Source of the DNA: Methanosphaera sp. BMS
GTDB taxonomy: Archaea > Methanobacteriota > Methanobacteria > Methanobacteriales > Methanobacteriaceae
DNA length: 64,000 bases
Direction: 5' to 3'
Assembly (NCBI RefSeq): GCF_003268005.1
Contig: NZ_CP014213.1
Coordinates: forward strand, 62,001 to 126,000
The position numbers were made by a program, and so were the translations under genes. Below, piece by piece: positions 1-64,000 of this stretch. The notes below the pieces were generated by a model. The model was not told the origin of the DNA, made no database searches, and saw only the letters and a list, made by a program, of their open reading frames with translations. Each line of letters starts with the position of its first letter. Positions within the stretch are counted from its first letter, which is position 1.

Positions 1-1
1 C

Positions 2-2305
2 GGACTAAACGCAAGTGTAACTCTTACAATTAACGACAATAATGTACCAATTCTTGCCCAATATGAAGATCAGAAAGGATTCGGTTCATACAACTACCCA
101 TACGGATTGAACGTTTATAACATTACAGGTGTACTTAATTATAATGATGTAAACACGTTTACGGTAACTCCGGTTCGTGATAGTGGAACGGCTTACATCT
201 ATGGTGGATACATTGTGGCAATATATGCTAACAATACCAACCGTACAGTTATCAGTATTGCCGAGGATGAGGATGCACTTAGTGCCGGATCCAGTTCCAG
301 TTATGGTGGTACTGCTGCTACGGCAATAACATATGCTAACCACAATGGTATCGACTTGGATGAAGTATCCAGTGCGTATGTGGTTGTTGCAGCTAACAAT
401 GCTGCTAGTAGTGATAACAACAGAGTAATAATAAATTCACAGGATTATGGTAACTTAGGAACATACTACAACTCAAGTAGCCAAGTCGCCATTGGAACAT
501 ATGACATAATAGACAACCTTGCAGAAGACAATGTTGTATCAGTAAATTGTATCCAAGACTCATCCGTGTACGTATTATCATCAATATTGGTAGTAACCTA
601 TGAAAAACCTACCAATGTCGTAGTAAATGCTGTAGATGTAACTGCATCAAAAGGAGATTTGCTAGTAGAAACAGATAACACCATTACAGTAAGTTTATCC
701 AATGATGGAAAAGCTACTTCAGGAACATTGAATGTTGTTGTTGATGGTGAAAGCACAAACGTTCCACTCGAAGACTTTGCTGGTGAAACTACCATTGACG
801 TGACATATAACCCAAGTTCTACAGGTGAAAAATCAGTAAAAGTAGACTTCGTAAGTGAGGATACGACCCAGACATTATATGAGGGAGTACTTAACGCTTT
901 CTACAACGGTTACAGGGGTAAATCATTCACGAATGGTGAAAACTTCACAACCAAACGTGTATATACTGGTCAAAACACGTTAATACTCGAACAATTCGAT
1001 TATTACAACTGGAATGTTACTTCAAAAGCAGTATACGATGCATCAAATCTAGAAAGTGATAAAATAGTTGATGTATTATACTACCAGGGATACAACTGGG
1101 ACAAATACCTTAACTTCACGTTGATGGTAAACGGTGTTGAATCACCTATCATCGCTAACTACAGTGATGCCAAAGGATTCGGTACATACAACTATCCAAG
1201 TGGAGTTGTCGTATTCAACATCACGGCTCAATTCCTTGCAGGCCAGTCTAATGAGATTGTTCCAACTGCACTGGAAAACAATTCCAACATCCTCTATGGT
1301 GGTATATTAGTAATAATATATGCCAACAATATCGACATGACTACAATCATGATTAATGAGGGATCAGATTTATTAAACCCTGAATCAAGTGGATTAACAA
1401 CAAATGACTATACTATAGCATATGCCAACTATGAAAACGTTGAATCTGGAGAAGCTGTATTATACACAATATCGGCAGCAGCTGATAAGGCAAACGGCAG
1501 CAAAATCATATTCAACGGTGAAGAATATGGATGTCTTGCAGAAAACTATGATTCAATATCAAAACTCAGCATAGTCGAATCAAAAATAACAAACCTTAAC
1601 GAAGGAGATAACCTCGTAGAACTAGCAAGTGTAAATGATAACCTCTTTACAATGGGTACAATACTTCTTGTGTCAAACCCAATAGAACCAACACTTAAGA
1701 TAGATACAATCGAATTTAGCTTAGGCGAAACTACAAGTATTCAAGCAGGTATCTACTATGGTGACGTATTGGCATCTAGCATCAACAAGGGTAAAGTCGT
1801 ATTCAAAGTAAACGGCAAAACACTTAAAGATACAAATGGTAAGGTAATCTATGCAAAAGTAGTTAACGGTCTGGCAATCATAGAAAATTTCACAGTACCT
1901 GAATCATGGGATAACAATACTGTAATAGAAGCAACTTACTCAGGATCATCACAGCTTGAATCAATAAAAAGTGAAAAGGTTAACTTGACAATATCTAAGG
2001 GTAATGTGCAATTATCAGTAGCTGACGTTACAGCTTCAAACAATCAGACAATAACATTATCGGCAAATGTAACAGTCAATGGTCAAAATGTTGATACTGG
2101 AAAAGTTATCTTTAAAATCAATGGTAAAACAGTTAAGGATGAAAACGGTAAGGTAATATATGCAGAAGTGGTAGATGGTGTGGCTAATGTAAATTACACG
2201 TTATCCAATTTAAAAGCTAATGAGTATACCATCACTTGTGTATTTACCAGTACTACCTATGAACGTGCAGAACAAAATGCAAAATTAACAGTTGTTAAAA
2301 CATAA
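2..2305 (+). CDS. Adhesin-like surface protein, 5' end outside window
   Basis: The reading frame is open from the first bases of the window to a TAA at 2303-2305, so the N-terminus and any signal peptide are missing; the TTG at 107 is only an internal codon. The visible part holds at least two copies of a roughly 300-residue unit, each marked by a GFG-YNYP-G motif (near 80-110 and 1170-1205) and a later YGG(I/Y)(L/I)V-IYANN motif. This resembles the DUF3344-type repeats of methanogen surface proteins (assignment by eye). The last ~200 residues are two Ig-like repeats with the motif VxFKxNGKTxKDxNGKVIYA, which is common in Methanobacteriales adhesin-like proteins. It probably acts outside the cell in cell-wall or host contact; the ligand is unknown. 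No membrane anchor is encoded in frame at the C-terminus. Confidence 0.8.
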   Translation, partial: GLNASVTLTINDNNVPILAQYEDQKGFGSYNYPYGLNVYNITGVLNYNDVNTFTVTPVRDSGTAYIYGGYIVAIYANNTNRTVISIAEDEDALSAGSSSSYGGTAATAITYANHNGIDLDEVSSAYVVVAANNAASSDNNRVIINSQDYGNLGTYYNSSSQVAIGTYDIIDNLAEDNVVSVNCIQDSSVYVLSSILVVTYEKPTNVVVNAVDVTASKGDLLVETDNTITVSLSNDGKATSGTLNVVVDGESTNVPLEDFAGETTIDVTYNPSSTGEKSVKVDFVSEDTTQTLYEGVLNAFYNGYRGKSFTNGENFTTKRVYTGQNTLILEQFDYYNWNVTSKAVYDASNLESDKIVDVLYYQGYNWDKYLNFTLMVNGVESPIIANYSDAKGFGTYNYPSGVVVFNITAQFLAGQSNEIVPTALENNSNILYGGILVIIYANNIDMTTIMINEGSDLLNPESSGLTTNDYTIAYANYENVESGEAVLYTISAAADKANGSKIIFNGEEYGCLAENYDSISKLSIVESKITNLNEGDNLVELASVNDNLFTMGTILLVSNPIEPTLKIDTIEFSLGETTSIQAGIYYGDVLASSINKGKVVFKVNGKTLKDTNGKVIYAKVVNGLAIIENFTVPESWDNNTVIEATYSGSSQLESIKSEKVNLTISKGNVQLSVADVTASNNQTITLSANVTVNGQNVDTGKVIFKINGKTVKDENGKVIYAEVVDGVANVNYTLSNLKANEYTITCVFTSTTYERAEQNAKLTVVKT

Positions 2306-2340
2306 GTATGGATGATTCAATCCATACTATTCTTTTTTTA
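2305..2340 (+). terminator. Hairpin plus T-tract terminator
   Basis: A perfect 9-bp stem (AGTATGGAT / ATCCATACT, 2305-2313 and 2320-2328, loop of 6) starts at the stop codon of the surface-protein gene. A run of seven T follows at 2333-2339. This looks like an intrinsic terminator for the upstream gene. Confidence 0.7.
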
Positions 2341-2430
2341 TTAGTTAATCTCTAATTCTTCTTAATATTCAATTTTATTTGTAATCCTATGTTATTTTTC
2401 TAATACTAGTATAACTTCTTTAGTTTTTAA

Positions 2431-2553
2431 TGTTTACATATCTATTCAATTGATTTTTATAGTTCAACGATTGCTACTGGGATATCCGTCATTGCAATGA
2501 TTGTAATTATGACAATATTTCTCAAGAAGCGTAAAAATAATATTGGAGTTTAG
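2431..2553 (+). pseudogene. Orphan C-terminal membrane anchor of a lost surface protein
   Basis: This frame opens after a TAA at 2428 and ends at TAG 2551-2553. From about 2461 it encodes a short Ser/Thr stretch, a hydrophobic helix of about 20 residues (ATGISVIAMIVIMTIFL) and a basic tail (KKRKNN). That is the classical stop-transfer end of a membrane-anchored surface protein. It has no start codon or upstream domain and is in a different frame from the adhesin gene ending at 2305. I read it as the remnant of a deleted or recombined adhesin gene. Confidence 0.5.
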
Positions 2554-2652
2554 GATGTAATGTTTTTAATGGGATGATAAATGCAGATATTTTATATACT
2601 TTCCTATATTAATCCTTTTTTTGGCTGTGTTTCAAAATAATAATTAACACTA

Positions 2653-3345
2653 CTATTTACTGTTCATATATCTTTGAGTGTACGGACAGGCATAAATGCA
2701 TTTTCCACATACTGTATCAGCTTTTCCCAGGTTAATTTCTGATATCTTAAGGGCATATTCCTCGCATTTCTTATCATTATAGAATTCGTTTCTTTTCAAT
2801 CTATAATTCCATTCGATACCGCTAATTGCACCAGCCTTGCATGCATTTTTGCATTGGTTACAGTTTGCACAATTGGATTCAAGTATTGGATTTCCATATT
2901 CCAGTGGAGCATCGGTCATTACGGACGTCAATCGTAGTGCAGATCCATACTCCTTTGTCGTAAGAAGTGCCGATTTTCCAATCCAGCCCAGCCCTGATTT
3001 TGTAGCAAAAGTTTTATGGGGCAGTTCAGATGAATTGAATTCACCGAAATCTTTTCCCAATCTTTTCTTGGTCTGTGCATAAGCCTTATATCCTCTTTCA
3101 ATTAAATACTCCTCACAAAGCATTCCCAATTCATCCAATTTCGTGTTGAGGTTCACTAATTTCAATACATATTCTTCGGTAGGAGCATTTGCCATTCCTC
3201 TTAGAATGTCCTGTGGATATGTAATGTAGAATACAACTCCCGATTTTAATTCGGGCATTATCGTAACGTCAGAAATGTCTGCATATCCTACCTTGGTTGC
3301 ACCGTGATCTGTCAGGTATTTTCTCAAATTCGATGATAAACTCAT
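2653..3345 (-). CDS. QueG-like 4Fe-4S double-cluster protein
   Basis: The 230-residue protein carries two Fe-S cluster motifs near its C-terminus. The first is CxxCxxCxxxC (CANCNQCKNAC, around residue 160) and the second is CxxCxxxCP (CGKCIYACP, around residue 215), with one extra Cys between them. The central KSGLGWIGKSALL motif is typical of epoxyqueuosine reductase-like proteins. True QueG enzymes are longer (about 350-380 residues) and act in queuosine synthesis, which archaea do not make. The substrate here is therefore unknown and 'QueG-like reductase' is the safest name. It begins at an ATG at 3345 and stands alone on the - strand. Confidence 0.75.
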   Translation of the reverse strand: MSLSSNLRKYLTDHGATKVGYADISDVTIMPELKSGVVFYITYPQDILRGMANAPTEEYVLKLVNLNTKLDELGMLCEEYLIERGYKAYAQTKKRLGKDFGEFNSSELPHKTFATKSGLGWIGKSALLTTKEYGSALRLTSVMTDAPLEYGNPILESNCANCNQCKNACKAGAISGIEWNYRLKRNEFYNDKKCEEYALKISEINLGKADTVCGKCIYACPYTQRYMNSK

Positions 3346-3381
3346 TATTCATTCAACCTTTTTAAAAAATCATTGTTCGTT

Positions 3382-3858
3382 CTAGAATAGGGACTTGTAG
3401 TGTTCGTATTCGTAACTTATCAGTGTGGGATTTCTAAAGCATTTGATATTTGAAATCAGTATTTTCTTGTTGTCTGGGTCCTCAAATTCCCTCAAGAGGT
3501 AATAGTTGTTTTCATTCTTTAAAAGTTCATTTTTAAAATCTGGATTATTCAATGTTTTTATAGCTATCAAATCATTTTCGTCATATTCATTTATCAGTTT
3601 AAGCCTATTTAGTAGACATATAAAATATTCTTCATTGAAAATATAGCATAGGATTTTTTCCAATTGTAGATTTCACAGCTTATCAGATATTTTTCCATAA
3701 CTATTTCGTCCTGCTTTGTATCGTTGTTTAAAGATATGTCTTCTTGTATTAATAATTATATGCTTTATATTACAAATGCATGAAAAACAAATGAAAAAGT
3801 AATAATCGGATTGGAAGGACGTGTTTGTATTTTGATACTTTCTTCTATTTAAATTCAT
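3382..3858 (-). pseudogene. Small hypothetical gene broken by one in-frame TGA
   Basis: Two open stretches (3858 to 3676 and 3672 to 3382) lie in the same frame, separated only by a TGA at 3673-3675. Read through the stop they give about 157 residues: a Tyr/Phe/Cys-rich hydrophobic N-terminal half, then an Asn/Glu-rich soluble half ending YEHYKSLF. The second half has only a weak TTG start (3663) and no visible ribosome-binding site, which favours a single ancestral gene. A TGG-to-TGA change would explain it. I recognise no family. Selenocysteine insertion is unlikely because nothing in the sequence suggests a selenoprotein. Confidence 0.4.
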
Positions 3859-4228
3859 TTTATGATTTATTAAAATAGTACTTATGGGTATGTCTGTTAT
3901 TATTATATGCTTGATTTTTAAGAATTTGCTTAGTTATATCCTATTGAAGTTATTTACAAAGTGTCAATATAGATGTCGTTTACAAATACTCATTTTTTTA
4001 ATAATTTCCGACACTGCTTTTTACGAATCATGATTAAATTTTTAAAAACATTTAAACATCCAATCTATTTTCACATAAGATCACATATAATCGTTTACTG
4101 GATTAAAAAATAGTAATAGGTTAGATGAATTAAAAAATAGTTTCAAACTTCTTTCATAATCAATGGGAAAAGTAAATGTTGGATATTCAAAATAAGTATT
4201 GAAAATATATCCAACATCAGCTTCCTTT
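3859..4228. other. Gene-poor A+T-rich stretch
   Basis: No convincing gene. A 62-codon - strand frame (4081-4269) is present but overlaps the following gene, starts at a TTG and has no ribosome-binding site. Confidence 0.5.
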
Positions 4229-4750
4229 TTAGTCAAAATATACGGTTTGACTACCTTTACGTTTTTCAAGATAACCGGTTGCGGTTATTGTTTGTCCATC
4301 ACATGTAACTGTTATAACACATTTATCCGGATATCTGGCCATTGAAGCGGTATCAGGTATATAAACATTACCTTCACCATTGACGGTATAGCTTTTTGCA
4401 GGCTCGTTGATTAATGTAACACCATCCCTATAATAATCCATGGACAATGACAACGTCTTTCCGGCATGTTGACTACCAACATTAACGGTTACCTGTTCAC
4501 CGGTATTTGGATTTCCATCCGCATAGAAAGTGGCCCAATTAATCTTCTCAATTGGATTGGAATTACCACCGGATGCAGAATTCTGATTGGCATCGTTGCC
4601 GTTTTGATTTGTATGGCCTAAAATCTTATCAATAATGCCCGGATTATTATAATTGTCATTGTCTGTATTGATGATTATAAAAGTACCCGCTATCAGTAAC
4701 ACGCATATGAAAACTGTAAAACATATGATGATTAAATTATTTTCCCTCAT
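4229..4750 (-). CDS. Membrane-anchored protein with Ig-like ectodomain
   Basis: The 173-residue protein starts with a short charged segment followed by one strong transmembrane helix (residues about 5-27, LIIICFTVFICVLLIAGTF). An Asn/Gly/Ser-rich linker comes next, then a beta-rich domain of about 100 residues (from WATFYADGNPNTGEQVTV). It looks like an N-terminally anchored exported protein with a single Ig- or FN3-like fold. The ATG at 4750 lies just downstream of an A+T-rich leader. It is monocistronic between the Ca2+ ATPase gene and the broken small gene. No function can be assigned. Confidence 0.65.
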   Translation of the reverse strand: MRENNLIIICFTVFICVLLIAGTFIIINTDNDNYNNPGIIDKILGHTNQNGNDANQNSASGGNSNPIEKINWATFYADGNPNTGEQVTVNVGSQHAGKTLSLSMDYYRDGVTLINEPAKSYTVNGEGNVYIPDTASMARYPDKCVITVTCDGQTITATGYLEKRKGSQTVYFD

Positions 4751-4874
4751 TTGTCAACATTCCTAAAGTTATTATTTAATAACTATGATTTATGTATACT
4801 TAAAAGTTTTTGTTAAAAATAAGAAATAATATAATGGATATTGATTAAAAAAAGATAAAAATGAATAGGAACAT

Positions 4875-7394
4875 TTAAATGTTTAAGAACTTCCTTTCAA
4901 ATGCCCTTATTACCCGTTCTGCCACAAATATTAGCAGACCCACCAATATTATGTAAATCCAGCTGGTAGGATTTATGGCTGTCGTTTTAAATATGGTCTG
5001 TAATTGTGGAACATATATTGCACACAACTGCAGGATAAATGACAGGATAACGGATATGTACAGTGTTTTATTGGTTTTGTTGCTGTTACTTTTACAGTTA
5101 AATACATTGAACAACTGATAAACAACAAATACACTGAAGGCTATGCTGCTTGCAACCAGATAACTACTTCCATTATTTAATTCATAGATGTACACGCCCA
5201 GCGTTCCACACATCATCACAAGACCGATTAATGTTATGTGTATCAGGTTTTCATTACTAAGCAGATTATCTTTTGTAGGGCCGACATTCATGATGTTCTT
5301 GTCTGATGGCTCAACACCAAGAGACTGGGCCGGCGGACCATCCATTATAATGTTTATCCATAATAGCTGCACAGGATTAAACGGCAGAGGTATATACAGC
5401 AGGGACGAGAATAATATCGTCAATATTGCCGCAATATTTGTTGATAACTGAAACTTAATAAACCGTTTTATATTTGAATATATGGTTCTTCCTTCCTTTA
5501 TTGCATAGATAATCGTTGAAAAGTCATTGTTTTCCAGTATCATATCGCTGGAGTTTTTTGCCACATCGGTACCGGACCCCATGGATATTCCAATATTCGC
5601 ATTGGTAAGTGCCGGTGCATCATTGACACCATCACCGGTCATGGCAACGATTTCATCCGATTGCTTGAGTGCCTTGACTATTCTCAGTTTCTGTTCCGGA
5701 AATACCCTTGCATAGACATTGTATTTTTGAACGGCTTCAATTAACTGGCTATCCGTCATGTCACTTATCATATCTCCAGTTAAAACATCCTCCGCATTGT
5801 CAATGCCTACAAGTTGGGCTATGCTGCTTGCAGTATTTTTATGATCACCCGTAATCATCTTGACTGTTATTCCCGCATTTTTACATGTTGCTATGGATTT
5901 TGACACTTCCGGTCGTGGTGGATCCATCATGGCCATCAAACCGGTAAATATCAGCTCTGACTCCAGTAACCTAACATCATCGGGGCATTCATCATCCAAC
6001 TTTTTATATGCAAAAAGTATAACCCTAAGTGCATTATCGGTATAAACTCCTAGTTTTTCCTTAATATCTTCTTTGTCCTGTTTTTTGAGTTCGGATATTT
6101 TACCCTCTTCACTTTTATAGGTGCATAAGTCAATAAGTAACTCCGGAGCCCCCTTAACCAGGATAAATTTCTCGTTATCTATGATGTTGATTGTACTCAT
6201 CCGTTTTCTGATACTGTCTAATGGATATTCATGAATTCGCTCTGAATTATAATCCTGTGTTGAATTGTTTATTGTGTAATCAAGTATTGCAATGTCTGTG
6301 GGATCTCCTATGTGTTCACGAGATTTTTCATCAATCTTTGCATTGTTACACAGGTATCCTATCTTGAAGGTCATGTCACTGTCTTTGATATAGCTTTCAG
6401 TAACGGTTTGCTTGTTCATGGTTAAGGTTCCTGTCTTATCGGTACATATGACATTACATGAACCAAGGGTTTCAACTGCCAGCAATTTTCTAACGATAGC
6501 CTTGTTTTTTGCCATCTTCTGCATACCCAACGCCAAAGTCAAAGTCAGAACCGCGGGCAGACCCTCCGGTATGGCAGCTACCGCTAAGCTTACTGCTGTC
6601 ATGAATGTATTTGCGGCAGGTATTCCCTGAATCAATTCAAGTACAAATATCACTACACATATTACTATTCCCAACAGACTTAAGGTTTTACCCAGTTTGT
6701 CAATCTTTATCTGCAGTGGAGTATCCTCTTTGTCATCCTGTATTAACGTGGCAATTTTACCAATTTCCGTATCCATTCCAATGGCAGTTACGACACCTTT
6801 TGCTCTGCCGCTTGTCACGGATGTATCCATGAATGCAATGTTGTTGTGTGAGTTGTCCGTACATACATCATCATACTTATGTACGGGTAGTGATTCACCG
6901 GTTAATGAGGATTCATTTATCTTCAAATCATAACTGTCGATGATTCTTAAATCCGCAGGTATATTGTCTCCTTCCTCTATAAGGATAATATCTCCAATTG
7001 TTACGTCTTCTGTATTAATTCTGATTTTCTTGTTGTCTCTTAATGCTATTGTTGTATTTGTTGTCATTGATTTAAGGTTTTCCATTGCATTTTCGGCTTT
7101 TCTTTCCTGTCTGTATCCTATTATGGCATTCAATATGACAACGAAGAATATTACCAGTGAATCTATGAGGTCATTTATCAGAAATGCAACTATTCCCGCT
7201 ATTATCAGCAATATCATAAGTGGCTCAGTGAATTGGGATAGGAATTCCTTGAGTTGGGATTCTTTTTCCTGTTCTATCAGGGTGTTTGATCCATATTCCT
7301 TATTTCTGCTAATGGCTTCATTTTGTGATAGACCGTTGATACTAGTTTCTAATGATTGTAAAACCTCTTGTTTAGAAACTTCTTCCCATTTCAT
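4875..7394 (-). CDS. P-type Ca2+-transporting ATPase, PMCA-like (P2 family)
   Basis: The 839-residue protein shows all P-type ATPase landmarks in order: TGES (165-168, dephosphorylation loop), PEGLP in M4 (276-280), the phosphorylation site CTDKTGTLT with Asp319, KGAPE in the nucleotide domain, MITGDH, and the hinge TGDGVNDAP. The M6 motif NIIMDGPPAQ keeps the Asn and Asp ion ligands but has Met where SERCA has Thr. M5 reads STNIAAILT, lacking the SERCA glutamate. This is the pattern of plasma-membrane (PMCA) pumps with one Ca2+ site. The enzyme would export Ca2+ from the cytoplasm in exchange for protons. Length and topology (about 10 helices) are normal. The ATG at 7394 follows a GGGAGT motif. 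Confidence 0.9.
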   Translation of the reverse strand: MKWEEVSKQEVLQSLETSINGLSQNEAISRNKEYGSNTLIEQEKESQLKEFLSQFTEPLMILLIIAGIVAFLINDLIDSLVIFFVVILNAIIGYRQERKAENAMENLKSMTTNTTIALRDNKKIRINTEDVTIGDIILIEEGDNIPADLRIIDSYDLKINESSLTGESLPVHKYDDVCTDNSHNNIAFMDTSVTSGRAKGVVTAIGMDTEIGKIATLIQDDKEDTPLQIKIDKLGKTLSLLGIVICVVIFVLELIQGIPAANTFMTAVSLAVAAIPEGLPAVLTLTLALGMQKMAKNKAIVRKLLAVETLGSCNVICTDKTGTLTMNKQTVTESYIKDSDMTFKIGYLCNNAKIDEKSREHIGDPTDIAILDYTINNSTQDYNSERIHEYPLDSIRKRMSTINIIDNEKFILVKGAPELLIDLCTYKSEEGKISELKKQDKEDIKEKLGVYTDNALRVILFAYKKLDDECPDDVRLLESELIFTGLMAMMDPPRPEVSKSIATCKNAGITVKMITGDHKNTASSIAQLVGIDNAEDVLTGDMISDMTDSQLIEAVQKYNVYARVFPEQKLRIVKALKQSDEIVAMTGDGVNDAPALTNANIGISMGSGTDVAKNSSDMILENNDFSTIIYAIKEGRTIYSNIKRFIKFQLSTNIAAILTILFSSLLYIPLPFNPVQLLWINIIMDGPPAQSLGVEPSDKNIMNVGPTKDNLLSNENLIHITLIGLVMMCGTLGVYIYELNNGSSYLVASSIAFSVFVVYQLFNVFNCKSNSNKTNKTLYISVILSFILQLCAIYVPQLQTIFKTTAINPTSWIYIILVGLLIFVAERVIRAFERKFLNI

Positions 7395-7691
7395 CTTTGT
7401 ACTCCCATGTGTTGACTTTTATTATTATAAAACTAACTGTTATTAATTATTAATATTTTAGTTTGTATAACTTTAAAAATTTAACTATTCTTTTGTCAAT
7501 TGGATAATATTTTTGTTATATGGTGGTGATTGTCTTTTTCATGTTCTTTTTTATCAAAAATGGCTGTTGGGATATAAACTTTTAATTTAAGAATCAGTTG
7601 TGGTTGAATATTATATTTTTGTATAATGGGGTGGTGATTTGGATGTGAATTTTTTTTTAAAAAAAATAAATTGTGGGAAATTAAAGGGGAT

Positions 7692-8435
7692 TTATATTTC
7701 AAATCCACCGTCTACTTTGATGATTTGTCCGTCCAGGAATGCTGAGTCATCACTTGCTAAAAATAGTGCTACTGCTGCAATATCTTCAGGTTCTCCGCAT
7801 CTTTTTACAGGACATTGATCTATCATTTGTTGAAGTGCTGCTGGTCCACCGATACTGTCTACCATTGCGGTGTGTATAAGTCCTGGTGCTATACCGTTAC
7901 ATCTGATTTCAGGTCCTAATTCCCATGCTATGGATTTTGTTAAACCGGCCATTGCATGTTTGGAATCTACATATGCTGCAAATCCGTGGTGAGCACCGAA
8001 TGATGCTACAGAACATGTGTTTACTATTGTTCCTTTACCTTTTTCTTTCATTACTGGTGCTACTAATTGTGTTAATACTAAACTTGATGTGACGTTTACG
8101 TTAAATATTTTGTTCCATTCTTCAATGCTTAAATCCATTAATGGACTCATGCTTAACATACCTGCATTGTTGAATAGTACGTCTACTGTTCCGTATTCTT
8201 CCATTGTAACATCGAATATTTTTTTAACGTCATCTAAATTGGACATGTCTGCAATTACATATATTGCTTCATTTCCTTCGGCTTTAATGTCATCAACTAC
8301 TGCTTTTGCTCTTTCTTCATTTCTACCTGTTACCACTACTTTTGCTCCTTCTTGTGCAAATAGTTTTGCTGATGCTCGTCCCATTCCGGATGTTGCTCCG
8401 GTTACAATTGCTACTTTTCCTTCTAATTTTGCCAT
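7692..8435 (-). CDS. SDR-family NAD(P)-dependent oxidoreductase (FabG-like)
   Basis: The 247-residue protein is a classical short-chain dehydrogenase/reductase. It has the cofactor motif TGATSGMG (12-19), NNAG (89-92), and a catalytic triad that appears complete with Ser142, Tyr155 and Lys159 (YVDSK). The C-terminal segment FLASDDSAFLDGQIIKVDGG is typical of the family. Arg/Asn residues after strand 2 (TGRNEER) suggest NADP(H) use. The substrate cannot be told from the sequence. The gene is monocistronic, with a strong AGGAG ribosome-binding site (8447-8451) about 9 nt before the ATG and a TATA box further upstream. Confidence 0.9.
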   Translation of the reverse strand: MAKLEGKVAIVTGATSGMGRASAKLFAQEGAKVVVTGRNEERAKAVVDDIKAEGNEAIYVIADMSNLDDVKKIFDVTMEEYGTVDVLFNNAGMLSMSPLMDLSIEEWNKIFNVNVTSSLVLTQLVAPVMKEKGKGTIVNTCSVASFGAHHGFAAYVDSKHAMAGLTKSIAWELGPEIRCNGIAPGLIHTAMVDSIGGPAALQQMIDQCPVKRCGEPEDIAAVALFLASDDSAFLDGQIIKVDGGFEI

Positions 8436-8499
8436 AATAAATTTCTCCTAATTATCATAATTAATCATGATATTAATAATATAATTTATTGTTTTACTA

Positions 8500-8510
8500 C
8501 TATATAAATC
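8500..8510 (-). promoter_or_regulatory. TATA box for the SDR gene
   Basis: On the - strand the sequence reads GATTTATATAG, a good archaeal TATA box about 65 nt upstream of the ATG at 8435. The predicted transcription start would be near 8477, giving a leader of about 40 nt that contains the AGGAG site. Confidence 0.5.
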
Positions 8511-8543
8511 TTTTTGAAAATCATGAAATTATTAAAATAATAT

Positions 8544-9840
8544 CAATGTCGCCAGGTTAAGATTTTTTAAATGAAATTCTTTTTTCTCCGTTTTATTATT
8601 ATTCTCTTTCTTTAAAATGTTGGTTTGTATTGTGTTTGTACGTATCTGTTGGGTGTTATTTTCTTTCTTTCATATTGACGGGGCTTTTTAACTTTGTTTG
8701 GTGCGGGTATGCATTTTTTTATTAGGTTGTTGATGAAGTTTTTACTTTTGATGGATCCAATATTGTTTCGAATAAATCTATTTTTAATCTGCTGATAAGG
8801 TTGGATTGATTTACTTCGTAGTGATCGTTTTTTCCTTTTTTTCTCATATTTTTGTTAATTATTAGGTTTAAGTATATTTTGGAATAGCAATATATGTTAT
8901 ATAGTAGAAATGTGGCGTATATGTCTTGTTGTATTCCAATTTCTGTTTGTGCTGTGTAGTTTTGTATTTGTAGTCTTTGTTTGAGTGTTTTGTATGTGCA
9001 TTCTATTCCCCCTCTGGCATTATATATTTCTTTTAATTGTTCTTTACTCATTGTTTCTTGTGGTAAATTTGTTATAAGTGATTCTATTTCACCAGTTTCT
9101 AGTTCTATGTTCACGATTCTTAAATTCAATGCATTAACAACTCTCATTTTATTTTTAAAATGATTACTTTTGAATTTTTTTCGTCTTATTTTATCTAAGC
9201 CTATCTGAACTATTTCATCATCAAAAGTCATACCTTCACGTTCACAGGTGTATGTGTCTTTTTTTAGTCTAATAACGAAAAAACTATGCATTTCTATTAT
9301 TCTAACCATTAATTCTATGGAATTATGTCCTCTATCAAATATAAAGATGGATTCTTCAGGAATTATCAGTCTTCTACAGTTTTCAATATTTTTATGAATC
9401 AATGTATGTTCGCCTACGCCTCTTCTTCCGATTAAACCATCAATTATGAAATCATTTAGAACATCAACAACTCCTGAGAAAATAACTTGTGGTACTCTAT
9501 TATAATTTTCTGGAAATCCAAATTCTTTCAAGGTTAACTTTTTATTTGGTAATTCAAAACGAGATCCATCACCAGCAAATAAACGAAATCCATAAAACGT
9601 TCTAAAGAACTCATTATTCTTTTGAAAATTTATATAACCAATATTTCTCAGATAATTAATGCTTATTCTTTTAAACACATTATGATTGATATTGATTCTC
9701 TGTTCTGAAAAACTCTGTTTACGATAACTGTCAACACCATTTTTAACATAGTTTAAATGAGTATCAATATTATTCTGAATGGTTTTACGTTGATTGAACA
9801 ATATATGTTTAACATAATCACCAAAACCCCCTATATGAAT
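8544..9840 (-). mobile_element. IS4-like insertion sequence, degenerate copy
   Basis: The right end is defined by comparison with the remnant at 15906-16254: the two copies share about 349 bp and both stop exactly at CAATGTCG (8544 here). The outer left end near 9840 is approximate. I found no matching terminal inverted repeat there, so that end may be decayed or truncated. It contains one transposase gene with a frameshifted 3' end. Confidence 0.65.
8722..9801 (-). CDS. IS4-like DDE transposase, C-terminus frameshifted
   Basis: The 359-residue protein has the IS4-type catalytic core: FAGDGSRFE (first Asp), FIFDRGHNS (second Asp) and the GGIECTYKTLKQRL block with the catalytic Glu. Compared with the remnant at 15906-16254, one C is missing near 8744. 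The frame therefore leaves the normal tail after DPSKVK and ends after five wrong residues. The intact tail would run about 42 residues further, to a TAA near 8623. The track start is a TTG; a GGTGAT-like site with an out-of-frame ATG just upstream hints at a second shift near the N-terminus. Probably inactive. Confidence 0.75.
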   Translation of the reverse strand: MFNQRKTIQNNIDTHLNYVKNGVDSYRKQSFSEQRININHNVFKRISINYLRNIGYINFQKNNEFFRTFYGFRLFAGDGSRFELPNKKLTLKEFGFPENYNRVPQVIFSGVVDVLNDFIIDGLIGRRGVGEHTLIHKNIENCRRLIIPEESIFIFDRGHNSIELMVRIIEMHSFFVIRLKKDTYTCEREGMTFDDEIVQIGLDKIRRKKFKSNHFKNKMRVVNALNLRIVNIELETGEIESLITNLPQETMSKEQLKEIYNARGGIECTYKTLKQRLQIQNYTAQTEIGIQQDIYATFLLYNIYCYSKIYLNLIINKNMRKKGKNDHYEVNQSNLISRLKIDLFETILDPSKVKTSSTT

Positions 9841-9900
9841 GTTTTAAATAATATGAAAAATAGTAGTAATTAATTATTAAAAAAAGATAGAAGATGAAGA

Positions 9901-10011
9901 TTAATCATTTCCTTCATCATATACATAATGATTATTTACTTGAATCCATTCTTTTGATATTGGATTGTATTGATATCCATTATACCATAAGGATAGTTCT
10001 TCATCAGTCAT
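9901..10011 (-). CDS. Small hypothetical protein (36 aa)
   Basis: A short frame from ATG (10011) to TAA (9901) encodes an acidic, Tyr/Trp-rich peptide beginning MTDEELSLWYNGYQYNP and ending DEGND. The composition is protein-like, with a real alternation of charged and aromatic residues rather than A+T noise. There is only a weak purine-rich site before the ATG. I do not recognise a family. Confidence 0.4.
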   Translation of the reverse strand: MTDEELSLWYNGYQYNPISKEWIQVNNHYVYDEGND

Positions 10012-10435
10012 TTTTCTTTACTGATATTTTAGCAGGTTATTTTTAAAGCATTTAGTTCTTGAATTGTGTAACAACAAGTATCTATCTGAATTTAGCTAAT
10101 GAATCCTTTTTATATAGTTTTTATCCTTGTGGATATAATTCTCTATTTAGCAGGATTTTTTTTATTTTATTTCCATTCATATTTACCCTTAAAAAGTATT
10201 TTTTTCATAGTGTAATATATGGATTTTATAAAACGAACAGTTTATATTCCTATTGTTTACGATAAAATAAGTAGCCAACTTTATTTTGTTTAACAGTATC
10301 ATACTACCTTGGTTATTGAACATACTCCTTTTAACTGGAAATTAATCAAATATTATCGCTTCAAGCAAAATAAGTCAAAATTCCAGTTCATTGAGGAATT
10401 ATATCGATTAAACTAAAGTAAAAGAGGGTGTAATT
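10012..10435. other. Intergenic, no clear gene
   Basis: A+T-rich spacer between the IS4-like element with its small neighbour and the adhesin gene. A 68-codon + strand frame (10059-10265) is rich in Phe, Tyr and Ser and looks random. Nothing else stands out. Confidence 0.5.
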
Positions 10436-10582
10436 ATGATAGGAATGTTCATCTTTAATTGGGGAGTTAAACTGAAAAATGGGAATAATCCCGATGGCAG
10501 CAAAGCAATAAAAAATGAGGGTTGGAGGTTAATTTATTATATCTATGGTATAAGTAGTATTTCTTTGACTTTTGTATGCTAG
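10436..10582 (+). CDS. Possible 48-aa protein convergent with adhesin gene
   Basis: A short frame starts at ATG 10436, preceded at 5 nt by a GAGGGTG ribosome-binding site (10424-10430), and ends at TAG 10580-10582. The peptide begins MIGMFIFNWGVKLKNGNN and includes NEGWRLIYYIYG. It overlaps the 3' end of the opposite adhesin gene by 54 bp, which lowers confidence. The good ribosome-binding site is the main support. Confidence 0.3.
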   Translation: MIGMFIFNWGVKLKNGNNPDGSKAIKNEGWRLIYYIYGISSISLTFVC

Positions 10583-13027
10583 TCTGTCTTGGGTTACTAT
10601 TTCTATACTGACGTATTTGTTATATTCGGGGATACTAATATCCTTAACATTCAACACACCATTATTTGAATAGCAATACATTTGCTGTGTACCATTTCTA
10701 ATGCTAATGCCATTTATTTTTATTACACATTTGTTGGGTCCAATTACTACATTGCCCAGATAATCTTTAATAGTTGCCATTAAAGATAGTTTGTGCGTCT
10801 TGTTGTTTACTGTTGCATTGTTTATGTTTATGGTAATGGTTGATCTTTCAACCTGGAAGGTGGACGTGTTTCTAATGTCTTCCTGATAGTTCTTGTTATA
10901 GAAACCTGCAAGTATCGTATGATTTTTAACTGTCATGGATTTACCGTCAGTCACGCAGGATATTCCTAGGGGTATGGTGTAATTAACCGTGGCTACACCA
11001 TTAACTAATTTTACCTTAAGCATATTCCCTTCGGAGTCTTTAAGTGTGATGCCGTTGACCTTGAAATACACGAATTCATCAGCATAATCGATTAGATTGT
11101 TGGTTTTTCTACCATTTGTCGTATCATACACTTGAGCTTTAAGTATAAGTATCTGTCCCTGTTTGATGGTTTTAACGTTACTTGAAATTACTATCGAAGC
11201 ATTTCTTCGGAATATCATCATTTTAACTGCACTGCTTACGGAAGAGTTATATGAACCTGATGGGATGTATGATGCCGTTAATCTGTTGGCATTTTTCATC
11301 TCTAAACTTGGAGTAATAGTGGCAGTAGCCACTCCATTATCTACTTTTGCCTTTAGTGGAGTGCTGCTACCTGTAAGTTTGCCGTTATCCTTTATTGTAA
11401 CGCCGTTTATTTTGAAGATTACGCTTCCATATTGTACATTTAGATCATATTCGTCTGTCACTTTTGCAGTTAGTGTTAATTTTTCTCCTATTGTCCCGAT
11501 GACTGTTTGCAAGGATATGCTTGTATAAATACTCTTATCCTTCAACGTATCCTCAAATATATTGTTTGTGATGCTAACATTATCAGCCTTATTGAATATG
11601 GTGTTGGAATAAATAGAGGTATCTTCATTAATATTGTCTTTAATTATTGCAGTTTTTTGGCTTGTTATAGCTTTTCCTGTCCGGTATGCATTATTTTGTA
11701 TGAATGTGTTTCCCGTTATATTGCTGTTATCTTTATCGTTGTATATTGCCGAACCATAACCGCTATTATTTAGATTGAACATTATATCAAGTGTCTGATT
11801 GATAGGGTAATGTGCACTATTATTGAAAAACATTGAATCGGATACTGTCGTCGGTGAATGGAGTGCACCTCCATTCTTGTCGGCAGTGTTATTGGCAAAT
11901 TTGCAATTACTTATCTTCCCGTAATATGTTGCCCCACCGTAATTTGCAGAATTGTTGGAAAATTTACAGTTATCTATAATAATATCGCCATATATTGCTC
12001 CTCCATAGGATGCATGATTATTTATGAAGTTTGATTTTGTCAGGTTTATGTTAATGTTTTCCTTGGATTCTATTGCTCCTCCAACAATCTCGGCACGGTT
12101 ATTTATGAAAATGTTGTTATTGAATGTGGCATATCCTGTAGTTCCGTGGATGTATATTGCACCTCCATTTGTAGCCTTGTTATTGATGAAGTAATTGTTA
12201 TCTATTTGTCCATGTTTCTTGTTGCTGGTGAAAAATACTGCTCCTCCGTTTGTAGCTGTATTGTTGTTGAATGTATTGTTATAAAGTAGGGTATCACCAT
12301 AATTTTCAGCGATAAATATCGCCGCTCCATTTGCGGCCACGTTGTCTTTGAATGTACAATTTTGTATTAAATTAGTATCTCCGGCACTGTATATTGCACC
12401 TCCCGTATTGAATAGTCTTCCTGCAGTATTTTTTTCAAATGTGGAATCAAAAATCTGGACAATACCTTCTGAATAAATCATATTATTTGAATTATTAATG
12501 AAGGTGCAGTTTTCCACGGTTATACAAGAATAATGTTCTCCATATATGCATCCTCGAGTGCTGGCATTAAAATTAACGAGTGTTAAGTTAACTAAATATA
12601 CAGAACCTTTTATGTTCATAAATTCCTTTTGATTGTTTCCATAGAGAGTATTGTTATTTCCATTAATGACCAATGTGTTTAAAAAATTACCGGTGTAACT
12701 TATAACTTCTGTAGCATTATAATCTCCCTTATTGAGATTAATTGTATAATATTCGTAATTATTGTTCTGGGCTTCCTTAACCCTGTTTACCAATTCATTA
12801 AAATTTGAAACGTTGGTGTTGTATGAAGAAGTTTTAATCTTTTTTTCTTCTTTTTGCATTACTTTATCTTCAACTACACTATCCAAATTCTCTGATAAAG
12901 AGTGAGTGTCCTTCACCATTTCATTTATGCTATCTGTATTTGAATCATGAGGTAATTCTGTTGCACTTACAATACTCATAAATAGTAGCAATAATGTAAC
13001 CAAAAGCATTATTATCTTAGTATTCAT
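10529..13027 (-). CDS. Adhesin-like protein, beta-helix plus Ig-like repeats
   Basis: The 832-residue protein has a clear signal peptide (MNTKIIMLLVTLLLLFMSIVSA, cleavage near residue 23) and a charged linker. A right-handed parallel beta-helix of Chlamydia-PMP type follows (about 79-500; many GGAIY and NNSA-GGA motifs). Three Ig-like repeats close the protein (about 506-832) with motifs such as VIFKINGVTIKD and VYFKVNGITLKD. It is a secreted surface protein with no obvious C-terminal anchor, probably held in or on the pseudomurein wall; the binding partner is unknown. The ATG at 13027 follows a GAAGG site in a long T-rich leader. It is monocistronic. Confidence 0.85.
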   Translation of the reverse strand: MNTKIIMLLVTLLLLFMSIVSATELPHDSNTDSINEMVKDTHSLSENLDSVVEDKVMQKEEKKIKTSSYNTNVSNFNELVNRVKEAQNNNYEYYTINLNKGDYNATEVISYTGNFLNTLVINGNNNTLYGNNQKEFMNIKGSVYLVNLTLVNFNASTRGCIYGEHYSCITVENCTFINNSNNMIYSEGIVQIFDSTFEKNTAGRLFNTGGAIYSAGDTNLIQNCTFKDNVAANGAAIFIAENYGDTLLYNNTFNNNTATNGGAVFFTSNKKHGQIDNNYFINNKATNGGAIYIHGTTGYATFNNNIFINNRAEIVGGAIESKENININLTKSNFINNHASYGGAIYGDIIIDNCKFSNNSANYGGATYYGKISNCKFANNTADKNGGALHSPTTVSDSMFFNNSAHYPINQTLDIMFNLNNSGYGSAIYNDKDNSNITGNTFIQNNAYRTGKAITSQKTAIIKDNINEDTSIYSNTIFNKADNVSITNNIFEDTLKDKSIYTSISLQTVIGTIGEKLTLTAKVTDEYDLNVQYGSVIFKINGVTIKDNGKLTGSSTPLKAKVDNGVATATITPSLEMKNANRLTASYIPSGSYNSSVSSAVKMMIFRRNASIVISSNVKTIKQGQILILKAQVYDTTNGRKTNNLIDYADEFVYFKVNGITLKDSEGNMLKVKLVNGVATVNYTIPLGISCVTDGKSMTVKNHTILAGFYNKNYQEDIRNTSTFQVERSTITININNATVNNKTHKLSLMATIKDYLGNVVIGPNKCVIKINGISIRNGTQQMYCYSNNGVLNVKDISIPEYNKYVSIEIVTQDRLAYKSQRNTTYTIDIIN

Positions 13028-13294
13028 TCTCTTTTGCCTTCTTGTATTTTTTTTTTAAATGATTAGTTGTTGATGATAATACATATAGATATTTTTTTAT
13101 TTAAATTTTACTTTTATTTTTACATTATTAGATGTATATTGAATAAATCCATTATACATTTTCTTATCTTGATTCTCTCTTAATATAATTAATTTATGAT
13201 TGTTTACTAACAATTGAACGATTTAAAAAAAATAATTAAATTTAGGGTATATTATAATACAAATACCAAACAAATATGATAACAGGTGATAACC

Positions 13295-13477
13295 ATGGAC
13301 GATAAGGATAAAGTAATTGAGGCATTCAGAAATTCGGATGATCCATTAAACGCCAAAAAGGTTAGTGAAATCTCCGGAGTTGACAAAAAAGAAGTAGATA
13401 AAATTATGAAAGAACTCAAGAAGGATGAAACGATTATTTCTCCGAAAAGATGTTATTGGACTTTAGCAGAAAAATAA
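13295..13477 (+). CDS. Small winged-helix DNA-binding protein
   Basis: The 60-residue protein is almost entirely one winged-helix domain: helices in DKVIEAFRNSDDPLNAKKVSEISGVDKKEVDKIMKEL split into a typical helix-turn-helix, then a wing (KRCYWTLAEK). I chose the ATG at 13295 because GGTGAT lies 4 nt before it; a GTG three codons upstream overlaps that site. Proteins of this size are usually transcriptional regulators or stand-alone wHTH adaptors. The target is unknown. A T-rich tract at 13495-13520 probably ends the transcript. Confidence 0.7.
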   Translation: MDDKDKVIEAFRNSDDPLNAKKVSEISGVDKKEVDKIMKELKKDETIISPKRCYWTLAEK

Positions 13478-13582
13478 CACTCTTTTCTTATCTTGATTTT
13501 TTTTATTTTTTCATTTTGTATCTATTTTTTCTAATATCTGACATTGATTAATCTATTTTTAATGTTTTGACCATTTGAATGT

Positions 13583-13604
13583 GACTGGAAAGTGAGTTTC
13601 CAGT
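13583..13604. repeat. 8-9 bp hairpin in intergenic spacer
   Basis: GACTGGAAA, a 5-nt spacer and TTTCCAGT form a perfect short hairpin between the wHTH and TfoX-like genes. There is no T-tract behind it, so it is not an obvious terminator. It could be an operator or part of an RNA. Confidence 0.35.
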
Positions 13605-13766
13605 AGTCAATGCAATGAGTTATTGAACTTTTTGATATTTAACTTAAATTTTGCCAACACTTTGAACTTAAAAAAAAGTATAAATCGTTAAACAAACAAA
13701 TTTCTTAAAGTGGAAATTCACATGAAATTATCATTTTTTTCCAAAATTAGTTGGTGGGGTGTATAA

Positions 13767-14021
13767 ATGGGAAAGTTGTCTAAACTGCCGAATATCGGAA
13801 GGGTATTGGAGGAGCAATTAAATTATGCCGGGATAACTATTGTTGATAATCTGATTAATCTGGGCAGTAAGGAAGCATGGCTAAAAATTAGAGAATTGGA
13901 TGAAAGTGCATGTTTAAGTAGATTGATGGCATTGGAAGGAGCCATCCAGAATATTCGATGGCATGACTTATCCGAAGATGATAAAAGAAATCTAAGGGAT
14001 TTTTACAATATGCAGAAGTAA
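13767..14021 (+). CDS. TfoX C-terminal domain protein
   Basis: The 84-residue protein matches the TfoX/Sxy C-terminal domain: LSKLPNIGRVLEEQLNYAGI is the helix-hairpin-helix-like opening, and DLSEDDKRNLRDFYNM is the typical end. In bacteria the full TfoX protein regulates competence genes. The isolated C-terminal domain is widespread in archaea and its role there is unclear. A strong GGTGGGGTG ribosome-binding site lies before the ATG. The gene stands alone, followed by a hairpin terminator at 14085. Confidence 0.75.
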   Translation: MGKLSKLPNIGRVLEEQLNYAGITIVDNLINLGSKEAWLKIRELDESACLSRLMALEGAIQNIRWHDLSEDDKRNLRDFYNMQK

Positions 14022-14084
14022 ACTATCTGGTGTTAATAATCAGTTTTTAAAGGCAAGTTTTGAATATATGGCAATAGATTCATG

Positions 14085-14108
14085 AGAGTCTAAGACTCTT
14101 TATTATTG
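14085..14108 (+). terminator. Hairpin terminator after the TfoX-like gene
   Basis: AGAGTC (14085-14090), a TAA loop and GACTCT (14094-14099) form a perfect 6-bp hairpin followed by TTATTATT. It fits a terminator for the gene ending at 14021. Confidence 0.45.
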
Positions 14109-14242
14109 CTCGTTTGAATAGTTTAAGATTGTTGTTTTTGGGTACATATGTTTTTGTATCCTTTTTTGCTTTTGACAGACTTATTTAAATGGATTTATTA
14201 ATCTGAAATAATAAAAATAAATTAGAAAAAAGAAGTATTTTT

Positions 14243-14404
14243 ATGGCTGGACCGATAGCACCGACAGCGGATATTGAGACCGAAGAGGAACTGGAAGCAT
14301 TTTTGGAATATAGCAATAGACCTCGTACAAAAGAAGAACTGGAAAAGTTTAAAAGAGCAAGGCAAGTATATGCAAGTACAAAAAATGAGAAATTAGATTT
14401 TTAG
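14243..14404 (+). CDS. Small acidic hypothetical protein (53 aa)
   Basis: A frame from ATG 14243 to TAG 14404 encodes MAGPIAPTADIETEEELEAF and then a charged helix (TKEELEKFKRARQVYAST). The Glu/Lys-rich helical pattern is protein-like. It overlaps the convergent gene on the other strand by 4 bp. No family is recognised; small acidic proteins of this kind are sometimes antitoxins or subunits, but nothing here proves it. Confidence 0.55.
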   Translation: MAGPIAPTADIETEEELEAFLEYSNRPRTKEELEKFKRARQVYASTKNEKLDF

Positions 14405-14625
14405 AATATAACATGGTTTTCAGGATTGTAACGCTTTAACCATCGTAGGTCTATACCGACAAGTATGTATATATTATCGTTTATTCCCAATTCTTTCGTT
14501 AAATTGATATCCAAGTCTTCAGAATTATTCACGCAATCATTTTCAATATCTTTTATATCTATTGGAAAACCATCCCTATCGCCATCTAATAGTATTTGTC
14601 TTGCAGATTTTTTTTCTTCACTCAT
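14401..14625 (-). CDS. Hypothetical protein (74 aa)
   Basis: I place the start at ATG 14625 (MSEEKKSARQ) because GGTGAT lies 4 nt upstream of it; the longer frame to 14643 would begin inside that site. The protein is acidic with motifs DGDRDGFPIDIKDIE and a C-terminal IYILVGIDLRWLKRYNP. I do not recognise a family. The gene ends 4 bp inside the convergent 53-aa gene. It lies just downstream of the SAP-domain gene on the same strand (44-nt gap after a stop), so the two may share a transcript. Confidence 0.6.
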   Translation of the reverse strand: MSEEKKSARQILLDGDRDGFPIDIKDIENDCVNNSEDLDINLTKELGINDNIYILVGIDLRWLKRYNPENHVIF

Positions 14626-14687
14626 AATATCACCAAATCCCAATTATATATAATCATTTAGATATTTCATTCTAATTAGTATATAGT

Positions 14688-15806
14688 TCAATCCCAGTCC
14701 GCCACGTTATGATTGATGTATGTTTTTCTCCATTTCTTGTCCAGTTTTTTAGGGCTAGTCTTGGAAAGCAACGTTGGAAGATTTTCTATCAGCACATTCA
14801 GCGGTACCGTAATATGTTCCAGGTTGGAGTACTCCTTCACTATAACGGCTTCAACATCATAGTCATTTTTGTTATATAACTTGCGTATCTTATTCAACGT
14901 ATTTTCCTCTATCAGTTCATCGCAGTAAAAGAAGATATCTTCAGTATCTATAAGATTCAATTTGGCTATAAACAGTCTGACCACTCCCCTGAAGTAGTTT
15001 TCATCATCTTTGAAGTGATGATACACATAGTTCTGATTTCTGATATGGGTAGTGTAGTCGAATTGATCTTCATCTTCAAGGGCTTTTTTTATGTGCAGCT
15101 CCAGAAATTCAATGGTAGCCTCCAGAAGGTCGTCTTTATCCTCTATGAACTTTCTGTATTCACAGTAATGATACTCATTTAATGGGAAGTCAAATAACTT
15201 GTTATACTCATGGCTCTTAAGGTATTCCACACCCTTTGGCGTAATCAGATAAATCGTATAGTCATAATTCTTAAATGACTCGATGCTGTTGAATTCTATC
15301 TCTTCAAGATTGACGTTTTCCTTTATTCTCTCGGTCAGTTCCTTCTTGTTACCGCTTATCTTCAAGTTGTTTTTTCGAAGTATGTCCTCTAAATCCTTTT
15401 TCTTAAGATCTTGAACGGTATTTTCCCAGTACTCCGGTATCAGATACTTGGAGATAAAACCCTTGTCCACAAGTTCGTCAAAGATTTTTCCCGTATCGTT
15501 TCGTTCATATTCCTTAGCATTTTCACTTATAATATCCTCGATATTGTCTGCATAATAATAAAGATCCTCTAGTGACTGGTAAAGGCACAGTTCATAGGTA
15601 TCCCATATGGACTTGTGTGATTCATCCAGCCTATAGCATAATTCATCATCATCATCCGATTCATCATCGAAGTTGTCGTCATCATCAAAATCAAACACGT
15701 CATTGGGGTCGTTGTAGTTGATTATTGTGTTTCCATCCTGATAATAAAGGATATTTTCCTCGGGATTTAACAGTATATCGGCGGTTTCTTTATCCATTTT
15801 ACTCAT
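14688..15806 (-). CDS. SAP-domain protein, probably 5'-truncated
   Basis: The annotated start (ATG 15806) gives 372 residues. The features are a very acidic segment (DFDDDDNFDDESDDDDE, 39-55) and a SAP domain (about 131-165: LKKKDLEDILRKNNLKISGN then KKELTERIKE), a helix-hairpin motif that binds DNA or nucleoprotein. A helical C-terminal region of about 200 residues has no recognised fold. The frame continues upstream without a stop to about 15905 and encodes another ~33 acidic, protein-like residues, then runs into the IS remnant. The real N-terminus was therefore probably lost. A weak GGAG before 15806 could allow a shortened product. Confidence 0.65.
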   Translation of the reverse strand: MSKMDKETADILLNPEENILYYQDGNTIINYNDPNDVFDFDDDDNFDDESDDDDELCYRLDESHKSIWDTYELCLYQSLEDLYYYADNIEDIISENAKEYERNDTGKIFDELVDKGFISKYLIPEYWENTVQDLKKKDLEDILRKNNLKISGNKKELTERIKENVNLEEIEFNSIESFKNYDYTIYLITPKGVEYLKSHEYNKLFDFPLNEYHYCEYRKFIEDKDDLLEATIEFLELHIKKALEDEDQFDYTTHIRNQNYVYHHFKDDENYFRGVVRLFIAKLNLIDTEDIFFYCDELIEENTLNKIRKLYNKNDYDVEAVIVKEYSNLEHITVPLNVLIENLPTLLSKTSPKKLDKKWRKTYINHNVADWD

Positions 15807-15905
15807 ACTCTCCAGAATATCTGACAGAACTTCCTTTGCTTCATCTTCTGTTATGACTTCCTCGTCCTCATCACCTTCATATTCAAGGTTGTACCCACAG
15901 ATATT

Positions 15906-16254
15906 TATTGCTATTCCAAAAGATACTTAAACCTAATAATTAACAAAAATATGAGAAAAAAAGGAAAAAACGATCACTACGAAGTAAATCAATCCAACCT
16001 TATCAGAGATTAAAAATAGATTTATTCGAAACAATATTGGATCCATCAAAAGTCAAAAACTTCATCAACAACCTAATAAAAAAATGCATACCCGCACCAA
16101 ACAAAGTTAAAAAGCCCCGTCAATATGAAAGAAAGAAAATAACACCCAACAGATACGTACAAACACAATACAAACCAACATTTTAAAGAAAGAGAATAAT
16201 AATAAAACGGAGAAAAAAGAATTTCATTTAAAAAATCTTAACCTGACGACATTG
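15906..16254 (+). mobile_element. Remnant of IS4-like element (3' end only)
   Basis: This 349-bp piece matches the 3' end of the IS4-like copy at 8544-8891 almost base for base, in the opposite orientation. It encodes the last part of the transposase, but one base is missing near 16010, so the frame stops at GAT TAA. After that point it preserves the intact tail that the other copy has lost (KNFINNLIKKCIPAP and onwards to PTF, TAA near 16183). The left part of the element is gone. Confidence 0.8.
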
Positions 16255-16425
16255 AAAATAATATATTGATTCTAATTTTTTATATACATTATTTACTATT
16301 ATTCGGTTAAAGCATATATTGTTTATTAAAAATGGATTATTGATGAGAAAAATCATTATGAATAAGTAATATTGGGGATAAATTGATTAAGTGCTAATGT
16401 TTTATGGAGATTAAGGGGTTGAGAG

Positions 16426-16653
16426 TTATAACTCTTCAAGAATCTGGAGACTAACCGGTTTTAAGATTTTGAAATTAACATTATTTTTCCAAAACCCTTT
16501 AATATAACCCTTTTCCTGTAATTTGTCAAAGTAAGGTTTTAGTTCGTCATGCCATATGTCGATTTCTTTGAATTTTTTATTTGAAATTATTGTTCCAACT
16601 TTTTTATCAAGTAAGATACTGCCTAATATTGATTGTGCTATGTTTATTGTCAT
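16426..16653 (-). CDS. Hypothetical protein (75 aa), possibly wHTH-like
   Basis: The ATG at 16653 follows a very strong AAAGGAGG site at 7 nt. The protein has an N-terminal helix (MTINIAQSILGSILLDKK), a central charged helix (WHDELKPYFDKLQEKGYI) and a short beta/helix end (ILKPVSLQILEEL). The pattern could be a small winged helix, but I do not recognise a family. A TATA-like TGATATATAAG on the - strand lies near 16723-16733, about 75 nt upstream. Confidence 0.6.
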   Translation of the reverse strand: MTINIAQSILGSILLDKKVGTIISNKKFKEIDIWHDELKPYFDKLQEKGYIKGFWKNNVNFKILKPVSLQILEEL

Positions 16654-16779
16654 AATTTTGCCTCCTTTTGAAATTCAATATAAAAAAATTTTTATTTACT
16701 TTTGGTTATTATAATTTCCACTTTCTTATATATCAGTCCTAGTATTTAAACTTAACTTATTTTGTCTTAAGAAAAAATT

Positions 16780-16826
16780 TAAAAAATTTAAAAAAAATAA
16801 TCATAAGCTTTGATAAACTCAAAGCT
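16780..16826 (-). terminator. Orphan - strand terminator hairpin
   Basis: AGCTTTGA / TCAAAGCT (16806-16813 and 16819-16826, 5-nt loop) is a perfect 8-bp stem. Read on the - strand it is followed by ATTATTTTTTTT and further T-runs. No gene lies upstream on that strand, so it may end an unannotated RNA. Confidence 0.35.
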
Positions 16827-17223
16827 CCTGTTTGCTACGTTGATAAGAATAATCTGTTTTTTAAACTATAGTATCCTTGCCTAATCTGGATATGCTCTGA
16901 AAACTTTAATATGCAAATTCCATCTTGATTTTTAAAATGAACCTTAAACTAGTTAATACCTTTAAATCTGCATAATACTATCCTATTTTTAAATGAACAA
17001 TTCTAACCTTTTTATTTTTTGGAGATGATTAAAAAGGAAATTGTACTTATGATTTAAACTAATTTTAATTGAGTGATTTTCTGTATGAATTCGATTTTTT
17101 GATTAACCTCTACTTAACCATAACGTTTAATTAATGGAGATGTTTTATTTACAATAATCTAAGATCTAACGAATTTGATATTTATAACATGCAATACTTA
17201 ACTTAGTCCTACAAACACACCCA

Positions 17224-17335
17224 TGTTGTCCATAAATCCTATTTATTCAAAAGATATTATTTTACTGTACATACATGTGTAAATTCATGAATGCAATGAG
17301 GTTTTACATGGGATTTATGGACTTATGGGTCTTAA
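17224..17335. repeat. Long imperfect inverted repeat, possible structured RNA
   Basis: ACCCAT followed by GTCCATAAATCC on the left (17227-17243) is mirrored on the right by GGATTTATGGAC followed by ATGGGT (about 17310-17329). The 12-bp core is perfect and the outer ACCCAT/ATGGGT also pairs, with one or two unpaired bases between. The loop of about 65 nt has smaller palindromes (ACATGT-like, TTCATGAA). Confidence 0.5.
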
Positions 17336-18077
17336 ATGGAATATTGTCCATTCAAATATGTGAATTTATTTGATCATATTCATTTTGGCATATTATTCCA
17401 TTAAGATTTATTGAATAAAATTTATGACGATACACATTTTTGATTAATCATAAAGTATATATTCAATACATTTGTTTCAACATCAAGCCGATATAATCAA
17501 GTTTTTTCATTTTGATTATGACCTGATGTGGAGATGAATTTTTGTGAATTTACATTCACATTTTCTAATATATTATAAGTAGTATATAAATGTTGGCATA
17601 AATTATTATTTTTTTAATTTTTAATTATTCCTATTGTCCTATTTATATGTATTGAATAATTTTTGTAATAGTCGATTATTATTTTAAATTAATATAAATA
17701 ATTTGGAAAAAAATGATAAAAGTCATAAATATTATTCTATGAAGATATACTTAGTTTAAATAATAAGAATCCTTATTTTTTCAATAAAAAAATGAGATTT
17801 TTTCAGATAATTATTCTTGAAATCTATGATTTTTTTGAACAACAGGAACTCATGTCATAGTATTATCTCCAATTTTGGGATAAATATTCCATTTTATGTC
17901 ATAAAATATTCTAGGATATGTGAAATATATTCCTTAAAGAGGCAACAATGCAATTATATTAATTATTTCATTTTTATATTGCTAATTTATCCTCCAAAGA
18001 TGCCCAATAACAAGTAAAGTGCTATTTTTAGATTTTAATGGAATCTTCAAAAAACATTCTTGGAATATAATTATAGA

Positions 18078-18117
18078 TTAATATAAATAATTATTATGTC
18101 ATAAATATATTATAAGA
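18078..18117 (+). promoter_or_regulatory. Putative promoter/operator of the XRE operon
   Basis: TTAATATAAATAATT (18078-18092) and GTCATAAATAT (18098-18108) lie 20-60 nt before the XRE start codon. The same two blocks in the same order occur at 17689-17703 and 17722-17735. The copy here includes TATA-like sequence at a fitting distance. An autoregulated operator is plausible for an XRE gene. Confidence 0.4.
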
Positions 18118-18136
18118 AATAATCGAGTGGATAAAC

Positions 18137-18469
18137 ATGGAAGAAACAATAGGTGAAAGATTAAAAAATTTACGAAAAAATTATAATTTCACTCAAAAAC
18201 AGGTAGCAGGATACCTTGGATACAACCAGGGTCAAATAGCTAAAATAGAAAATAATCAACGTAATCTGACAGTATCCTCTTTAGAAAAATTATGTGACTT
18301 ATACAATTGCTCTGAAGAGTATATCCTGGAAGGAAATTCGGATTATTCAAAACCAACATTTGCTTTCAGAACGGAAGAAAAAAATCTGGATTTAAATACC
18401 ATAGCAAGAATGAATAAAATCATTAAAAACATAGAATTATTGGCTGACTTAACAAATGAAGATGATTAA
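18137..18469 (+). CDS. XRE-family transcriptional regulator (antitoxin-like)
   Basis: The 110-residue protein has an N-terminal Cro/CI-type helix-turn-helix (residues about 5-62: LKNLRKNYNFTQKQVAGYLG, then QGQIAKIENNQRNLTVSSLE). A short acidic C-terminal helical tail follows, of the kind found when such a regulator pairs with an ImmA-type protease. A GAGTGGAT site precedes the ATG. It overlaps the next gene by up to 14 bp and the third gene follows within 16 bp, so the three form an operon. It most likely represses the operon and may neutralise or be cleaved by a partner. Confidence 0.85.
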   Translation: MEETIGERLKNLRKNYNFTQKQVAGYLGYNQGQIAKIENNQRNLTVSSLEKLCDLYNCSEEYILEGNSDYSKPTFAFRTEEKNLDLNTIARMNKIIKNIELLADLTNEDD

Positions 18470-19181
18470 AATGGATTTTCCAGATACCTACTTTGAAGTA
18501 TGTGAAAAGGCAAATGATTGTCGCAGAAGATGGAACATCAATGAAAACGATCCAATAGATATATTTTCAGTGGTTCTAAACAAGGTAAAGAACGTGACCA
18601 TAATATTCTTAGACATGGAAAATTATATCAGTGGATCATCATATAGGACAAAAGAGCAAAACATAATCTTTATAAACTCAAATCATCCTCTGGGTAGACA
18701 AAGATTCACTCTGGCACATGAGCTGTATCACCTTTTATATGAGGACAAGTTTATCAAATGCGATATGACAAGTAATCATGAAATTGAGGAGATGGCCAAC
18801 CAATTCGCATCATGCTTGTTAATGTCAAACGGGGCATTGCTAAATTATGAACGGGAACATGAAATTAAAAAATGGGATTTAGACAGGATTATTGAGACAG
18901 AACAATTCTTCCAAATCAGCCATAAGGCAATGTTGAGACGTTTATTGATGTTGGATAAGATAACTGAAAAAGAATACGACAATTTACTTCCAGGAATTAT
19001 ACAAAATGCCAGAAGCCGTGGTTATAGCAATAAACTATACATTCCCTACATGAATAAGGAAAATTTTGTAATGGGAAACTATATCAAACTTATCAATCAA
19101 TCTTATGAAAACAATTTAATTTCAGAAGGTAAACGTGATGAATTATTAAAAGATTCCTTTAATGAAGATTTAATTAAATAA
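18456..19181 (+). CDS. ImmA/IrrE-family zinc metalloprotease
   Basis: The protein (241 residues from the first ATG) has the zinc-protease motif HELYH (His88, Glu89, His92) and the downstream helix EIEEMANQFASCLLM that supplies the third ligand. This is the COG2856/ImmA-IrrE pattern. Such proteases cleave or regulate an XRE partner in phage, ICE and toxin-antitoxin modules. The start is uncertain: ATG 18456 overlaps the XRE gene, while ATG 18471 lies just after its stop. The C-terminal ~90 residues are helical and not assigned. It is the middle gene of the operon. Confidence 0.85.
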   Translation: MKMIKMDFPDTYFEVCEKANDCRRRWNINENDPIDIFSVVLNKVKNVTIIFLDMENYISGSSYRTKEQNIIFINSNHPLGRQRFTLAHELYHLLYEDKFIKCDMTSNHEIEEMANQFASCLLMSNGALLNYEREHEIKKWDLDRIIETEQFFQISHKAMLRRLLMLDKITEKEYDNLLPGIIQNARSRGYSNKLYIPYMNKENFVMGNYIKLINQSYENNLISEGKRDELLKDSFNEDLIK

Positions 19182-19196
19182 TACGGATGATTCAAA

Positions 19197-19601
19197 TTGA
19201 CTAAGGTAGTAATATCACAAATTCAATGTTTAAAGTCATTATTAGATTGTGATTTTATCAATTTTAATTTAAAGGATGAAATTTTAATTACCCGACAACT
19301 CTATGATGAATTCATGAATGAGGATAATCATTGGATTATAAAGTTAAATACATTTTTGGATAAAGAATTGGTTAAAATTGTTGACATGATAATATTCACG
19401 GATGAATATTATACTTATAGATCAATAATAAAGGGTAAACTCGGAATGATGTATGGCAGATGTGAATCCTCCGCCATATCAATAGCAATACATTCTGATG
19501 CAATCCTACTTACAGAAAAGAATGATAAAATCATCAAGAATATCGGGGAATATACTTTAACTTGGATTACATTAACTGATTTTTTAAAATCATTTACATG
19601 A
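19197..19601 (+). CDS. PIN-like (DUF3368-type) protein, degenerate active site
   Basis: The 134-residue protein has the layout of DUF3368-type PIN domains: an opening strand VVIS followed by CLKSLL, a helix ITRQLYDEF, then MYGRCESSAISIAI and DAILLTEKND. In active PIN RNases the opening is VISD. Here Gln8 stands in place of the first Asp, Glu90 is kept, and the last acidic site reads TEKND. It may be an inactive or altered nuclease. The start is a TTG at 19197 with GGATGAT 5-6 nt before it. It is the last gene of the XRE-ImmA operon, in a toxin-like position. Confidence 0.65.
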   Translation: MTKVVISQIQCLKSLLDCDFINFNLKDEILITRQLYDEFMNEDNHWIIKLNTFLDKELVKIVDMIIFTDEYYTYRSIIKGKLGMMYGRCESSAISIAIHSDAILLTEKNDKIIKNIGEYTLTWITLTDFLKSFT

Positions 19602-19975
19602 CCCCCCCCTATTTTTATTTAAACTTTTTTTTATGAATTAGGTTTTTTGAATTAATTTTTGATGATGGGACGTATTATTTTTTAGTCAAATTCCTATCAT
19701 AATAGAAACATACGTTTCTCTTTTTTTTTTAAGTCACATGATATACATTTTAATAAATAACATGTCTGATTTAACATATCCTTTCATTTAAATGATATAT
19801 CCAACTAATAATTATAGCAGTTTAACATGACATAGTAATAATTTTCATAGTTAAATAGGATTATTTTATATGGTATTTGTTGACAAAAAAATAATAAATT
19901 CTTAGAAAAAAAATGATGTAAAATAAAAAAAATAATAATTTTTCATCTAAAAAAAAAGGTTATTTGTTGATGGAG
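19602..19975. other. Intergenic, T-rich, with a C8 run
   Basis: Directly after the stop codon of the PIN-like gene comes a run of eight C (19602-19609), unusual in such A+T-rich DNA, then several T-tracts that could end transcription. No gene is seen. Confidence 0.5.
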
Positions 19976-20941
19976 TTAAAAATTAAAACCATCAATATCA
20001 GCATTGGCTAATTTCATATATGAATCATCAGGATTCAAGTTATGATTAACCAGAAGTAATGCAAGCATCTGATCATATGACTCATCCACGGCACTGCTGT
20101 GGACCTTTCCATGACTGGATACAACTACAAGAGGCGTGACACTTGCAGTACCGTTTAAGTTTAAGACATCCTCGACAGCACCATCATATGCGACACCGGC
20201 AACATAATAAGTCATAGTAGTATCCAATGAAAGCATGGACATATCCTCAGCCAACTTAAAACTGCCATAGGTAGGAACCTGCGAACACATTATGGTAGTC
20301 TTACCGGGATTTTTACCAATTTCGGTTTCATGGAAATCCCCCACGGCGGAAGCATTACTACTAATGGCCAATTTGACAACATCATTACTTGCAGTACCGC
20401 TCTTATCGGCAACTGTATTTAAGTTAACACCATCAGTTAACTTGGTATTTTGGCTGATAGCCTTCGGAGAGGTAAATGGAATCACATACACCGTACCGTT
20501 AATCTTACGGCCATCCAGGTAGTTAATCAGTTTCATGGCTGCAACACTTGGAACTAACTGATCACCATGAACCCCCGCCGATATGACAGTAACCGGTGCC
20601 TCTCCCGTACCAATCCTGTATACTGGCGTACAATTATTGGTATATGCACAAATATTTTGTGAAATATTGCTATTGGGGATGTTGGAGGCAAGTTCTGAGT
20701 TACTTAATACGTTGGCACTATTGGCGTTTAACTCCATTATTTCAACAGGAGAATTGTCAAAATAAACGACATAAACTAGACCTGCACCAACAGCAATAAT
20801 GCATGCTATCAGTATCAAACTAATTACCTTCAGCGGCGAAACGGAAGATTTATTCTTTATCGGAGTCATCAGTGGATTACCACAAAATCTACAGTTACGA
20901 GCATTATTTTCATTCATCGCTCCACAATAATTACATCTCAT
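19976..20941 (-). CDS. Zinc-ribbon membrane protein with AstE/AspA-like domain
   Basis: The 321-residue protein begins with a zinc ribbon (CxxC at 3-6 and CxxC at 17-20), then one transmembrane helix (about 37-60). The extracytoplasmic domain resembles the succinylglutamate desuccinylase/aspartoacylase family of M14-like zinc hydrolases. GVHGDQ (His125) corresponds to the family HGxE, but Gln128 replaces the glutamate ligand. VNLN (172-175) corresponds to DLNR, and GDFHE (His204) to DLH. The enzyme may have altered metal binding or act on a different amide. Such three-part proteins recur in Methanobacteriales and their substrate is not known. A TATA box lies so close that the mRNA is probably leaderless. 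Confidence 0.7.
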   Translation of the reverse strand: MRCNYCGAMNENNARNCRFCGNPLMTPIKNKSSVSPLKVISLILIACIIAVGAGLVYVVYFDNSPVEIMELNANSANVLSNSELASNIPNSNISQNICAYTNNCTPVYRIGTGEAPVTVISAGVHGDQLVPSVAAMKLINYLDGRKINGTVYVIPFTSPKAISQNTKLTDGVNLNTVADKSGTASNDVVKLAISSNASAVGDFHETEIGKNPGKTTIMCSQVPTYGSFKLAEDMSMLSLDTTMTYYVAGVAYDGAVEDVLNLNGTASVTPLVVVSSHGKVHSSAVDESYDQMLALLLVNHNLNPDDSYMKLANADIDGFNF

Positions 20942-20964
20942 AAAGATAGATATTAACTTAATAG

Positions 20965-20972
20965 TATATAAA
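20965..20972 (-). promoter_or_regulatory. TATA box giving a probable leaderless transcript
   Basis: TTTATATA on the - strand ends about 23 nt before the ATG at 20941. With the usual archaeal spacing the transcript would start at or next to the ATG. No ribosome-binding site is present. Confidence 0.5.
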
Positions 20973-21062
20973 TTTAAAAAAAAGGAAGCTGTAAAGTTTC
21001 ATAGGCTTAACTTATCTTTTTCTTTTTAATCAGTCCAATCAACATTTGGTAATATAACTAGC

Positions 21063-21571
21063 TTAATATTCCATTTCCAGTTTGTACTTTTTTATTATTT
21101 CTGGATCTGTATTTCTATAGTAGTTGTCTAATTTGTTGGATGTTTTTTCTATTTTGGAGTCTTTAAGGTATAATAAGTATCTGTCTATGAAATGGATTAC
21201 GTGTTTTTCCATGAATTGTTGTAATACTTCTGGTATTTCTTCATATTTGTTTATGTATTGTTCAAATTTTTCTTTTGCTAAATTATATCTTTTTTCATGG
21301 AATATTTCTGCAAATTCTTTAGCATTTTTTCTATATTTTTTCTATTTCTTTTCTTTAAACTTATTTCTTATTGTATATCGTTTTGGCATATATTGTTCTT
21401 ATTAAGTGTATTATGTATAATTGTTGTTTTATGTTTAAATCATCAAATATATTTCTATACATTGGATATAAATCAGTTGTTATTGCTATTAGTGGTTTAT
21501 TATATAATGATTCTTTGATAAATTGTTTTATACTGTTCTGTTTTTGTTTATTAAGCCAGATGATTAAATAA
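21063..21571 (-). pseudogene. Decayed DDE transposase remnant
   Basis: Two frames on the - strand join across stops near 21345-21365. The first encodes NKPLIAITTDLYPMYRNIFD, a DDE-core motif. The second encodes KTSNKLDNYYRN and NTDPEIIKKYK, then EMEY and a stop at 21063-21065. The TTDLYPMY and SNKLDNYYRN blocks resemble the DGxxMY and TNN-(V/A)EL motifs of the transposases at 55.2 and 57.1 kb, so it belongs to the same broad DDE group. The N-terminal half and both element ends are missing. Confidence 0.6.
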
Positions 21572-21623
21572 TATTAAATCATAAATATAATTATATTATA
21601 TCAAAGATATTGAAGAGGATAAT

Positions 21624-22583
21624 ATGAAGATGAAAGGAGTATTTCTTGAAGAAAAAGCAATCAGCAGAGGAGACATCTCATTGGATGAGCTATCCGAATT
21701 GTTGGATCTTACAGTCTATGAAAACACGACTGAAGAAAATAAGTATGAACATATCTCTGAAGCGGAGGTTGTATTTGACAATAAGGTGATAATGGATGAA
21801 GAATTATTTGACAAATGTCCCAATATCAAATATGTTGGAGTATGTGCAACAGGATACAACGTCATTGACCTCGAGGCTGCAAGAAAAAGAAATATAACGG
21901 TTACAAACGTACCTTCTTATAGCACGGATAGTGTTGTTCAGCTTACATGGGCATTTATACTCGAACAGGTATGCAATCTCGAAGTTCACACAAAAAGTGT
22001 TAAAAGTGGTGATTGGACGGAATCAGAAATATTCTGCTATTGGCTAGAACCCATAACGGAGTTAGCCGGAAAGACCCTTGGAATCATAGGCTATGGAAAT
22101 ATCGGCAGAAAGGTAGCCCGAATAGCAAAAAGCTTTGGAATGAACGTTATTGTAAACACGGCACATCCAGAGAAATATGATGATGACGGGATTATTTTTA
22201 CAGATAAGGATGAACTATTTGCAACCTCAGACATCATCACACTACACTGCCCGTTAACAGAGGATACGAAAGAAATAATCAGAAAAGAAAACATTGACAA
22301 GATGAAGGATAATGTGAGACTCATCAATGTATCAAGAGGCGGACTTGTAAACGAGGCAGATCTGGCAGATGCCCTAAACAGTGGCAAAATCTTATCTGCC
22401 GGAGTGGATGTTGTCCTTACCGAACCCATGGATAAAAACAATCCACTACTTACTGCCAAGAACATCCTGATAACCCCTCACATGGCATGGGCGAGTGTTG
22501 AAGCAAGAAAAAGGCTTGTACATGAAATAACCGAGAACTTCAAGGCATATCTTGATGGCAAAAAGAGGAATGTGGTTAATTAG
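21624..22583 (+). CDS. D-2-hydroxyacid dehydrogenase (NAD(P)-dependent)
   Basis: The 319-residue protein has the full pattern of the family: GIIGYGNIG (153-161, cofactor binding), LHCPLTEDTKEII, then INVSRGGLVNEADL with Arg238, a Glu267 in LTEP, and His286 in ITPHMAW. These form the Arg-Glu-His catalytic set that reduces a 2-oxoacid to a D-2-hydroxyacid. Closest in general look are glycerate/hydroxypyruvate reductase-like enzymes. The residue after strand 2 is not a clear Asp (VIVNTAHP), so NADP(H) use is possible. Substrate not determined. The first ATG follows GAGG at about 8 nt. Monocistronic. Confidence 0.9.
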   Translation: MKMKGVFLEEKAISRGDISLDELSELLDLTVYENTTEENKYEHISEAEVVFDNKVIMDEELFDKCPNIKYVGVCATGYNVIDLEAARKRNITVTNVPSYSTDSVVQLTWAFILEQVCNLEVHTKSVKSGDWTESEIFCYWLEPITELAGKTLGIIGYGNIGRKVARIAKSFGMNVIVNTAHPEKYDDDGIIFTDKDELFATSDIITLHCPLTEDTKEIIRKENIDKMKDNVRLINVSRGGLVNEADLADALNSGKILSAGVDVVLTEPMDKNNPLLTAKNILITPHMAWASVEARKRLVHEITENFKAYLDGKKRNVVN

Positions 22584-22915
22584 ATCCAAGCAAAGCCTAT
22601 TTGTATATTTTTTATTGGATTGGGAGTTTATTTATGATTTAATACCAACTAATACTTGCATATTCTCATTCAAACATGAAAATTAATTAAGGATTACTCC
22701 AATACTTATTGAAAAACACTCCCAAATGATTCACAGAAGTAATTAAGATATTGAATGTAGAAATGTAAAATTAAAAGATTATAATATATGTTTTGATAAA
22801 TAGATAACATAGAGGTTATTATTATAAACAATTCATTCAAATATTTTTGTTGCTTTATGCAACCAACAATATCAATAATACCTTTAGTTATCGATTAAAG
22901 AAAAAGGTGGGACAT
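22584..22915. other. Intergenic with probable promoter
   Basis: Contains a TATA-like ATTATAATATATG around 22778-22790 and the start region of the next gene. A longer in-frame start at 22847 exists, but the ribosome-binding site AAGGTGGG (22904-22911) points to ATG 22916. Confidence 0.45.
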
Positions 22916-24892
22916 ATGAAACACATTCACGGTTTTGAAAAACCCCCGAGAGTATCATTTAGAAGAAGTTTAATAATATTTATTGGAAACGTGATTGGAA
23001 TATACCTGATTAGTTTTTTTGAATTAGGAGTTACCGTACAAGCTTTTGATGATATTATATTATTCGTATTATTTATGAGTATTATTAATGCATTATTGTG
23101 GCCAATATTAACAAGAATTTTAATGCCATTTCTTGTATTGACATTTGGAATTGGAACGTTGATTTTAAATGGATTGCTATTGGAGAATATAGGACCGTTT
23201 TTCGGCATAGAAGTTCAGGGACCTGCAATAATCTTAGCACCCCTAGCTATGGCCTTTGTAACTACACTTTTATCTACATTATTGACTATTGAAGATGAGG
23301 GATCATATTATAGATCTGTTTATAGGGATGCTGAAAAGAAAAGAAAAGATGAAATTAAAGATTATCCTGGATTGATTATCGTTGAAATTGACGGCCTTGC
23401 TTATGATGTGTTGATTGAAGCGGTCAATAAAGGCATTATGCCTACAGTTAAATCCATGATGGACACTACCCATAATATTAGAATGTGGGAAACGGATTTG
23501 TCTTCACAGACAGGGGCAAGTCAGGCGGGAATCTTACATGGAAACAATGAGGACATCACTGCATTCAGATGGATTGAAAAGGAAAATGACAATCAAATGA
23601 TGCAATGTTCAGGAGTAAGTAAGGTTAAAGTATTAGAATCAAGAATTTCAGATGGTAATGGATTATTGGTAGACAATGGTGCAAGCAGATCAAATTTATT
23701 CTCAGGAGATACTGATAATGTCATATTTACATTTAGTAAAATATTAAACATTAGAAAATTATACAATAAGGCATGGTTTTCAGTATTCTCAAACCCAAGT
23801 AACTTTGCACGTATAATTTCATTGTTTTTAGCCGAAATGTTGCTGGAAATAATATCACAAATAAAACACAGAATAAAAAATATTCAGCCAAGAATTAAAC
23901 GTGGAATCGCATATATTCCTATAAGGGCTGCAACCAATGTATTTATGAGAGAAATCAACACGTCAACATTGATTGGTGATATGATGGTTGGAGACATTGA
24001 CGTTGCATATTCCACTTACCTGGGTTATGATGAAATAGCACATCATTCAGGGGTTCGTGATGAAGATTCATGGTTTGCACTTGAGGGAATGGATAAGCAG
24101 ATTAAACGTTTAATTAATACAAACAAATACACTCCGAGACAATATCAGTTTGTCATTCAATCCGATCATGGACAAACGAACGGGGCAACATTCAAGCAAA
24201 GATATGGAGAATCATTTGAAGACTTTGTAAAATCATTGCTTCCGGCCGACATGAAGATGTTTGCAAAGATGACATCAAACGAGGACCATTATGCAGAATC
24301 GTTCCTTCCATTTTCAAAAAAGAATGATGACCTGATTGACAAGAGCGAACAGAAAGAACTGGGGGATTCAGAAGTCATTGTTCTTGCATCGGGAAATCTT
24401 GCAATGATATATTTAACCCAGTGGAGTCATAGATTAACCTATGAAGAGATACAGAAATTCTTCCCTGAATTGATTCCGGGAATTGTCAACAATGAATATA
24501 TAGGATTCATAGTTGTAAAATCATCCGAAAAAGGAGATATGGTTATTGGTAAAAATGGTACATATTATTTAGATTCTGATGAAATCACTGGAGAAAATCC
24601 ACTGGAAGGATTTGGTAAAAACATTGCACATCACATTAAAAGAAATGTTTCATTTAAATATACACCGGATATTTTAGTAAACAGCTTTTATGATAAACAA
24701 AAAGATGAAGTTTGTGCATTTGAAGAACTTGTCGGAAGTCATGGTGGAGCTGGAGGAAGCCAGTCAAAACCATTCATATTATATCCTTCAGACTGGGATG
24801 TAGGTGAAGGAGAAATAGTTGGAGCCGAAAGCATTTACCGAATATTGAAAGATAATTTAAAGAAATTAAAAGAAGAAAAAAATGAGGATTAA
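22916..24892 (+). CDS. Holin-4-like membrane domain fused to a phosphodiesterase/pyrophosphatase domain
   Basis: From ATG 22916 the protein has 658 residues. The N-terminal ~130 residues hold four hydrophobic helices of the 'phage holin family 4' type. The rest is an alkaline-phosphatase-superfamily domain: IIVEIDGLAYDVL (first metal Asp), SSQTGASQAGILHG (nucleophile region), YDEIAHHSG (Asp and His ligands), QSDHGQTNGA (Asp-His) and GSHGGAGGSQS (last His). The catalytic set looks complete, so it should hydrolyse phosphodiester or pyrophosphate bonds at the membrane, perhaps in wall or lipid precursor metabolism. That last point is inference. It converges with the giant adhesin gene. Confidence 0.8.
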   Translation: MKHIHGFEKPPRVSFRRSLIIFIGNVIGIYLISFFELGVTVQAFDDIILFVLFMSIINALLWPILTRILMPFLVLTFGIGTLILNGLLLENIGPFFGIEVQGPAIILAPLAMAFVTTLLSTLLTIEDEGSYYRSVYRDAEKKRKDEIKDYPGLIIVEIDGLAYDVLIEAVNKGIMPTVKSMMDTTHNIRMWETDLSSQTGASQAGILHGNNEDITAFRWIEKENDNQMMQCSGVSKVKVLESRISDGNGLLVDNGASRSNLFSGDTDNVIFTFSKILNIRKLYNKAWFSVFSNPSNFARIISLFLAEMLLEIISQIKHRIKNIQPRIKRGIAYIPIRAATNVFMREINTSTLIGDMMVGDIDVAYSTYLGYDEIAHHSGVRDEDSWFALEGMDKQIKRLINTNKYTPRQYQFVIQSDHGQTNGATFKQRYGESFEDFVKSLLPADMKMFAKMTSNEDHYAESFLPFSKKNDDLIDKSEQKELGDSEVIVLASGNLAMIYLTQWSHRLTYEEIQKFFPELIPGIVNNEYIGFIVVKSSEKGDMVIGKNGTYYLDSDEITGENPLEGFGKNIAHHIKRNVSFKYTPDILVNSFYDKQKDEVCAFEELVGSHGGAGGSQSKPFILYPSDWDVGEGEIVGAESIYRILKDNLKKLKEEKNED

Positions 24893-24962
24893 ATCTATAA
24901 AATTCTCATTAAACTATTTTTATTATAAATCTACTAATTTTATCTGTTAAAAAGATGATAAT

Positions 24963-24992
24963 GTAGGTGAGTTATTCACCTACTATTTTATA
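24963..24992. terminator. Shared hairpin terminator between convergent genes
   Basis: GTAGGTGA / TCACCTAC (24963-24970 and 24976-24983, 5-nt loop) is a perfect 8-bp stem midway between two convergent genes, followed by TATTTTATAT. It could stop transcription from both sides. Confidence 0.6.
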
Positions 24993-25024
24993 TCATATTC
25001 GATTTTGTTAATTGGTTTTCACGT

Positions 25025-28000
25025 CTATTCTTTTATGTTTAATAGAGGAGTGCTTTTTTTCATATTCATATCAGTTGTTTTGATGTTTGTGAATTCGTTT
25101 TCTGTTATAATGGCTGATTTTATTGTTTTATTATTCTTGTTTTTGGGTATTGTTAATGTTATGTTTTTTCTTGCTCCGGTGTATGAGCCTCTTTGTTCTG
25201 TCACTACTGTTATTGTGTATGAGTCACGTTTGTAGTTATATTCAGGTAGTGTTATGTTGATTTTTCCATCATTTATCATGTAATACTGTGAATCTCCAGT
25301 AGTGTTTTTTATGGTTAATCCGTTTAATTTTGCTAATGCCATTGTTGTTCCAGGTATTGGATGATTTGTCTGGTCAAGTAACTGTCCCGTTACTTGTACC
25401 TGGTTATTATTTAGTATTGGCGTGTCCAGTTGTATTATTGTAGTTGTTCGTGTAATATTGAATGTCGTGTTATTCTGGCTTCTTGTGTATGTGTTGTTTA
25501 CCAGTAATGCCGTTATAGTATGGGTTCTGGCTGATAAATATAATCCTACCGTGTAGTTGTAAATGGCCTTGTTGTCTTTTATTTCTACCATTATCGTTTG
25601 ACCGTTTTTATCTTTTAAGGTTAATCCATTTATTTTGAAGATTACATATCCGTTTACCCGTCTTGTCTGGTCCTGTTTATCAGTTACTGTCACGTTGAAT
25701 GTTATGTTTTCTCCGACTTTCTTGTTGCTGGTACTTGTCAGGGTTAGTTTAGCCTCTCTTTGTTTAAGATCCAATGATGTCGGATTGCTGCGACTACCAA
25801 TATATTGTCCGTTTCCTTCATATACTGCTGTTATATTATGTGTTTTTGCCTGATAGGTGTATGGGATGAAATATGATATTTCAGCTGTTCCATTTTTTAC
25901 TCTTGTAATTATTGTTTTACCGTTTGAATCTTTTAGTGTCATGTTATTTAACTTGAATACGACTTTTCCACCATTTAACAAGTTACCTTTTGTGTCAGTT
26001 ATTGTTGCTTTGAGAGTGATGTTTTCTCCAAGGTAGCTTGTCTGTCTAATGGTGGTAATGATAGATTCTGCCTTAGATACTGTGAATGTCGTATTTTTGG
26101 TCTTTGTATTGTAATTTTTATTATTTAATGTTATATTTGCATAGTAATCTCCCGTATTTAAAGTAAATGTCTTGTTTCCAATACCATTATTTACTGTGAT
26201 GTTGTATATTGTTCCATTTACATCTAGTTGGTAGATACCATCAATATCAGCGGTAACTTCTATCAGTGTATCCTCGCCATATGTTACGTTGGTTGCTGTT
26301 ACACTTGCATTGTTTGCTGCTGGGTTTACTTTGAATTCATCTGATGTGTTTACGCTTTCAATGTTATTGTCTCCATTATATACTATAGTCACGGGATATG
26401 TTCCAACATTCAGGTTGTCTAAAGTTAAGAATCCACGTGTTTTTGTTTTTATGACAGGTGCTGCTTGATCAGATAATTGCATAGTTGTTTGGGTTAGGTT
26501 GATTGTTTCGGTTTTATTGTTTACGGTTATGTTTACTGAGCCTGTGACATCACTAGTGATTACTATGAGTGCCGTGTCTCCGTAATCAATATCCTGAACA
26601 ACCAAGGAAAGATTAGGAACTAATTTGGCAACAGTTACATTGGTTGAGCTTGTATTGGATTTATGGTTTCTATCACCAGGGAACGTTACATTAATAGTAT
26701 AATTTCCCACATCGAAGATGCCTGCATTAAATTCATAAAAGCCATCAGTAACATTGATTAGGCTTGAATAGTCACTAATTGTTAGATTATATTCTCCGTC
26801 CACATCAGAATATACTATACCCAGAATCTCTTCAGGATAAACACTTTTTGCAGCTACAACTATCATGTTGCTATCGGCTTTATAAACTTCAAAGCTTGTG
26901 TTGTTTGATGTTGTATTGTAATTTTTATCATTAAATGATATATTTGCATAGTATATTCCTGAATCTAGCATGAGGGACTTGTTTCCAATACCATTATTTA
27001 CAGTGATATTGTATAATGTTCCATTTACATCCAATTGATAGATTCCATCAACATCTGCTGTAACTTGAACTAGTGTATCCTCGCCATATGTCACGTTGGT
27101 TGCTGTGACGCTTGCATTGTTTGCTTTTGGGTTGACTTTGAAGTTTGTAGAGTCCATGGATTCTATAAAGTTATAATCTCCTGAATAGTTTCCAATAATC
27201 ACATAACTTCCAGCATCCAATACAGGTAGTGTGAGATTATCACCTACATCCAATTCTCCAAGGAATGTACCGTCATTGAGGTAGTATTTAATTGTACCTG
27301 TAGCACCCTCTGAAAGTGTATGGGTGACAGTTGCTGTTTTACCGTAAGTGACTGTGTCTGGATTGACGTCAAGTTCAAATGAAGTACCAACTGGATTGAC
27401 TGTGAATGTTGTCCTGTTGAATGCTTGTTTGTAGTTTTCATCTCCTCTAAATGATATGGTTGCTTCATATCTACCTGCATCCAGAGTGGGATGTTCATAG
27501 AAGGCTAAGTTGTCCCGAACTGTTACACAAGTCAAGTCACCAGCAATTGTCAGGTTATAATCACCATCCACACTTGCATAAACTATGGATTCAATCTCAT
27601 AAGGATAAACTTCATCGAATACGACTACGACCAGATCAATGTCTGCCTTATATACCATGAAAGTTGCATTATGGGTTACGGTATTGTAATTACTATCGTA
27701 AAAAATCTTATTGCCGTAATAAGAACCCACATTGGCATAAAACTTGCCTGCATTCAATTGAACTGATTTATTACCGACACCATTTGAAACAGGAATATTA
27801 TATGTTGTTCCATTTATTTTAACATCACAACTTCCGTCAACATCAGCTTTGACTATGATGTTGGATAATTCGCCATAGCTTACATTTTCTACTTCCACTA
27901 CTACATTATTCACGGCCTTATCCACATGGAATGAAGCTTCATTACAGTTTATGCTATAATCCAGACTGGAAGTATAGGTTTGATAGTTACCTGCATTAAA

Positions 28001-31000
28001 TTTAACCTCTTTTACACAGACTCCTTTATTAACTTCCATTGTATATGTTTTAGCACCAATGATCATATAATATGTTCCATCTGCATCAGCTGTTAATGTG
28101 ATTGTTGTAGGATTTCCATAGGTCACATTATCTGCCGTGACGTTGACTGATATTTCCTTAGATGATACTTTAAAGCGTGCAAGTGCATAGCTTGACTTGG
28201 TGGTTGTATTTGCATGATTATCGATTCTTATAATATAATGACCGGGTTTTATATTCTCAACTGTCAGAGTTGATTCAGCATCGGTAATTATTCCTTCTTT
28301 TACGATAATCTCGGGATTGTCTTCATCTAGGATTACATATGTTGCATTGTCAGTCATATTAGTTATCCGGTAGCTTACCTTCAATTCACCAGGATATGTA
28401 GTGTTATCACAGGACAAGATTTTAACTTCACTCGGATTTCTATCATTTGTCTCAAGCTTTAATGTTATAACCTGTTCGTCAAGTTTAAACTTAAGTGTAG
28501 GATTGTCATTTCGTATTAAGACATCAGCACTCATATTATTTCCATCCGCCTTGACGTTGGAATAAGTTACATCATCAATATTTGCTGCATAAAAATCTCC
28601 TGTTGAATGCAATAAATCTCCATTTAAATACAAAACATGGTTAATAATGTAGAAGTAAACATCCACCTTATATGTCTCACCTATGTTAAGACGTTTAGTT
28701 TCATTGACTTTCATACCTATTTTCAAATGATTTTCCGGAGTATGGTCTTCATCATCTGCAGATTCATGGTATTCAACGAGCCTGTCCTTAAAATCAGGAT
28801 CATTTTCTCCAAACCAGCACTGTTCAATTGAGTCATAGTAACCGCTATTGAATACATCCTGACCGCCTCCACAGTGATAATAACTGCTGTGATAGTCTGT
28901 CCTGTTTGCATGATTATAGACAAATGTACAGTATTTTAAATTCAAATTGGCATGTTTTGAATCAAGATATATTGCTCCTCCTCTCTTATAACATTTATTT
29001 TCCTCGAATCTGCAGGATGTGAAATCAACATCACACTCATTGTTGATGTAAACTGCTCCTCCATCACCTGAATTAGCCTTGTTTTTAAGAAATACGGAGT
29101 ATTTAACCGATTTTGTCATAATACCTGTAAATACTGCTCCACCCTTACCTGCGATATTGTTTATGAATGTACATTCATATAAGCCTAGTGGAGCACTTTT
29201 GGAATCGATATATATTCCTCCTCCTCTATCCTTGGCAAGGTTGTCTTCAAAGCTTGAGGATTCAAACTCAGGAGTACACTTATTGTTAATGTATATAGCT
29301 CCTCCATCACCTGAAGTACAGTTATTCTTATTGAATATGGAGTTTAACACCTTATCATTTAGGGTATTTGTATATACTGCACCACCATAATCCTTGGCAG
29401 TATTTGCTGTGAAGTTAGTGTAAATTATTTTTATGTTAGTATCGGCATATACAGCTCCGCCACGATTGTATGCATAATTATTTGAAAAGTCACAACCCGT
29501 CACTGTGATAAATTCATTTGCACGAACTGCACCTCCAAAGCTTTTTGCAGAGGTTTTACCTGTAGCTGCATTATTATTGAATATGGAATTTGAAAGGTCA
29601 ACACTTTTGTCACCATAAACTGCACCACCGTCGACATTTGCTTCATTATCTGTAAAAGTACTGCCTTTTATGTCAATGTATCCATCAGCATAAATTGCAC
29701 CTCCATGGTTATATGCAAAGTTATCTTCAAAGGTGGAATCACGAATAAAAGTACCTATGCCTTTTGAACGAATCGCACCGCCGTAGCTTTTTGCAGATGT
29801 ATCCTTTGTAGCCTTATTTTTCTTGAATGTTGATTCGGTAATATTGACGTATCCTTCAGAATAGATTGCACCACCATCAACCTCTGCTTCATTATTATTG
29901 AATGTACACTCTGATATTTTCAGCTCCGCTTCATCTGAACTTGTCTGATAATAAATTGCTCCACCATACTCGGCTGTATTTTTCTCGAATATGCATGAGA
30001 TGAATATTGGATCATATTTGCTGTCAATATAAACTGCACCACCGTAATCAAGGACATTATTATTTGTAAAATTTGTATTATTAACAACTAAATTACCTGA
30101 TTCGCAATAAATTGCTCCACCATCACCGTAACCGCCACGTGCTTTATTATTTTCAAAAACCGAATTAAGGATGGTAAAGTTTCCTCCAATCTTACCACAA
30201 CATATTGCACCACCGAAATATCCATCTCCGGCTGTATTTTCAATAAATGTTGAATTATTGACAAATAAATTGTTCTCACAATATACTGCACCACCAGATT
30301 TGGGTGCATTATTCTTGTAGAAGTAAGAATTAGTTATATTTAATTCTCCTAGAGTATATATTGCACCACCCGGACCACCAGTATCACCATATAACTTCTC
30401 TGCACTATTTTTAACAAATTCACAGTTTATTATGGTTAACGAACTGGATCTATAAGTATTTGCTATGGCTCCACCACCATCTGATAAACCATTTCCAAAT
30501 ATAATATCTTTAAGAGTTACTGATATGTCCTTTGATGCTATATTAAATATTGGTCCACCATCGCCATCTATACTATAACCATGACCATTTATGGTTATGT
30601 TTTTTGAGATATCAGCATAGCCTGAATAATCCCTATCTAAATCCAACTGACCATCAGCTTCATCAATTAATCTTTGTAAATCATCAGATGAAGCCTTTAC
30701 TGTCTTAGTTTTATTACTGTTAGCCACAATATCATGACTGTTCATCTTTGATGATGAAACATTCTTTGATGTATCAGTACTTGTTTGAATAGTCTTATCT
30801 TCACTTGCGGACTTTCTACTGTTCCTGCTTGATTCTATGTTATCATTACTGTCAGTTTGTGTAATTTGGTCTGTATGTGATATTGTGGATGTTTTTTCCA
30901 CTATTTTTGTTGCTTCATTATCTGTGCTGCCAGCTGAGTCATCTTGTAGTTGTGCAGAACTGACTACGCCCATTAAGAGTATTACCAGCACTAGAAAAAG

Positions 31001-31024
31001 CAATATTTGTTTTATCTTTTTCAT
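25025..31024 (-). CDS. Giant adhesin-like protein (1999 aa)
   Basis: The signal peptide is MKKIKQILLFLVLVILLMGV followed by VSSAQ. A Ser/Thr/Asp-rich linker runs to about residue 115. A long parallel beta-helix follows (about 118-735), with about 20 repeats of the type S-F-NN-A---GGAIY. After a connecting domain come about eight Ig-like units (about 968-1655) with the motif VTYGxxxxI-VTADVDGxYxLxVNG-xYNITV and ending NYNTT-NNT-F. Three further Ig-like repeats with VVFKLNNMTLKD motifs end the protein. Two of the middle repeats are nearly identical, a sign of recent internal duplication. There is no C-terminal anchor. It probably forms a long fibre outside the wall. The start follows a GTGATGTGA ribosome-binding region. 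Confidence 0.88.
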   Translation of the reverse strand: MKKIKQILLFLVLVILLMGVVSSAQLQDDSAGSTDNEATKIVEKTSTISHTDQITQTDSNDNIESSRNSRKSASEDKTIQTSTDTSKNVSSSKMNSHDIVANSNKTKTVKASSDDLQRLIDEADGQLDLDRDYSGYADISKNITINGHGYSIDGDGGPIFNIASKDISVTLKDIIFGNGLSDGGGAIANTYRSSSLTIINCEFVKNSAEKLYGDTGGPGGAIYTLGELNITNSYFYKNNAPKSGGAVYCENNLFVNNSTFIENTAGDGYFGGAICCGKIGGNFTILNSVFENNKARGGYGDGGAIYCESGNLVVNNTNFTNNNVLDYGGAVYIDSKYDPIFISCIFEKNTAEYGGAIYYQTSSDEAELKISECTFNNNEAEVDGGAIYSEGYVNITESTFKKNKATKDTSAKSYGGAIRSKGIGTFIRDSTFEDNFAYNHGGAIYADGYIDIKGSTFTDNEANVDGGAVYGDKSVDLSNSIFNNNAATGKTSAKSFGGAVRANEFITVTGCDFSNNYAYNRGGAVYADTNIKIIYTNFTANTAKDYGGAVYTNTLNDKVLNSIFNKNNCTSGDGGAIYINNKCTPEFESSSFEDNLAKDRGGGIYIDSKSAPLGLYECTFINNIAGKGGAVFTGIMTKSVKYSVFLKNKANSGDGGAVYINNECDVDFTSCRFEENKCYKRGGAIYLDSKHANLNLKYCTFVYNHANRTDYHSSYYHCGGGQDVFNSGYYDSIEQCWFGENDPDFKDRLVEYHESADDEDHTPENHLKIGMKVNETKRLNIGETYKVDVYFYIINHVLYLNGDLLHSTGDFYAANIDDVTYSNVKADGNNMSADVLIRNDNPTLKFKLDEQVITLKLETNDRNPSEVKILSCDNTTYPGELKVSYRITNMTDNATYVILDEDNPEIIVKEGIITDAESTLTVENIKPGHYIIRIDNHANTTTKSSYALARFKVSSKEISVNVTADNVTYGNPTTITLTADADGTYYMIIGAKTYTMEVNKGVCVKEVKFNAGNYQTYTSSLDYSINCNEASFHVDKAVNNVVVEVENVSYGELSNIIVKADVDGSCDVKINGTTYNIPVSNGVGNKSVQLNAGKFYANVGSYYGNKIFYDSNYNTVTHNATFMVYKADIDLVVVVFDEVYPYEIESIVYASVDGDYNLTIAGDLTCVTVRDNLAFYEHPTLDAGRYEATISFRGDENYKQAFNRTTFTVNPVGTSFELDVNPDTVTYGKTATVTHTLSEGATGTIKYYLNDGTFLGELDVGDNLTLPVLDAGSYVIIGNYSGDYNFIESMDSTNFKVNPKANNASVTATNVTYGEDTLVQVTADVDGIYQLDVNGTLYNITVNNGIGNKSLMLDSGIYYANISFNDKNYNTTSNNTSFEVYKADSNMIVVAAKSVYPEEILGIVYSDVDGEYNLTISDYSSLINVTDGFYEFNAGIFDVGNYTINVTFPGDRNHKSNTSSTNVTVAKLVPNLSLVVQDIDYGDTALIVITSDVTGSVNITVNNKTETINLTQTTMQLSDQAAPVIKTKTRGFLTLDNLNVGTYPVTIVYNGDNNIESVNTSDEFKVNPAANNASVTATNVTYGEDTLIEVTADIDGIYQLDVNGTIYNITVNNGIGNKTFTLNTGDYYANITLNNKNYNTKTKNTTFTVSKAESIITTIRQTSYLGENITLKATITDTKGNLLNGGKVVFKLNNMTLKDSNGKTIITRVKNGTAEISYFIPYTYQAKTHNITAVYEGNGQYIGSRSNPTSLDLKQREAKLTLTSTSNKKVGENITFNVTVTDKQDQTRRVNGYVIFKINGLTLKDKNGQTIMVEIKDNKAIYNYTVGLYLSARTHTITALLVNNTYTRSQNNTTFNITRTTTIIQLDTPILNNNQVQVTGQLLDQTNHPIPGTTMALAKLNGLTIKNTTGDSQYYMINDGKINITLPEYNYKRDSYTITVVTEQRGSYTGARKNITLTIPKNKNNKTIKSAIITENEFTNIKTTDMNMKKSTPLLNIKE

Positions 31025-31127
31025 TCACATCACTTCTTTTTTTCATGTGTATTTACAGTATCTAAGTTTTGTAAACACTTTAAATCTAAAGAATTTACTT
31101 CTTTATATGATTAATAATTTCTAACAC

Positions 31128-31142
31128 TATATATTTATATAT
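31128..31142 (-). promoter_or_regulatory. TATA box upstream of the 1999-aa adhesin gene
   Basis: On the - strand the sequence reads GTATATATAAATATATAG, about 105-120 nt before the ATG at 31024. It is the best TATA box in this leader and implies a long untranslated leader. Confidence 0.4.
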
Positions 31143-31516
31143 ACCTCTATTTTTTTCAAATTCATCTAGGATGGACTTATTTTCTTTTAAGATTATATGT
31201 TATATACTTGAATAAGTTTATTAGAAATCCTAAAATTAATTTATGTTATATTATGATAGAATACATGTTGGTGTTGAATCAGGGTATTTAAAATCAATAA
31301 CAAGGAATCATAACTGCTTCTTTTATAAATTAAAAATATTCTATTATTATTTCTTCAATTATATGACCTTTCATATTAATATTTTCAATAAAATTAGAAT
31401 ATATTATTTTAATCTTATTTTTATATAAAAAATAGTTTATATTTGAAAAAATAAATATATTATATATGAAATACATTTTCAAACTTATAGAAAAATATTA
31501 CTTTTTTATAATAATA
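31143..31516. other. Intergenic, no gene seen
   Basis: A+T-rich spacer between the promoter of the giant adhesin gene and the left end of the IS1182-type element. The 61-codon frame at 31243-31428 is Phe/Tyr/Ile-rich and looks random. Confidence 0.5.
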
Positions 31517-33294
31517 GGGTGTCCGCCAAAATTAATTTTACACTGGAAATGGTACAACTTCAAATTTTTTAAATTCAATTATTTTTATAATTACCTTATT
31601 TTTAAGAGTTATACCTATATGTGAAGATATACTTTTAATTATTTTTCATATAAATATTTATTTTATTCTTATTATTGTTAATAATCCCTAATTATTTAGT
31701 TAAGTTTATATAGTAGGTTATACATAATTATTATTATAAAATGAATTAAATGGATTGTTTATTTATGGTTATGAAAAATATGGATAAGAAACAAGCTAAA
31801 CTAATTATTAGAACTAATGATTACAATGTTCCAAGTGATCATATTTCTCGTTTTGTTGTTGATTTTATCGAAGATGCTTATGAAAAATTAGACATTAAAG
31901 TAAATGAAAATAATAAAGGTAGACCTTCTTATAACCTTTGTTCAATGATTAAATTACTTGTTTGGGCTAAATTAGAACATATGGATAGTGCGAAAATTAT
32001 TGAAGAGATGGCAAAATACCATGATATATTTAAGTTTGTTTGTGATGGAATTACTCCTTCAGAGCGAACAATACAAAGATATCGGGATGAATACGGAGAA
32101 TATTATGAGTTATTTCTACAAATGACACTGAAAAAAGCATCAGAAGAAAAATATACAGAATTTAATCACGTGGCTATCGATGGAACTGTGAAAAAAGCAT
32201 GTAATTCTAACCACAATACAATCTCAGAAAAAGAAACCCAACTATTACTTCAATACTACAAAGGAGTTCAAATTGATGAAGATAAACTTGAAAAACTTCA
32301 TAAACCTGCTAAAAAATTATATGAAAATCCAAATTTAAGTAACGAAGAAAAATTAGAAATATTATACGACATAGAAACAGAATTTACACTCACTGGACAA
32401 GATAAAATACCAATGAACGATAAACAAGCACGTAAAATGAAAGGAAAAAAAGGAAACTTCTTAATAGCTTATAATATACAATCAGCAGTTGATTATGAAA
32501 CAAAATTAATTTGTGCAATAAATGTCACACAAAGTCCAACAGACCATTACCAACTACCAGCAATAGCAGATAAAGCAATAAAAAATATAGAAAAAATACC
32601 AGAACATATGAGCGCAGATACAATCTATTTAAATCCCACAAGCTTATCTTACTTTAAAAATAAGAATATTGATGGATTAATACCAACAAGAAAACAATCC
32701 AAAGAAATAATAGGAAAATTAAACAAAAATCCATTTCATAAAGATCATTTCGAATATATCGGAGAAAAAGATGTATTTAAATGTCCATCAGGACAATATT
32801 TAACATTTTACAATCAATACACAATACCAGACAAAGACCCAGAAAAACCAGCAAAAATAAAACGATTATACAACAATTACACAGCATGCAAAAACTGCAA
32901 ATATCAAAAAGACTGCATATCACAAAAACAAACACACAGAACCATCACAGAAAACGGTAACAGATTACAAATAGAAATGTACTTTAAAATGGAAAAAGAA
33001 GAATATCAAGAAGAATATAGTAAAAGACCATGTGTTGAAGGACCATTCGGAACATTCAAAGAATTTTATCATATAGAACAAGAAGTTGTAATAGGAAAAA
33101 CAAAAACAGAAGAAAGAATCTACTTAGATGCATTAGCATATAACATAAAAAGATTATACAACTTAAAATACAATAAAAACAATCAAAAAGAAGATATAAT
33201 GAATTTTTGCGAAAATATATCCGTTACACACCAATTAGCACTTGATGTAAATATATTTTAAAAAAAATCAAAAAATCATTTTTGGCGAACACCC
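31517..33294 (+). mobile_element. IS1182-type insertion sequence, apparently complete
   Basis: Terminal inverted repeats GGGTGTCCGCCAAAA (31517-31531) and TTTTGGCGAACACCC (33280-33294) differ at one base and bracket one intact transposase gene. The length is 1778 bp. I see no clear target-site duplication. It sits 21 bp beyond the stop codon of the next adhesin gene. Confidence 0.85.
31750..33261 (+). CDS. IS1182-family transposase
   Basis: The 503-residue protein is full length. The N-terminal third resembles the DUF772-type domain (GRPSYNLCSMIKLLVWAKLE). The catalytic core shows HVAIDGTVKKA (Asp), HMSADTIYLNPTSLSYFK (Asp) and VEGPFGTFKEFYHIEQ (Glu), plus a Cys-rich insert (CKNCKYQKDC) typical of the family. 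The A+T bias rises toward the 3' end. The frame is intact and both element ends are present, so it may be active. Confidence 0.9.
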   Translation: MDCLFMVMKNMDKKQAKLIIRTNDYNVPSDHISRFVVDFIEDAYEKLDIKVNENNKGRPSYNLCSMIKLLVWAKLEHMDSAKIIEEMAKYHDIFKFVCDGITPSERTIQRYRDEYGEYYELFLQMTLKKASEEKYTEFNHVAIDGTVKKACNSNHNTISEKETQLLLQYYKGVQIDEDKLEKLHKPAKKLYENPNLSNEEKLEILYDIETEFTLTGQDKIPMNDKQARKMKGKKGNFLIAYNIQSAVDYETKLICAINVTQSPTDHYQLPAIADKAIKNIEKIPEHMSADTIYLNPTSLSYFKNKNIDGLIPTRKQSKEIIGKLNKNPFHKDHFEYIGEKDVFKCPSGQYLTFYNQYTIPDKDPEKPAKIKRLYNNYTACKNCKYQKDCISQKQTHRTITENGNRLQIEMYFKMEKEEYQEEYSKRPCVEGPFGTFKEFYHIEQEVVIGKTKTEERIYLDALAYNIKRLYNLKYNKNNQKEDIMNFCENISVTHQLALDVNIF

Positions 33295-33315
33295 AAAAAG
33301 GGATAAAAGAGGGGT

Positions 33316-36300
33316 TTAAGTTATTGTGATGTTTTTAGTGTATGTTTGTGTTTGGTTGTTTGAGTCCGTGAATTCCACCTTGAGTTCGTGTTTGCCGAGG
33401 AATTTGTCTATGATTTCAAGGAGTACTGTTGATAGGTCGTCGCCTACCGTGCCGTTATAGACAAGTTCACCGTCTATGTATAATAGCAGGTGTCCGTTTG
33501 TTAATGTTTGACCAAATATCTCGTTTAATTTGCCCAGTGTTATTGTATCACTGAGTGTTATCACCTTGTTGGCAGCGTAAACCAAATGGCTTGTAGGAAG
33601 GATTGATCGTGTTGTTTTGGTGTTTTTTATTGTTGTTTTTTGGTTTCTTGTGTTTTGGTTATATTCTTGATGTTTTACATCTTCTGATGGGGTTTGGTCT
33701 TCGTCGCTTGCTCCTTCCGGTATGTTTTCGATTATTGTTAATGTTTTTTCGTCTTTTGTCCAGGTACTTGTGGATGCTATATATACTGCAGTTAGTGTAT
33801 GATTTCCAAGTGATAAATCTTTTGGAATTTCGTATGGTAAGGATGCCCAGTTATCCTTTACAGGAGCATATAATACTAATCCGTCTTCATCTACCAGTGG
33901 TTTGCCGTCTATTTCAAAGTATACTTTACCATACTTGATTGTTCTATTCTTATAGTCTACGTATGCATCAAATGTCACTCCTTTTCCGTTTACCATTTCA
34001 ACATTTGATGTTGTCACATTTATCATGTCATTTTCCGAGTAAACGCTGAATGTTACATTGTCTGATACATCATCCTGTGACTCATCGGCATAGTTGATAT
34101 CTGCCATGTATTTTCCTGGTTCTAGGTCATCTAGTGCTATGAACACCTGGCCATTGTCATCAGGATAGTAGTTGCTTGTGGTTATGTTTGTGGTTATTGT
34201 TCCATGGTTTATTGGGTTTTCTTTGTAATCTTTTACTGTAACAATCAGGTGTGTTGGTGTTGTTTGGGTAGATATGTTTACGTTTGTTTGTTTAATGATG
34301 TTTAATGTGAATTCTGTTGAACTAGGAGTAACATAATCATTACTGTATGTTATGTTTATTGTGTATGAGTCGTCCAGATTATCATATATATTTTCCAGTG
34401 TATTGACTATGCTTTCTGTTGATACTTCATATCCATCCGTTATATCGGTGAGACTTAACAGTTGCCTGTATTCAGAATCATCTTTTACGGTTATGATTGC
34501 TGTTCCTTTTTTACCGCTAGGATCTATGATGTTAAGTGTTATGGTATCTGGTATTCCTTCCGGGTAATCATAGGAATTTTCAGGTGTGGTTATTTTGGAT
34601 TCAGCAGTTATTACTTTGAATGTGACATTTTTTGATTTTTGATTACATGTTGTTATATAAACTGTGTAGTCTCCCGGTGTTAATTCGGATAAGGTGTAGT
34701 TTTCGTACTTGGTTGTAGCATATTCTCTGCCATTGACATAAATTGTTATATCTTCAAGTTCTTCAAGGATATCTTTGTCATAAAATTGAGGGTTTTTTAA
34801 GCCAATTGTGAAGTTTAAAACAACATCTTCAAATGGAGTGAATGTGTTCTTATTATCCTTAATCCTCAAAGTTATGTTTTTAAGTGAAATGTCATTATAT
34901 TTATATACATTACCCTCAACTCGTCCTCCAAGAGCTCCGGTTAGGAAAATTGTTTCCATGTCATCTACAGTATTGTTAATAAACGTGTTGCCGGTAAGAT
35001 TACGGTATCCTGATGAGTATATTGCACCGGCACGATCGGCATGATTGTTTGTGAAATTTGAATCAACAATATTAAAATCGTATTGGAGATTTCTTATTGC
35101 TCCTCCATACCAGCCTGCTGTGTTATTTGATAGAGTAGATTCTGTGATATTTAAGTTAAATAAGTTATTTATTGCTCCTCCATCACGATGTGCTGTATTT
35201 CCTGTTAATGTGGATTTTGTGATTGTTAATGTTCCTGTGTTTTCTATTACTCCTCCATATTCAGCAGTATTGTTTGCCAGTGTGGATTGTGTAATTGTTA
35301 GTATTCCCTTATTTTTTATTGCTCCTCCATCGTCTGATTTAGCGTTTATTATTGTGATGTTCTTAAGAATCATTGAAGAACGACTGTTAATATTGAATAC
35401 CTGTAGTTGATTTCCATCTATTGTCTGTCCGTTACCGTCAATGGTAAGTACTATGTTGCGATTAGTCCAGTTAATTGTATTGGTATTGGTGTAATTTCCA
35501 TTATCTAATTTGATATTCACGTTTTTTGTCTGGTTTTCTGCATATTGTACTGCTTCTGTGAGTTCTTGCCAGTTAGTTATTGGTTTTACTGTGAATTTAA
35601 CAGTGTTTGATTTATGTCGACATGAATTAAAGTAAACTTCATAGTCTCCCGGTGTTAGGTTTGATAAGGTGTAGTGATTGTAATGTGTTGTAAACTTTTT
35701 TTCACCGTTAATATATAATGTTATGTCATTAAGATTTGATGGGACATACTTATCATAATAATCGGGATGTTCCAACTCAATGTAATATTTTAATTCTACA
35801 CTTTCGCCGTAATAGTATGTATTTTTATCATCTTCAAGACTTAAAATCACTTTTTTAAGTGAAATGTCTGTTGAGTTGTATACATTGTTATACAATTGAT
35901 TCGTTTTTTCAGATATTTCAATTGTTTCATGGGTTATAGGGGCACGATTATCTGTAAATTTATTGCCTTCAAGAGTTAAATTTCCTTTAGCATATATTGC
36001 ACCACCCATAATTGCTTTATTGTTTGTAAAAATTGAATTGTACACCATGATCTTTTTGTTGGAACCCTGGATTGCTCCTCCAGACCATGTTGCATTGTTG
36101 TTTGTAAATGTGGATCTCTTGATTTTTAACTCATCATATGAATCTATTGCTCCTCCCGCGAATGCACCGTTATTTGTTAGTGTAGAATCTGTCACTTCTA
36201 CATATCCATTATGGTTAGCTATTGCTCCTCCACTACAACCGTTACTATTATAATTTCCAGTGTTGTTTGTAAATGTACAGGTTGTAATTATTACTCTTCC

Positions 36301-37011
36301 ATCGTTGCCGTTGTGTATTGCTCCTCCAGAAACTGCACGATTATCAGCAAAAGTGGATTCTTTGACTTCCAATAAGCCCCTATTATATATTGCTCCTCCA
36401 CAACCTGTTTTATTATCGGCAGTATTGTTTGTAAATGTGGATTGTGTGATTGTTAATAATCCCCTGTTGTATATAGCTGCCCCATCCTTAGATGCAGCGT
36501 TCTTTATTGTGATGTCATGAATAGCTACTTCACCTTTTTGAACAATGAATACTTGCTGTTTATTTCCATCTATTGTTTGTCCGTTACCTTCAATTATAAT
36601 AGTTACACTATTATTAAATATAATTGGATCATTAGTTTTGTAGGTACCATTTCTCAGATTGATAGTTACAATCGTTAGGCCCTGTGCATTTTTTACTGCT
36701 GAGCGTAGTTCTTCCCAATTGGTTACAATTGCATCTGTTTTAAGATTAGATTTTGTATTTTTAGCTATTGTTTTAGTCGTATTTTCACCTAATTTATTAT
36801 CAGATGATTTACTTGCTTGTATATCTTTATCTACTATATTCTCTTGCATATTATTAGCAGTACCTGATACTTTATATGTATCCTGTGTTACTGCTTCTTT
36901 TGTTATGCTATCTGCATCAGTTACATCATCTGATACTTCAGTTGCACTGGCTACTCCTACCAGCAGGATAAGCAGTGTAACAAATAGCAATAAATATTTT
37001 ATTTTTTTCAT
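33316..37011 (-). CDS. Adhesin-like protein A (two beta-helix/Ig modules)
   Basis: I place the start at ATG 37011 (MKKIKYLLLF), because the upstream GATGTG that would serve as a GTG start at 37023 aligns with the ribosome-binding region GATGTGAATAAAT of the two sister genes. The 1231-residue protein has a signal peptide and a linker. Two modules follow, each made of a NW-EL--AV opening, a GGAIYN beta-helix and an Ig-like domain (about 99-480 and 480-807). Ig-like domains follow to about 1100, then a low-complexity stretch and a C-terminal domain (about 1142-1231: GHLLLYIDGELVYNGTVGDD) shared with the sister genes. It is boxed between an IS1182-type element and an IS630-type element. Confidence 0.88.
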   Translation of the reverse strand: MKKIKYLLLFVTLLILLVGVASATEVSDDVTDADSITKEAVTQDTYKVSGTANNMQENIVDKDIQASKSSDNKLGENTTKTIAKNTKSNLKTDAIVTNWEELRSAVKNAQGLTIVTINLRNGTYKTNDPIIFNNSVTIIIEGNGQTIDGNKQQVFIVQKGEVAIHDITIKNAASKDGAAIYNRGLLTITQSTFTNNTADNKTGCGGAIYNRGLLEVKESTFADNRAVSGGAIHNGNDGRVIITTCTFTNNTGNYNSNGCSGGAIANHNGYVEVTDSTLTNNGAFAGGAIDSYDELKIKRSTFTNNNATWSGGAIQGSNKKIMVYNSIFTNNKAIMGGAIYAKGNLTLEGNKFTDNRAPITHETIEISEKTNQLYNNVYNSTDISLKKVILSLEDDKNTYYYGESVELKYYIELEHPDYYDKYVPSNLNDITLYINGEKKFTTHYNHYTLSNLTPGDYEVYFNSCRHKSNTVKFTVKPITNWQELTEAVQYAENQTKNVNIKLDNGNYTNTNTINWTNRNIVLTIDGNGQTIDGNQLQVFNINSRSSMILKNITIINAKSDDGGAIKNKGILTITQSTLANNTAEYGGVIENTGTLTITKSTLTGNTAHRDGGAINNLFNLNITESTLSNNTAGWYGGAIRNLQYDFNIVDSNFTNNHADRAGAIYSSGYRNLTGNTFINNTVDDMETIFLTGALGGRVEGNVYKYNDISLKNITLRIKDNKNTFTPFEDVVLNFTIGLKNPQFYDKDILEELEDITIYVNGREYATTKYENYTLSELTPGDYTVYITTCNQKSKNVTFKVITAESKITTPENSYDYPEGIPDTITLNIIDPSGKKGTAIITVKDDSEYRQLLSLTDITDGYEVSTESIVNTLENIYDNLDDSYTINITYSNDYVTPSSTEFTLNIIKQTNVNISTQTTPTHLIVTVKDYKENPINHGTITTNITTSNYYPDDNGQVFIALDDLEPGKYMADINYADESQDDVSDNVTFSVYSENDMINVTTSNVEMVNGKGVTFDAYVDYKNRTIKYGKVYFEIDGKPLVDEDGLVLYAPVKDNWASLPYEIPKDLSLGNHTLTAVYIASTSTWTKDEKTLTIIENIPEGASDEDQTPSEDVKHQEYNQNTRNQKTTIKNTKTTRSILPTSHLVYAANKVITLSDTITLGKLNEIFGQTLTNGHLLLYIDGELVYNGTVGDDLSTVLLEIIDKFLGKHELKVEFTDSNNQTQTYTKNITIT

Positions 37012-37090
37012 TTTTTTATACACATCTTTCTAATTTATATGTTCTATAATGATTTATATATAGTTTTTTACCAAAAGTATATACCATTTT

Positions 37091-37606
37091 ATGAACATAT
37101 ATATTTCTATGAAAACTGAAAATAAAAAAGTCAAAAATCATTTATCATTAAATGAAATGAATGACTTATTAAAAGAGTATAGAGACTCCTATGAAATATA
37201 CAGACATTTATTATTAATTAGAATGGTTTACAAAGGCGAAACCATATCTAAAGCTTCTGATAATTTAAATATATCTCGTAAAACCGGTGAAAGATGGATA
37301 AAAGACTATAATGAATCAGGTTTTGATGGATTAACTTCAAAATATTCTAATTGTGGAAGAAAATCATTATTGTCTAATGAACAAAAACAATTTTTATATG
37401 ATAAAATTACAGGAAATGAAGAAAATTATGACTTAAAAAGAGTAAAAAAATTAATTAAAGATGAATTTGATATAGAATACAGTGATAAACAAGTTTGGGT
37501 CATAACAAGAGAAAAATTAAACCTTAATTATGGAAAACCAATGTTAAAATATTCAACAAGACCAAAAAATGCAGAAGAAAAACTTAAAAAAAACAAAGTT
37601 CATTAA
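37091..37606 (+). CDS. IS630-type transposase, N-terminal part
   Basis: The 171 residues contain the DNA-binding half: a helix-turn-helix (MVYKGETISKASDNLNISRK followed by TGERWIKDYNE) and a second helical domain ending VITREKLNLNYGKPM. The frame ends at a TAA shortly after an A8 run (37588-37595). Removing one A would join it directly to the catalytic half, so the gene is either frameshifted or uses +1 slippage. The first ATG lies 5 nt inside the left inverted repeat; a second in-frame ATG (37109) is also possible. Confidence 0.75.
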   Translation: MNIYISMKTENKKVKNHLSLNEMNDLLKEYRDSYEIYRHLLLIRMVYKGETISKASDNLNISRKTGERWIKDYNESGFDGLTSKYSNCGRKSLLSNEQKQFLYDKITGNEENYDLKRVKKLIKDEFDIEYSDKQVWVITREKLNLNYGKPMLKYSTRPKNAEEKLKKNKVH

Positions 37607-38414
37607 TGCAAAAACAGACAAAATCGCAATATTAGACGAAACAAGATCACAAAATGTACCAAATACATCAAGAGTATTATATAAACCAGGAACAAAAAAT
37701 ATTATAATTAAACCTCCTGTAAAATTTGGAATAAACATTGTAGGCTTTCAAGGAATTAATTGTAATTCATACATGGAAGAAAATACAAAAAATAATGCAT
37801 ATACATTTTTAAAAACACTTTGTAACTTTAGAGCACTGAATACAAACAACAAACAAGTTATAAAACAAATTAAACAAGCAATAACAAACCCTAATTTAAA
37901 AATAGAAAATATACAATCAATTTTACATCAAAACCAGTTATCAACTAAGGATTTAATAAATAAAATAAATGATGAATTATATAATGAAAATTCAAAACAA
38001 AAATCAATAGAAAAAATACAAAAGATCTGTAAAAAAGAGGATATACACAACACCCGAAAAATTGCTAATTTACAACGAGAAATAATAGTAAATAACTTAC
38101 AAAACACTGAAATAAAGGATTTATTGTCTAAAGAAAAACCTATTTACCTAATACTTGACAATGCAAAAATACATCATGCAAAAATTATAGAAAAGGTATG
38201 TGACATATTAAACCTCAAATTAATCTTTTTAGAACCCTATTGTCCTGATTTAAATCCTATAGAAGATGTATGGAGAACAATAAAAAGAAAAATATATAAT
38301 TCCAATTATAAAACATTGGATGAATTGATTGACATATTTAAAAGGTTATTTTATGAAATAGTGGATAATACGACATTCTATGAAAACTGGCTTTCAGAGT
38401 ATTTTATGGTATAA
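37569..38414 (+). CDS. IS630-type transposase, catalytic part
   Basis: This frame holds the DDE core: AILDETRSQN (first Asp), YLILDNAKIHHA (second Asp) and YCPDLNPIEDVWRTIKRK (Glu). It begins inside the A-rich overlap and lacks its own convincing start, so the ATG at 37569 is formal. With the upstream part it makes one IS630 transposase of about 440 residues. Confidence 0.75.
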   Translation: MQKKNLKKTKFINAKTDKIAILDETRSQNVPNTSRVLYKPGTKNIIIKPPVKFGINIVGFQGINCNSYMEENTKNNAYTFLKTLCNFRALNTNNKQVIKQIKQAITNPNLKIENIQSILHQNQLSTKDLINKINDELYNENSKQKSIEKIQKICKKEDIHNTRKIANLQREIIVNNLQNTEIKDLLSKEKPIYLILDNAKIHHAKIIEKVCDILNLKLIFLEPYCPDLNPIEDVWRTIKRKIYNSNYKTLDELIDIFKRLFYEIVDNTTFYENWLSEYFMV

Positions 38415-38434
38415 ACTTTAGGTAAGAAACTATA

Positions 38435-38693
38435 ATAAAAATAAATATCATAAGAATTCATTATTATAATAAAATCACTAATAAACAATATACTATATGT
38501 TTTGTTTATTGTCTAATAAATAGTTATAATCATTATATTCTTATATATTTTTATTTCATATTCTTTTTAAAAAATATGTTAAAATTATTTTAAAAATAAT
38601 AGGATATTACTATGTTCAATTATTTTTTTTTTTTTTTTATTTGTGTTTTTAAGCTAGAATGTACTTTTAGTAAAAAAAATAGGGGTGTGGTGA
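38435..38693. other. Probable displaced leader of adhesin gene A
   Basis: No gene. This A+T-rich stretch lay directly upstream of adhesin gene A before the IS630-type element inserted and may still hold its promoter. It contains a run of 16 T (about 38624-38639) close to the 3' end of adhesin gene B. Confidence 0.45.
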
Positions 38694-41600
38694 TTAGGTT
38701 ATTGTAACGTTTTCTGTATAAGTGTTTGTTTTACCATCAGCGTCTGTGAATTCCACTTTTATTTCATGTTTGCCTAGGAATTTTTCTATGATTTCTAGGA
38801 GGACTGTTGACAAGTCATCACCTACCGTGCCGTTATAGACGAGTTGTCCGTCTATGTATAATAGCAGGTGTCCGTTGGTGAATGTTTGGTCAAATATATC
38901 GTTTAATTTGCCGAGGGTAATTGTATCGCTGAGCGTTATCATCTTGTTGGCAGTGTAAACCAAATGACTTGTAGGAATGGTTGATTGTATTGTTTTTGCA
39001 TGTTTTGTTATTGATTTGTGAGGTCTTGTTTCCTGCTTGTGTGTTTCCTCTTTTTCATCTTCAGATGGAGTTTTATTTTCATCACCTGCTCCTTCTGGTA
39101 TGTTTTTGATTATTGTTAATGTTTTATCGTCTTTATTCCAGGCAGTAACGTATTTTTTGTATACTGCAGTTAGTGTATGATTTCCAAGTCCTATGTCTGT
39201 TGGCATGTCGTATGGCAGATCTGCCCGGCTATCTTTTACAGGAACATAGAGTACGGATCCGTTTTCATCCAATATTGGTTTGTCATCTATTATAAAGTAT
39301 ACTTCTCCATAGTTAACTGTCTTGTTTTTTTCGTATACTAATGCAGTGAAGGTTACTCCTCTTTCCCGTACCATCTCTACATCCCATGTTGTCACGTTTA
39401 TTTTCTCGTTTGGAACAAAAATGTCGAATGTAACATTGGTGGATGATTTAATATCTGATGTATCATCAGTATAACTAATATTTACACATTTTTCTCCACC
39501 TTTTAAGTTGCTTAGTGATAGGAATACCTGACCATTTTCATCAGGATAGTAATTGTCTGTTGTTAGGTTTGTTGTTATTGTTCCTTCTGTTACTGGATTT
39601 CCTTCATAATCCTTTGCTGTGATGATTAGATGTGTTGGTGTTACTTCCGTGGTTAAATTCACATATCCGTCGATTACTGTTAATGTTTTATCATCTCTAT
39701 TCCAGGCAGTAACATATTTTACGTATACTGCACTTAGCGTATGATTTCCAATTGACATATTACTTGGTATTTTGTATGGTAATTCTGACCAGCTATCTTT
39801 TACAGGAACATAGAGTACTGATCCGTTTTCAGCTAGTATTGGTTTGTCATCTATTATAAAGTATGTTTCTCCATCGTTGACTGTCTTGTTTTTATGGTAT
39901 ATTAATGCACTGAGGTTCACTCCTCTGGCCTGTTCTATCGCTATATCCCATGTTGTCATGTTTATTTTCTCGCTTGGAACAAAAATGTCGAATGTGGCAT
40001 TGGTGGATGATTTTATACGTGATGTATCATCAGTATAACTAATATTTACAGATTTTGGACCTCCTTTCATGGTTAGTGGTATGAATACATGGCCGTTTTC
40101 ATCAGGATAGTAATTGGCTGTTGTTAGGTTTGTTGTTATTGTTCCATCTGTTACTGGATTTCCTTTATAATCCTTTGCTGTGATGATTAGGTGTGTTGGT
40201 GTTACTTCCGTGGTTAAACTTACAGAGGCTACTTTGAATGAAACGGTATTGGATTCATGGTTACAGGTTTTAATATAAACCGTGTATTCTCCAGGTTGTA
40301 GGTTGGACAATGGGTAGTCTTCATACTTGGTTGTAACGTTTTCTATGCCATTGATGTAGATTGTTATGTCATCAAGTCTTTCCAGAATATCCTTGTCATA
40401 GTAATTTGGATGTTCTAAGGCAATACTATAGTTTAACACCACATCTTCACCTTTATTGAATAGTGTTTGACCATCCTTAATGCTTAAATTTAATCTTTTA
40501 AGTGAAATATCCGTGGATTCATAAACATCGGCATTAAAACGTCCAATATCTTCTTCAAGCAAATAAATTGTTTCTCCATTGTCGGCAGTGTTATTGGTAA
40601 ATATGCTGCCTGTAAGATTTACATATCCTGGTGATCGTATTGCTCCACCCTCGTTTGCATGATTGTTTGTGAAATTTGTATTTACAAGATTAAAATACCT
40701 GTATATTTTGTTTATTATTGCTCCTCCACCTCTTGCAATGTTGTTTGATAGTGTGGAGTTGCTGATGCTTAGTGTTCCATGGTTGTATATTGCTCCTCCA
40801 TCATGGGTTACGGTGTTATTGTTTAATGTGGATTGTGTGATTGTCAATATTCCAGTGATACTGGATATTGCTCCACCCGACAGTGCATCATTGTTGTTTA
40901 GTTTCGAGTTTATGATTTTTACTGTTCCGTAGCTTTCTATTGCTCCTCCGTAGATTTTTGCTTGATTGTTGTTTAGTGTGGAGTCTGTGATTGTTAGTGT
41001 TTCCCTATTGTATATTGCTCCTCCATCATCATTATCTGCTTTATTGTTTGTTAGTGTGGATTGTGTGATGCTTAATGTTTTATTGTTAAATATTGCTCCT
41101 CCATCTCTTGCAGTGTTGTTTGTTAGTTTGGAGTCTGTAATGTTTAATATTCCATTATTAATTATTGCTCCTCCAAAAAGGGTTGCAGTATTGTTTGTTA
41201 GTGTGGATTGTGTGATTGTTAATGTTCCCTGGTTTTCTATTGCTGCTCCATTGTATGATTTTGCATCCCGTATTGTGATGTTCTTAAGAACAAGTGAAGC
41301 ACCCTTATTAATACTGAATACCTGTAGTTGGTTTCCATCTATTGTCTGTCCATTACCCTCAATGGTAAGTACTATCTTCTTATTATTCCATGTGATTGTA
41401 CCTGTATTTGTATAGTTTCCATCCCATAGTGTGAGGGTTATGTTTATCTTTTGGCCTTTCGCATCATTTACTGCATCACTAAGTTGTTGCCAATTAGTTA
41501 TAGGAGTTACCGTGAAATTTACAGTATTTGATTCTTGGTTACATGTTTTATAATAAACACTGTATTCTCCCGGTTTTAAGTTGTATAATGTGTAGTTCTT

Positions 41601-44585
41601 GTACGTGGTTGTAACATTTTCTATACCATTGATGTAGAGTGTTATGTCATCAAGTCTTTCCAGGATATCAGCATCATAATAGTTTGGATGTTCTAAGGCA
41701 ATGCTATAGTTTAACACTATTACTTCCCCTGGATTGAATATGCTTTGATTATTTTTAATGCTTAAATCATAGGTTTTAAGGGAAATATCCGTGGATTCAT
41801 AAACATTATTATCAAAACATCCAGTCTGGTTGTATAGGTCAATTGTTTCCTTGTTGTCGGCGGTATTGTTGATGAATTTGTTACCCGTAAGGTTGGTATT
41901 TCCGTAGGAGAATATTGCACCACCATTATTTGCATGATTGTTTATGAAGGTTGAATCAGCAACAGTAAGTTTGGCTTGGTCATTGCTTATTGCTCCTCCA
42001 TAGTCTGATTTAGCATTTGTTATTGTGATGTTCTTAAGAACAAATGAAGCACCATCAGTTATCTTGAATACTTGTAGTTGATTTCCATCTATTGTTTGAT
42101 TCCATCCATCGATAGTTAGTTCTATGTCGGGATTACTCCAGGTAATAGTGCCTGTATTCGTATAGTTTCCTTCTCCCAGATAGAGTGTTACATCTTCTGT
42201 TTTGTCTTCTGCATCTTTTACTGCTTCACGTAATTGTTGCCAGTTGGTTATAAGAGATTTCACAGTGAAATTTACAGTGTTTGATTTTTGATTACATATT
42301 TCATAATAGACCGTGTATTCTCCAGGTTTTGATAGGGATAATGGGTAGTTTTCATTCGTGCTTGCAGTAGCATATTCTGCATCATTAACATAGATTGTTA
42401 TTTCGTCAAGTTGTTCCATGACATCTTTATCATAATTTCGTGGACTTTTCAAAGCAAAACTATAGTTTAACACTACATCTTCACCCAAATTGAATATTGT
42501 CTGATTGTCCTTAATAGCTAATTTCATGTTTTTAAGTGCAATATCTGTGGATTCATATGTATTATTTTCAACATGTCCCTCCCAGTATCTGTATAGGTCA
42601 ATTGTTTCCTTGTTGTCAGCGGTATTGTTGATAAATGCGTTACCTGTAAGATTAGCATTTCCGTAGGAGAATACTGCACCACCAGTTTTAGCATGATTGT
42701 TTATGAAAGTTGAACCAGCAACAGTAAATTTGTCTCGGTCACTGATTATTGCTCCTCCATATTGGGCTGCGGTGTTGTTTGCCAGTGTACAGTTGTTTAT
42801 GTTTAGTATTCCAATGTTTTTTATTGCTCCTCCATCATAGGTTGCAGTGTTTTTTTGTAGTACTGAATCAGTGATTGTTAATGTTCCCTCATTGAATATT
42901 GCTCCATCATCTGATCTGGCATCGTCTATTATGATGTTCTTAAGATTCATGGAAGCAGTACTTCCAATATGGAATACTAGTTGTCGGTTTCCATCCAGTA
43001 ACTGTCCGTTTCCATCAATGCTAAGGGTTATTTTAGGATTTGTCCAGTTGATTGTGCCCGTATTTGTATAGTATCCTTTACCTAACTTGAGGGTCACATC
43101 TTTTGTCTGGTTTTCTGCATAATGTACTGCCGCATTGAGTTCTTCCCAGTTAGTTATAGGGTTCACTGTGAAATTGACAGTGTTTGAAGTGCCTTTACAG
43201 GTGTTATAATAAACTGAGTAGTTTCCCGGTTTTAGGTTTGATAAGGTGTAGTTCTTGTACGTGGTTGTAGCAGTTTTTTTGCCATTTACATATATTGTTA
43301 TGTCGTCAAGTCTTTTCAGTATATCCTTATCATAATAATTTTTATGATTTAATGCAAGGGTGAGGTTTAACACCACATCTTCACCGTAATAGTATGTGTT
43401 CTTATTATCTTTAGTTTTTAAGTTTATGGTCTTAAATGAAATGGAGGTTGATTTGTATACATTGTTATCAAAAATTCCATTTGTATATCCATATAAATCA
43501 ATTGTTTCTTGGTTTTGGGTGGCAGTATTTTCAGTAAATCTATTATCAGTTAGATTAATATATCCACGGGCAAATACTGCACCACCCTCCTGGGCACGAT
43601 TGCTTGTAAAATTCGAACCAATAACCTTAGACTTTTCGGTCGAGCTGTATATTGCTCCTCCCTGGTATTTTGCTCTGTTGTTTGCCAGTGTGGAGTTGGT
43701 GATTGTAAATCTTCCATAGCTGTCTATTGCTCCTCCTGTATGTGCAATGCCTTTTGTGAATGTGGATTGTGTGATTGTTAATGTTCCCCAATTTTTTATT
43801 GCTCCTCCGGCACCATATGAAACCTCATCTACTGCACTGTTTCCTGTGAATGTGGATTGTGTGATATCTATTTTTCCACTGTTATTATTGTATATTGCTC
43901 CTCCAAGAGATGCACGGTTGTCTGTGAAAGTGGATTGTGTGATGTTCAGTATTCCATTATTGAATATTGCTCCTCCAAACCCTACCAGAGTACTTGTTTC
44001 GCTTTTTGTTATTGTGGATTTTGTGATTGTTAATGTTCCCTGGTTGATTATTGTTCCTCCTAACTGTGATTCACCATTTTTTATTGTTATGTTATTAAGA
44101 ACAAGTGAAGCACCCTTCTCAATAATGAATACCTGTTGATTATTTCCATCTATTGTTTGTCCATTACCATCAATTATAAGTTTTGTATCCTTTTTGTCCC
44201 ATGTGATTGTACCATCAGTTTTATAGGTACCATTTCCTAATGTGATTGTTATATCTTTATTTGTATCTTTTACCGCTGTCTGAAGTTCTTTCCAATTGGT
44301 TACAGCTGTAGCTGTTTTTAAATTACCATTTGTAGTTTTATCTATTGTCTTCGTTGAATTTTCATCCATATTATTGGATGCATCATTTGATTTTATATTT
44401 TCATTTATTTTATGGGCTTGAATGCTATTAGCATTATCTGATACCTTATAGGTATCCTGTATTGCTGCTTTTTCAGTAATACTACCCGTACTAGTGGTAT
44501 CCTCTGATACGTCACTTGCACAGGCTACTCCAACAAGCAGTATTAATATTGCCGTAAAAAGCAGTACATGTTTAATTTTTATCAT
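38694..44585 (-). CDS. Giant adhesin-like protein B (four beta-helix/Ig modules)
   Basis: The 1963-residue protein starts with the signal peptide MIKIKHVLLFTAILILLVGV. Four tandem modules begin near residues 96, 478, 780 and 1031. Each has a NW(K/E/Q)(E/Q)L opening, a TIDGNGQTIDGN-type strand, a GGAI(Y/F) beta-helix of variable length and an Ig-like domain with YDKDILERLDDITIYING-like sequence. Two nearly identical Ig-like repeats come next (about 1457-1643 and 1643-1830), both starting LTTEVTPTHLIITAKDY. The C-terminal domain is shared with proteins A and C. The module count and the near-identity of repeats suggest growth by recombination. The start follows ATGTGAATAAAT. Confidence 0.88.
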   Translation of the reverse strand: MIKIKHVLLFTAILILLVGVACASDVSEDTTSTGSITEKAAIQDTYKVSDNANSIQAHKINENIKSNDASNNMDENSTKTIDKTTNGNLKTATAVTNWKELQTAVKDTNKDITITLGNGTYKTDGTITWDKKDTKLIIDGNGQTIDGNNQQVFIIEKGASLVLNNITIKNGESQLGGTIINQGTLTITKSTITKSETSTLVGFGGAIFNNGILNITQSTFTDNRASLGGAIYNNNSGKIDITQSTFTGNSAVDEVSYGAGGAIKNWGTLTITQSTFTKGIAHTGGAIDSYGRFTITNSTLANNRAKYQGGAIYSSTEKSKVIGSNFTSNRAQEGGAVFARGYINLTDNRFTENTATQNQETIDLYGYTNGIFDNNVYKSTSISFKTINLKTKDNKNTYYYGEDVVLNLTLALNHKNYYDKDILKRLDDITIYVNGKKTATTTYKNYTLSNLKPGNYSVYYNTCKGTSNTVNFTVNPITNWEELNAAVHYAENQTKDVTLKLGKGYYTNTGTINWTNPKITLSIDGNGQLLDGNRQLVFHIGSTASMNLKNIIIDDARSDDGAIFNEGTLTITDSVLQKNTATYDGGAIKNIGILNINNCTLANNTAAQYGGAIISDRDKFTVAGSTFINNHAKTGGAVFSYGNANLTGNAFINNTADNKETIDLYRYWEGHVENNTYESTDIALKNMKLAIKDNQTIFNLGEDVVLNYSFALKSPRNYDKDVMEQLDEITIYVNDAEYATASTNENYPLSLSKPGEYTVYYEICNQKSNTVNFTVKSLITNWQQLREAVKDAEDKTEDVTLYLGEGNYTNTGTITWSNPDIELTIDGWNQTIDGNQLQVFKITDGASFVLKNITITNAKSDYGGAISNDQAKLTVADSTFINNHANNGGAIFSYGNTNLTGNKFINNTADNKETIDLYNQTGCFDNNVYESTDISLKTYDLSIKNNQSIFNPGEVIVLNYSIALEHPNYYDADILERLDDITLYINGIENVTTTYKNYTLYNLKPGEYSVYYKTCNQESNTVNFTVTPITNWQQLSDAVNDAKGQKINITLTLWDGNYTNTGTITWNNKKIVLTIEGNGQTIDGNQLQVFSINKGASLVLKNITIRDAKSYNGAAIENQGTLTITQSTLTNNTATLFGGAIINNGILNITDSKLTNNTARDGGAIFNNKTLSITQSTLTNNKADNDDGGAIYNRETLTITDSTLNNNQAKIYGGAIESYGTVKIINSKLNNNDALSGGAISSITGILTITQSTLNNNTVTHDGGAIYNHGTLSISNSTLSNNIARGGGAIINKIYRYFNLVNTNFTNNHANEGGAIRSPGYVNLTGSIFTNNTADNGETIYLLEEDIGRFNADVYESTDISLKRLNLSIKDGQTLFNKGEDVVLNYSIALEHPNYYDKDILERLDDITIYINGIENVTTKYEDYPLSNLQPGEYTVYIKTCNHESNTVSFKVASVSLTTEVTPTHLIITAKDYKGNPVTDGTITTNLTTANYYPDENGHVFIPLTMKGGPKSVNISYTDDTSRIKSSTNATFDIFVPSEKINMTTWDIAIEQARGVNLSALIYHKNKTVNDGETYFIIDDKPILAENGSVLYVPVKDSWSELPYKIPSNMSIGNHTLSAVYVKYVTAWNRDDKTLTVIDGYVNLTTEVTPTHLIITAKDYEGNPVTEGTITTNLTTDNYYPDENGQVFLSLSNLKGGEKCVNISYTDDTSDIKSSTNVTFDIFVPNEKINVTTWDVEMVRERGVTFTALVYEKNKTVNYGEVYFIIDDKPILDENGSVLYVPVKDSRADLPYDMPTDIGLGNHTLTAVYKKYVTAWNKDDKTLTIIKNIPEGAGDENKTPSEDEKEETHKQETRPHKSITKHAKTIQSTIPTSHLVYTANKMITLSDTITLGKLNDIFDQTFTNGHLLLYIDGQLVYNGTVGDDLSTVLLEIIEKFLGKHEIKVEFTDADGKTNTYTENVTIT

Positions 44586-44859
44586 ATTTATTCACATTTT
44601 TGTTATATTATAGTCCATTTTGACTATTACTATTCATAAATCCATGTTCTAATATTATCATCAGACCATTTTATCTAAATATTTTACAAATAGATAATGT
44701 TTATATTTATCAGTTATTTAATAAATACTTTGCAATATTATTTTTTTATAATATTTTTTTAATAAGGCTTCTTAAAATTATTATAGACACATCATCATTA
44801 TTTAATTGTATATAAACAGATACAAGTTAATCCAGATGTAATAAGAGATAATTAAAACA
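44586..44859 (-). repeat. Leader region duplicated upstream of genes B and C
   Basis: This 274-bp region is nearly identical to 48504-48780. The similarity starts at the start codon and runs through the spacer. Conserved blocks include AATATTATTTTTTTATAATATTTTTTTAA-like runs and ATCATTATTTAAT. Such a long shared leader suggests a recent duplication of gene plus promoter and probably common regulation. Confidence 0.7.
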
Positions 44860-44912
44860 GCCAGTATATAAGTTAATTTGATTAAATTAAAAAAAAGAGG
44901 ATTGAGAGGGGT

Positions 44913-47900
44913 TTAATTTATTGTAACGTTTTTAGTGTATGTTTGTGTTTGATTATTGGAGTCCGTGAATTCCACTTTCAGTTCGTGTTCACCAAGGAAC
45001 TTTTCAATGATTTCTAGGATTACAGTTGCCAGGTCGTCACCTACTGTGCCGTTATAGACTAGTTGTCCGTCTATGTATAACAGTAAGTGTCCGTTGACAA
45101 ATTTTTGGCCAAACATTTCATTTAGTTGGCCGAGTGTTATAACAGTATCTGCTGGTATCACAATGTTGCCTACAATTATTTGATGGATTGCAGGGATGTT
45201 TGATTGTATTGTATTTGTTACTGTTTTATGAGCTCTTGTGTCTTTTGTGTATGTATCTTGTTTTTCATCTTCTTGTGGATTTTGATTTTCGTCACTTGCT
45301 CCTTCTGGTATGTTTTCGATTATTGTTAAGGTTTTTTCATCTTTTGTCCAGATACTTGTGGATGCTATGTATACAGCGGTTAATGTATGATTTCCAAGTG
45401 ATAAATCTTTTGGAATTTCGTATGGTAGGGATGCCCAGTTATCATTGATTGGTGCATATAATACCAATCCGTCTTCATCTACCAGGGGTTTTCCGTCTAT
45501 TTCAAAGTATACTTTACCAAATTTGATTGTTCTATTTTTATAGTCTACGTATGCATCGAATGTCACTCCTTTTCCATTTACCATTTCAACATTTGAGGTT
45601 GTCACATTTATCATATCGCTTTCCTGGTAAACACTGAATGTTTCATTGGCCGATACATCATCATGTAATCCATCATTATAGTTGATATTTGCCATGTATT
45701 TTCCTGGTTCTAGGTCATTTAGTGCTATGAACACCTGGCCATTGTCATCCGGATAGTAGTTGCTTTCGGTTATGTTTGTAGTTATTGTTCCATAGTTTAT
45801 TGGAGTTTCTTTGTCATCTTTTACTGTGACAATCAGGTGTGTTGGCGTTGTTTGAGTGGATAAGTTAACATTTGCTTGTTTAATGATGTTTAGTGCGAAT
45901 TCTGTTGAACTAGAAAAAATACAATCATTACTATAGGTTATTTTTATCGTGTATGAGCCATCTAGAGTATCATATATATTTTTTAGTGCATTTACTATGC
46001 TTTCTGTTGGTATTTCGTATCCATCTGTTATATTGGTAAGGTTTAACAGTTGCTTGTATTTTGAAGCATCTTTTACGGTTATCAATGCCGTTCCTTCTTG
46101 ACCGCTAGGATCTATGATGTTAAGTGTTATGTTATTTTGTATTACTTCAGGGTAATCATATGAATTTTCAGGTGTAGTTATTTGTGATTCGCCAATTACT
46201 TTGAATGTTACCTTGTTTGATTTTTGATTACATAATTCATAGTAAACATTGTATTTTCCAGGTTTTGACGGAGTTAATGTGTAGTTTTTCTGGTTGTCAG
46301 TAGTTGCATATACTTCATCATTAACATAGATTGTTATATCATCAAGTTTATCCAGGATATCAGCATCATAATTTTCGGGATTTTTCAAAGCAAAGCTATA
46401 ATTTAATGCTACGTCTTCACCTAAATCGAATGTTTTCATATCATCCTTAATACTTAACAACATCTTTCTAAATGCAATCTCAGTTGATATATATGTGTTA
46501 TTTTCTTCATGTCCATTAGTGTATCCGTTTAGGTCAATTGTTTCATTGTTGTCGGCTGTGTTGTTGGTAAATGTGTTACCTGTAAGATTAGTCTTTCCAT
46601 TGGAAAATATTGCACCGCCACGTTCAGCTGTATTGTTTGTGATGTTTGAGCCTGTAACAGTAAAAAGTGTTTGGTAGTTTTTTATTGCCCCACCATAATG
46701 GGATGCCGTATTGTATGATAGTGTGGAGTCTATGATTGTAAATGGTCCATAGTTTTGTATTGCTCCCCCATCCTCTGCAGTGTTTCCTGTTAATACGGAT
46801 TGGTTAACTGTTAATGTTCCAAGGTTTTCTATTGCTCCACCGTAATCAGCAGTATTGTTTGCTAGTGTAGATTGTATGACTGTTAGTTTTCCCTTGTTTT
46901 GTATTGCTCCTCCAACCGTTGATTTAGCACCTATTATTGTTATGTTCTTAAGAATCATTGAAGAACGACCATTAATATTAAATACCTGTAATTGATTTCC
47001 ATATATCCACTGTCCATTACCATCAATTGTAAGAGTCATATTAGGATTAATCCACTCAATTGTACCAGTATTTATGTATAATCCGTTTTGTAATGTTAGG
47101 GTTATATCTTTTATCTGATTTTTTGCCACATTTACTGCATTACACAAATCTTGCCAATTAGTTATGTTATGTACTGTGAACTTGATTGTGTTTGATTTCT
47201 GATTATATGCTTTATAATAAACCGAGTAGTTTCCCTGTTTTAGATTTGATAATGTGTAGTTTTCGTATCTGGTTGTAGCATATTCCTTATCATTAAGGTA
47301 TATTGTTATGTCATCAACTCTTTCCAGGATATCACTGTCATAATAGTGTGGATGTTCTACGGCAATGCTGAAGTTTAATACTATTTCATCTTCTGAACTG
47401 AAAAAGTTTTCATTGTCATTAATGCTTAACTTATTGGTTTTAAGTGCTATACTGGTGGATTTATAAACATTATCTTTAAAATATCCGCCAAAATTTTCAG
47501 ATAAGTAATCTATTGTTTCTTTATTGTCGGCAGTGTTATTGGTAAATATATTTTTAGTAAGATTGAGACATCCTGGTGAATATATTGCACCACCTCTTTT
47601 TGCATGATTGTTAGTGAAATTAGAATTAACGATTGTGTAATTTCGAATCAAACTATGCGTTATTGCTCCTCCGTCATATGTTGCTGTGTTGTTTGCTAAT
47701 GTAGAACCTGTGATTGTTAGCCTTCCATCGTCATTTATTGCTCCCCCATATTTTGCGGAGTTGTTTGCTAATGTAGAGTTTGTGATTATCGTTTTTTCAT
47801 AATTGTCTATTGCTCCACCATATGTTGCTGTGTTGTTTACTAGTGTGGAATTGATTATTGTTAGTGTTCCATATCTGTTTCTTATTGCTCCCCCATAGTT

Positions 47901-48503
47901 ATTTGCGGAGTTGTTTGCTAGTGTGGAGTTGATGATAGTCAATTTCTCATGATTTATTATTGCTCCCCCATCATATGAACTACCATTTGTTATTATGATA
48001 TTTTTAAGAACCAGTGAAGTAGAACCATTAACACTGAATAATTGTTTCTTGTTTCCATTTATTGTTTGTCCGTTACCGTCAATTGTAAGACTGGAATTAC
48101 TTTTGTACACTGTGATTGTACCAGTATTTATGTATGTTCCTTCCCCTAGGATGAGGGTTAAGTTCTCATTTTTCTTCATATTATTTACTGCTGTTTGTAG
48201 TTCTTTCCAATTGTTTATAGTTGTAGCGGTTTTTACATTTGTATTTGAATCTTTTTCTATCGTTTTAGTCGTATTTTCATCTACTTTATTATCGGATGAT
48301 TTGCTGGTTTGTATATTTTCATTTATTTTATCATCTTGAATGCTATTAGCATTATCTGATAATTTATGTATATCATGTATTGCTGCTTCTTCTGCAATAC
48401 TGCCTGTACTAGCGGTATCCTCTGATACGTCACTTGCACAGGCTACTCCAACAAGCAGTATTAATATTGCAGTGAAAAGCAGTACCTGTTTAATTTTTAC
48501 CAT
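44913..48503 (-). CDS. Adhesin-like protein C (two beta-helix/Ig modules)
   Basis: The 1196-residue protein has the signal peptide MVKIKQVLLFTAILILLVGV, almost the same as in protein B. Two modules begin near residues 99 and 451, each with a beta-helix of short STLANN-A--YGGAI repeats and an Ig-like domain. The region from about 774 (ITTPENSYDYP) to the C-terminus closely follows protein A rather than B, including NVNLSTQTTPTHLIVTVKD and the GHLLLYIDGQLVYNGTVGDD end. C is therefore a mosaic: B-like front and leader, A-like back. A GATGTGAATAAAT site precedes the ATG. Confidence 0.88.
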   Translation of the reverse strand: MVKIKQVLLFTAILILLVGVACASDVSEDTASTGSIAEEAAIHDIHKLSDNANSIQDDKINENIQTSKSSDNKVDENTTKTIEKDSNTNVKTATTINNWKELQTAVNNMKKNENLTLILGEGTYINTGTITVYKSNSSLTIDGNGQTINGNKKQLFSVNGSTSLVLKNIIITNGSSYDGGAIINHEKLTIINSTLANNSANNYGGAIRNRYGTLTIINSTLVNNTATYGGAIDNYEKTIITNSTLANNSAKYGGAINDDGRLTITGSTLANNTATYDGGAITHSLIRNYTIVNSNFTNNHAKRGGAIYSPGCLNLTKNIFTNNTADNKETIDYLSENFGGYFKDNVYKSTSIALKTNKLSINDNENFFSSEDEIVLNFSIAVEHPHYYDSDILERVDDITIYLNDKEYATTRYENYTLSNLKQGNYSVYYKAYNQKSNTIKFTVHNITNWQDLCNAVNVAKNQIKDITLTLQNGLYINTGTIEWINPNMTLTIDGNGQWIYGNQLQVFNINGRSSMILKNITIIGAKSTVGGAIQNKGKLTVIQSTLANNTADYGGAIENLGTLTVNQSVLTGNTAEDGGAIQNYGPFTIIDSTLSYNTASHYGGAIKNYQTLFTVTGSNITNNTAERGGAIFSNGKTNLTGNTFTNNTADNNETIDLNGYTNGHEENNTYISTEIAFRKMLLSIKDDMKTFDLGEDVALNYSFALKNPENYDADILDKLDDITIYVNDEVYATTDNQKNYTLTPSKPGKYNVYYELCNQKSNKVTFKVIGESQITTPENSYDYPEVIQNNITLNIIDPSGQEGTALITVKDASKYKQLLNLTNITDGYEIPTESIVNALKNIYDTLDGSYTIKITYSNDCIFSSSTEFALNIIKQANVNLSTQTTPTHLIVTVKDDKETPINYGTITTNITESNYYPDDNGQVFIALNDLEPGKYMANINYNDGLHDDVSANETFSVYQESDMINVTTSNVEMVNGKGVTFDAYVDYKNRTIKFGKVYFEIDGKPLVDEDGLVLYAPINDNWASLPYEIPKDLSLGNHTLTAVYIASTSIWTKDEKTLTIIENIPEGASDENQNPQEDEKQDTYTKDTRAHKTVTNTIQSNIPAIHQIIVGNIVIPADTVITLGQLNEMFGQKFVNGHLLLYIDGQLVYNGTVGDDLATVILEIIEKFLGEHELKVEFTDSNNQTQTYTKNVTIN

Positions 48504-48780
48504 ATTTATTCACATCTTTGTTATATTATAATCCATTTTGACTATTACTATTCATTAGTCAATGTTCCAATATTATCATCAGCCCATTTTACCTAATAAT
48601 CTATTAAATAGATATTGTTTATAGTTATCAATTATTTAATAAATACTTTGTAATATTATTTTTTTATAATATTTTTTTAATAATTATTATTAAAAGTATT
48701 ATCCAACACGTCATCATTATTTAATGACATATAAATAGATATAAGTTAATCCATATGTAATAATAGATAATTAAAACAAT
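48504..48780 (-). repeat. Second copy of the duplicated adhesin leader
   Basis: Nearly identical to 44586-44859. It is followed within about 30 bp by the 3' end of the group II intron. Confidence 0.7.
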
Positions 48781-48848
48781 CATTATGTTATTTTGATTAT
48801 TTTAATTGTCGGATAAGTTAGAGAGGTTGCTCTCTCCTCCTCTCCTCA

Positions 48849-48882
48849 GAACCGTACGTGTCACTTTCATAACATACGGCTC
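48849..48882 (-). ncRNA. Group II intron domain V
   Basis: A 34-nt hairpin with the conserved AGCC opening and GUACGGUUC closing strand around a GAAA-type tip. It is the catalytic core of group II introns and fixes the orientation of the element. Confidence 0.85.
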
Positions 48883-48929
48883 AAGCATATTAGTTATCTG
48901 AAGAAACTAAATCTAATTAGGAAGTTATT

Positions 48930-50474
48930 TTATATTCCATATAAGCATTGGTAATTATTTTTAAATTTAAATCTTTCAAAGTACTCATTGAATTCACTTT
49001 TATACGGGGTTGCTTTATATTTAATGCACCACGCATACTTAATATGAATCCAACTCATACGTTTAAGTTGATTACCTGTTTCAGGATTAGTAAACAAATA
49101 CTTATCTTTTATCGTTTTATCCCTACATGGTTTAAAGTGTTTACCTTTAATCCACTTATGATACTTCTTAGGATATAATCTCTTAAGAAGACGATTAATA
49201 CGATGTATAATAAACCAATCCATCTTTTCAAAGGTTCTTTTTGCAGCTGTCATTCTCCAATAATAAGCAGTACCAATTATAAGATTATTTAAGGAGTCAA
49301 TGAAACTTTCTATGTCTCCCCCATAAGCTTTTATAAAGATACGCCGTGCTTTATCTTTGAATGAAATAATACTACTCTTTGACGGTTTTGTAAGAACCAC
49401 TTTTCTATTTCTACTGAAATATGATTTAATATTGATTCCTAGAAAATCAAAACCATTATCAATATGAGTAATTCTAGTTTTATCTTCAGCTAATGTTAAG
49501 CCCCTCTTTTTCAAGTAAGAATTTAACAGTTTCGGCACTTTATACGCGTCTTCTTTTGTTCTACAAAGTATTACAAAATCATCAGCATAACGCACCGTAA
49601 CATACTTAGACTTATTACTGTATGTATACGAGCCATCTTTTCTGCGGATACGAGTGTATTTAATATCTAATGCTTCCTCCATTCCATGCAATGCAATGTT
49701 AGCAAGAAGCGGAGATATAATACCCCCTTGAGGTGTACCACTATCAGACTTATAAAATACATTATCGTCTAAGTATCCTGCTTTTAACCAGAGACTAATG
49801 GTTTTAGAGGCTGGAAAATACCGTACTTGTTCCATGATATAATCATGGTCAAGAGTATCAAAACAAGATTTAAAATCACCTTCAAATATCCAAGGACGAT
49901 TAAATCCACGTACATGACTATATATCTTTGCTATAGCATCACTAGCACCTCTACAAGGCCTGAAACCATAACTATTGGCTTCAAAATGATGCTCCCAAAT
50001 AGGTTCCAAGGCAATTTTACATACCATTTGGAACACACGATCACGTATGGTTGGAATACCCAAAGGTCTTAATTTACCATTCTTTTTAGGAATATAAATC
50101 CTACGAACAGGCCGAGGCCTATGTAGATTAATTTTACAATCCTTAAGCTGGTAAAATAGTTTCATACGCTCAGCATTTGTCATGACAATTTCAGAGTCAA
50201 CTCCTGCCGTACGTTTACCACTATTTATTTGAGTAACTACTTTTATAGCCCACAATAGTGTTCTTTTATCATTTAAAAGTAGTCTACAATGACTTCGAAC
50301 TCTTCGATAGTCACCAGATTCTTCAGCACGAATTATCCGCTGTTGTATCTTATATATGCTTCGACTTACATAGTTCCATTTAATATTGGACCATTCACTG
50401 TCGAGTTTGTCCAATTCCGTGGACTGACACAAATTAATATTTGCACAGTTTTCTTCATCTGAAATTTGACTCAT
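48930..50474 (-). CDS. ltrA: Group II intron reverse transcriptase/maturase
   Basis: The 514-residue protein has an N-terminal RT0-like region ([20 protein letters not shown]), the reverse-transcriptase core with [20 protein letters not shown] (246-251) and YADD (296-299), and FDFLGI. A maturase (X/thumb) domain follows. It resembles the chloroplast-like class of intron proteins. No HNH endonuclease motif follows the maturase domain, so target-primed integration would need another primer, for example a replication fork. It should splice and mobilise its own intron. The frame is intact. Confidence 0.9.
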
Positions 50475-51097
50475 AAATTAATCACATCTAGGATACAAAT
50501 TCGTTTTAATTCATGTTATACACCTGTTAAAGTCAGCATATCCACAAGAGTTTATTATTTGTTAAATTCCCCTTTATCTTAACGATAATGTGGCATTAGC
50601 TTCCTTAACATCCTTTACCCAGTAAGGTCTTAGAATTCCCTCACAGAAACCCCTACCAGTAATGTATTACTGGACTTTACTGGGCTTACCAAGTTTATCT
50701 TTTGTTAGACTACGACACAACTTAGGCCCTCCCATTACACCGACAGACATATGGGTTGTAATCTATAGACGTCCTTTTTAACTTCGTTTGACCTGCCTGC
50801 AACTACAACACATCCTTTAATCATCCTAACGTGTTGATTTACTTTACGATGCTTATAAGAGTTCATTTATCATTAGCCAATATTGGTCTTTCTCTCGCCC
50901 TCCACTTCATGGATGCTAGAAGTAAGATTAGGCTTTACCTATCATGCAACCCACCCCACTGTTACCAATGACGCAGTTTCAAGGGAGAATAACCCATACA
51001 ACAGGATTAAAAGTATCCGTTAATTAGATACTATACTAACACACACTCAAAACAAAGTTTCGAGTGAGAACAAATTAAAGACAATCGCTTGTCGCAC
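50475..51097 (-). ncRNA. Group II intron 5' RNA domains (I-III)
   Basis: No gene is encoded in these 620 bases. Their base composition is clearly richer in G+C than the flanks, as expected for structured intron RNA. I did not resolve EBS/IBS pairings by eye. Confidence 0.6.
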
Positions 51098-51132
51098 AAA
51101 AAAATAGAAAAAAGAGAATTTATGCCAACACT

Positions 51133-51783
51133 CTATAATAGTGGACTTTGATTTGCAAAAAGCAGTATTATAATGATAATAATGCTTCCTGGAAATGATG
51201 TTATTTGCAGATAATAATTAAAACCGTCTTTAGCATGAATATCTTTTGGTAGATATTTATTAACGTAATCAGGAAAAATGATTACCAGATGTATATAAAT
51301 TAGCCAAAAAATCCAACAATATTCGGAGTAGGGAATCTTTAATACGAAATAGAAAATCATCAACATAACATTTATAAGATTATATATTAGATTTAAGTAT
51401 GAACAGATATATGGATATCTAAACATATACTGATTATCCTTTTTTTCATCAATGTATTTAAAGAATCTTATTCTATATATTATTCCAATTAAAAAGTATA
51501 TATAATAAATTCCAAACATAAATGATGCAGTTGACAGGTGGTTTTCTCCTATAAATAATTGTATAAACATACCTGAACTAACTAACATTAATGGTGTAAA
51601 CAATGAAAGCAAAAGTGTTAGATAATCATTGTCTTTTGTTTTTCCTTGTTTTAAAAAGATATGAATATTTGTTTTTTTAACAAAATATTCGCTACTTATT
51701 AAATGGTATATTGTGCTAAATAAGATAGTCTCAGTTATAATCATTACAATCCATAGTAATAATATATTCATCATTAAAACCAT
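51133..51783 (-). CDS. Multi-pass membrane protein, partner of cassette 1
   Basis: The 216-residue protein has about six hydrophobic helices and little soluble sequence. It overlaps the upstream large gene by 10 bp (the ATG lies in the last codons, ATGGTTTTAATG), so translation is probably coupled. The protein of cassette 2 at 59705 is its distant counterpart: similar topology and a shared YPY--SY motif, but otherwise very different. The pairing suggests it works with, or protects against, the C-terminal part of the large protein. Its function is not known from any family I recognise. Confidence 0.7.
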   Translation of the reverse strand: MVLMMNILLLWIVMIITETILFSTIYHLISSEYFVKKTNIHIFLKQGKTKDNDYLTLLLSLFTPLMLVSSGMFIQLFIGENHLSTASFMFGIYYIYFLIGIIYRIRFFKYIDEKKDNQYMFRYPYICSYLNLIYNLINVMLMIFYFVLKIPYSEYCWIFWLIYIHLVIIFPDYVNKYLPKDIHAKDGFNYYLQITSFPGSIIIIIILLFANQSPLL

Positions 51784-54700
51784 TCCATTATATTTCTTGA
51801 TCCATTTATATATGGCAGTATATATTCTCTCGCTTCTTGTGTTTTAATCTGATTTTCAACAAAAGTTAACAGTTCTTCTTGAAGTTTATCGTAAATATTT
51901 ATCATAACTTTAGTAGCATATTCTATTTTTCCGGGTTTATCTAAAACTTTTGTGGCTTTTGCTAATTTAAATGAATTAATAACATGTTTTGAAATGGCAG
52001 TTTGTGGTAAATAAGATAAAGTTAAACTAAGAACTGTATTAAATAATCGTGTAATATTTGTTGTATCTGCTAACCAACCATTAGCATCAATAATTAATCC
52101 TGTTCCAACAATAAACATAATACATCCTGTAATTACTCCAGCATCTCCATCAATTATACTACTACCAAATAGTCCTCGACTTCCATCAATGGCTAAACTT
52201 CCCATTTCATCTTCAATGATAGCTTCAGAACTATCAATATCATATCCCAATAGATTTTTTGTTTTATCTGTATAACCAAAACACAATCCATCTTCAAAGC
52301 ATACATATACCGTTGATTTTAGCATATTTTTTCCATAGTTTCTATAATTTTCTGAATCATCCATTTTATCTGTAATTGATCCAATATATTCAAAACCATT
52401 AACTAACATGACCGACCAAATAATTGAGTGATTAAGATCATATGTAATGGATATATTGTTAGTTCTATTAGAAATTATAGAAATAATTTTTGTTATATTA
52501 TTAAATGAATATTTGATATTTGAATCTATATTCAGTATTCCAAATAATTCCTCTATTGCAGTTGAAGCACAATTATATCTTATATTATCCAAGCTGAATT
52601 TTGCATGTTCATAACTATGTAATGATAATTCCATATTAAATAATTTTAAATTTGAAGTATCATCTATACTCATGCCTAATAATGGATCTGTAAAATGAAT
52701 GTAATTCATTCTATCATTTTCAATTCCTGCCATGCATAAAACTTCATTTGTCAAGATACATGTTGAATTTAATTTTTTAGATATATACTCAGCATTTTTA
52801 TGAGTTAATGTTATAGTGGTCATTGCTTCTAGAATTGTTCTATATTGTGGAGTAATTATTGAAATTGATAAATTCTCATATAACTCCTCTATATTTGATA
52901 TTGATTGGTTTAATGTGGATATTGTTATTATTTCATTTGTAATTAAAAATGTTTGTAGTATATCATATTGTCCACATCCATCGACATCTCTAGGTTTAAA
53001 AGTCAATGTTTCATTTTTAATAATTATATTTGAATTAGTTTTAAATGTAGTTTCTATAGACCCGTTAGAACATAGTTTTTTCTTTAAATCAATAAAACAC
53101 TGTAAGGTATAATTTGAGTATAAATATATTCTTTCATATTTTCTTACCAATGATTTGTATACTAAATTAACATAATCCATTTCACCATATACTTTTTCAT
53201 AAAATGTTATGTCAAGAGTATCTGATTTATGTATAACTATACCTTCTTGATTAACTATGTTCAAATCACTATGTGATACAGTTTCATTTTTAAAACTAAA
53301 AAATACATAATTATTCAAATTAGGATTATACATATGATATGTATATGTTTTCTCTGATACAGAAGTAAAAGAGATTTCTTCATATTGGGATACATTTAAG
53401 AATCGTACAACATATTGATAATTCATAACAGTTTTAGACCCATTTATTGGATTGTACTCGATTGTCTTGGAATATTTGTCATTATATTGTGTGTATATTT
53501 CTATTTTAGTATTGGTATCTGTTGTGTAGCTTCCGTAGTTGTTTAGTGTTTCTGTTGGTGCTTGTGTCTGGTTATACTTTGTTATGTTGAATTTACCTGG
53601 CTGGTTGGATTGTATGATTATTTTCTGCTGTCCATTGCTCCAGATGTTACTTGCATTCATGACTGTTATGGTTGGTCGCTCATCCGGGTGCTGTACCGGC
53701 GTGTAATTGAATACTTTTGATTTATATAATTGTATGTCATCCTGTGTGTAGTATTTGAGTCGTGTGTTTTTGTTTAGGTATATTTTATCATTGTTTTTTG
53801 CTGTTTTTACTGTTGTACTATTGTTTGGATTTGTACCATCTGTTGTATAGTATACTGTGCAGTTTAGTTTGTTTATGCTGAATTGTATTCTTTGTTTGTT
53901 GTTTTCCAGTGTTGTTAGTGGTCTTATTGCTGTTATTGGTGGTGTCATTACCTTGGGTGGCTGGTAGAATGTTACATCGGATGTGAATCCTTCATTATCC
54001 ACCAGTATTGCTCTTACCTGTGTTTTTATGGATATCATTACCTTGGTGTTGTTAGTCCACGTGTTACTGCTGGTATTGGGTGTTGATCCGTTTCGTGTAT
54101 AGTAGATGGTACCTGCCTTGTTTATTTTTACAGTTATGTTTTGATAGTTGTCACGTACATCGGTAATGTTTTTGATTGTAACCACGGGTTTAACTGCATT
54201 CATACGGTAGCTGTAAACGTTGCTGGTTATTGAGCCGTATACTGATATGAATCGTAGGTCGGTATAGTTGTTTATGTTTATGGGTGCATTATATTTGGTA
54301 CTCTTGGTGGTGGGTATGCTGCCGTTGATTGTATAGTATATGCTTGTTGTGGGCAATGTGTATGAAATGTATACTTGTTGTGCCTGATTTGTTATTGGTG
54401 TTTTGTATACTATGTATGGTGTTGAACCTTCACTAAGCTTCATTGATAGCACTGCACCGCATTCGCCGTTGGCCTTAACTGCAAAGTACTTCAAAGTCTT
54501 ACTTGTATCATAAACAAATGCCTTGGTGTATTTTGTGCTACTGGTTGTTGGATTAGCACCATTTAAAGTATAATAAACACTACAGTTGTTCACACCACTA
54601 AAAGTAGCATTATAAGTAGTGGACGTGAGTTTGCTTAGCACCACCTTTACACTTAAAGCTGTGGTGGTGTTACTTACAATAGCATCGGTATCTCCACTTC

Positions 54701-55016
54701 CCCTGTCATTGTTGGGGGTACCTCTAGTGGAATCTGTGGATTTGTCATCTTCGACAAATTCCTCCTCATCCTCATCACTGGTATCGTTTAATTCTATTAT
54801 TTCAGAATTTTCAAATCCATCCTCAAAATTATTATCGGGAATAACTTCCACATTATTCATATATTTATCCATATCCTGTTTTACATTATTATCGTAATTT
54901 GCATTTGCAGTAGTACCCATGTCATTATCATTTGATTGGCTGACATCCATAGCACATGCTACACTAATGCAAGAGAGAATAACAAATAAAAACAAGATTA
55001 TCTTCTTATAATTAAT
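51774..55016 (-). CDS. Large secreted chitobiase-C-repeat protein, cassette 1
   Basis: I extend the start to an ATT at 55016: AGGAGG lies 9 nt before it, and the added residues (NYKKIILFLFVILSCISVAC) complete a signal peptide that the formal TTG start (54995) cuts in half. The protein of about 1080 residues has an acidic linker. Five repeats of about 80 residues follow (125-522) of the chitobiase C-terminal/FN3-like type (YYTLNGANPTTSSTKY motifs). A central domain holds CGQYDILQTFL and NDRMNYIHFTDPLLGM. The C-terminus (from about 955) has a hydrophobic Gly-rich segment and helices. Residues 1-530 match the paralogue closely; the rest diverges. Confidence 0.8.
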   Translation of the reverse strand: MNYKKIILFLFVILSCISVACAMDVSQSNDNDMGTTANANYDNNVKQDMDKYMNNVEVIPDNNFEDGFENSEIIELNDTSDEDEEEFVEDDKSTDSTRGTPNNDRGSGDTDAIVSNTTTALSVKVVLSKLTSTTYNATFSGVNNCSVYYTLNGANPTTSSTKYTKAFVYDTSKTLKYFAVKANGECGAVLSMKLSEGSTPYIVYKTPITNQAQQVYISYTLPTTSIYYTINGSIPTTKSTKYNAPININNYTDLRFISVYGSITSNVYSYRMNAVKPVVTIKNITDVRDNYQNITVKINKAGTIYYTRNGSTPNTSSNTWTNNTKVMISIKTQVRAILVDNEGFTSDVTFYQPPKVMTPPITAIRPLTTLENNKQRIQFSINKLNCTVYYTTDGTNPNNSTTVKTAKNNDKIYLNKNTRLKYYTQDDIQLYKSKVFNYTPVQHPDERPTITVMNASNIWSNGQQKIIIQSNQPGKFNITKYNQTQAPTETLNNYGSYTTDTNTKIEIYTQYNDKYSKTIEYNPINGSKTVMNYQYVVRFLNVSQYEEISFTSVSEKTYTYHMYNPNLNNYVFFSFKNETVSHSDLNIVNQEGIVIHKSDTLDITFYEKVYGEMDYVNLVYKSLVRKYERIYLYSNYTLQCFIDLKKKLCSNGSIETTFKTNSNIIIKNETLTFKPRDVDGCGQYDILQTFLITNEIITISTLNQSISNIEELYENLSISIITPQYRTILEAMTTITLTHKNAEYISKKLNSTCILTNEVLCMAGIENDRMNYIHFTDPLLGMSIDDTSNLKLFNMELSLHSYEHAKFSLDNIRYNCASTAIEELFGILNIDSNIKYSFNNITKIISIISNRTNNISITYDLNHSIIWSVMLVNGFEYIGSITDKMDDSENYRNYGKNMLKSTVYVCFEDGLCFGYTDKTKNLLGYDIDSSEAIIEDEMGSLAIDGSRGLFGSSIIDGDAGVITGCIMFIVGTGLIIDANGWLADTTNITRLFNTVLSLTLSYLPQTAISKHVINSFKLAKATKVLDKPGKIEYATKVMINIYDKLQEELLTFVENQIKTQEAREYILPYINGSRNIMEWF

Positions 55017-55176
55017 AAATATTAGCCTCCTATTTTTTTTCTTTTATTGATTAATTATAATTAATCATGTTATTTTGCTGTTAATTATATAACTCAACTT
55101 AAAATTCATTATATCAAAAATGATTAACAACATTAAAAATTTTGTCTCAGCTTATTAATAAACATTACCTTTTTAA
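53422..55176 (-). repeat. Duplicated 5' half of the cassette, copy 1
   Basis: This 1.75-kb stretch (leader plus first ~530 codons) matches 62134-63898 very closely by eye. Similarity falls sharply inside the gene after the fifth repeat and is interrupted upstream only by the IS at 55177. Confidence 0.75.
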
Positions 55177-56819
55177 GGCATTAGTACATTGCGGTCACTT
55201 TTTGTAATGTTTTGTTTTTCATGTATGTGATTAGTTTTGAGATTATTCCTTCTTCTGTTTTGTATTTTCTTTTTTCTGATTTTTGTAGTGATAAGTTATA
55301 GGTTAATTCTGCGTTGTTGTTGGTTCTGGGTACTCCGTTTAGTCTTAAGTGTGTTGTTAGTTGATAGAAGTTTTTTTCTGTTCTTTCGAGCATTTTTTTA
55401 TTGATTTTGGGTAAGCCTATGGTTGATTGTATTTCTTTTAGTTCATTTAATTGTTCTTTGGCATCTTCTAAGCTTAGTTGTCTTACTATTTCATTTATTT
55501 GTGATGTGTAGTTGAATATTGTCATTTTATCTAGTGTTGATTTACTTAGTGATTTACATTCGTTTTTTGCATCGTTTTTGTTGTTATATATTGCGTGAAA
55601 TATGCATAATTGGTGTTCTACATTGAATTCTTTTGCTATTTTTTTATACATGGCTCGTCCATCTGTTATTAAGACATGAAATGCTCTATCTTTTGTTGCT
55701 TTTTTTATAAAATTAGATACTTCTTCTTTTGTTATTTTCCATTTATGAATAGTATTTCTTTTTATTATCTGTTCAGCAATGGGTATTTTGAGTTTAGTAT
55801 CAGATAATGTTAATCGTAGCCCATCTTTCTTGTTTTCGGATAAATATTGTTCATCATAATTATATATGCCTGAACCTATTTCTTTTAGGTTTAAAATTAG
55901 ATTTTCATCGGAATTATAAGTTATTCCATCGTAATCGTTGGATCTACTTATTTTGGATGCTGTTCTTGTCCAGTCGAAGAGAGTTTTAAGATTAATTTCT
56001 CTATTGAAAGAAGTTTTAAGTACGTCTTGTAATTGTGAGGGTGTATAATGAGAATAATATGTTATTTCATCTATTTTGTTAAAAAAAGACTTTGCATAAC
56101 GTTTATATTTATCATAAACATTTGTTAATTCGGTTTGGAAGTGTTTTTTACATCGTTTACATTTATATTTTCTTAAATAAACAGTAATATTCTTATCATC
56201 TTGAACATCATAATACTTGACTTCATTAATAAAATTATGTATGTAATTAACTTCTATTTTTTCATTAAAATCATTTAAAGTGTTTAATACTGTCGAAACG
56301 TTTATACTTTCTATTGTTTGCTTAATTATTTCTTTTTCTTTATTTTTATCGTAAGGATTTAATTTTTCATTACCATTTATTCTTATTTTTCTAGGCCTAA
56401 ATCCTTTTTTAATGATACTTCCTCTCATATTTTCTTTAATACAATGAGGACAAACAGGATTAACATATTCAAAATGATTATCATCCAAATTACTTAATTT
56501 TTCATTCATATCTTTTATTAAAGACTGATTTAAAGCTCTTTTAACAACATTTTCTTTTGCATTATCTGAACCAAAATCGAAAAGATTAAGTTGAATGGAA
56601 GACAAATTACTACTTAAGGAATCAGATATTTCGTTGTACATAATAATATCTATTCCTTTTTTACTATAAATAATTATTTATTTTTCATATCCTCTATGGG
56701 GTACTACCATTTTTTTATATAAAATTTCAACCTTCATTAAAATAGTATAAATAATTTAATACCCTCAGCATAGTTTTTAAAAAATGTATTTTTTTCAGGT
56801 GACCGATTTGTACTAATGT
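55177..56819 (-). mobile_element. DDE insertion sequence in the leader of cassette 1
   Basis: Inverted repeats (left GGCATTAGTACATTGCGGTC; right inverse ACATTAGTACAAATCGGTC) enclose one transposase gene. A 9-bp direct repeat CCTTTTTAA flanks both ends (55168-55176 and 56820-56828). The homologous leader of cassette 2 has a single CCTTTTTAA with no insert, which is the empty site. Confidence 0.85.
55181..56641 (-). CDS. DDE transposase with zinc-finger motifs (family uncertain)
   Basis: The 486-residue protein has two CxxC pairs in the N-terminal half (CPHCIKENM and CKRCKKHF), then a DDE core: YNYDEQYLS (Asp), LITDGRAMYKKI (Asp) followed by QLCIFHAIYN, and TNNNAELTYN (Glu). The layout recalls MULE-like/ISL3-like transposases, but I cannot name the IS family. 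The stop codon lies inside the terminal repeat. It is related to the protein at 57105 and to the remnant at 21063. Confidence 0.8.
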   Translation of the reverse strand: MYNEISDSLSSNLSSIQLNLFDFGSDNAKENVVKRALNQSLIKDMNEKLSNLDDNHFEYVNPVCPHCIKENMRGSIIKKGFRPRKIRINGNEKLNPYDKNKEKEIIKQTIESINVSTVLNTLNDFNEKIEVNYIHNFINEVKYYDVQDDKNITVYLRKYKCKRCKKHFQTELTNVYDKYKRYAKSFFNKIDEITYYSHYTPSQLQDVLKTSFNREINLKTLFDWTRTASKISRSNDYDGITYNSDENLILNLKEIGSGIYNYDEQYLSENKKDGLRLTLSDTKLKIPIAEQIIKRNTIHKWKITKEEVSNFIKKATKDRAFHVLITDGRAMYKKIAKEFNVEHQLCIFHAIYNNKNDAKNECKSLSKSTLDKMTIFNYTSQINEIVRQLSLEDAKEQLNELKEIQSTIGLPKINKKMLERTEKNFYQLTTHLRLNGVPRTNNNAELTYNLSLQKSEKRKYKTEEGIISKLITYMKNKTLQKVTAMY

Positions 56820-57079
56820 CCTTTTTAATAAGAAACGGGGTTATTTTAATAATTGTGGTGGAGGGGTTTTGAGTAATATTTTTTCTTAGTTTTGTTAGAA
56901 AGGATTATAAATAAAGTAAGATGTTGTTCGAAAAAGAAAATTTTCACAAATGATGAACTTAAAAAAGCAGTATTGCCAAAAGCCTTAAAGGAAAGCTTTT
57001 GAAAGATTAAATCCTTCTGATTATGAACTATTTGCCATAGTTTTTATGGTTAATTCGCTATACCCTGATATAACGAGGT
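56820..57079 (+). pseudogene. Leader remainder and degenerate gene fragment
   Basis: The first ~60 bp continue the cassette leader. From about 56921 a decayed frame can be followed: TNDELKKAVLPKALKESF, then after a one-base shift ERLNPSDYELFAIVFMVNSL, ending at the left edge of the next IS (57080). It looks like part of a real gene that was frameshifted and cut by the insertion. I do not recognise the family. Confidence 0.4.
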
Positions 57080-58860
57080 AGTGTCCAAAATACAGTCTGA
57101 CTTCCTATAAATTTAATATTTTTTCAGTGGGTTGTATTACAAAGACAGGTAAGATAAAATCTGTTTTTCCCAAGCATACTCTATAATTCCATCTGAATCT
57201 ATTAGCCCTCATTTTTCTATCAACCCCTTTATCGGTCCTATAATGTTTCTTTAACTTATTACCACATGTAACATTGAAAAATAATTCGACTAAATTATTT
57301 GTACTAGGTATATCATCATTTCCAATGTGTTTAGTTAGTTTATCAAATTTTTTATCTATTTTGTCAAGGGCATCCACTATAGAATCAGGTAATTTACTTT
57401 TATCTTCTTTTAGTCTGTTTAATCTATTCTTGGCTGTTTTAAGAGTTTTTGATTTGAATATTAAGGATATCTTATCCATATATTTATTTAGTTCTTTATC
57501 TTCCTTATTTAACGTTCGGATTTCTTGATTTAATGTAGATATCTGTCTGTTTTTGGATTGTATTTTTTCATACAATTTACGTTGTTTAGTATCGTTTTTT
57601 TGAAATCTACCTCGTTTAGGAATGTATTGATTATTCAATTCTGTTAAATTTTCTTCAATAGTCTTAATCTTCTTTGATTTATTTTTTCTTTTTGTATTGT
57701 TTCTATTTATTATCTTATATGGTTTATCTCGCACATTATGGATGGCATGAAAAGTGCATAATGCTTGTTCTATTTCAAATTCTTTACAAATTGATGGATA
57801 CATTGTATGACCATCAGTAATCATGCATTCTTTTGGTAAATTTGATAAAATCGTATTCCAGTAATTTAAAATAGTATCAGAATCAAATTTATCTTGATTA
57901 AGGATCATGGCAGGATATGCATATTTTGTGTTAGCATCAAGCAATTGTAATTTTGCTTTTTTATTTTTGGATACTTTCATAAACTGTTCATCATAATTAT
58001 AGTTTCCAGATGCTTCTATTTCTTGTCTTTCAACTTCTGCATCAATTTCTTTTTCAACGGCAGTTAATATTTCATCACTAGTTTGATCTTGATGATTATA
58101 CATGGTAGACTTAGGTATTCTTATTCCAAGAATAGCTTGAAAAATTTCACTCATTTTACGATAGGCTATCTTTTCAATAAATTGAAGTCTAGAACCCAAT
58201 TGTTTCATATTATTAGTATAATTAGAACCATTATCAATAAATTTATCTAATTTAGCCCTGTGTTTCTTACCGCATTTTTTATCAGGACACCTATAAACAA
58301 TCCTATAAACATTATCTAATTTATTGGGATAAAATTCTTCAACAGTACTTTCAACCAATTCCAATCCACAATCAGGACAAATAGGATTTGATTTAAAATA
58401 CAAAACACCATCAATATCGGAGTTAAAGAATCCTAAAAACGGTATAACATCAGGTGAAACAGTATCTGGTAACATGACCAATAATTTTTCTTCTTCACCG
58501 AAAAATTTAACTACTTCAAAATTAATACATATATCTGTAGGGGTTATTTTCGTTAACATAATATTATATAACTCCCTACACATATATAAACTTATTTTAT
58601 AACTCTAAACTCATTATAACAAATTCATTAAACTGATATAAATTAACGACGACATATATATCAACCATATATTAAAATACTGATAAAAATAAGTCTGTTA
58701 ATTAAATAACATTTAACTTATAATTTAATTGAAGATTAAATAATTGTATGATATTATATCGTACTTTAACATTTATTTAATCAATGAAAAAATAAAACAA
58801 TTTATTAAATAATGTTATAAGGTTAACAGACATCAAAACTCAGACTGTATTTTGGACACT
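57080..58860 (-). mobile_element. DDE insertion sequence with perfect 21-bp ends
   Basis: AGTGTCCAAAATACAG... (57080-57100) and its exact inverse (58840-58860) form perfect 21-bp terminal repeats around one intact transposase gene. The length is 1781 bp. No target duplication is evident. Intact ends and frame suggest a recent insertion. Confidence 0.85.
57105..58583 (-). CDS. DDE transposase with zinc-finger motifs (family uncertain)
   Basis: The 492-residue protein shares the plan of the 486-residue transposase: CPDCG and CPDKKCGKKH near the N-terminus, YNYDEQFMKV (Asp), CMITDGHTMYPSI (Asp) followed by ALCTFHAIHN, a long Lys-rich coiled insertion, and TNNLVELFFNVT (Glu). A GGGAG site lies inside the formal N-terminus, so ATG 58559 may be the true start. 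The frame is intact. Confidence 0.8.
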   Translation of the reverse strand: MCRELYNIMLTKITPTDICINFEVVKFFGEEEKLLVMLPDTVSPDVIPFLGFFNSDIDGVLYFKSNPICPDCGLELVESTVEEFYPNKLDNVYRIVYRCPDKKCGKKHRAKLDKFIDNGSNYTNNMKQLGSRLQFIEKIAYRKMSEIFQAILGIRIPKSTMYNHQDQTSDEILTAVEKEIDAEVERQEIEASGNYNYDEQFMKVSKNKKAKLQLLDANTKYAYPAMILNQDKFDSDTILNYWNTILSNLPKECMITDGHTMYPSICKEFEIEQALCTFHAIHNVRDKPYKIINRNNTKRKNKSKKIKTIEENLTELNNQYIPKRGRFQKNDTKQRKLYEKIQSKNRQISTLNQEIRTLNKEDKELNKYMDKISLIFKSKTLKTAKNRLNRLKEDKSKLPDSIVDALDKIDKKFDKLTKHIGNDDIPSTNNLVELFFNVTCGNKLKKHYRTDKGVDRKMRANRFRWNYRVCLGKTDFILPVFVIQPTEKILNL

Positions 58861-58884
58861 GCCCAAAATTTATATAATGGGCCT

Positions 58885-59085
58885 ATGGAAACATTAATTA
58901 ATATCAATAAACATTATTATTTTGTTAGTAAGACACCTTTAGGCAATTTTTTTAAAAATAAAAATAATTATGTCGTAGGAAAAAAATATAATTATTTATT
59001 TGAATTCAGATATAAATTAGAGCCATACCCTTTTATCAAAGCTGAACCCATAAATGAAGAAAAATTCTTAGATTTAATTTATTAA
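58885..59085 (+). CDS. Hypothetical protein or fragment next to an IS
   Basis: The frame runs from inside the right end of the IS. The first internal ATG (58885) gives 66 residues, METLININKHYYFVSKTPLG to EEKFLDLIY. The sequence is protein-like (an SH3-sized, beta-rich segment), but there is no clear ribosome-binding site. It may be the 3' part of a gene cut by the IS; whether it belongs to the fragment at 56921-57079 cannot be told. Confidence 0.4.
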   Translation: METLININKHYYFVSKTPLGNFFKNKNNYVVGKKYNYLFEFRYKLEPYPFIKAEPINEEKFLDLIY

Positions 59086-59704
59086 TGGTTTTTTTATGGC
59101 TGTGTGGTAAATAGATAAGAATTGATTTTTTTTATTGATTTTTAGAATTAGATGATTATGCCTCTAATATAATTATCAATATATATTTTGCATTTGCAGA
59201 TGAACGTTCTGTCAGAATTAATTATGAACTCCTTTAACTTCTTTTTTCCTCTTCATAGTTGTTGATAATAATTGCTTTGTTGATTGTAAAATTTATATCT
59301 TTTTATTTTATGTATTAATTTCAGGTAAATTTATCATAATTTGGTAAAATTATGGGATTATAATTGGTAAAATGTTGGGAATGAAATTGGTAAAATGTTG
59401 GGAATGAAATTGGTAAAATTATGGGATTATAATTGGTAAAATGTTGGCATTGGATTTGGTATACTGTTAATATTCATTTTTTTCTTCTTCGCTATACCTG
59501 ACTATAACGAAGAAAAATATTATTATTATTTTTTGAATATATTAAAATCATAGATAAAAGAGGAATCGTTTACACATCCTATTAATATTTATCTGAATCA
59601 CCTAAATTCCAATTAGTATCGTTAATTTATATAACTATTATTATGATGTTACAACGTTAGTAATCAGGTTAACTGTTAATCTAAGTATCATCAATAATTA
59701 ATTT
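59086..59704. other. Intergenic region containing a 23-bp tandem repeat
   Basis: No gene is seen. The central part holds the tandem repeat listed separately; the rest is A+T-rich spacer downstream of cassette 2. Confidence 0.5.
59339..59468. repeat. 23-bp tandem repeat, five units plus a partial
   Basis: Five head-to-tail units of exactly 23 bp start at 59339, 59362, 59385, 59408 and 59431, all opening AATTGGTAAAAT. They come in two versions: one continues TATGGGATTAT, the other GTTGGGAATGA, in the order A-B-B-A-B'. A decayed sixth unit (ATTTGGTATACTG) follows. Units contain in-frame stops and are not coding. There are no spacers, so it is not a CRISPR array. Confidence 0.9.
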
Positions 59705-60490
59705 TTAAAATGTCAAGTGTCTAATTCCACTAGCCATTAAAAAAGCCATTGCAGATAATGTAAACATTACTAGTATGTATTGTATATAAATTTTCAAATC
59801 CATTTTTCTTTTATCTAATAAGTTAAGATTAAAATATTTGTCTATCTTATCAATAAAAATATGATAATTTAACCGGAATAGTATATAAATTAACAGTTTA
59901 ACCGCATAGATATTATCTGTAGCAAAAACAGGCAGTAATATGAATGAAGATTCTATTAAAAATAACCTATTGAAGAAAATCATGTAAGTTATATAACTAT
60001 GTTTATATGGATATTTGCTATTCATCAAATCAATGGTCTTATCAAACTTGTAACGTAGATAAATCATGATTGAATTATAAATCCATAATAATAATGTTGT
60101 AACAACAACCAAAAACATGACATTATTATGAAAAATAACAAGAACCGGCCATGTCAATAACAATAAATATAATGGAATCACGATTCCTTGTTCTATTAAA
60201 CGACCTTTTTCATTTAATATTGTAATATTACCCATTTTATCCACATGATAAAAGCGGTTTAACATCTTAACCCCGTTGTTTTTTATAATTATCAATTTAT
60301 TCTTTTTATCATTTTCAGATAAATTATTTGCACATTCCTTTAAATAATCTAAGGATACGATAAAATAACATTTATTATTTCTATTGAATATACTCAGTTT
60401 ATAAATTTTATCATAAATCAAAACAGATAAGATAAAAATTATAATCAAATTCCCAAAAATTATAAAGCCATAGTTCAATTTTAATCCCAT
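59705..60490 (-). CDS. Multi-pass membrane protein, partner of cassette 2
   Basis: The 261-residue protein has one N-terminal helix, a charged loop of about 65 residues, then about five more hydrophobic helices. It overlaps the large gene by exactly 10 bp (ATGGGATTAA), the same arrangement as in cassette 1. It shares only a general topology and a YPYKHSY-type motif with the 216-residue partner there. Translational coupling is likely. No family is recognised. Confidence 0.7.
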   Translation of the reverse strand: MGLKLNYGFIIFGNLIIIFILSVLIYDKIYKLSIFNRNNKCYFIVSLDYLKECANNLSENDKKNKLIIIKNNGVKMLNRFYHVDKMGNITILNEKGRLIEQGIVIPLYLLLLTWPVLVIFHNNVMFLVVVTTLLLWIYNSIMIYLRYKFDKTIDLMNSKYPYKHSYITYMIFFNRLFLIESSFILLPVFATDNIYAVKLLIYILFRLNYHIFIDKIDKYFNLNLLDKRKMDLKIYIQYILVMFTLSAMAFLMASGIRHLTF

Positions 60491-63400
60491 CCCATAAAGT
60501 CACTTACTTGTTCATAAATCGGCTTTTCAATCAATTTATCTCTAACATAGTTAATGCATTCTTCAGAAGCAATTTTCATACCCATTAAAAAATTATTTAT
60601 CTCATAGGAAGTTTCAATTACCAATGAAGATGTAACGTACTCTTTTGTCATTAATTTAAATCCTTCTTCCATAGCTTTATAAGTTATTTTAGAAATGCCC
60701 ATACCAATACCCAACATAGCTGTATCAATGCCTAAACCTATCCAATCACTTTCGTTAGCTAAACCAGAAAAAATACCATGAGAATCCACAATCAACAAAT
60801 AACCACCCACTATAAGAGCACCTGCCACAAAAGCAGGAGCACATGATATCGTTATTACTCCTGTTGCGATTCCAACTCCAACTGTAATTACTACTGAACC
60901 TGCAAAAGATTCAACATCTGCCCATCCACTATCTGTTGTAAAACCAAAAAAAGAACATGCTTTATTGCTAGTATTCTCAAAACAATTTTCTTCAAAACAT
61001 TCCATTGTTGATGATTTCTTAATATTTTTCAAATTTTCTGTTTCATTTTCCTCTATTAATGGTTCTGATATTGCCCCGTTATATTTAAATCCATTTAGAA
61101 TTATTATACACTCTACGATTCCAGTATCATCATGTTTTAGTAAGTATATATCATGCATATTATTTGCATATATTTTTAGTGTGTCTGTCTGATTGTTAAA
61201 TGTAGCTATTATTTTGGTGCTTTTATTTAAATCCATTATTATGGATTGTGCTGATTTACCTAGATTTTCTTTTATTAAATTTAATGATATTCTTGCTATT
61301 TCAGGTAATCTTGTCGTTGATTGTAAATTAAATAAATATTTATTTGTAGCATTTCCTGTCATTACAAGTCCCATTTTTAAATCATTATATTGTATGTAAT
61401 TAACTCTGTCATAGTTTATTCCAACAATGATTAATGTTTCATCACTTCTAATGGCTGTTAGATTATATGCGTATGTCAGATAATTTGCATATTGATCAGC
61501 TTGCCATAATGTCATTACAGCCGTTAATATTGTTCTGTCTTGGGGATATGTTCTAATTAGATTACTTGGTATGTTTCCATATGTACGATATGTGCTTAGA
61601 TAGGTTAATGTTTGGTTTGTGTATTCATTTGTTATTATATTATTAGTTAATAAGTATGTTTGTAAAACATCATAATCTCCACAGTTATATGTGAACTTTG
61701 ATTTATATGTTATTGTTTCTTTTTTTGTGAATGTATTGGATAATGTTTTGAATATCGTGGTTATATTTTCGTTATTATTATTTTTCTTCTCCCAGTAAAT
61801 ATCAAATAGTCTTGTATAATTTGAATAAAGATATACCCGTTCAGTTTTTTCAAATAGAGCATTTGCTGTAAATATAGCATTAACTGTATTTATATCACCA
61901 TACATTTTGTCTTGGAATATTATTTCTAAGTTATTGCCTTTATGTATCCAAACACCAGCCATATGGGGATTATAATTGCTTTCATAACTTATTTGATAAT
62001 TGTTAAAATTTATGAAGATGTAATTATCCAATGCAATATCATCCATATAAATTGATTCGGAATTCCAATTTCTTATTAAAAAAATCCTATTATACTGACT
62101 GACTTTACTTAACTTAATTGTATAATTATAATTCATAATAGTTTTAGACCCATTTTCTGGATTGTACTCGATTGTCTTGGAGTATTTGTCATTATATTGT
62201 GTGTATATTTCTATTTTAGTATTGGTATCTGTTGTGTAGCTTCCGTAGTTGTTTAGTGTTTCTGTTGGTGCTTGTGTCTGGTTGTATTTTGTTATGTTGA
62301 ATTTTCCCGGCTGATTGGATTGTATGATTATTTTCTGCTGTCCATTGCTCCAGATGTTACTAGCATTCATGATTGTGATTGATGGTCGCTCGTCCGGGTG
62401 CTGTACAGGTGTGAAATTGAATACTTTTGATTCGTAAAGCTGAATATCATCCTTTGTATAGTATTTTAGTCGCGTGTTTTTATTTAGATATATTTTATCA
62501 TTGTTTTTAGCAGTTTTTACTGTAGTGCTATTTTTTGGATTTGTACCATCTGTTGTATAGTATACTGTGCAGTTTAGTTTGTTGGTACTGAATTGTATTC
62601 TTTGTTTGTTGTTTTCCAGTGTTGTCAGTGGTCTTATTGCTGTTATTGGTGGTGTAATTACTTTTTTTGGTTGGTATACTACTAAATCGGATGTGAATCC
62701 TTCATTATCCACTAATATTGCTCTTACCTGTGTTTTTATGGATATCATTACCTTGGTGTTGTTAGTCCATGTGTTACTGTTTGTATTTGGTATTGATCCG
62801 TTTCGTGTATAGTAGATTGTACCTGCCTTATTTATTTTTACCGTTATGTTCTGGTAGTTGTCACGTACATCAGTAATGTTTTTAATTGTAACCACAGGTT
62901 TAACCGCATTCATCCTATAACTATAGACGTTGCTGGTTATTGAGCCGTATACTGATATGAATCTAAGATTTGTATTGTTGTTTATTTCTATTGGTGCAGA
63001 ATACTTGGTGCTGCTGGTTGTTGGCGTGCTGCCATCGGTTGTATAGTATATGCTGGTTGTAGGCAATGTGTATGAAATGTATACCTGTTGCTTTTTGTTA
63101 GCGATTGGTGTTTTATATACTATGTATGGTGTTGAACCTTCACTAAGCTTCATGGATAGCACTGCACCATATTCGCCGTTTGCTTTAACGGCAAAGTACT
63201 TTAAAGTCTTACTTGTATCATAAACAAATGCCTTTGTGTATTTTGTGCTACTAGTTGTTGGATTAGCACCATTTAAAGTATAATAAACAGTACAGTTGTT
63301 CACACCACTAAAAGTAGTATTATATGTGGTGGATGTGAGTTTGCTTAGCACTACCTTTACACTTAAAGCCGTGGTGGTGTTACTTACAATAGCCTGTGTA

Positions 63401-63729
63401 TCTCCACTTCCTCTGTTATTAGGACAGTTACGTCTAGTGGAATCTGTGGATTTGTCATCTTCGACTAATTCCTCCTCATCATCATCAATAGTAGTATCGT
63501 TTAATTCTATAATTTCAGAATTTTCAAATCCATCCTCAAAATTATTATCGGGAATAACTTCCACATTATTAATATATTTATCCAGATTCTGTTTTATATT
63601 ATTATCGTAATTTGCAATTGCAGTAGTGCTTATGTTATTATCATTTGATTGGCTGACATCCACTGCACATACTACACTAATACAAGAAAGAATAACAAAT
63701 AAAAACAAGATTATTTTTTTGTAATTAAT
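60481..63729 (-). CDS. Large secreted chitobiase-C-repeat protein, cassette 2
   Basis: The start is placed at ATT 63729 for the same reason as in cassette 1: AGGAGG at 9 nt and a complete signal peptide, with the three differences between the copies in this stretch all silent. The protein of about 1082 residues has five chitobiase-C-like repeats (126-526), then a diverged central domain that still keeps YLYSNYT, CGDYDVLQTYL, RTILTAVMT and NYDRVNYIQYND. The C-terminus (from about 938) has long Gly/Ala/Val-rich hydrophobic segments (VVITVGVGIATGVITI, AGALIVGGYLLIV) and then helices. This end differs from cassette 1. The secretion signal and repeats place it at the cell surface. Confidence 0.8.
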   Translation of the reverse strand: MNYKKIILFLFVILSCISVVCAVDVSQSNDNNISTTAIANYDNNIKQNLDKYINNVEVIPDNNFEDGFENSEIIELNDTTIDDDEEELVEDDKSTDSTRRNCPNNRGSGDTQAIVSNTTTALSVKVVLSKLTSTTYNTTFSGVNNCTVYYTLNGANPTTSSTKYTKAFVYDTSKTLKYFAVKANGEYGAVLSMKLSEGSTPYIVYKTPIANKKQQVYISYTLPTTSIYYTTDGSTPTTSSTKYSAPIEINNNTNLRFISVYGSITSNVYSYRMNAVKPVVTIKNITDVRDNYQNITVKINKAGTIYYTRNGSIPNTNSNTWTNNTKVMISIKTQVRAILVDNEGFTSDLVVYQPKKVITPPITAIRPLTTLENNKQRIQFSTNKLNCTVYYTTDGTNPKNSTTVKTAKNNDKIYLNKNTRLKYYTKDDIQLYESKVFNFTPVQHPDERPSITIMNASNIWSNGQQKIIIQSNQPGKFNITKYNQTQAPTETLNNYGSYTTDTNTKIEIYTQYNDKYSKTIEYNPENGSKTIMNYNYTIKLSKVSQYNRIFLIRNWNSESIYMDDIALDNYIFINFNNYQISYESNYNPHMAGVWIHKGNNLEIIFQDKMYGDINTVNAIFTANALFEKTERVYLYSNYTRLFDIYWEKKNNNNENITTIFKTLSNTFTKKETITYKSKFTYNCGDYDVLQTYLLTNNIITNEYTNQTLTYLSTYRTYGNIPSNLIRTYPQDRTILTAVMTLWQADQYANYLTYAYNLTAIRSDETLIIVGINYDRVNYIQYNDLKMGLVMTGNATNKYLFNLQSTTRLPEIARISLNLIKENLGKSAQSIIMDLNKSTKIIATFNNQTDTLKIYANNMHDIYLLKHDDTGIVECIIILNGFKYNGAISEPLIEENETENLKNIKKSSTMECFEENCFENTSNKACSFFGFTTDSGWADVESFAGSVVITVGVGIATGVITISCAPAFVAGALIVGGYLLIVDSHGIFSGLANESDWIGLGIDTAMLGIGMGISKITYKAMEEGFKLMTKEYVTSSLVIETSYEINNFLMGMKIASEECINYVRDKLIEKPIYEQVSDFMGWD

Positions 63730-63898
63730 AAATATTAGCCTCCTATTTTTTTTCTTTTATCGATTAATAAATAGTTAATCAAGTTATTTTGCTGTTAATT
63801 ACATAACTCAACTTAAAATTCGTTATATCAAAAATGATTAACAACATTAAACATTTTGTCTTAACTTATTAATAAAGATTACCTTTTTAATAAAAAAT
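62134..63898 (-). repeat. Duplicated 5' half of the cassette, copy 2
   Basis: Counterpart of 53422-55176 without the IS. It includes the leader with AGGAGG, the uninterrupted CCTTTTTAA target (near 63883-63891) and the first ~530 codons. Confidence 0.75.
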
Positions 63899-64000
63899 GA
63901 CACTTTTAAAAAATTGTGGAGGAGGGGGTTTTTAGAGATATATAAGTATACTTAACTGCTAAAACAATTCCAAACATTACTGTGAGTATAATAAGGTAAC
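63730..64000. other. Leader of cassette 2 and window end
   Basis: Holds the AGGAGG site (about 63739-63744) and the long A+T-rich leader also found upstream of cassette 1. A GTGGAGGAGGGGG block at about 63917-63929 recurs as GTGGTGGAGGGG beyond the IS in cassette 1. No gene is seen to the window edge. Confidence 0.5.

Follow-up and report, generated by a model that had tools for sequence, protein, structure and literature searches.

Two large paralogous surface-protein genes in the window (the whole stretch of DNA analysed, 64,000 nucleotides from a gut methanogen) very probably start at AUU, 9 nt past an AGGAGG Shine-Dalgarno (SD) sequence, as part of a habit that runs through the genus Methanosphaera. 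The observations are these: the position of the AUU; its conservation; coding constraint downstream of it; and its exchange with AUG or UUG in homologues. The two genes, here called cassette genes, and their neighbors are arranged as follows.

55026..55031, minus strand: Shine-Dalgarno sequence AGGAGG of cassette gene 1; its GGAGG is invariant in 8/8 copies
55014..55016, minus strand: AUU proposed as the start of cassette gene 1, at 9-nt spacing from AGGAGG
51774..55016, minus strand: cassette gene 1, 1080 aa from the AUU; signal peptide plus CHB_HEX_C_1/Fn3_assoc repeats
51133..51783, minus strand: gene for a hydrophobic (membrane-type) protein of 216 aa, overlapping the end of cassette gene 1
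63739..63744, minus strand: Shine-Dalgarno sequence AGGAGG of cassette gene 2
63727..63729, minus strand: AUU proposed as the start of cassette gene 2, at 9-nt spacing from AGGAGG
60481..63729, minus strand: cassette gene 2, paralogous to gene 1; 1082 aa counted from the AUU
59705..60490, minus strand: gene for a hydrophobic (membrane-type) protein of 261 aa, overlapping the end of cassette gene 2

Both cassette products carry chitobiase-C-terminal-like (CHB_HEX_C_1) and Fn3_assoc repeats, in four stretches each, behind an amino terminus that is signal-like by hydropathy. A Sec-type signal peptide followed by repeat domains is the arrangement of methanogen adhesin-like surface proteins. The C-terminal half of cassette gene 1 is variable, and neither the variable C-terminal halves of the cassette proteins nor the 216-aa and 261-aa membrane-type proteins gave a Pfam match above threshold.

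On the minus strand, copy 1 reads AGGAGG, the spacer CTAATATTT, then ATT AAT TAT AAG AAG ATA ATC TTG, with the TTG at 54995; copy 2 reads AGGAGG, the same spacer, then ATT AAT TAC AAA AAA ATA ATC TTG, with the TTG at 63708. The sequence-only reading had placed the ATT and TTG of both genes at these coordinates, behind an AGGAGG, and the placement holds. It was also right that, in both copies, the TTG splits the signal peptide and sits 30 nt from AGGAGG, with the ATT at 9 nt; that no ATG, GTG or TTG occurs in frame between the upstream TAA and the TTG (16 codons in both copies); and that the copies differ from each other at three positions (TAT/TAC, AAG/AAA, AAG/AAA), each time silently. Among 84 ORFs of this genome, the spacing from GGAGG to ATG has its mode at 7-8 nt and falls mostly at 5-12, with 11 cases at 9 and none at 3. 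An AUU at 9 nt therefore fits, whereas an AUA at 3 nt or a TTG at 30 nt does not.

Additional paralogues sharpen the case for translation upstream of the TTG. The 2.87-Mb single-contig genome (G000) holds five cassette copies, and a second Methanosphaera species (G013) holds three, one of them truncated at 128 aa. The block GGAGG-CTAATATTT-ATT is identical in all eight, although two copy pairs common to the two genomes are 96-99.8% identical and so not independent. Across the six codons from ATT to TTG, the variable sites rise from the three first seen to five, and 5/5 are third-position and synonymous; were the stretch untranslated, an all-silent outcome would have a probability of about 4e-4, a rough figure from a simple model with transition bias. 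The earlier claim that this stretch is translated is supported, since its codons are under coding constraint.

A gene caller that accepts only ATG, GTG and TTG would put the start at the TTG (54995/63708). This reading, which treats everything upstream as an untranslated leader, is disfavored by spacing and by the silent substitutions, and is very improbable. TTG is a normal start in this genome (28/189 canonical strong-SD starts), and a short hydrophobic signal peptide, MFLFVILSCISVACA, could follow it. However, the positively charged n-region would be lost, and homologues place a TTG at the ATT codon, not at the equivalent of 54995/63708.

Those homologues are more distant and come from another Methanosphaera species, G006. 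One (C20) reads GGAGG-TTAACTTTTT-TTG-AAG-TAT-AAT and another (C24) GGAGG-ACAAATATA-TTG-AAT-TAT-AAG; in both the TTG aligns with the ATT of the cassette genes, at nearly equal spacing from the SD. In C20 an in-frame TAA directly after GGAGG forbids any start before the TTG. A third (C4) reads AAGGAGAGAATACC-ATT-AAG-ATA and has no canonical start for 19 codons. C20 also bears on a start at AUA (55022/63735), 3 nt after AGGAGG, which would add Phe-Ile in front of the product. That codon is in frame, the TTT and ATT that follow it are also invariant among the copies, and AUA is the likely start of LonB in Methanosphaera; yet a 3-nt spacing is found in 0/84 GGAGG-ATG pairs, and C20 has its stop codon at about this position and its TTG at the ATT codon. 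A start at AUA is very improbable. The cassette genes, then, display the marks of a near-cognate start at the AUU: no canonical alternative before the TTG, suitable SD spacing, coding constraint, and accepted start codons at the aligned position in homologues.

It is extremely improbable that the cassette genes have instead lost their start codon and persist as silent or decaying copies. Such decay would accord with the truncated G013 copy and with an in-frame stop in the C-terminal half of 2/5 paralogues, but SD, spacer and ATT are the same in all copies, and the same codon class occurs in unrelated housekeeping genes. Moreover, over the first 500 codons of the cassette copies dN/dS is 0.06-0.16 with dS up to 1.4, indicating that the genes are maintained. 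The paralogues with stops are L006 (G000, ~2246-2249 kb) and L008 (G000, ~371-374 kb), where a related copy reads on; both may be in decay toward the 3' end.

The cassette as a whole looks polymorphic (window 51133-55016 and 59705-63729; L006, L007, L008, L043 and L044). Between copies, the first ~500 residues are 73-98% identical and the C-terminal half drops to ~20-50%. Three architectures are seen, each with a different hydrophobic membrane-type protein gene following the cassette gene and the ends overlapping, an organization reminiscent of toxin/immunity or antigen-swap cassettes. A 4.44-kb stretch with cassette 2 (window ~59500-63930) is 99.75% identical to L043 (G013:C174), whereas the QueE-like protein of G013 is only 81% identical to that of the window genome; this contrast suggests recent horizontal transfer. 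Between the two cassettes of the window are ORFs for IS66-like transposases. A scan of viral contigs found no relatives. Two of the cassettes have a reverse-transcriptase-like ORF of 514 aa about 1.3 kb downstream, its N-terminus nearly identical in both places:

Window, 48930-50474: reverse-transcriptase-like ORF
L008, 6752-8297 (reverse-complement coordinates): reverse-transcriptase-like ORF

Starts of the same class (AUH: AUU, AUC or AUA) also appear in conserved genes, where they can be compared codon by codon across 20 Methanosphaera genomes. For a QueE-like radical SAM enzyme the start is ATT in 14 and ATC in 4, with ACG or ATA in G017 and ATG in G016; assignment is ambiguous in G009 and G010, where an in-frame ATG lies just upstream of the SD, and in G017. 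In the family's other genera, 17/17 relatives that were read carry ATG at the aligned codon: their ATG AAA GCT CCA ATT ATT GAA aligns with ATT AAC TCT AAA ATT ATT GAA. In several species the ATT directly follows the upstream stop codon, and in G000 no canonical start follows for 40 codons, by which point all three cysteines of the radical-SAM CNIDCKYC segment have been passed. The G017 gene (L118) has ACG as its aligned codon, 8 nt after AGGAGG, and an ATA two codons upstream; this could be an ACG start or an assembly problem.

The LonB protease gene was likewise read in all 20 Methanosphaera genomes. Its start falls at one SD-anchored position, mostly 7-8 nt after GGAGG: ATA in 10, ATT in 6, TTG in 2 and ATG in 2. 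Of the relatives in other genera, 16 were readable, and every one has ATG there. An exchange of four codons at a single site whose distance from the SD hardly varies points to a start codon with relaxed constraint on its third position. In conserved Methanosphaera genes, ATG, TTG, ATT, ATA and ATC exchange at one fixed SD-anchored codon, and the presence of AUH at the start of housekeeping genes suggests that this lineage uses such starts routinely. G016, the most divergent Methanosphaera, has ATG in both the QueE-like gene and LonB, which suggests, from two genes, that the AUH habit arose after the G016 lineage split.

How common are such starts? A survey of 1.26 Mb of G000 sought ORFs that have a strong SD but lack a normally spaced canonical start; stretches of 0.4 Mb were also taken from G014 and from G074, a control that belongs to a different genus of the family. 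Strong-SD genes in the G000 stretch comprised 154 with ATG, 28 with TTG, 7 with GTG and 12 with AUH, the last from ~7 independent families. The further AUH cases in G000, mostly at exactly 7 nt from the SD, are:

G000 706773: surface protein, ATT
G000 648524: surface protein, ATA
G000 1425508: surface protein, ATT
G000 2379070: surface protein, ATT; weaker SD, at 8 nt
G000 613178: AzlC, ATC; match to the AzlC model below its curated cut-off
G000 2269191: QueE-like radical SAM enzyme, ATC; match to the QueE model below its curated cut-off
G000 2561322: LonB (TIGR00764), ATA

An AUH codon occupied the right slot in 7/14 independent non-canonical ORFs, against ~0.15-0.25 expected (P ~0.002-0.04, with independence judged by eye). 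Taken alone, this SD-based enrichment is modest and suggestive only. The AzlC start is ambiguous in G005, G006, G011 and G015, and an in-frame ATG lies just upstream of its SD in G006 and G011. Reciprocal comparison of orthologue starts by BLAST yielded too few pairs (8-14) to be informative.

Several candidates were discarded. A G014 acetolactate synthase with ATT at 29510 dropped out, since 9 codons further along it has a normal ATG behind a weak SD; ATC at 327345, ATC at 293163 and ATT at 730629 were set aside for an ATG two codons later; and the G074 ATT at 804023 was excluded by an out-of-frame ATG between it and the SD. A TetR-like ORF with GGAGG (G000 365134, plus strand) has its only well-placed ATG out of frame, before A runs, and may carry a frameshift or sequencing error. 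A similar survey of the 0.4 Mb of G074 turned up AUH candidates, one or two in number; outside Methanosphaera the trait may thus exist too, though less frequently. One of these, a surface-protein ORF at 872248 (minus strand), has ATA 7 nt after GGGGGTGA with an intact signal peptide behind it, and hints that AUH starts may occur outside the genus.

The sequence-only reading had proposed initiation at AUU and called it rare. The first part stands, supported by the homologue TTG at the ATT codon; the second does not hold for Methanosphaera, where AUH starts are not rare. Most likely, the AUU would be brought into the P site by the strong Shine-Dalgarno sequence and read there by the ordinary initiator Met-tRNA, whose CAU anticodon would tolerate the third-position mismatch. 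The product would then begin Met-Asn-Tyr-Lys-Lys and continue into an uninterrupted signal peptide. The third position of the start codon would have drifted in Methanosphaera, such that AUU, AUC and AUA serve as inherited starts in several genes, including LonB and the QueE-like gene.

Compared with their relatives, the Methanosphaera aIF1 sequences (gene at G000:777915) and initiator tRNA, the latter ordinary, presented nothing distinctive to explain tolerance of AUH. The C-terminal basic tail of some relatives' aIF1 is missing in Methanosphaera, and likewise in an order-level relative (G045). In other archaea aIF1 is reported to discriminate against non-canonical start codons (PMC6237735), and by analogy a lower output from AUH is to be expected. 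Initiation at the AUU, insertion of methionine there and an output below that from AUG are inferred; the AUU presumably limits expression of the cassette genes. A regulatory role for AUH starts is a matter of conjecture.

Non-canonical start codons as such are known in bacteria: infC, encoding IF3, and other genes start at AUU behind a Shine-Dalgarno sequence, the CAU anticodon being mismatched at the third position. The cassette genes share the AUU and its SD with infC, but the host is an archaeon, with aIF1 in place of IF3; no initiation factor is among the products of the AUH genes, which are surface proteins, a protease and metabolic enzymes; and AUU, AUC and AUA interchange between Methanosphaera species at one position. 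Autoregulation of the infC type does not apply, because the cassette genes encode surface proteins and aIF1 is a separate gene.

In Streptomyces, the GTC start codon of sigR is repressed through IF3 and regulates output (PMC5472188). That too is a non-canonical start in an important gene; however, sigR is one bacterial gene with a known regulator, whereas Methanosphaera presents several genes across an archaeal genus, known from sequence. A review describes archaeal initiation as SD-led, with initiator Met-tRNA, aIF1, aIF1A and aIF2, and gives AUG, GUG and UUG as start codons; its text, searched for AUU, had no hit (PMC7531240). Methanosphaera initiation would likewise be SD-led, but with AUU among its starts. 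Belinky (2017) likewise aligned related genomes to compare their start codons, and counted one AUG-to-AUU switch among 61,358 ancestral AUG starts, relying on pipelines that rarely call AUH (PMC5622118); in Methanosphaera, by contrast, AUH is found in 18/20 and 16/20 species for two conserved genes, QueE-like and LonB, respectively. The literature searched, which covered few subscription papers, contained nothing relevant on AUU (ATT) starts in archaea or in Methanosphaera.

Together, these results make it fairly probable that a lineage-specific rule operates in Methanosphaera, in which a strong SD leaves the start codon's third position free. AUH starts would then be routine and inherited, heading a few percent of SD-led genes, LonB and the QueE-like gene included; gene callers would miss or truncate such genes; and the starts may set low expression, possibly via aIF1.

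Archaeal starts are taken to be AUG, GUG or UUG, and gene finders are built on that assumption. Here, AUH starts appear fixed genus-wide in a protease and a metabolic gene, permitting codon-by-codon comparison with relatives that start at AUG. These genes offer a natural setting for studying how start codons are judged by aIF1 and initiator tRNA in archaea. By implication, genes in Methanosphaera, and perhaps throughout the family, would have been annotated too short or called pseudogenes.
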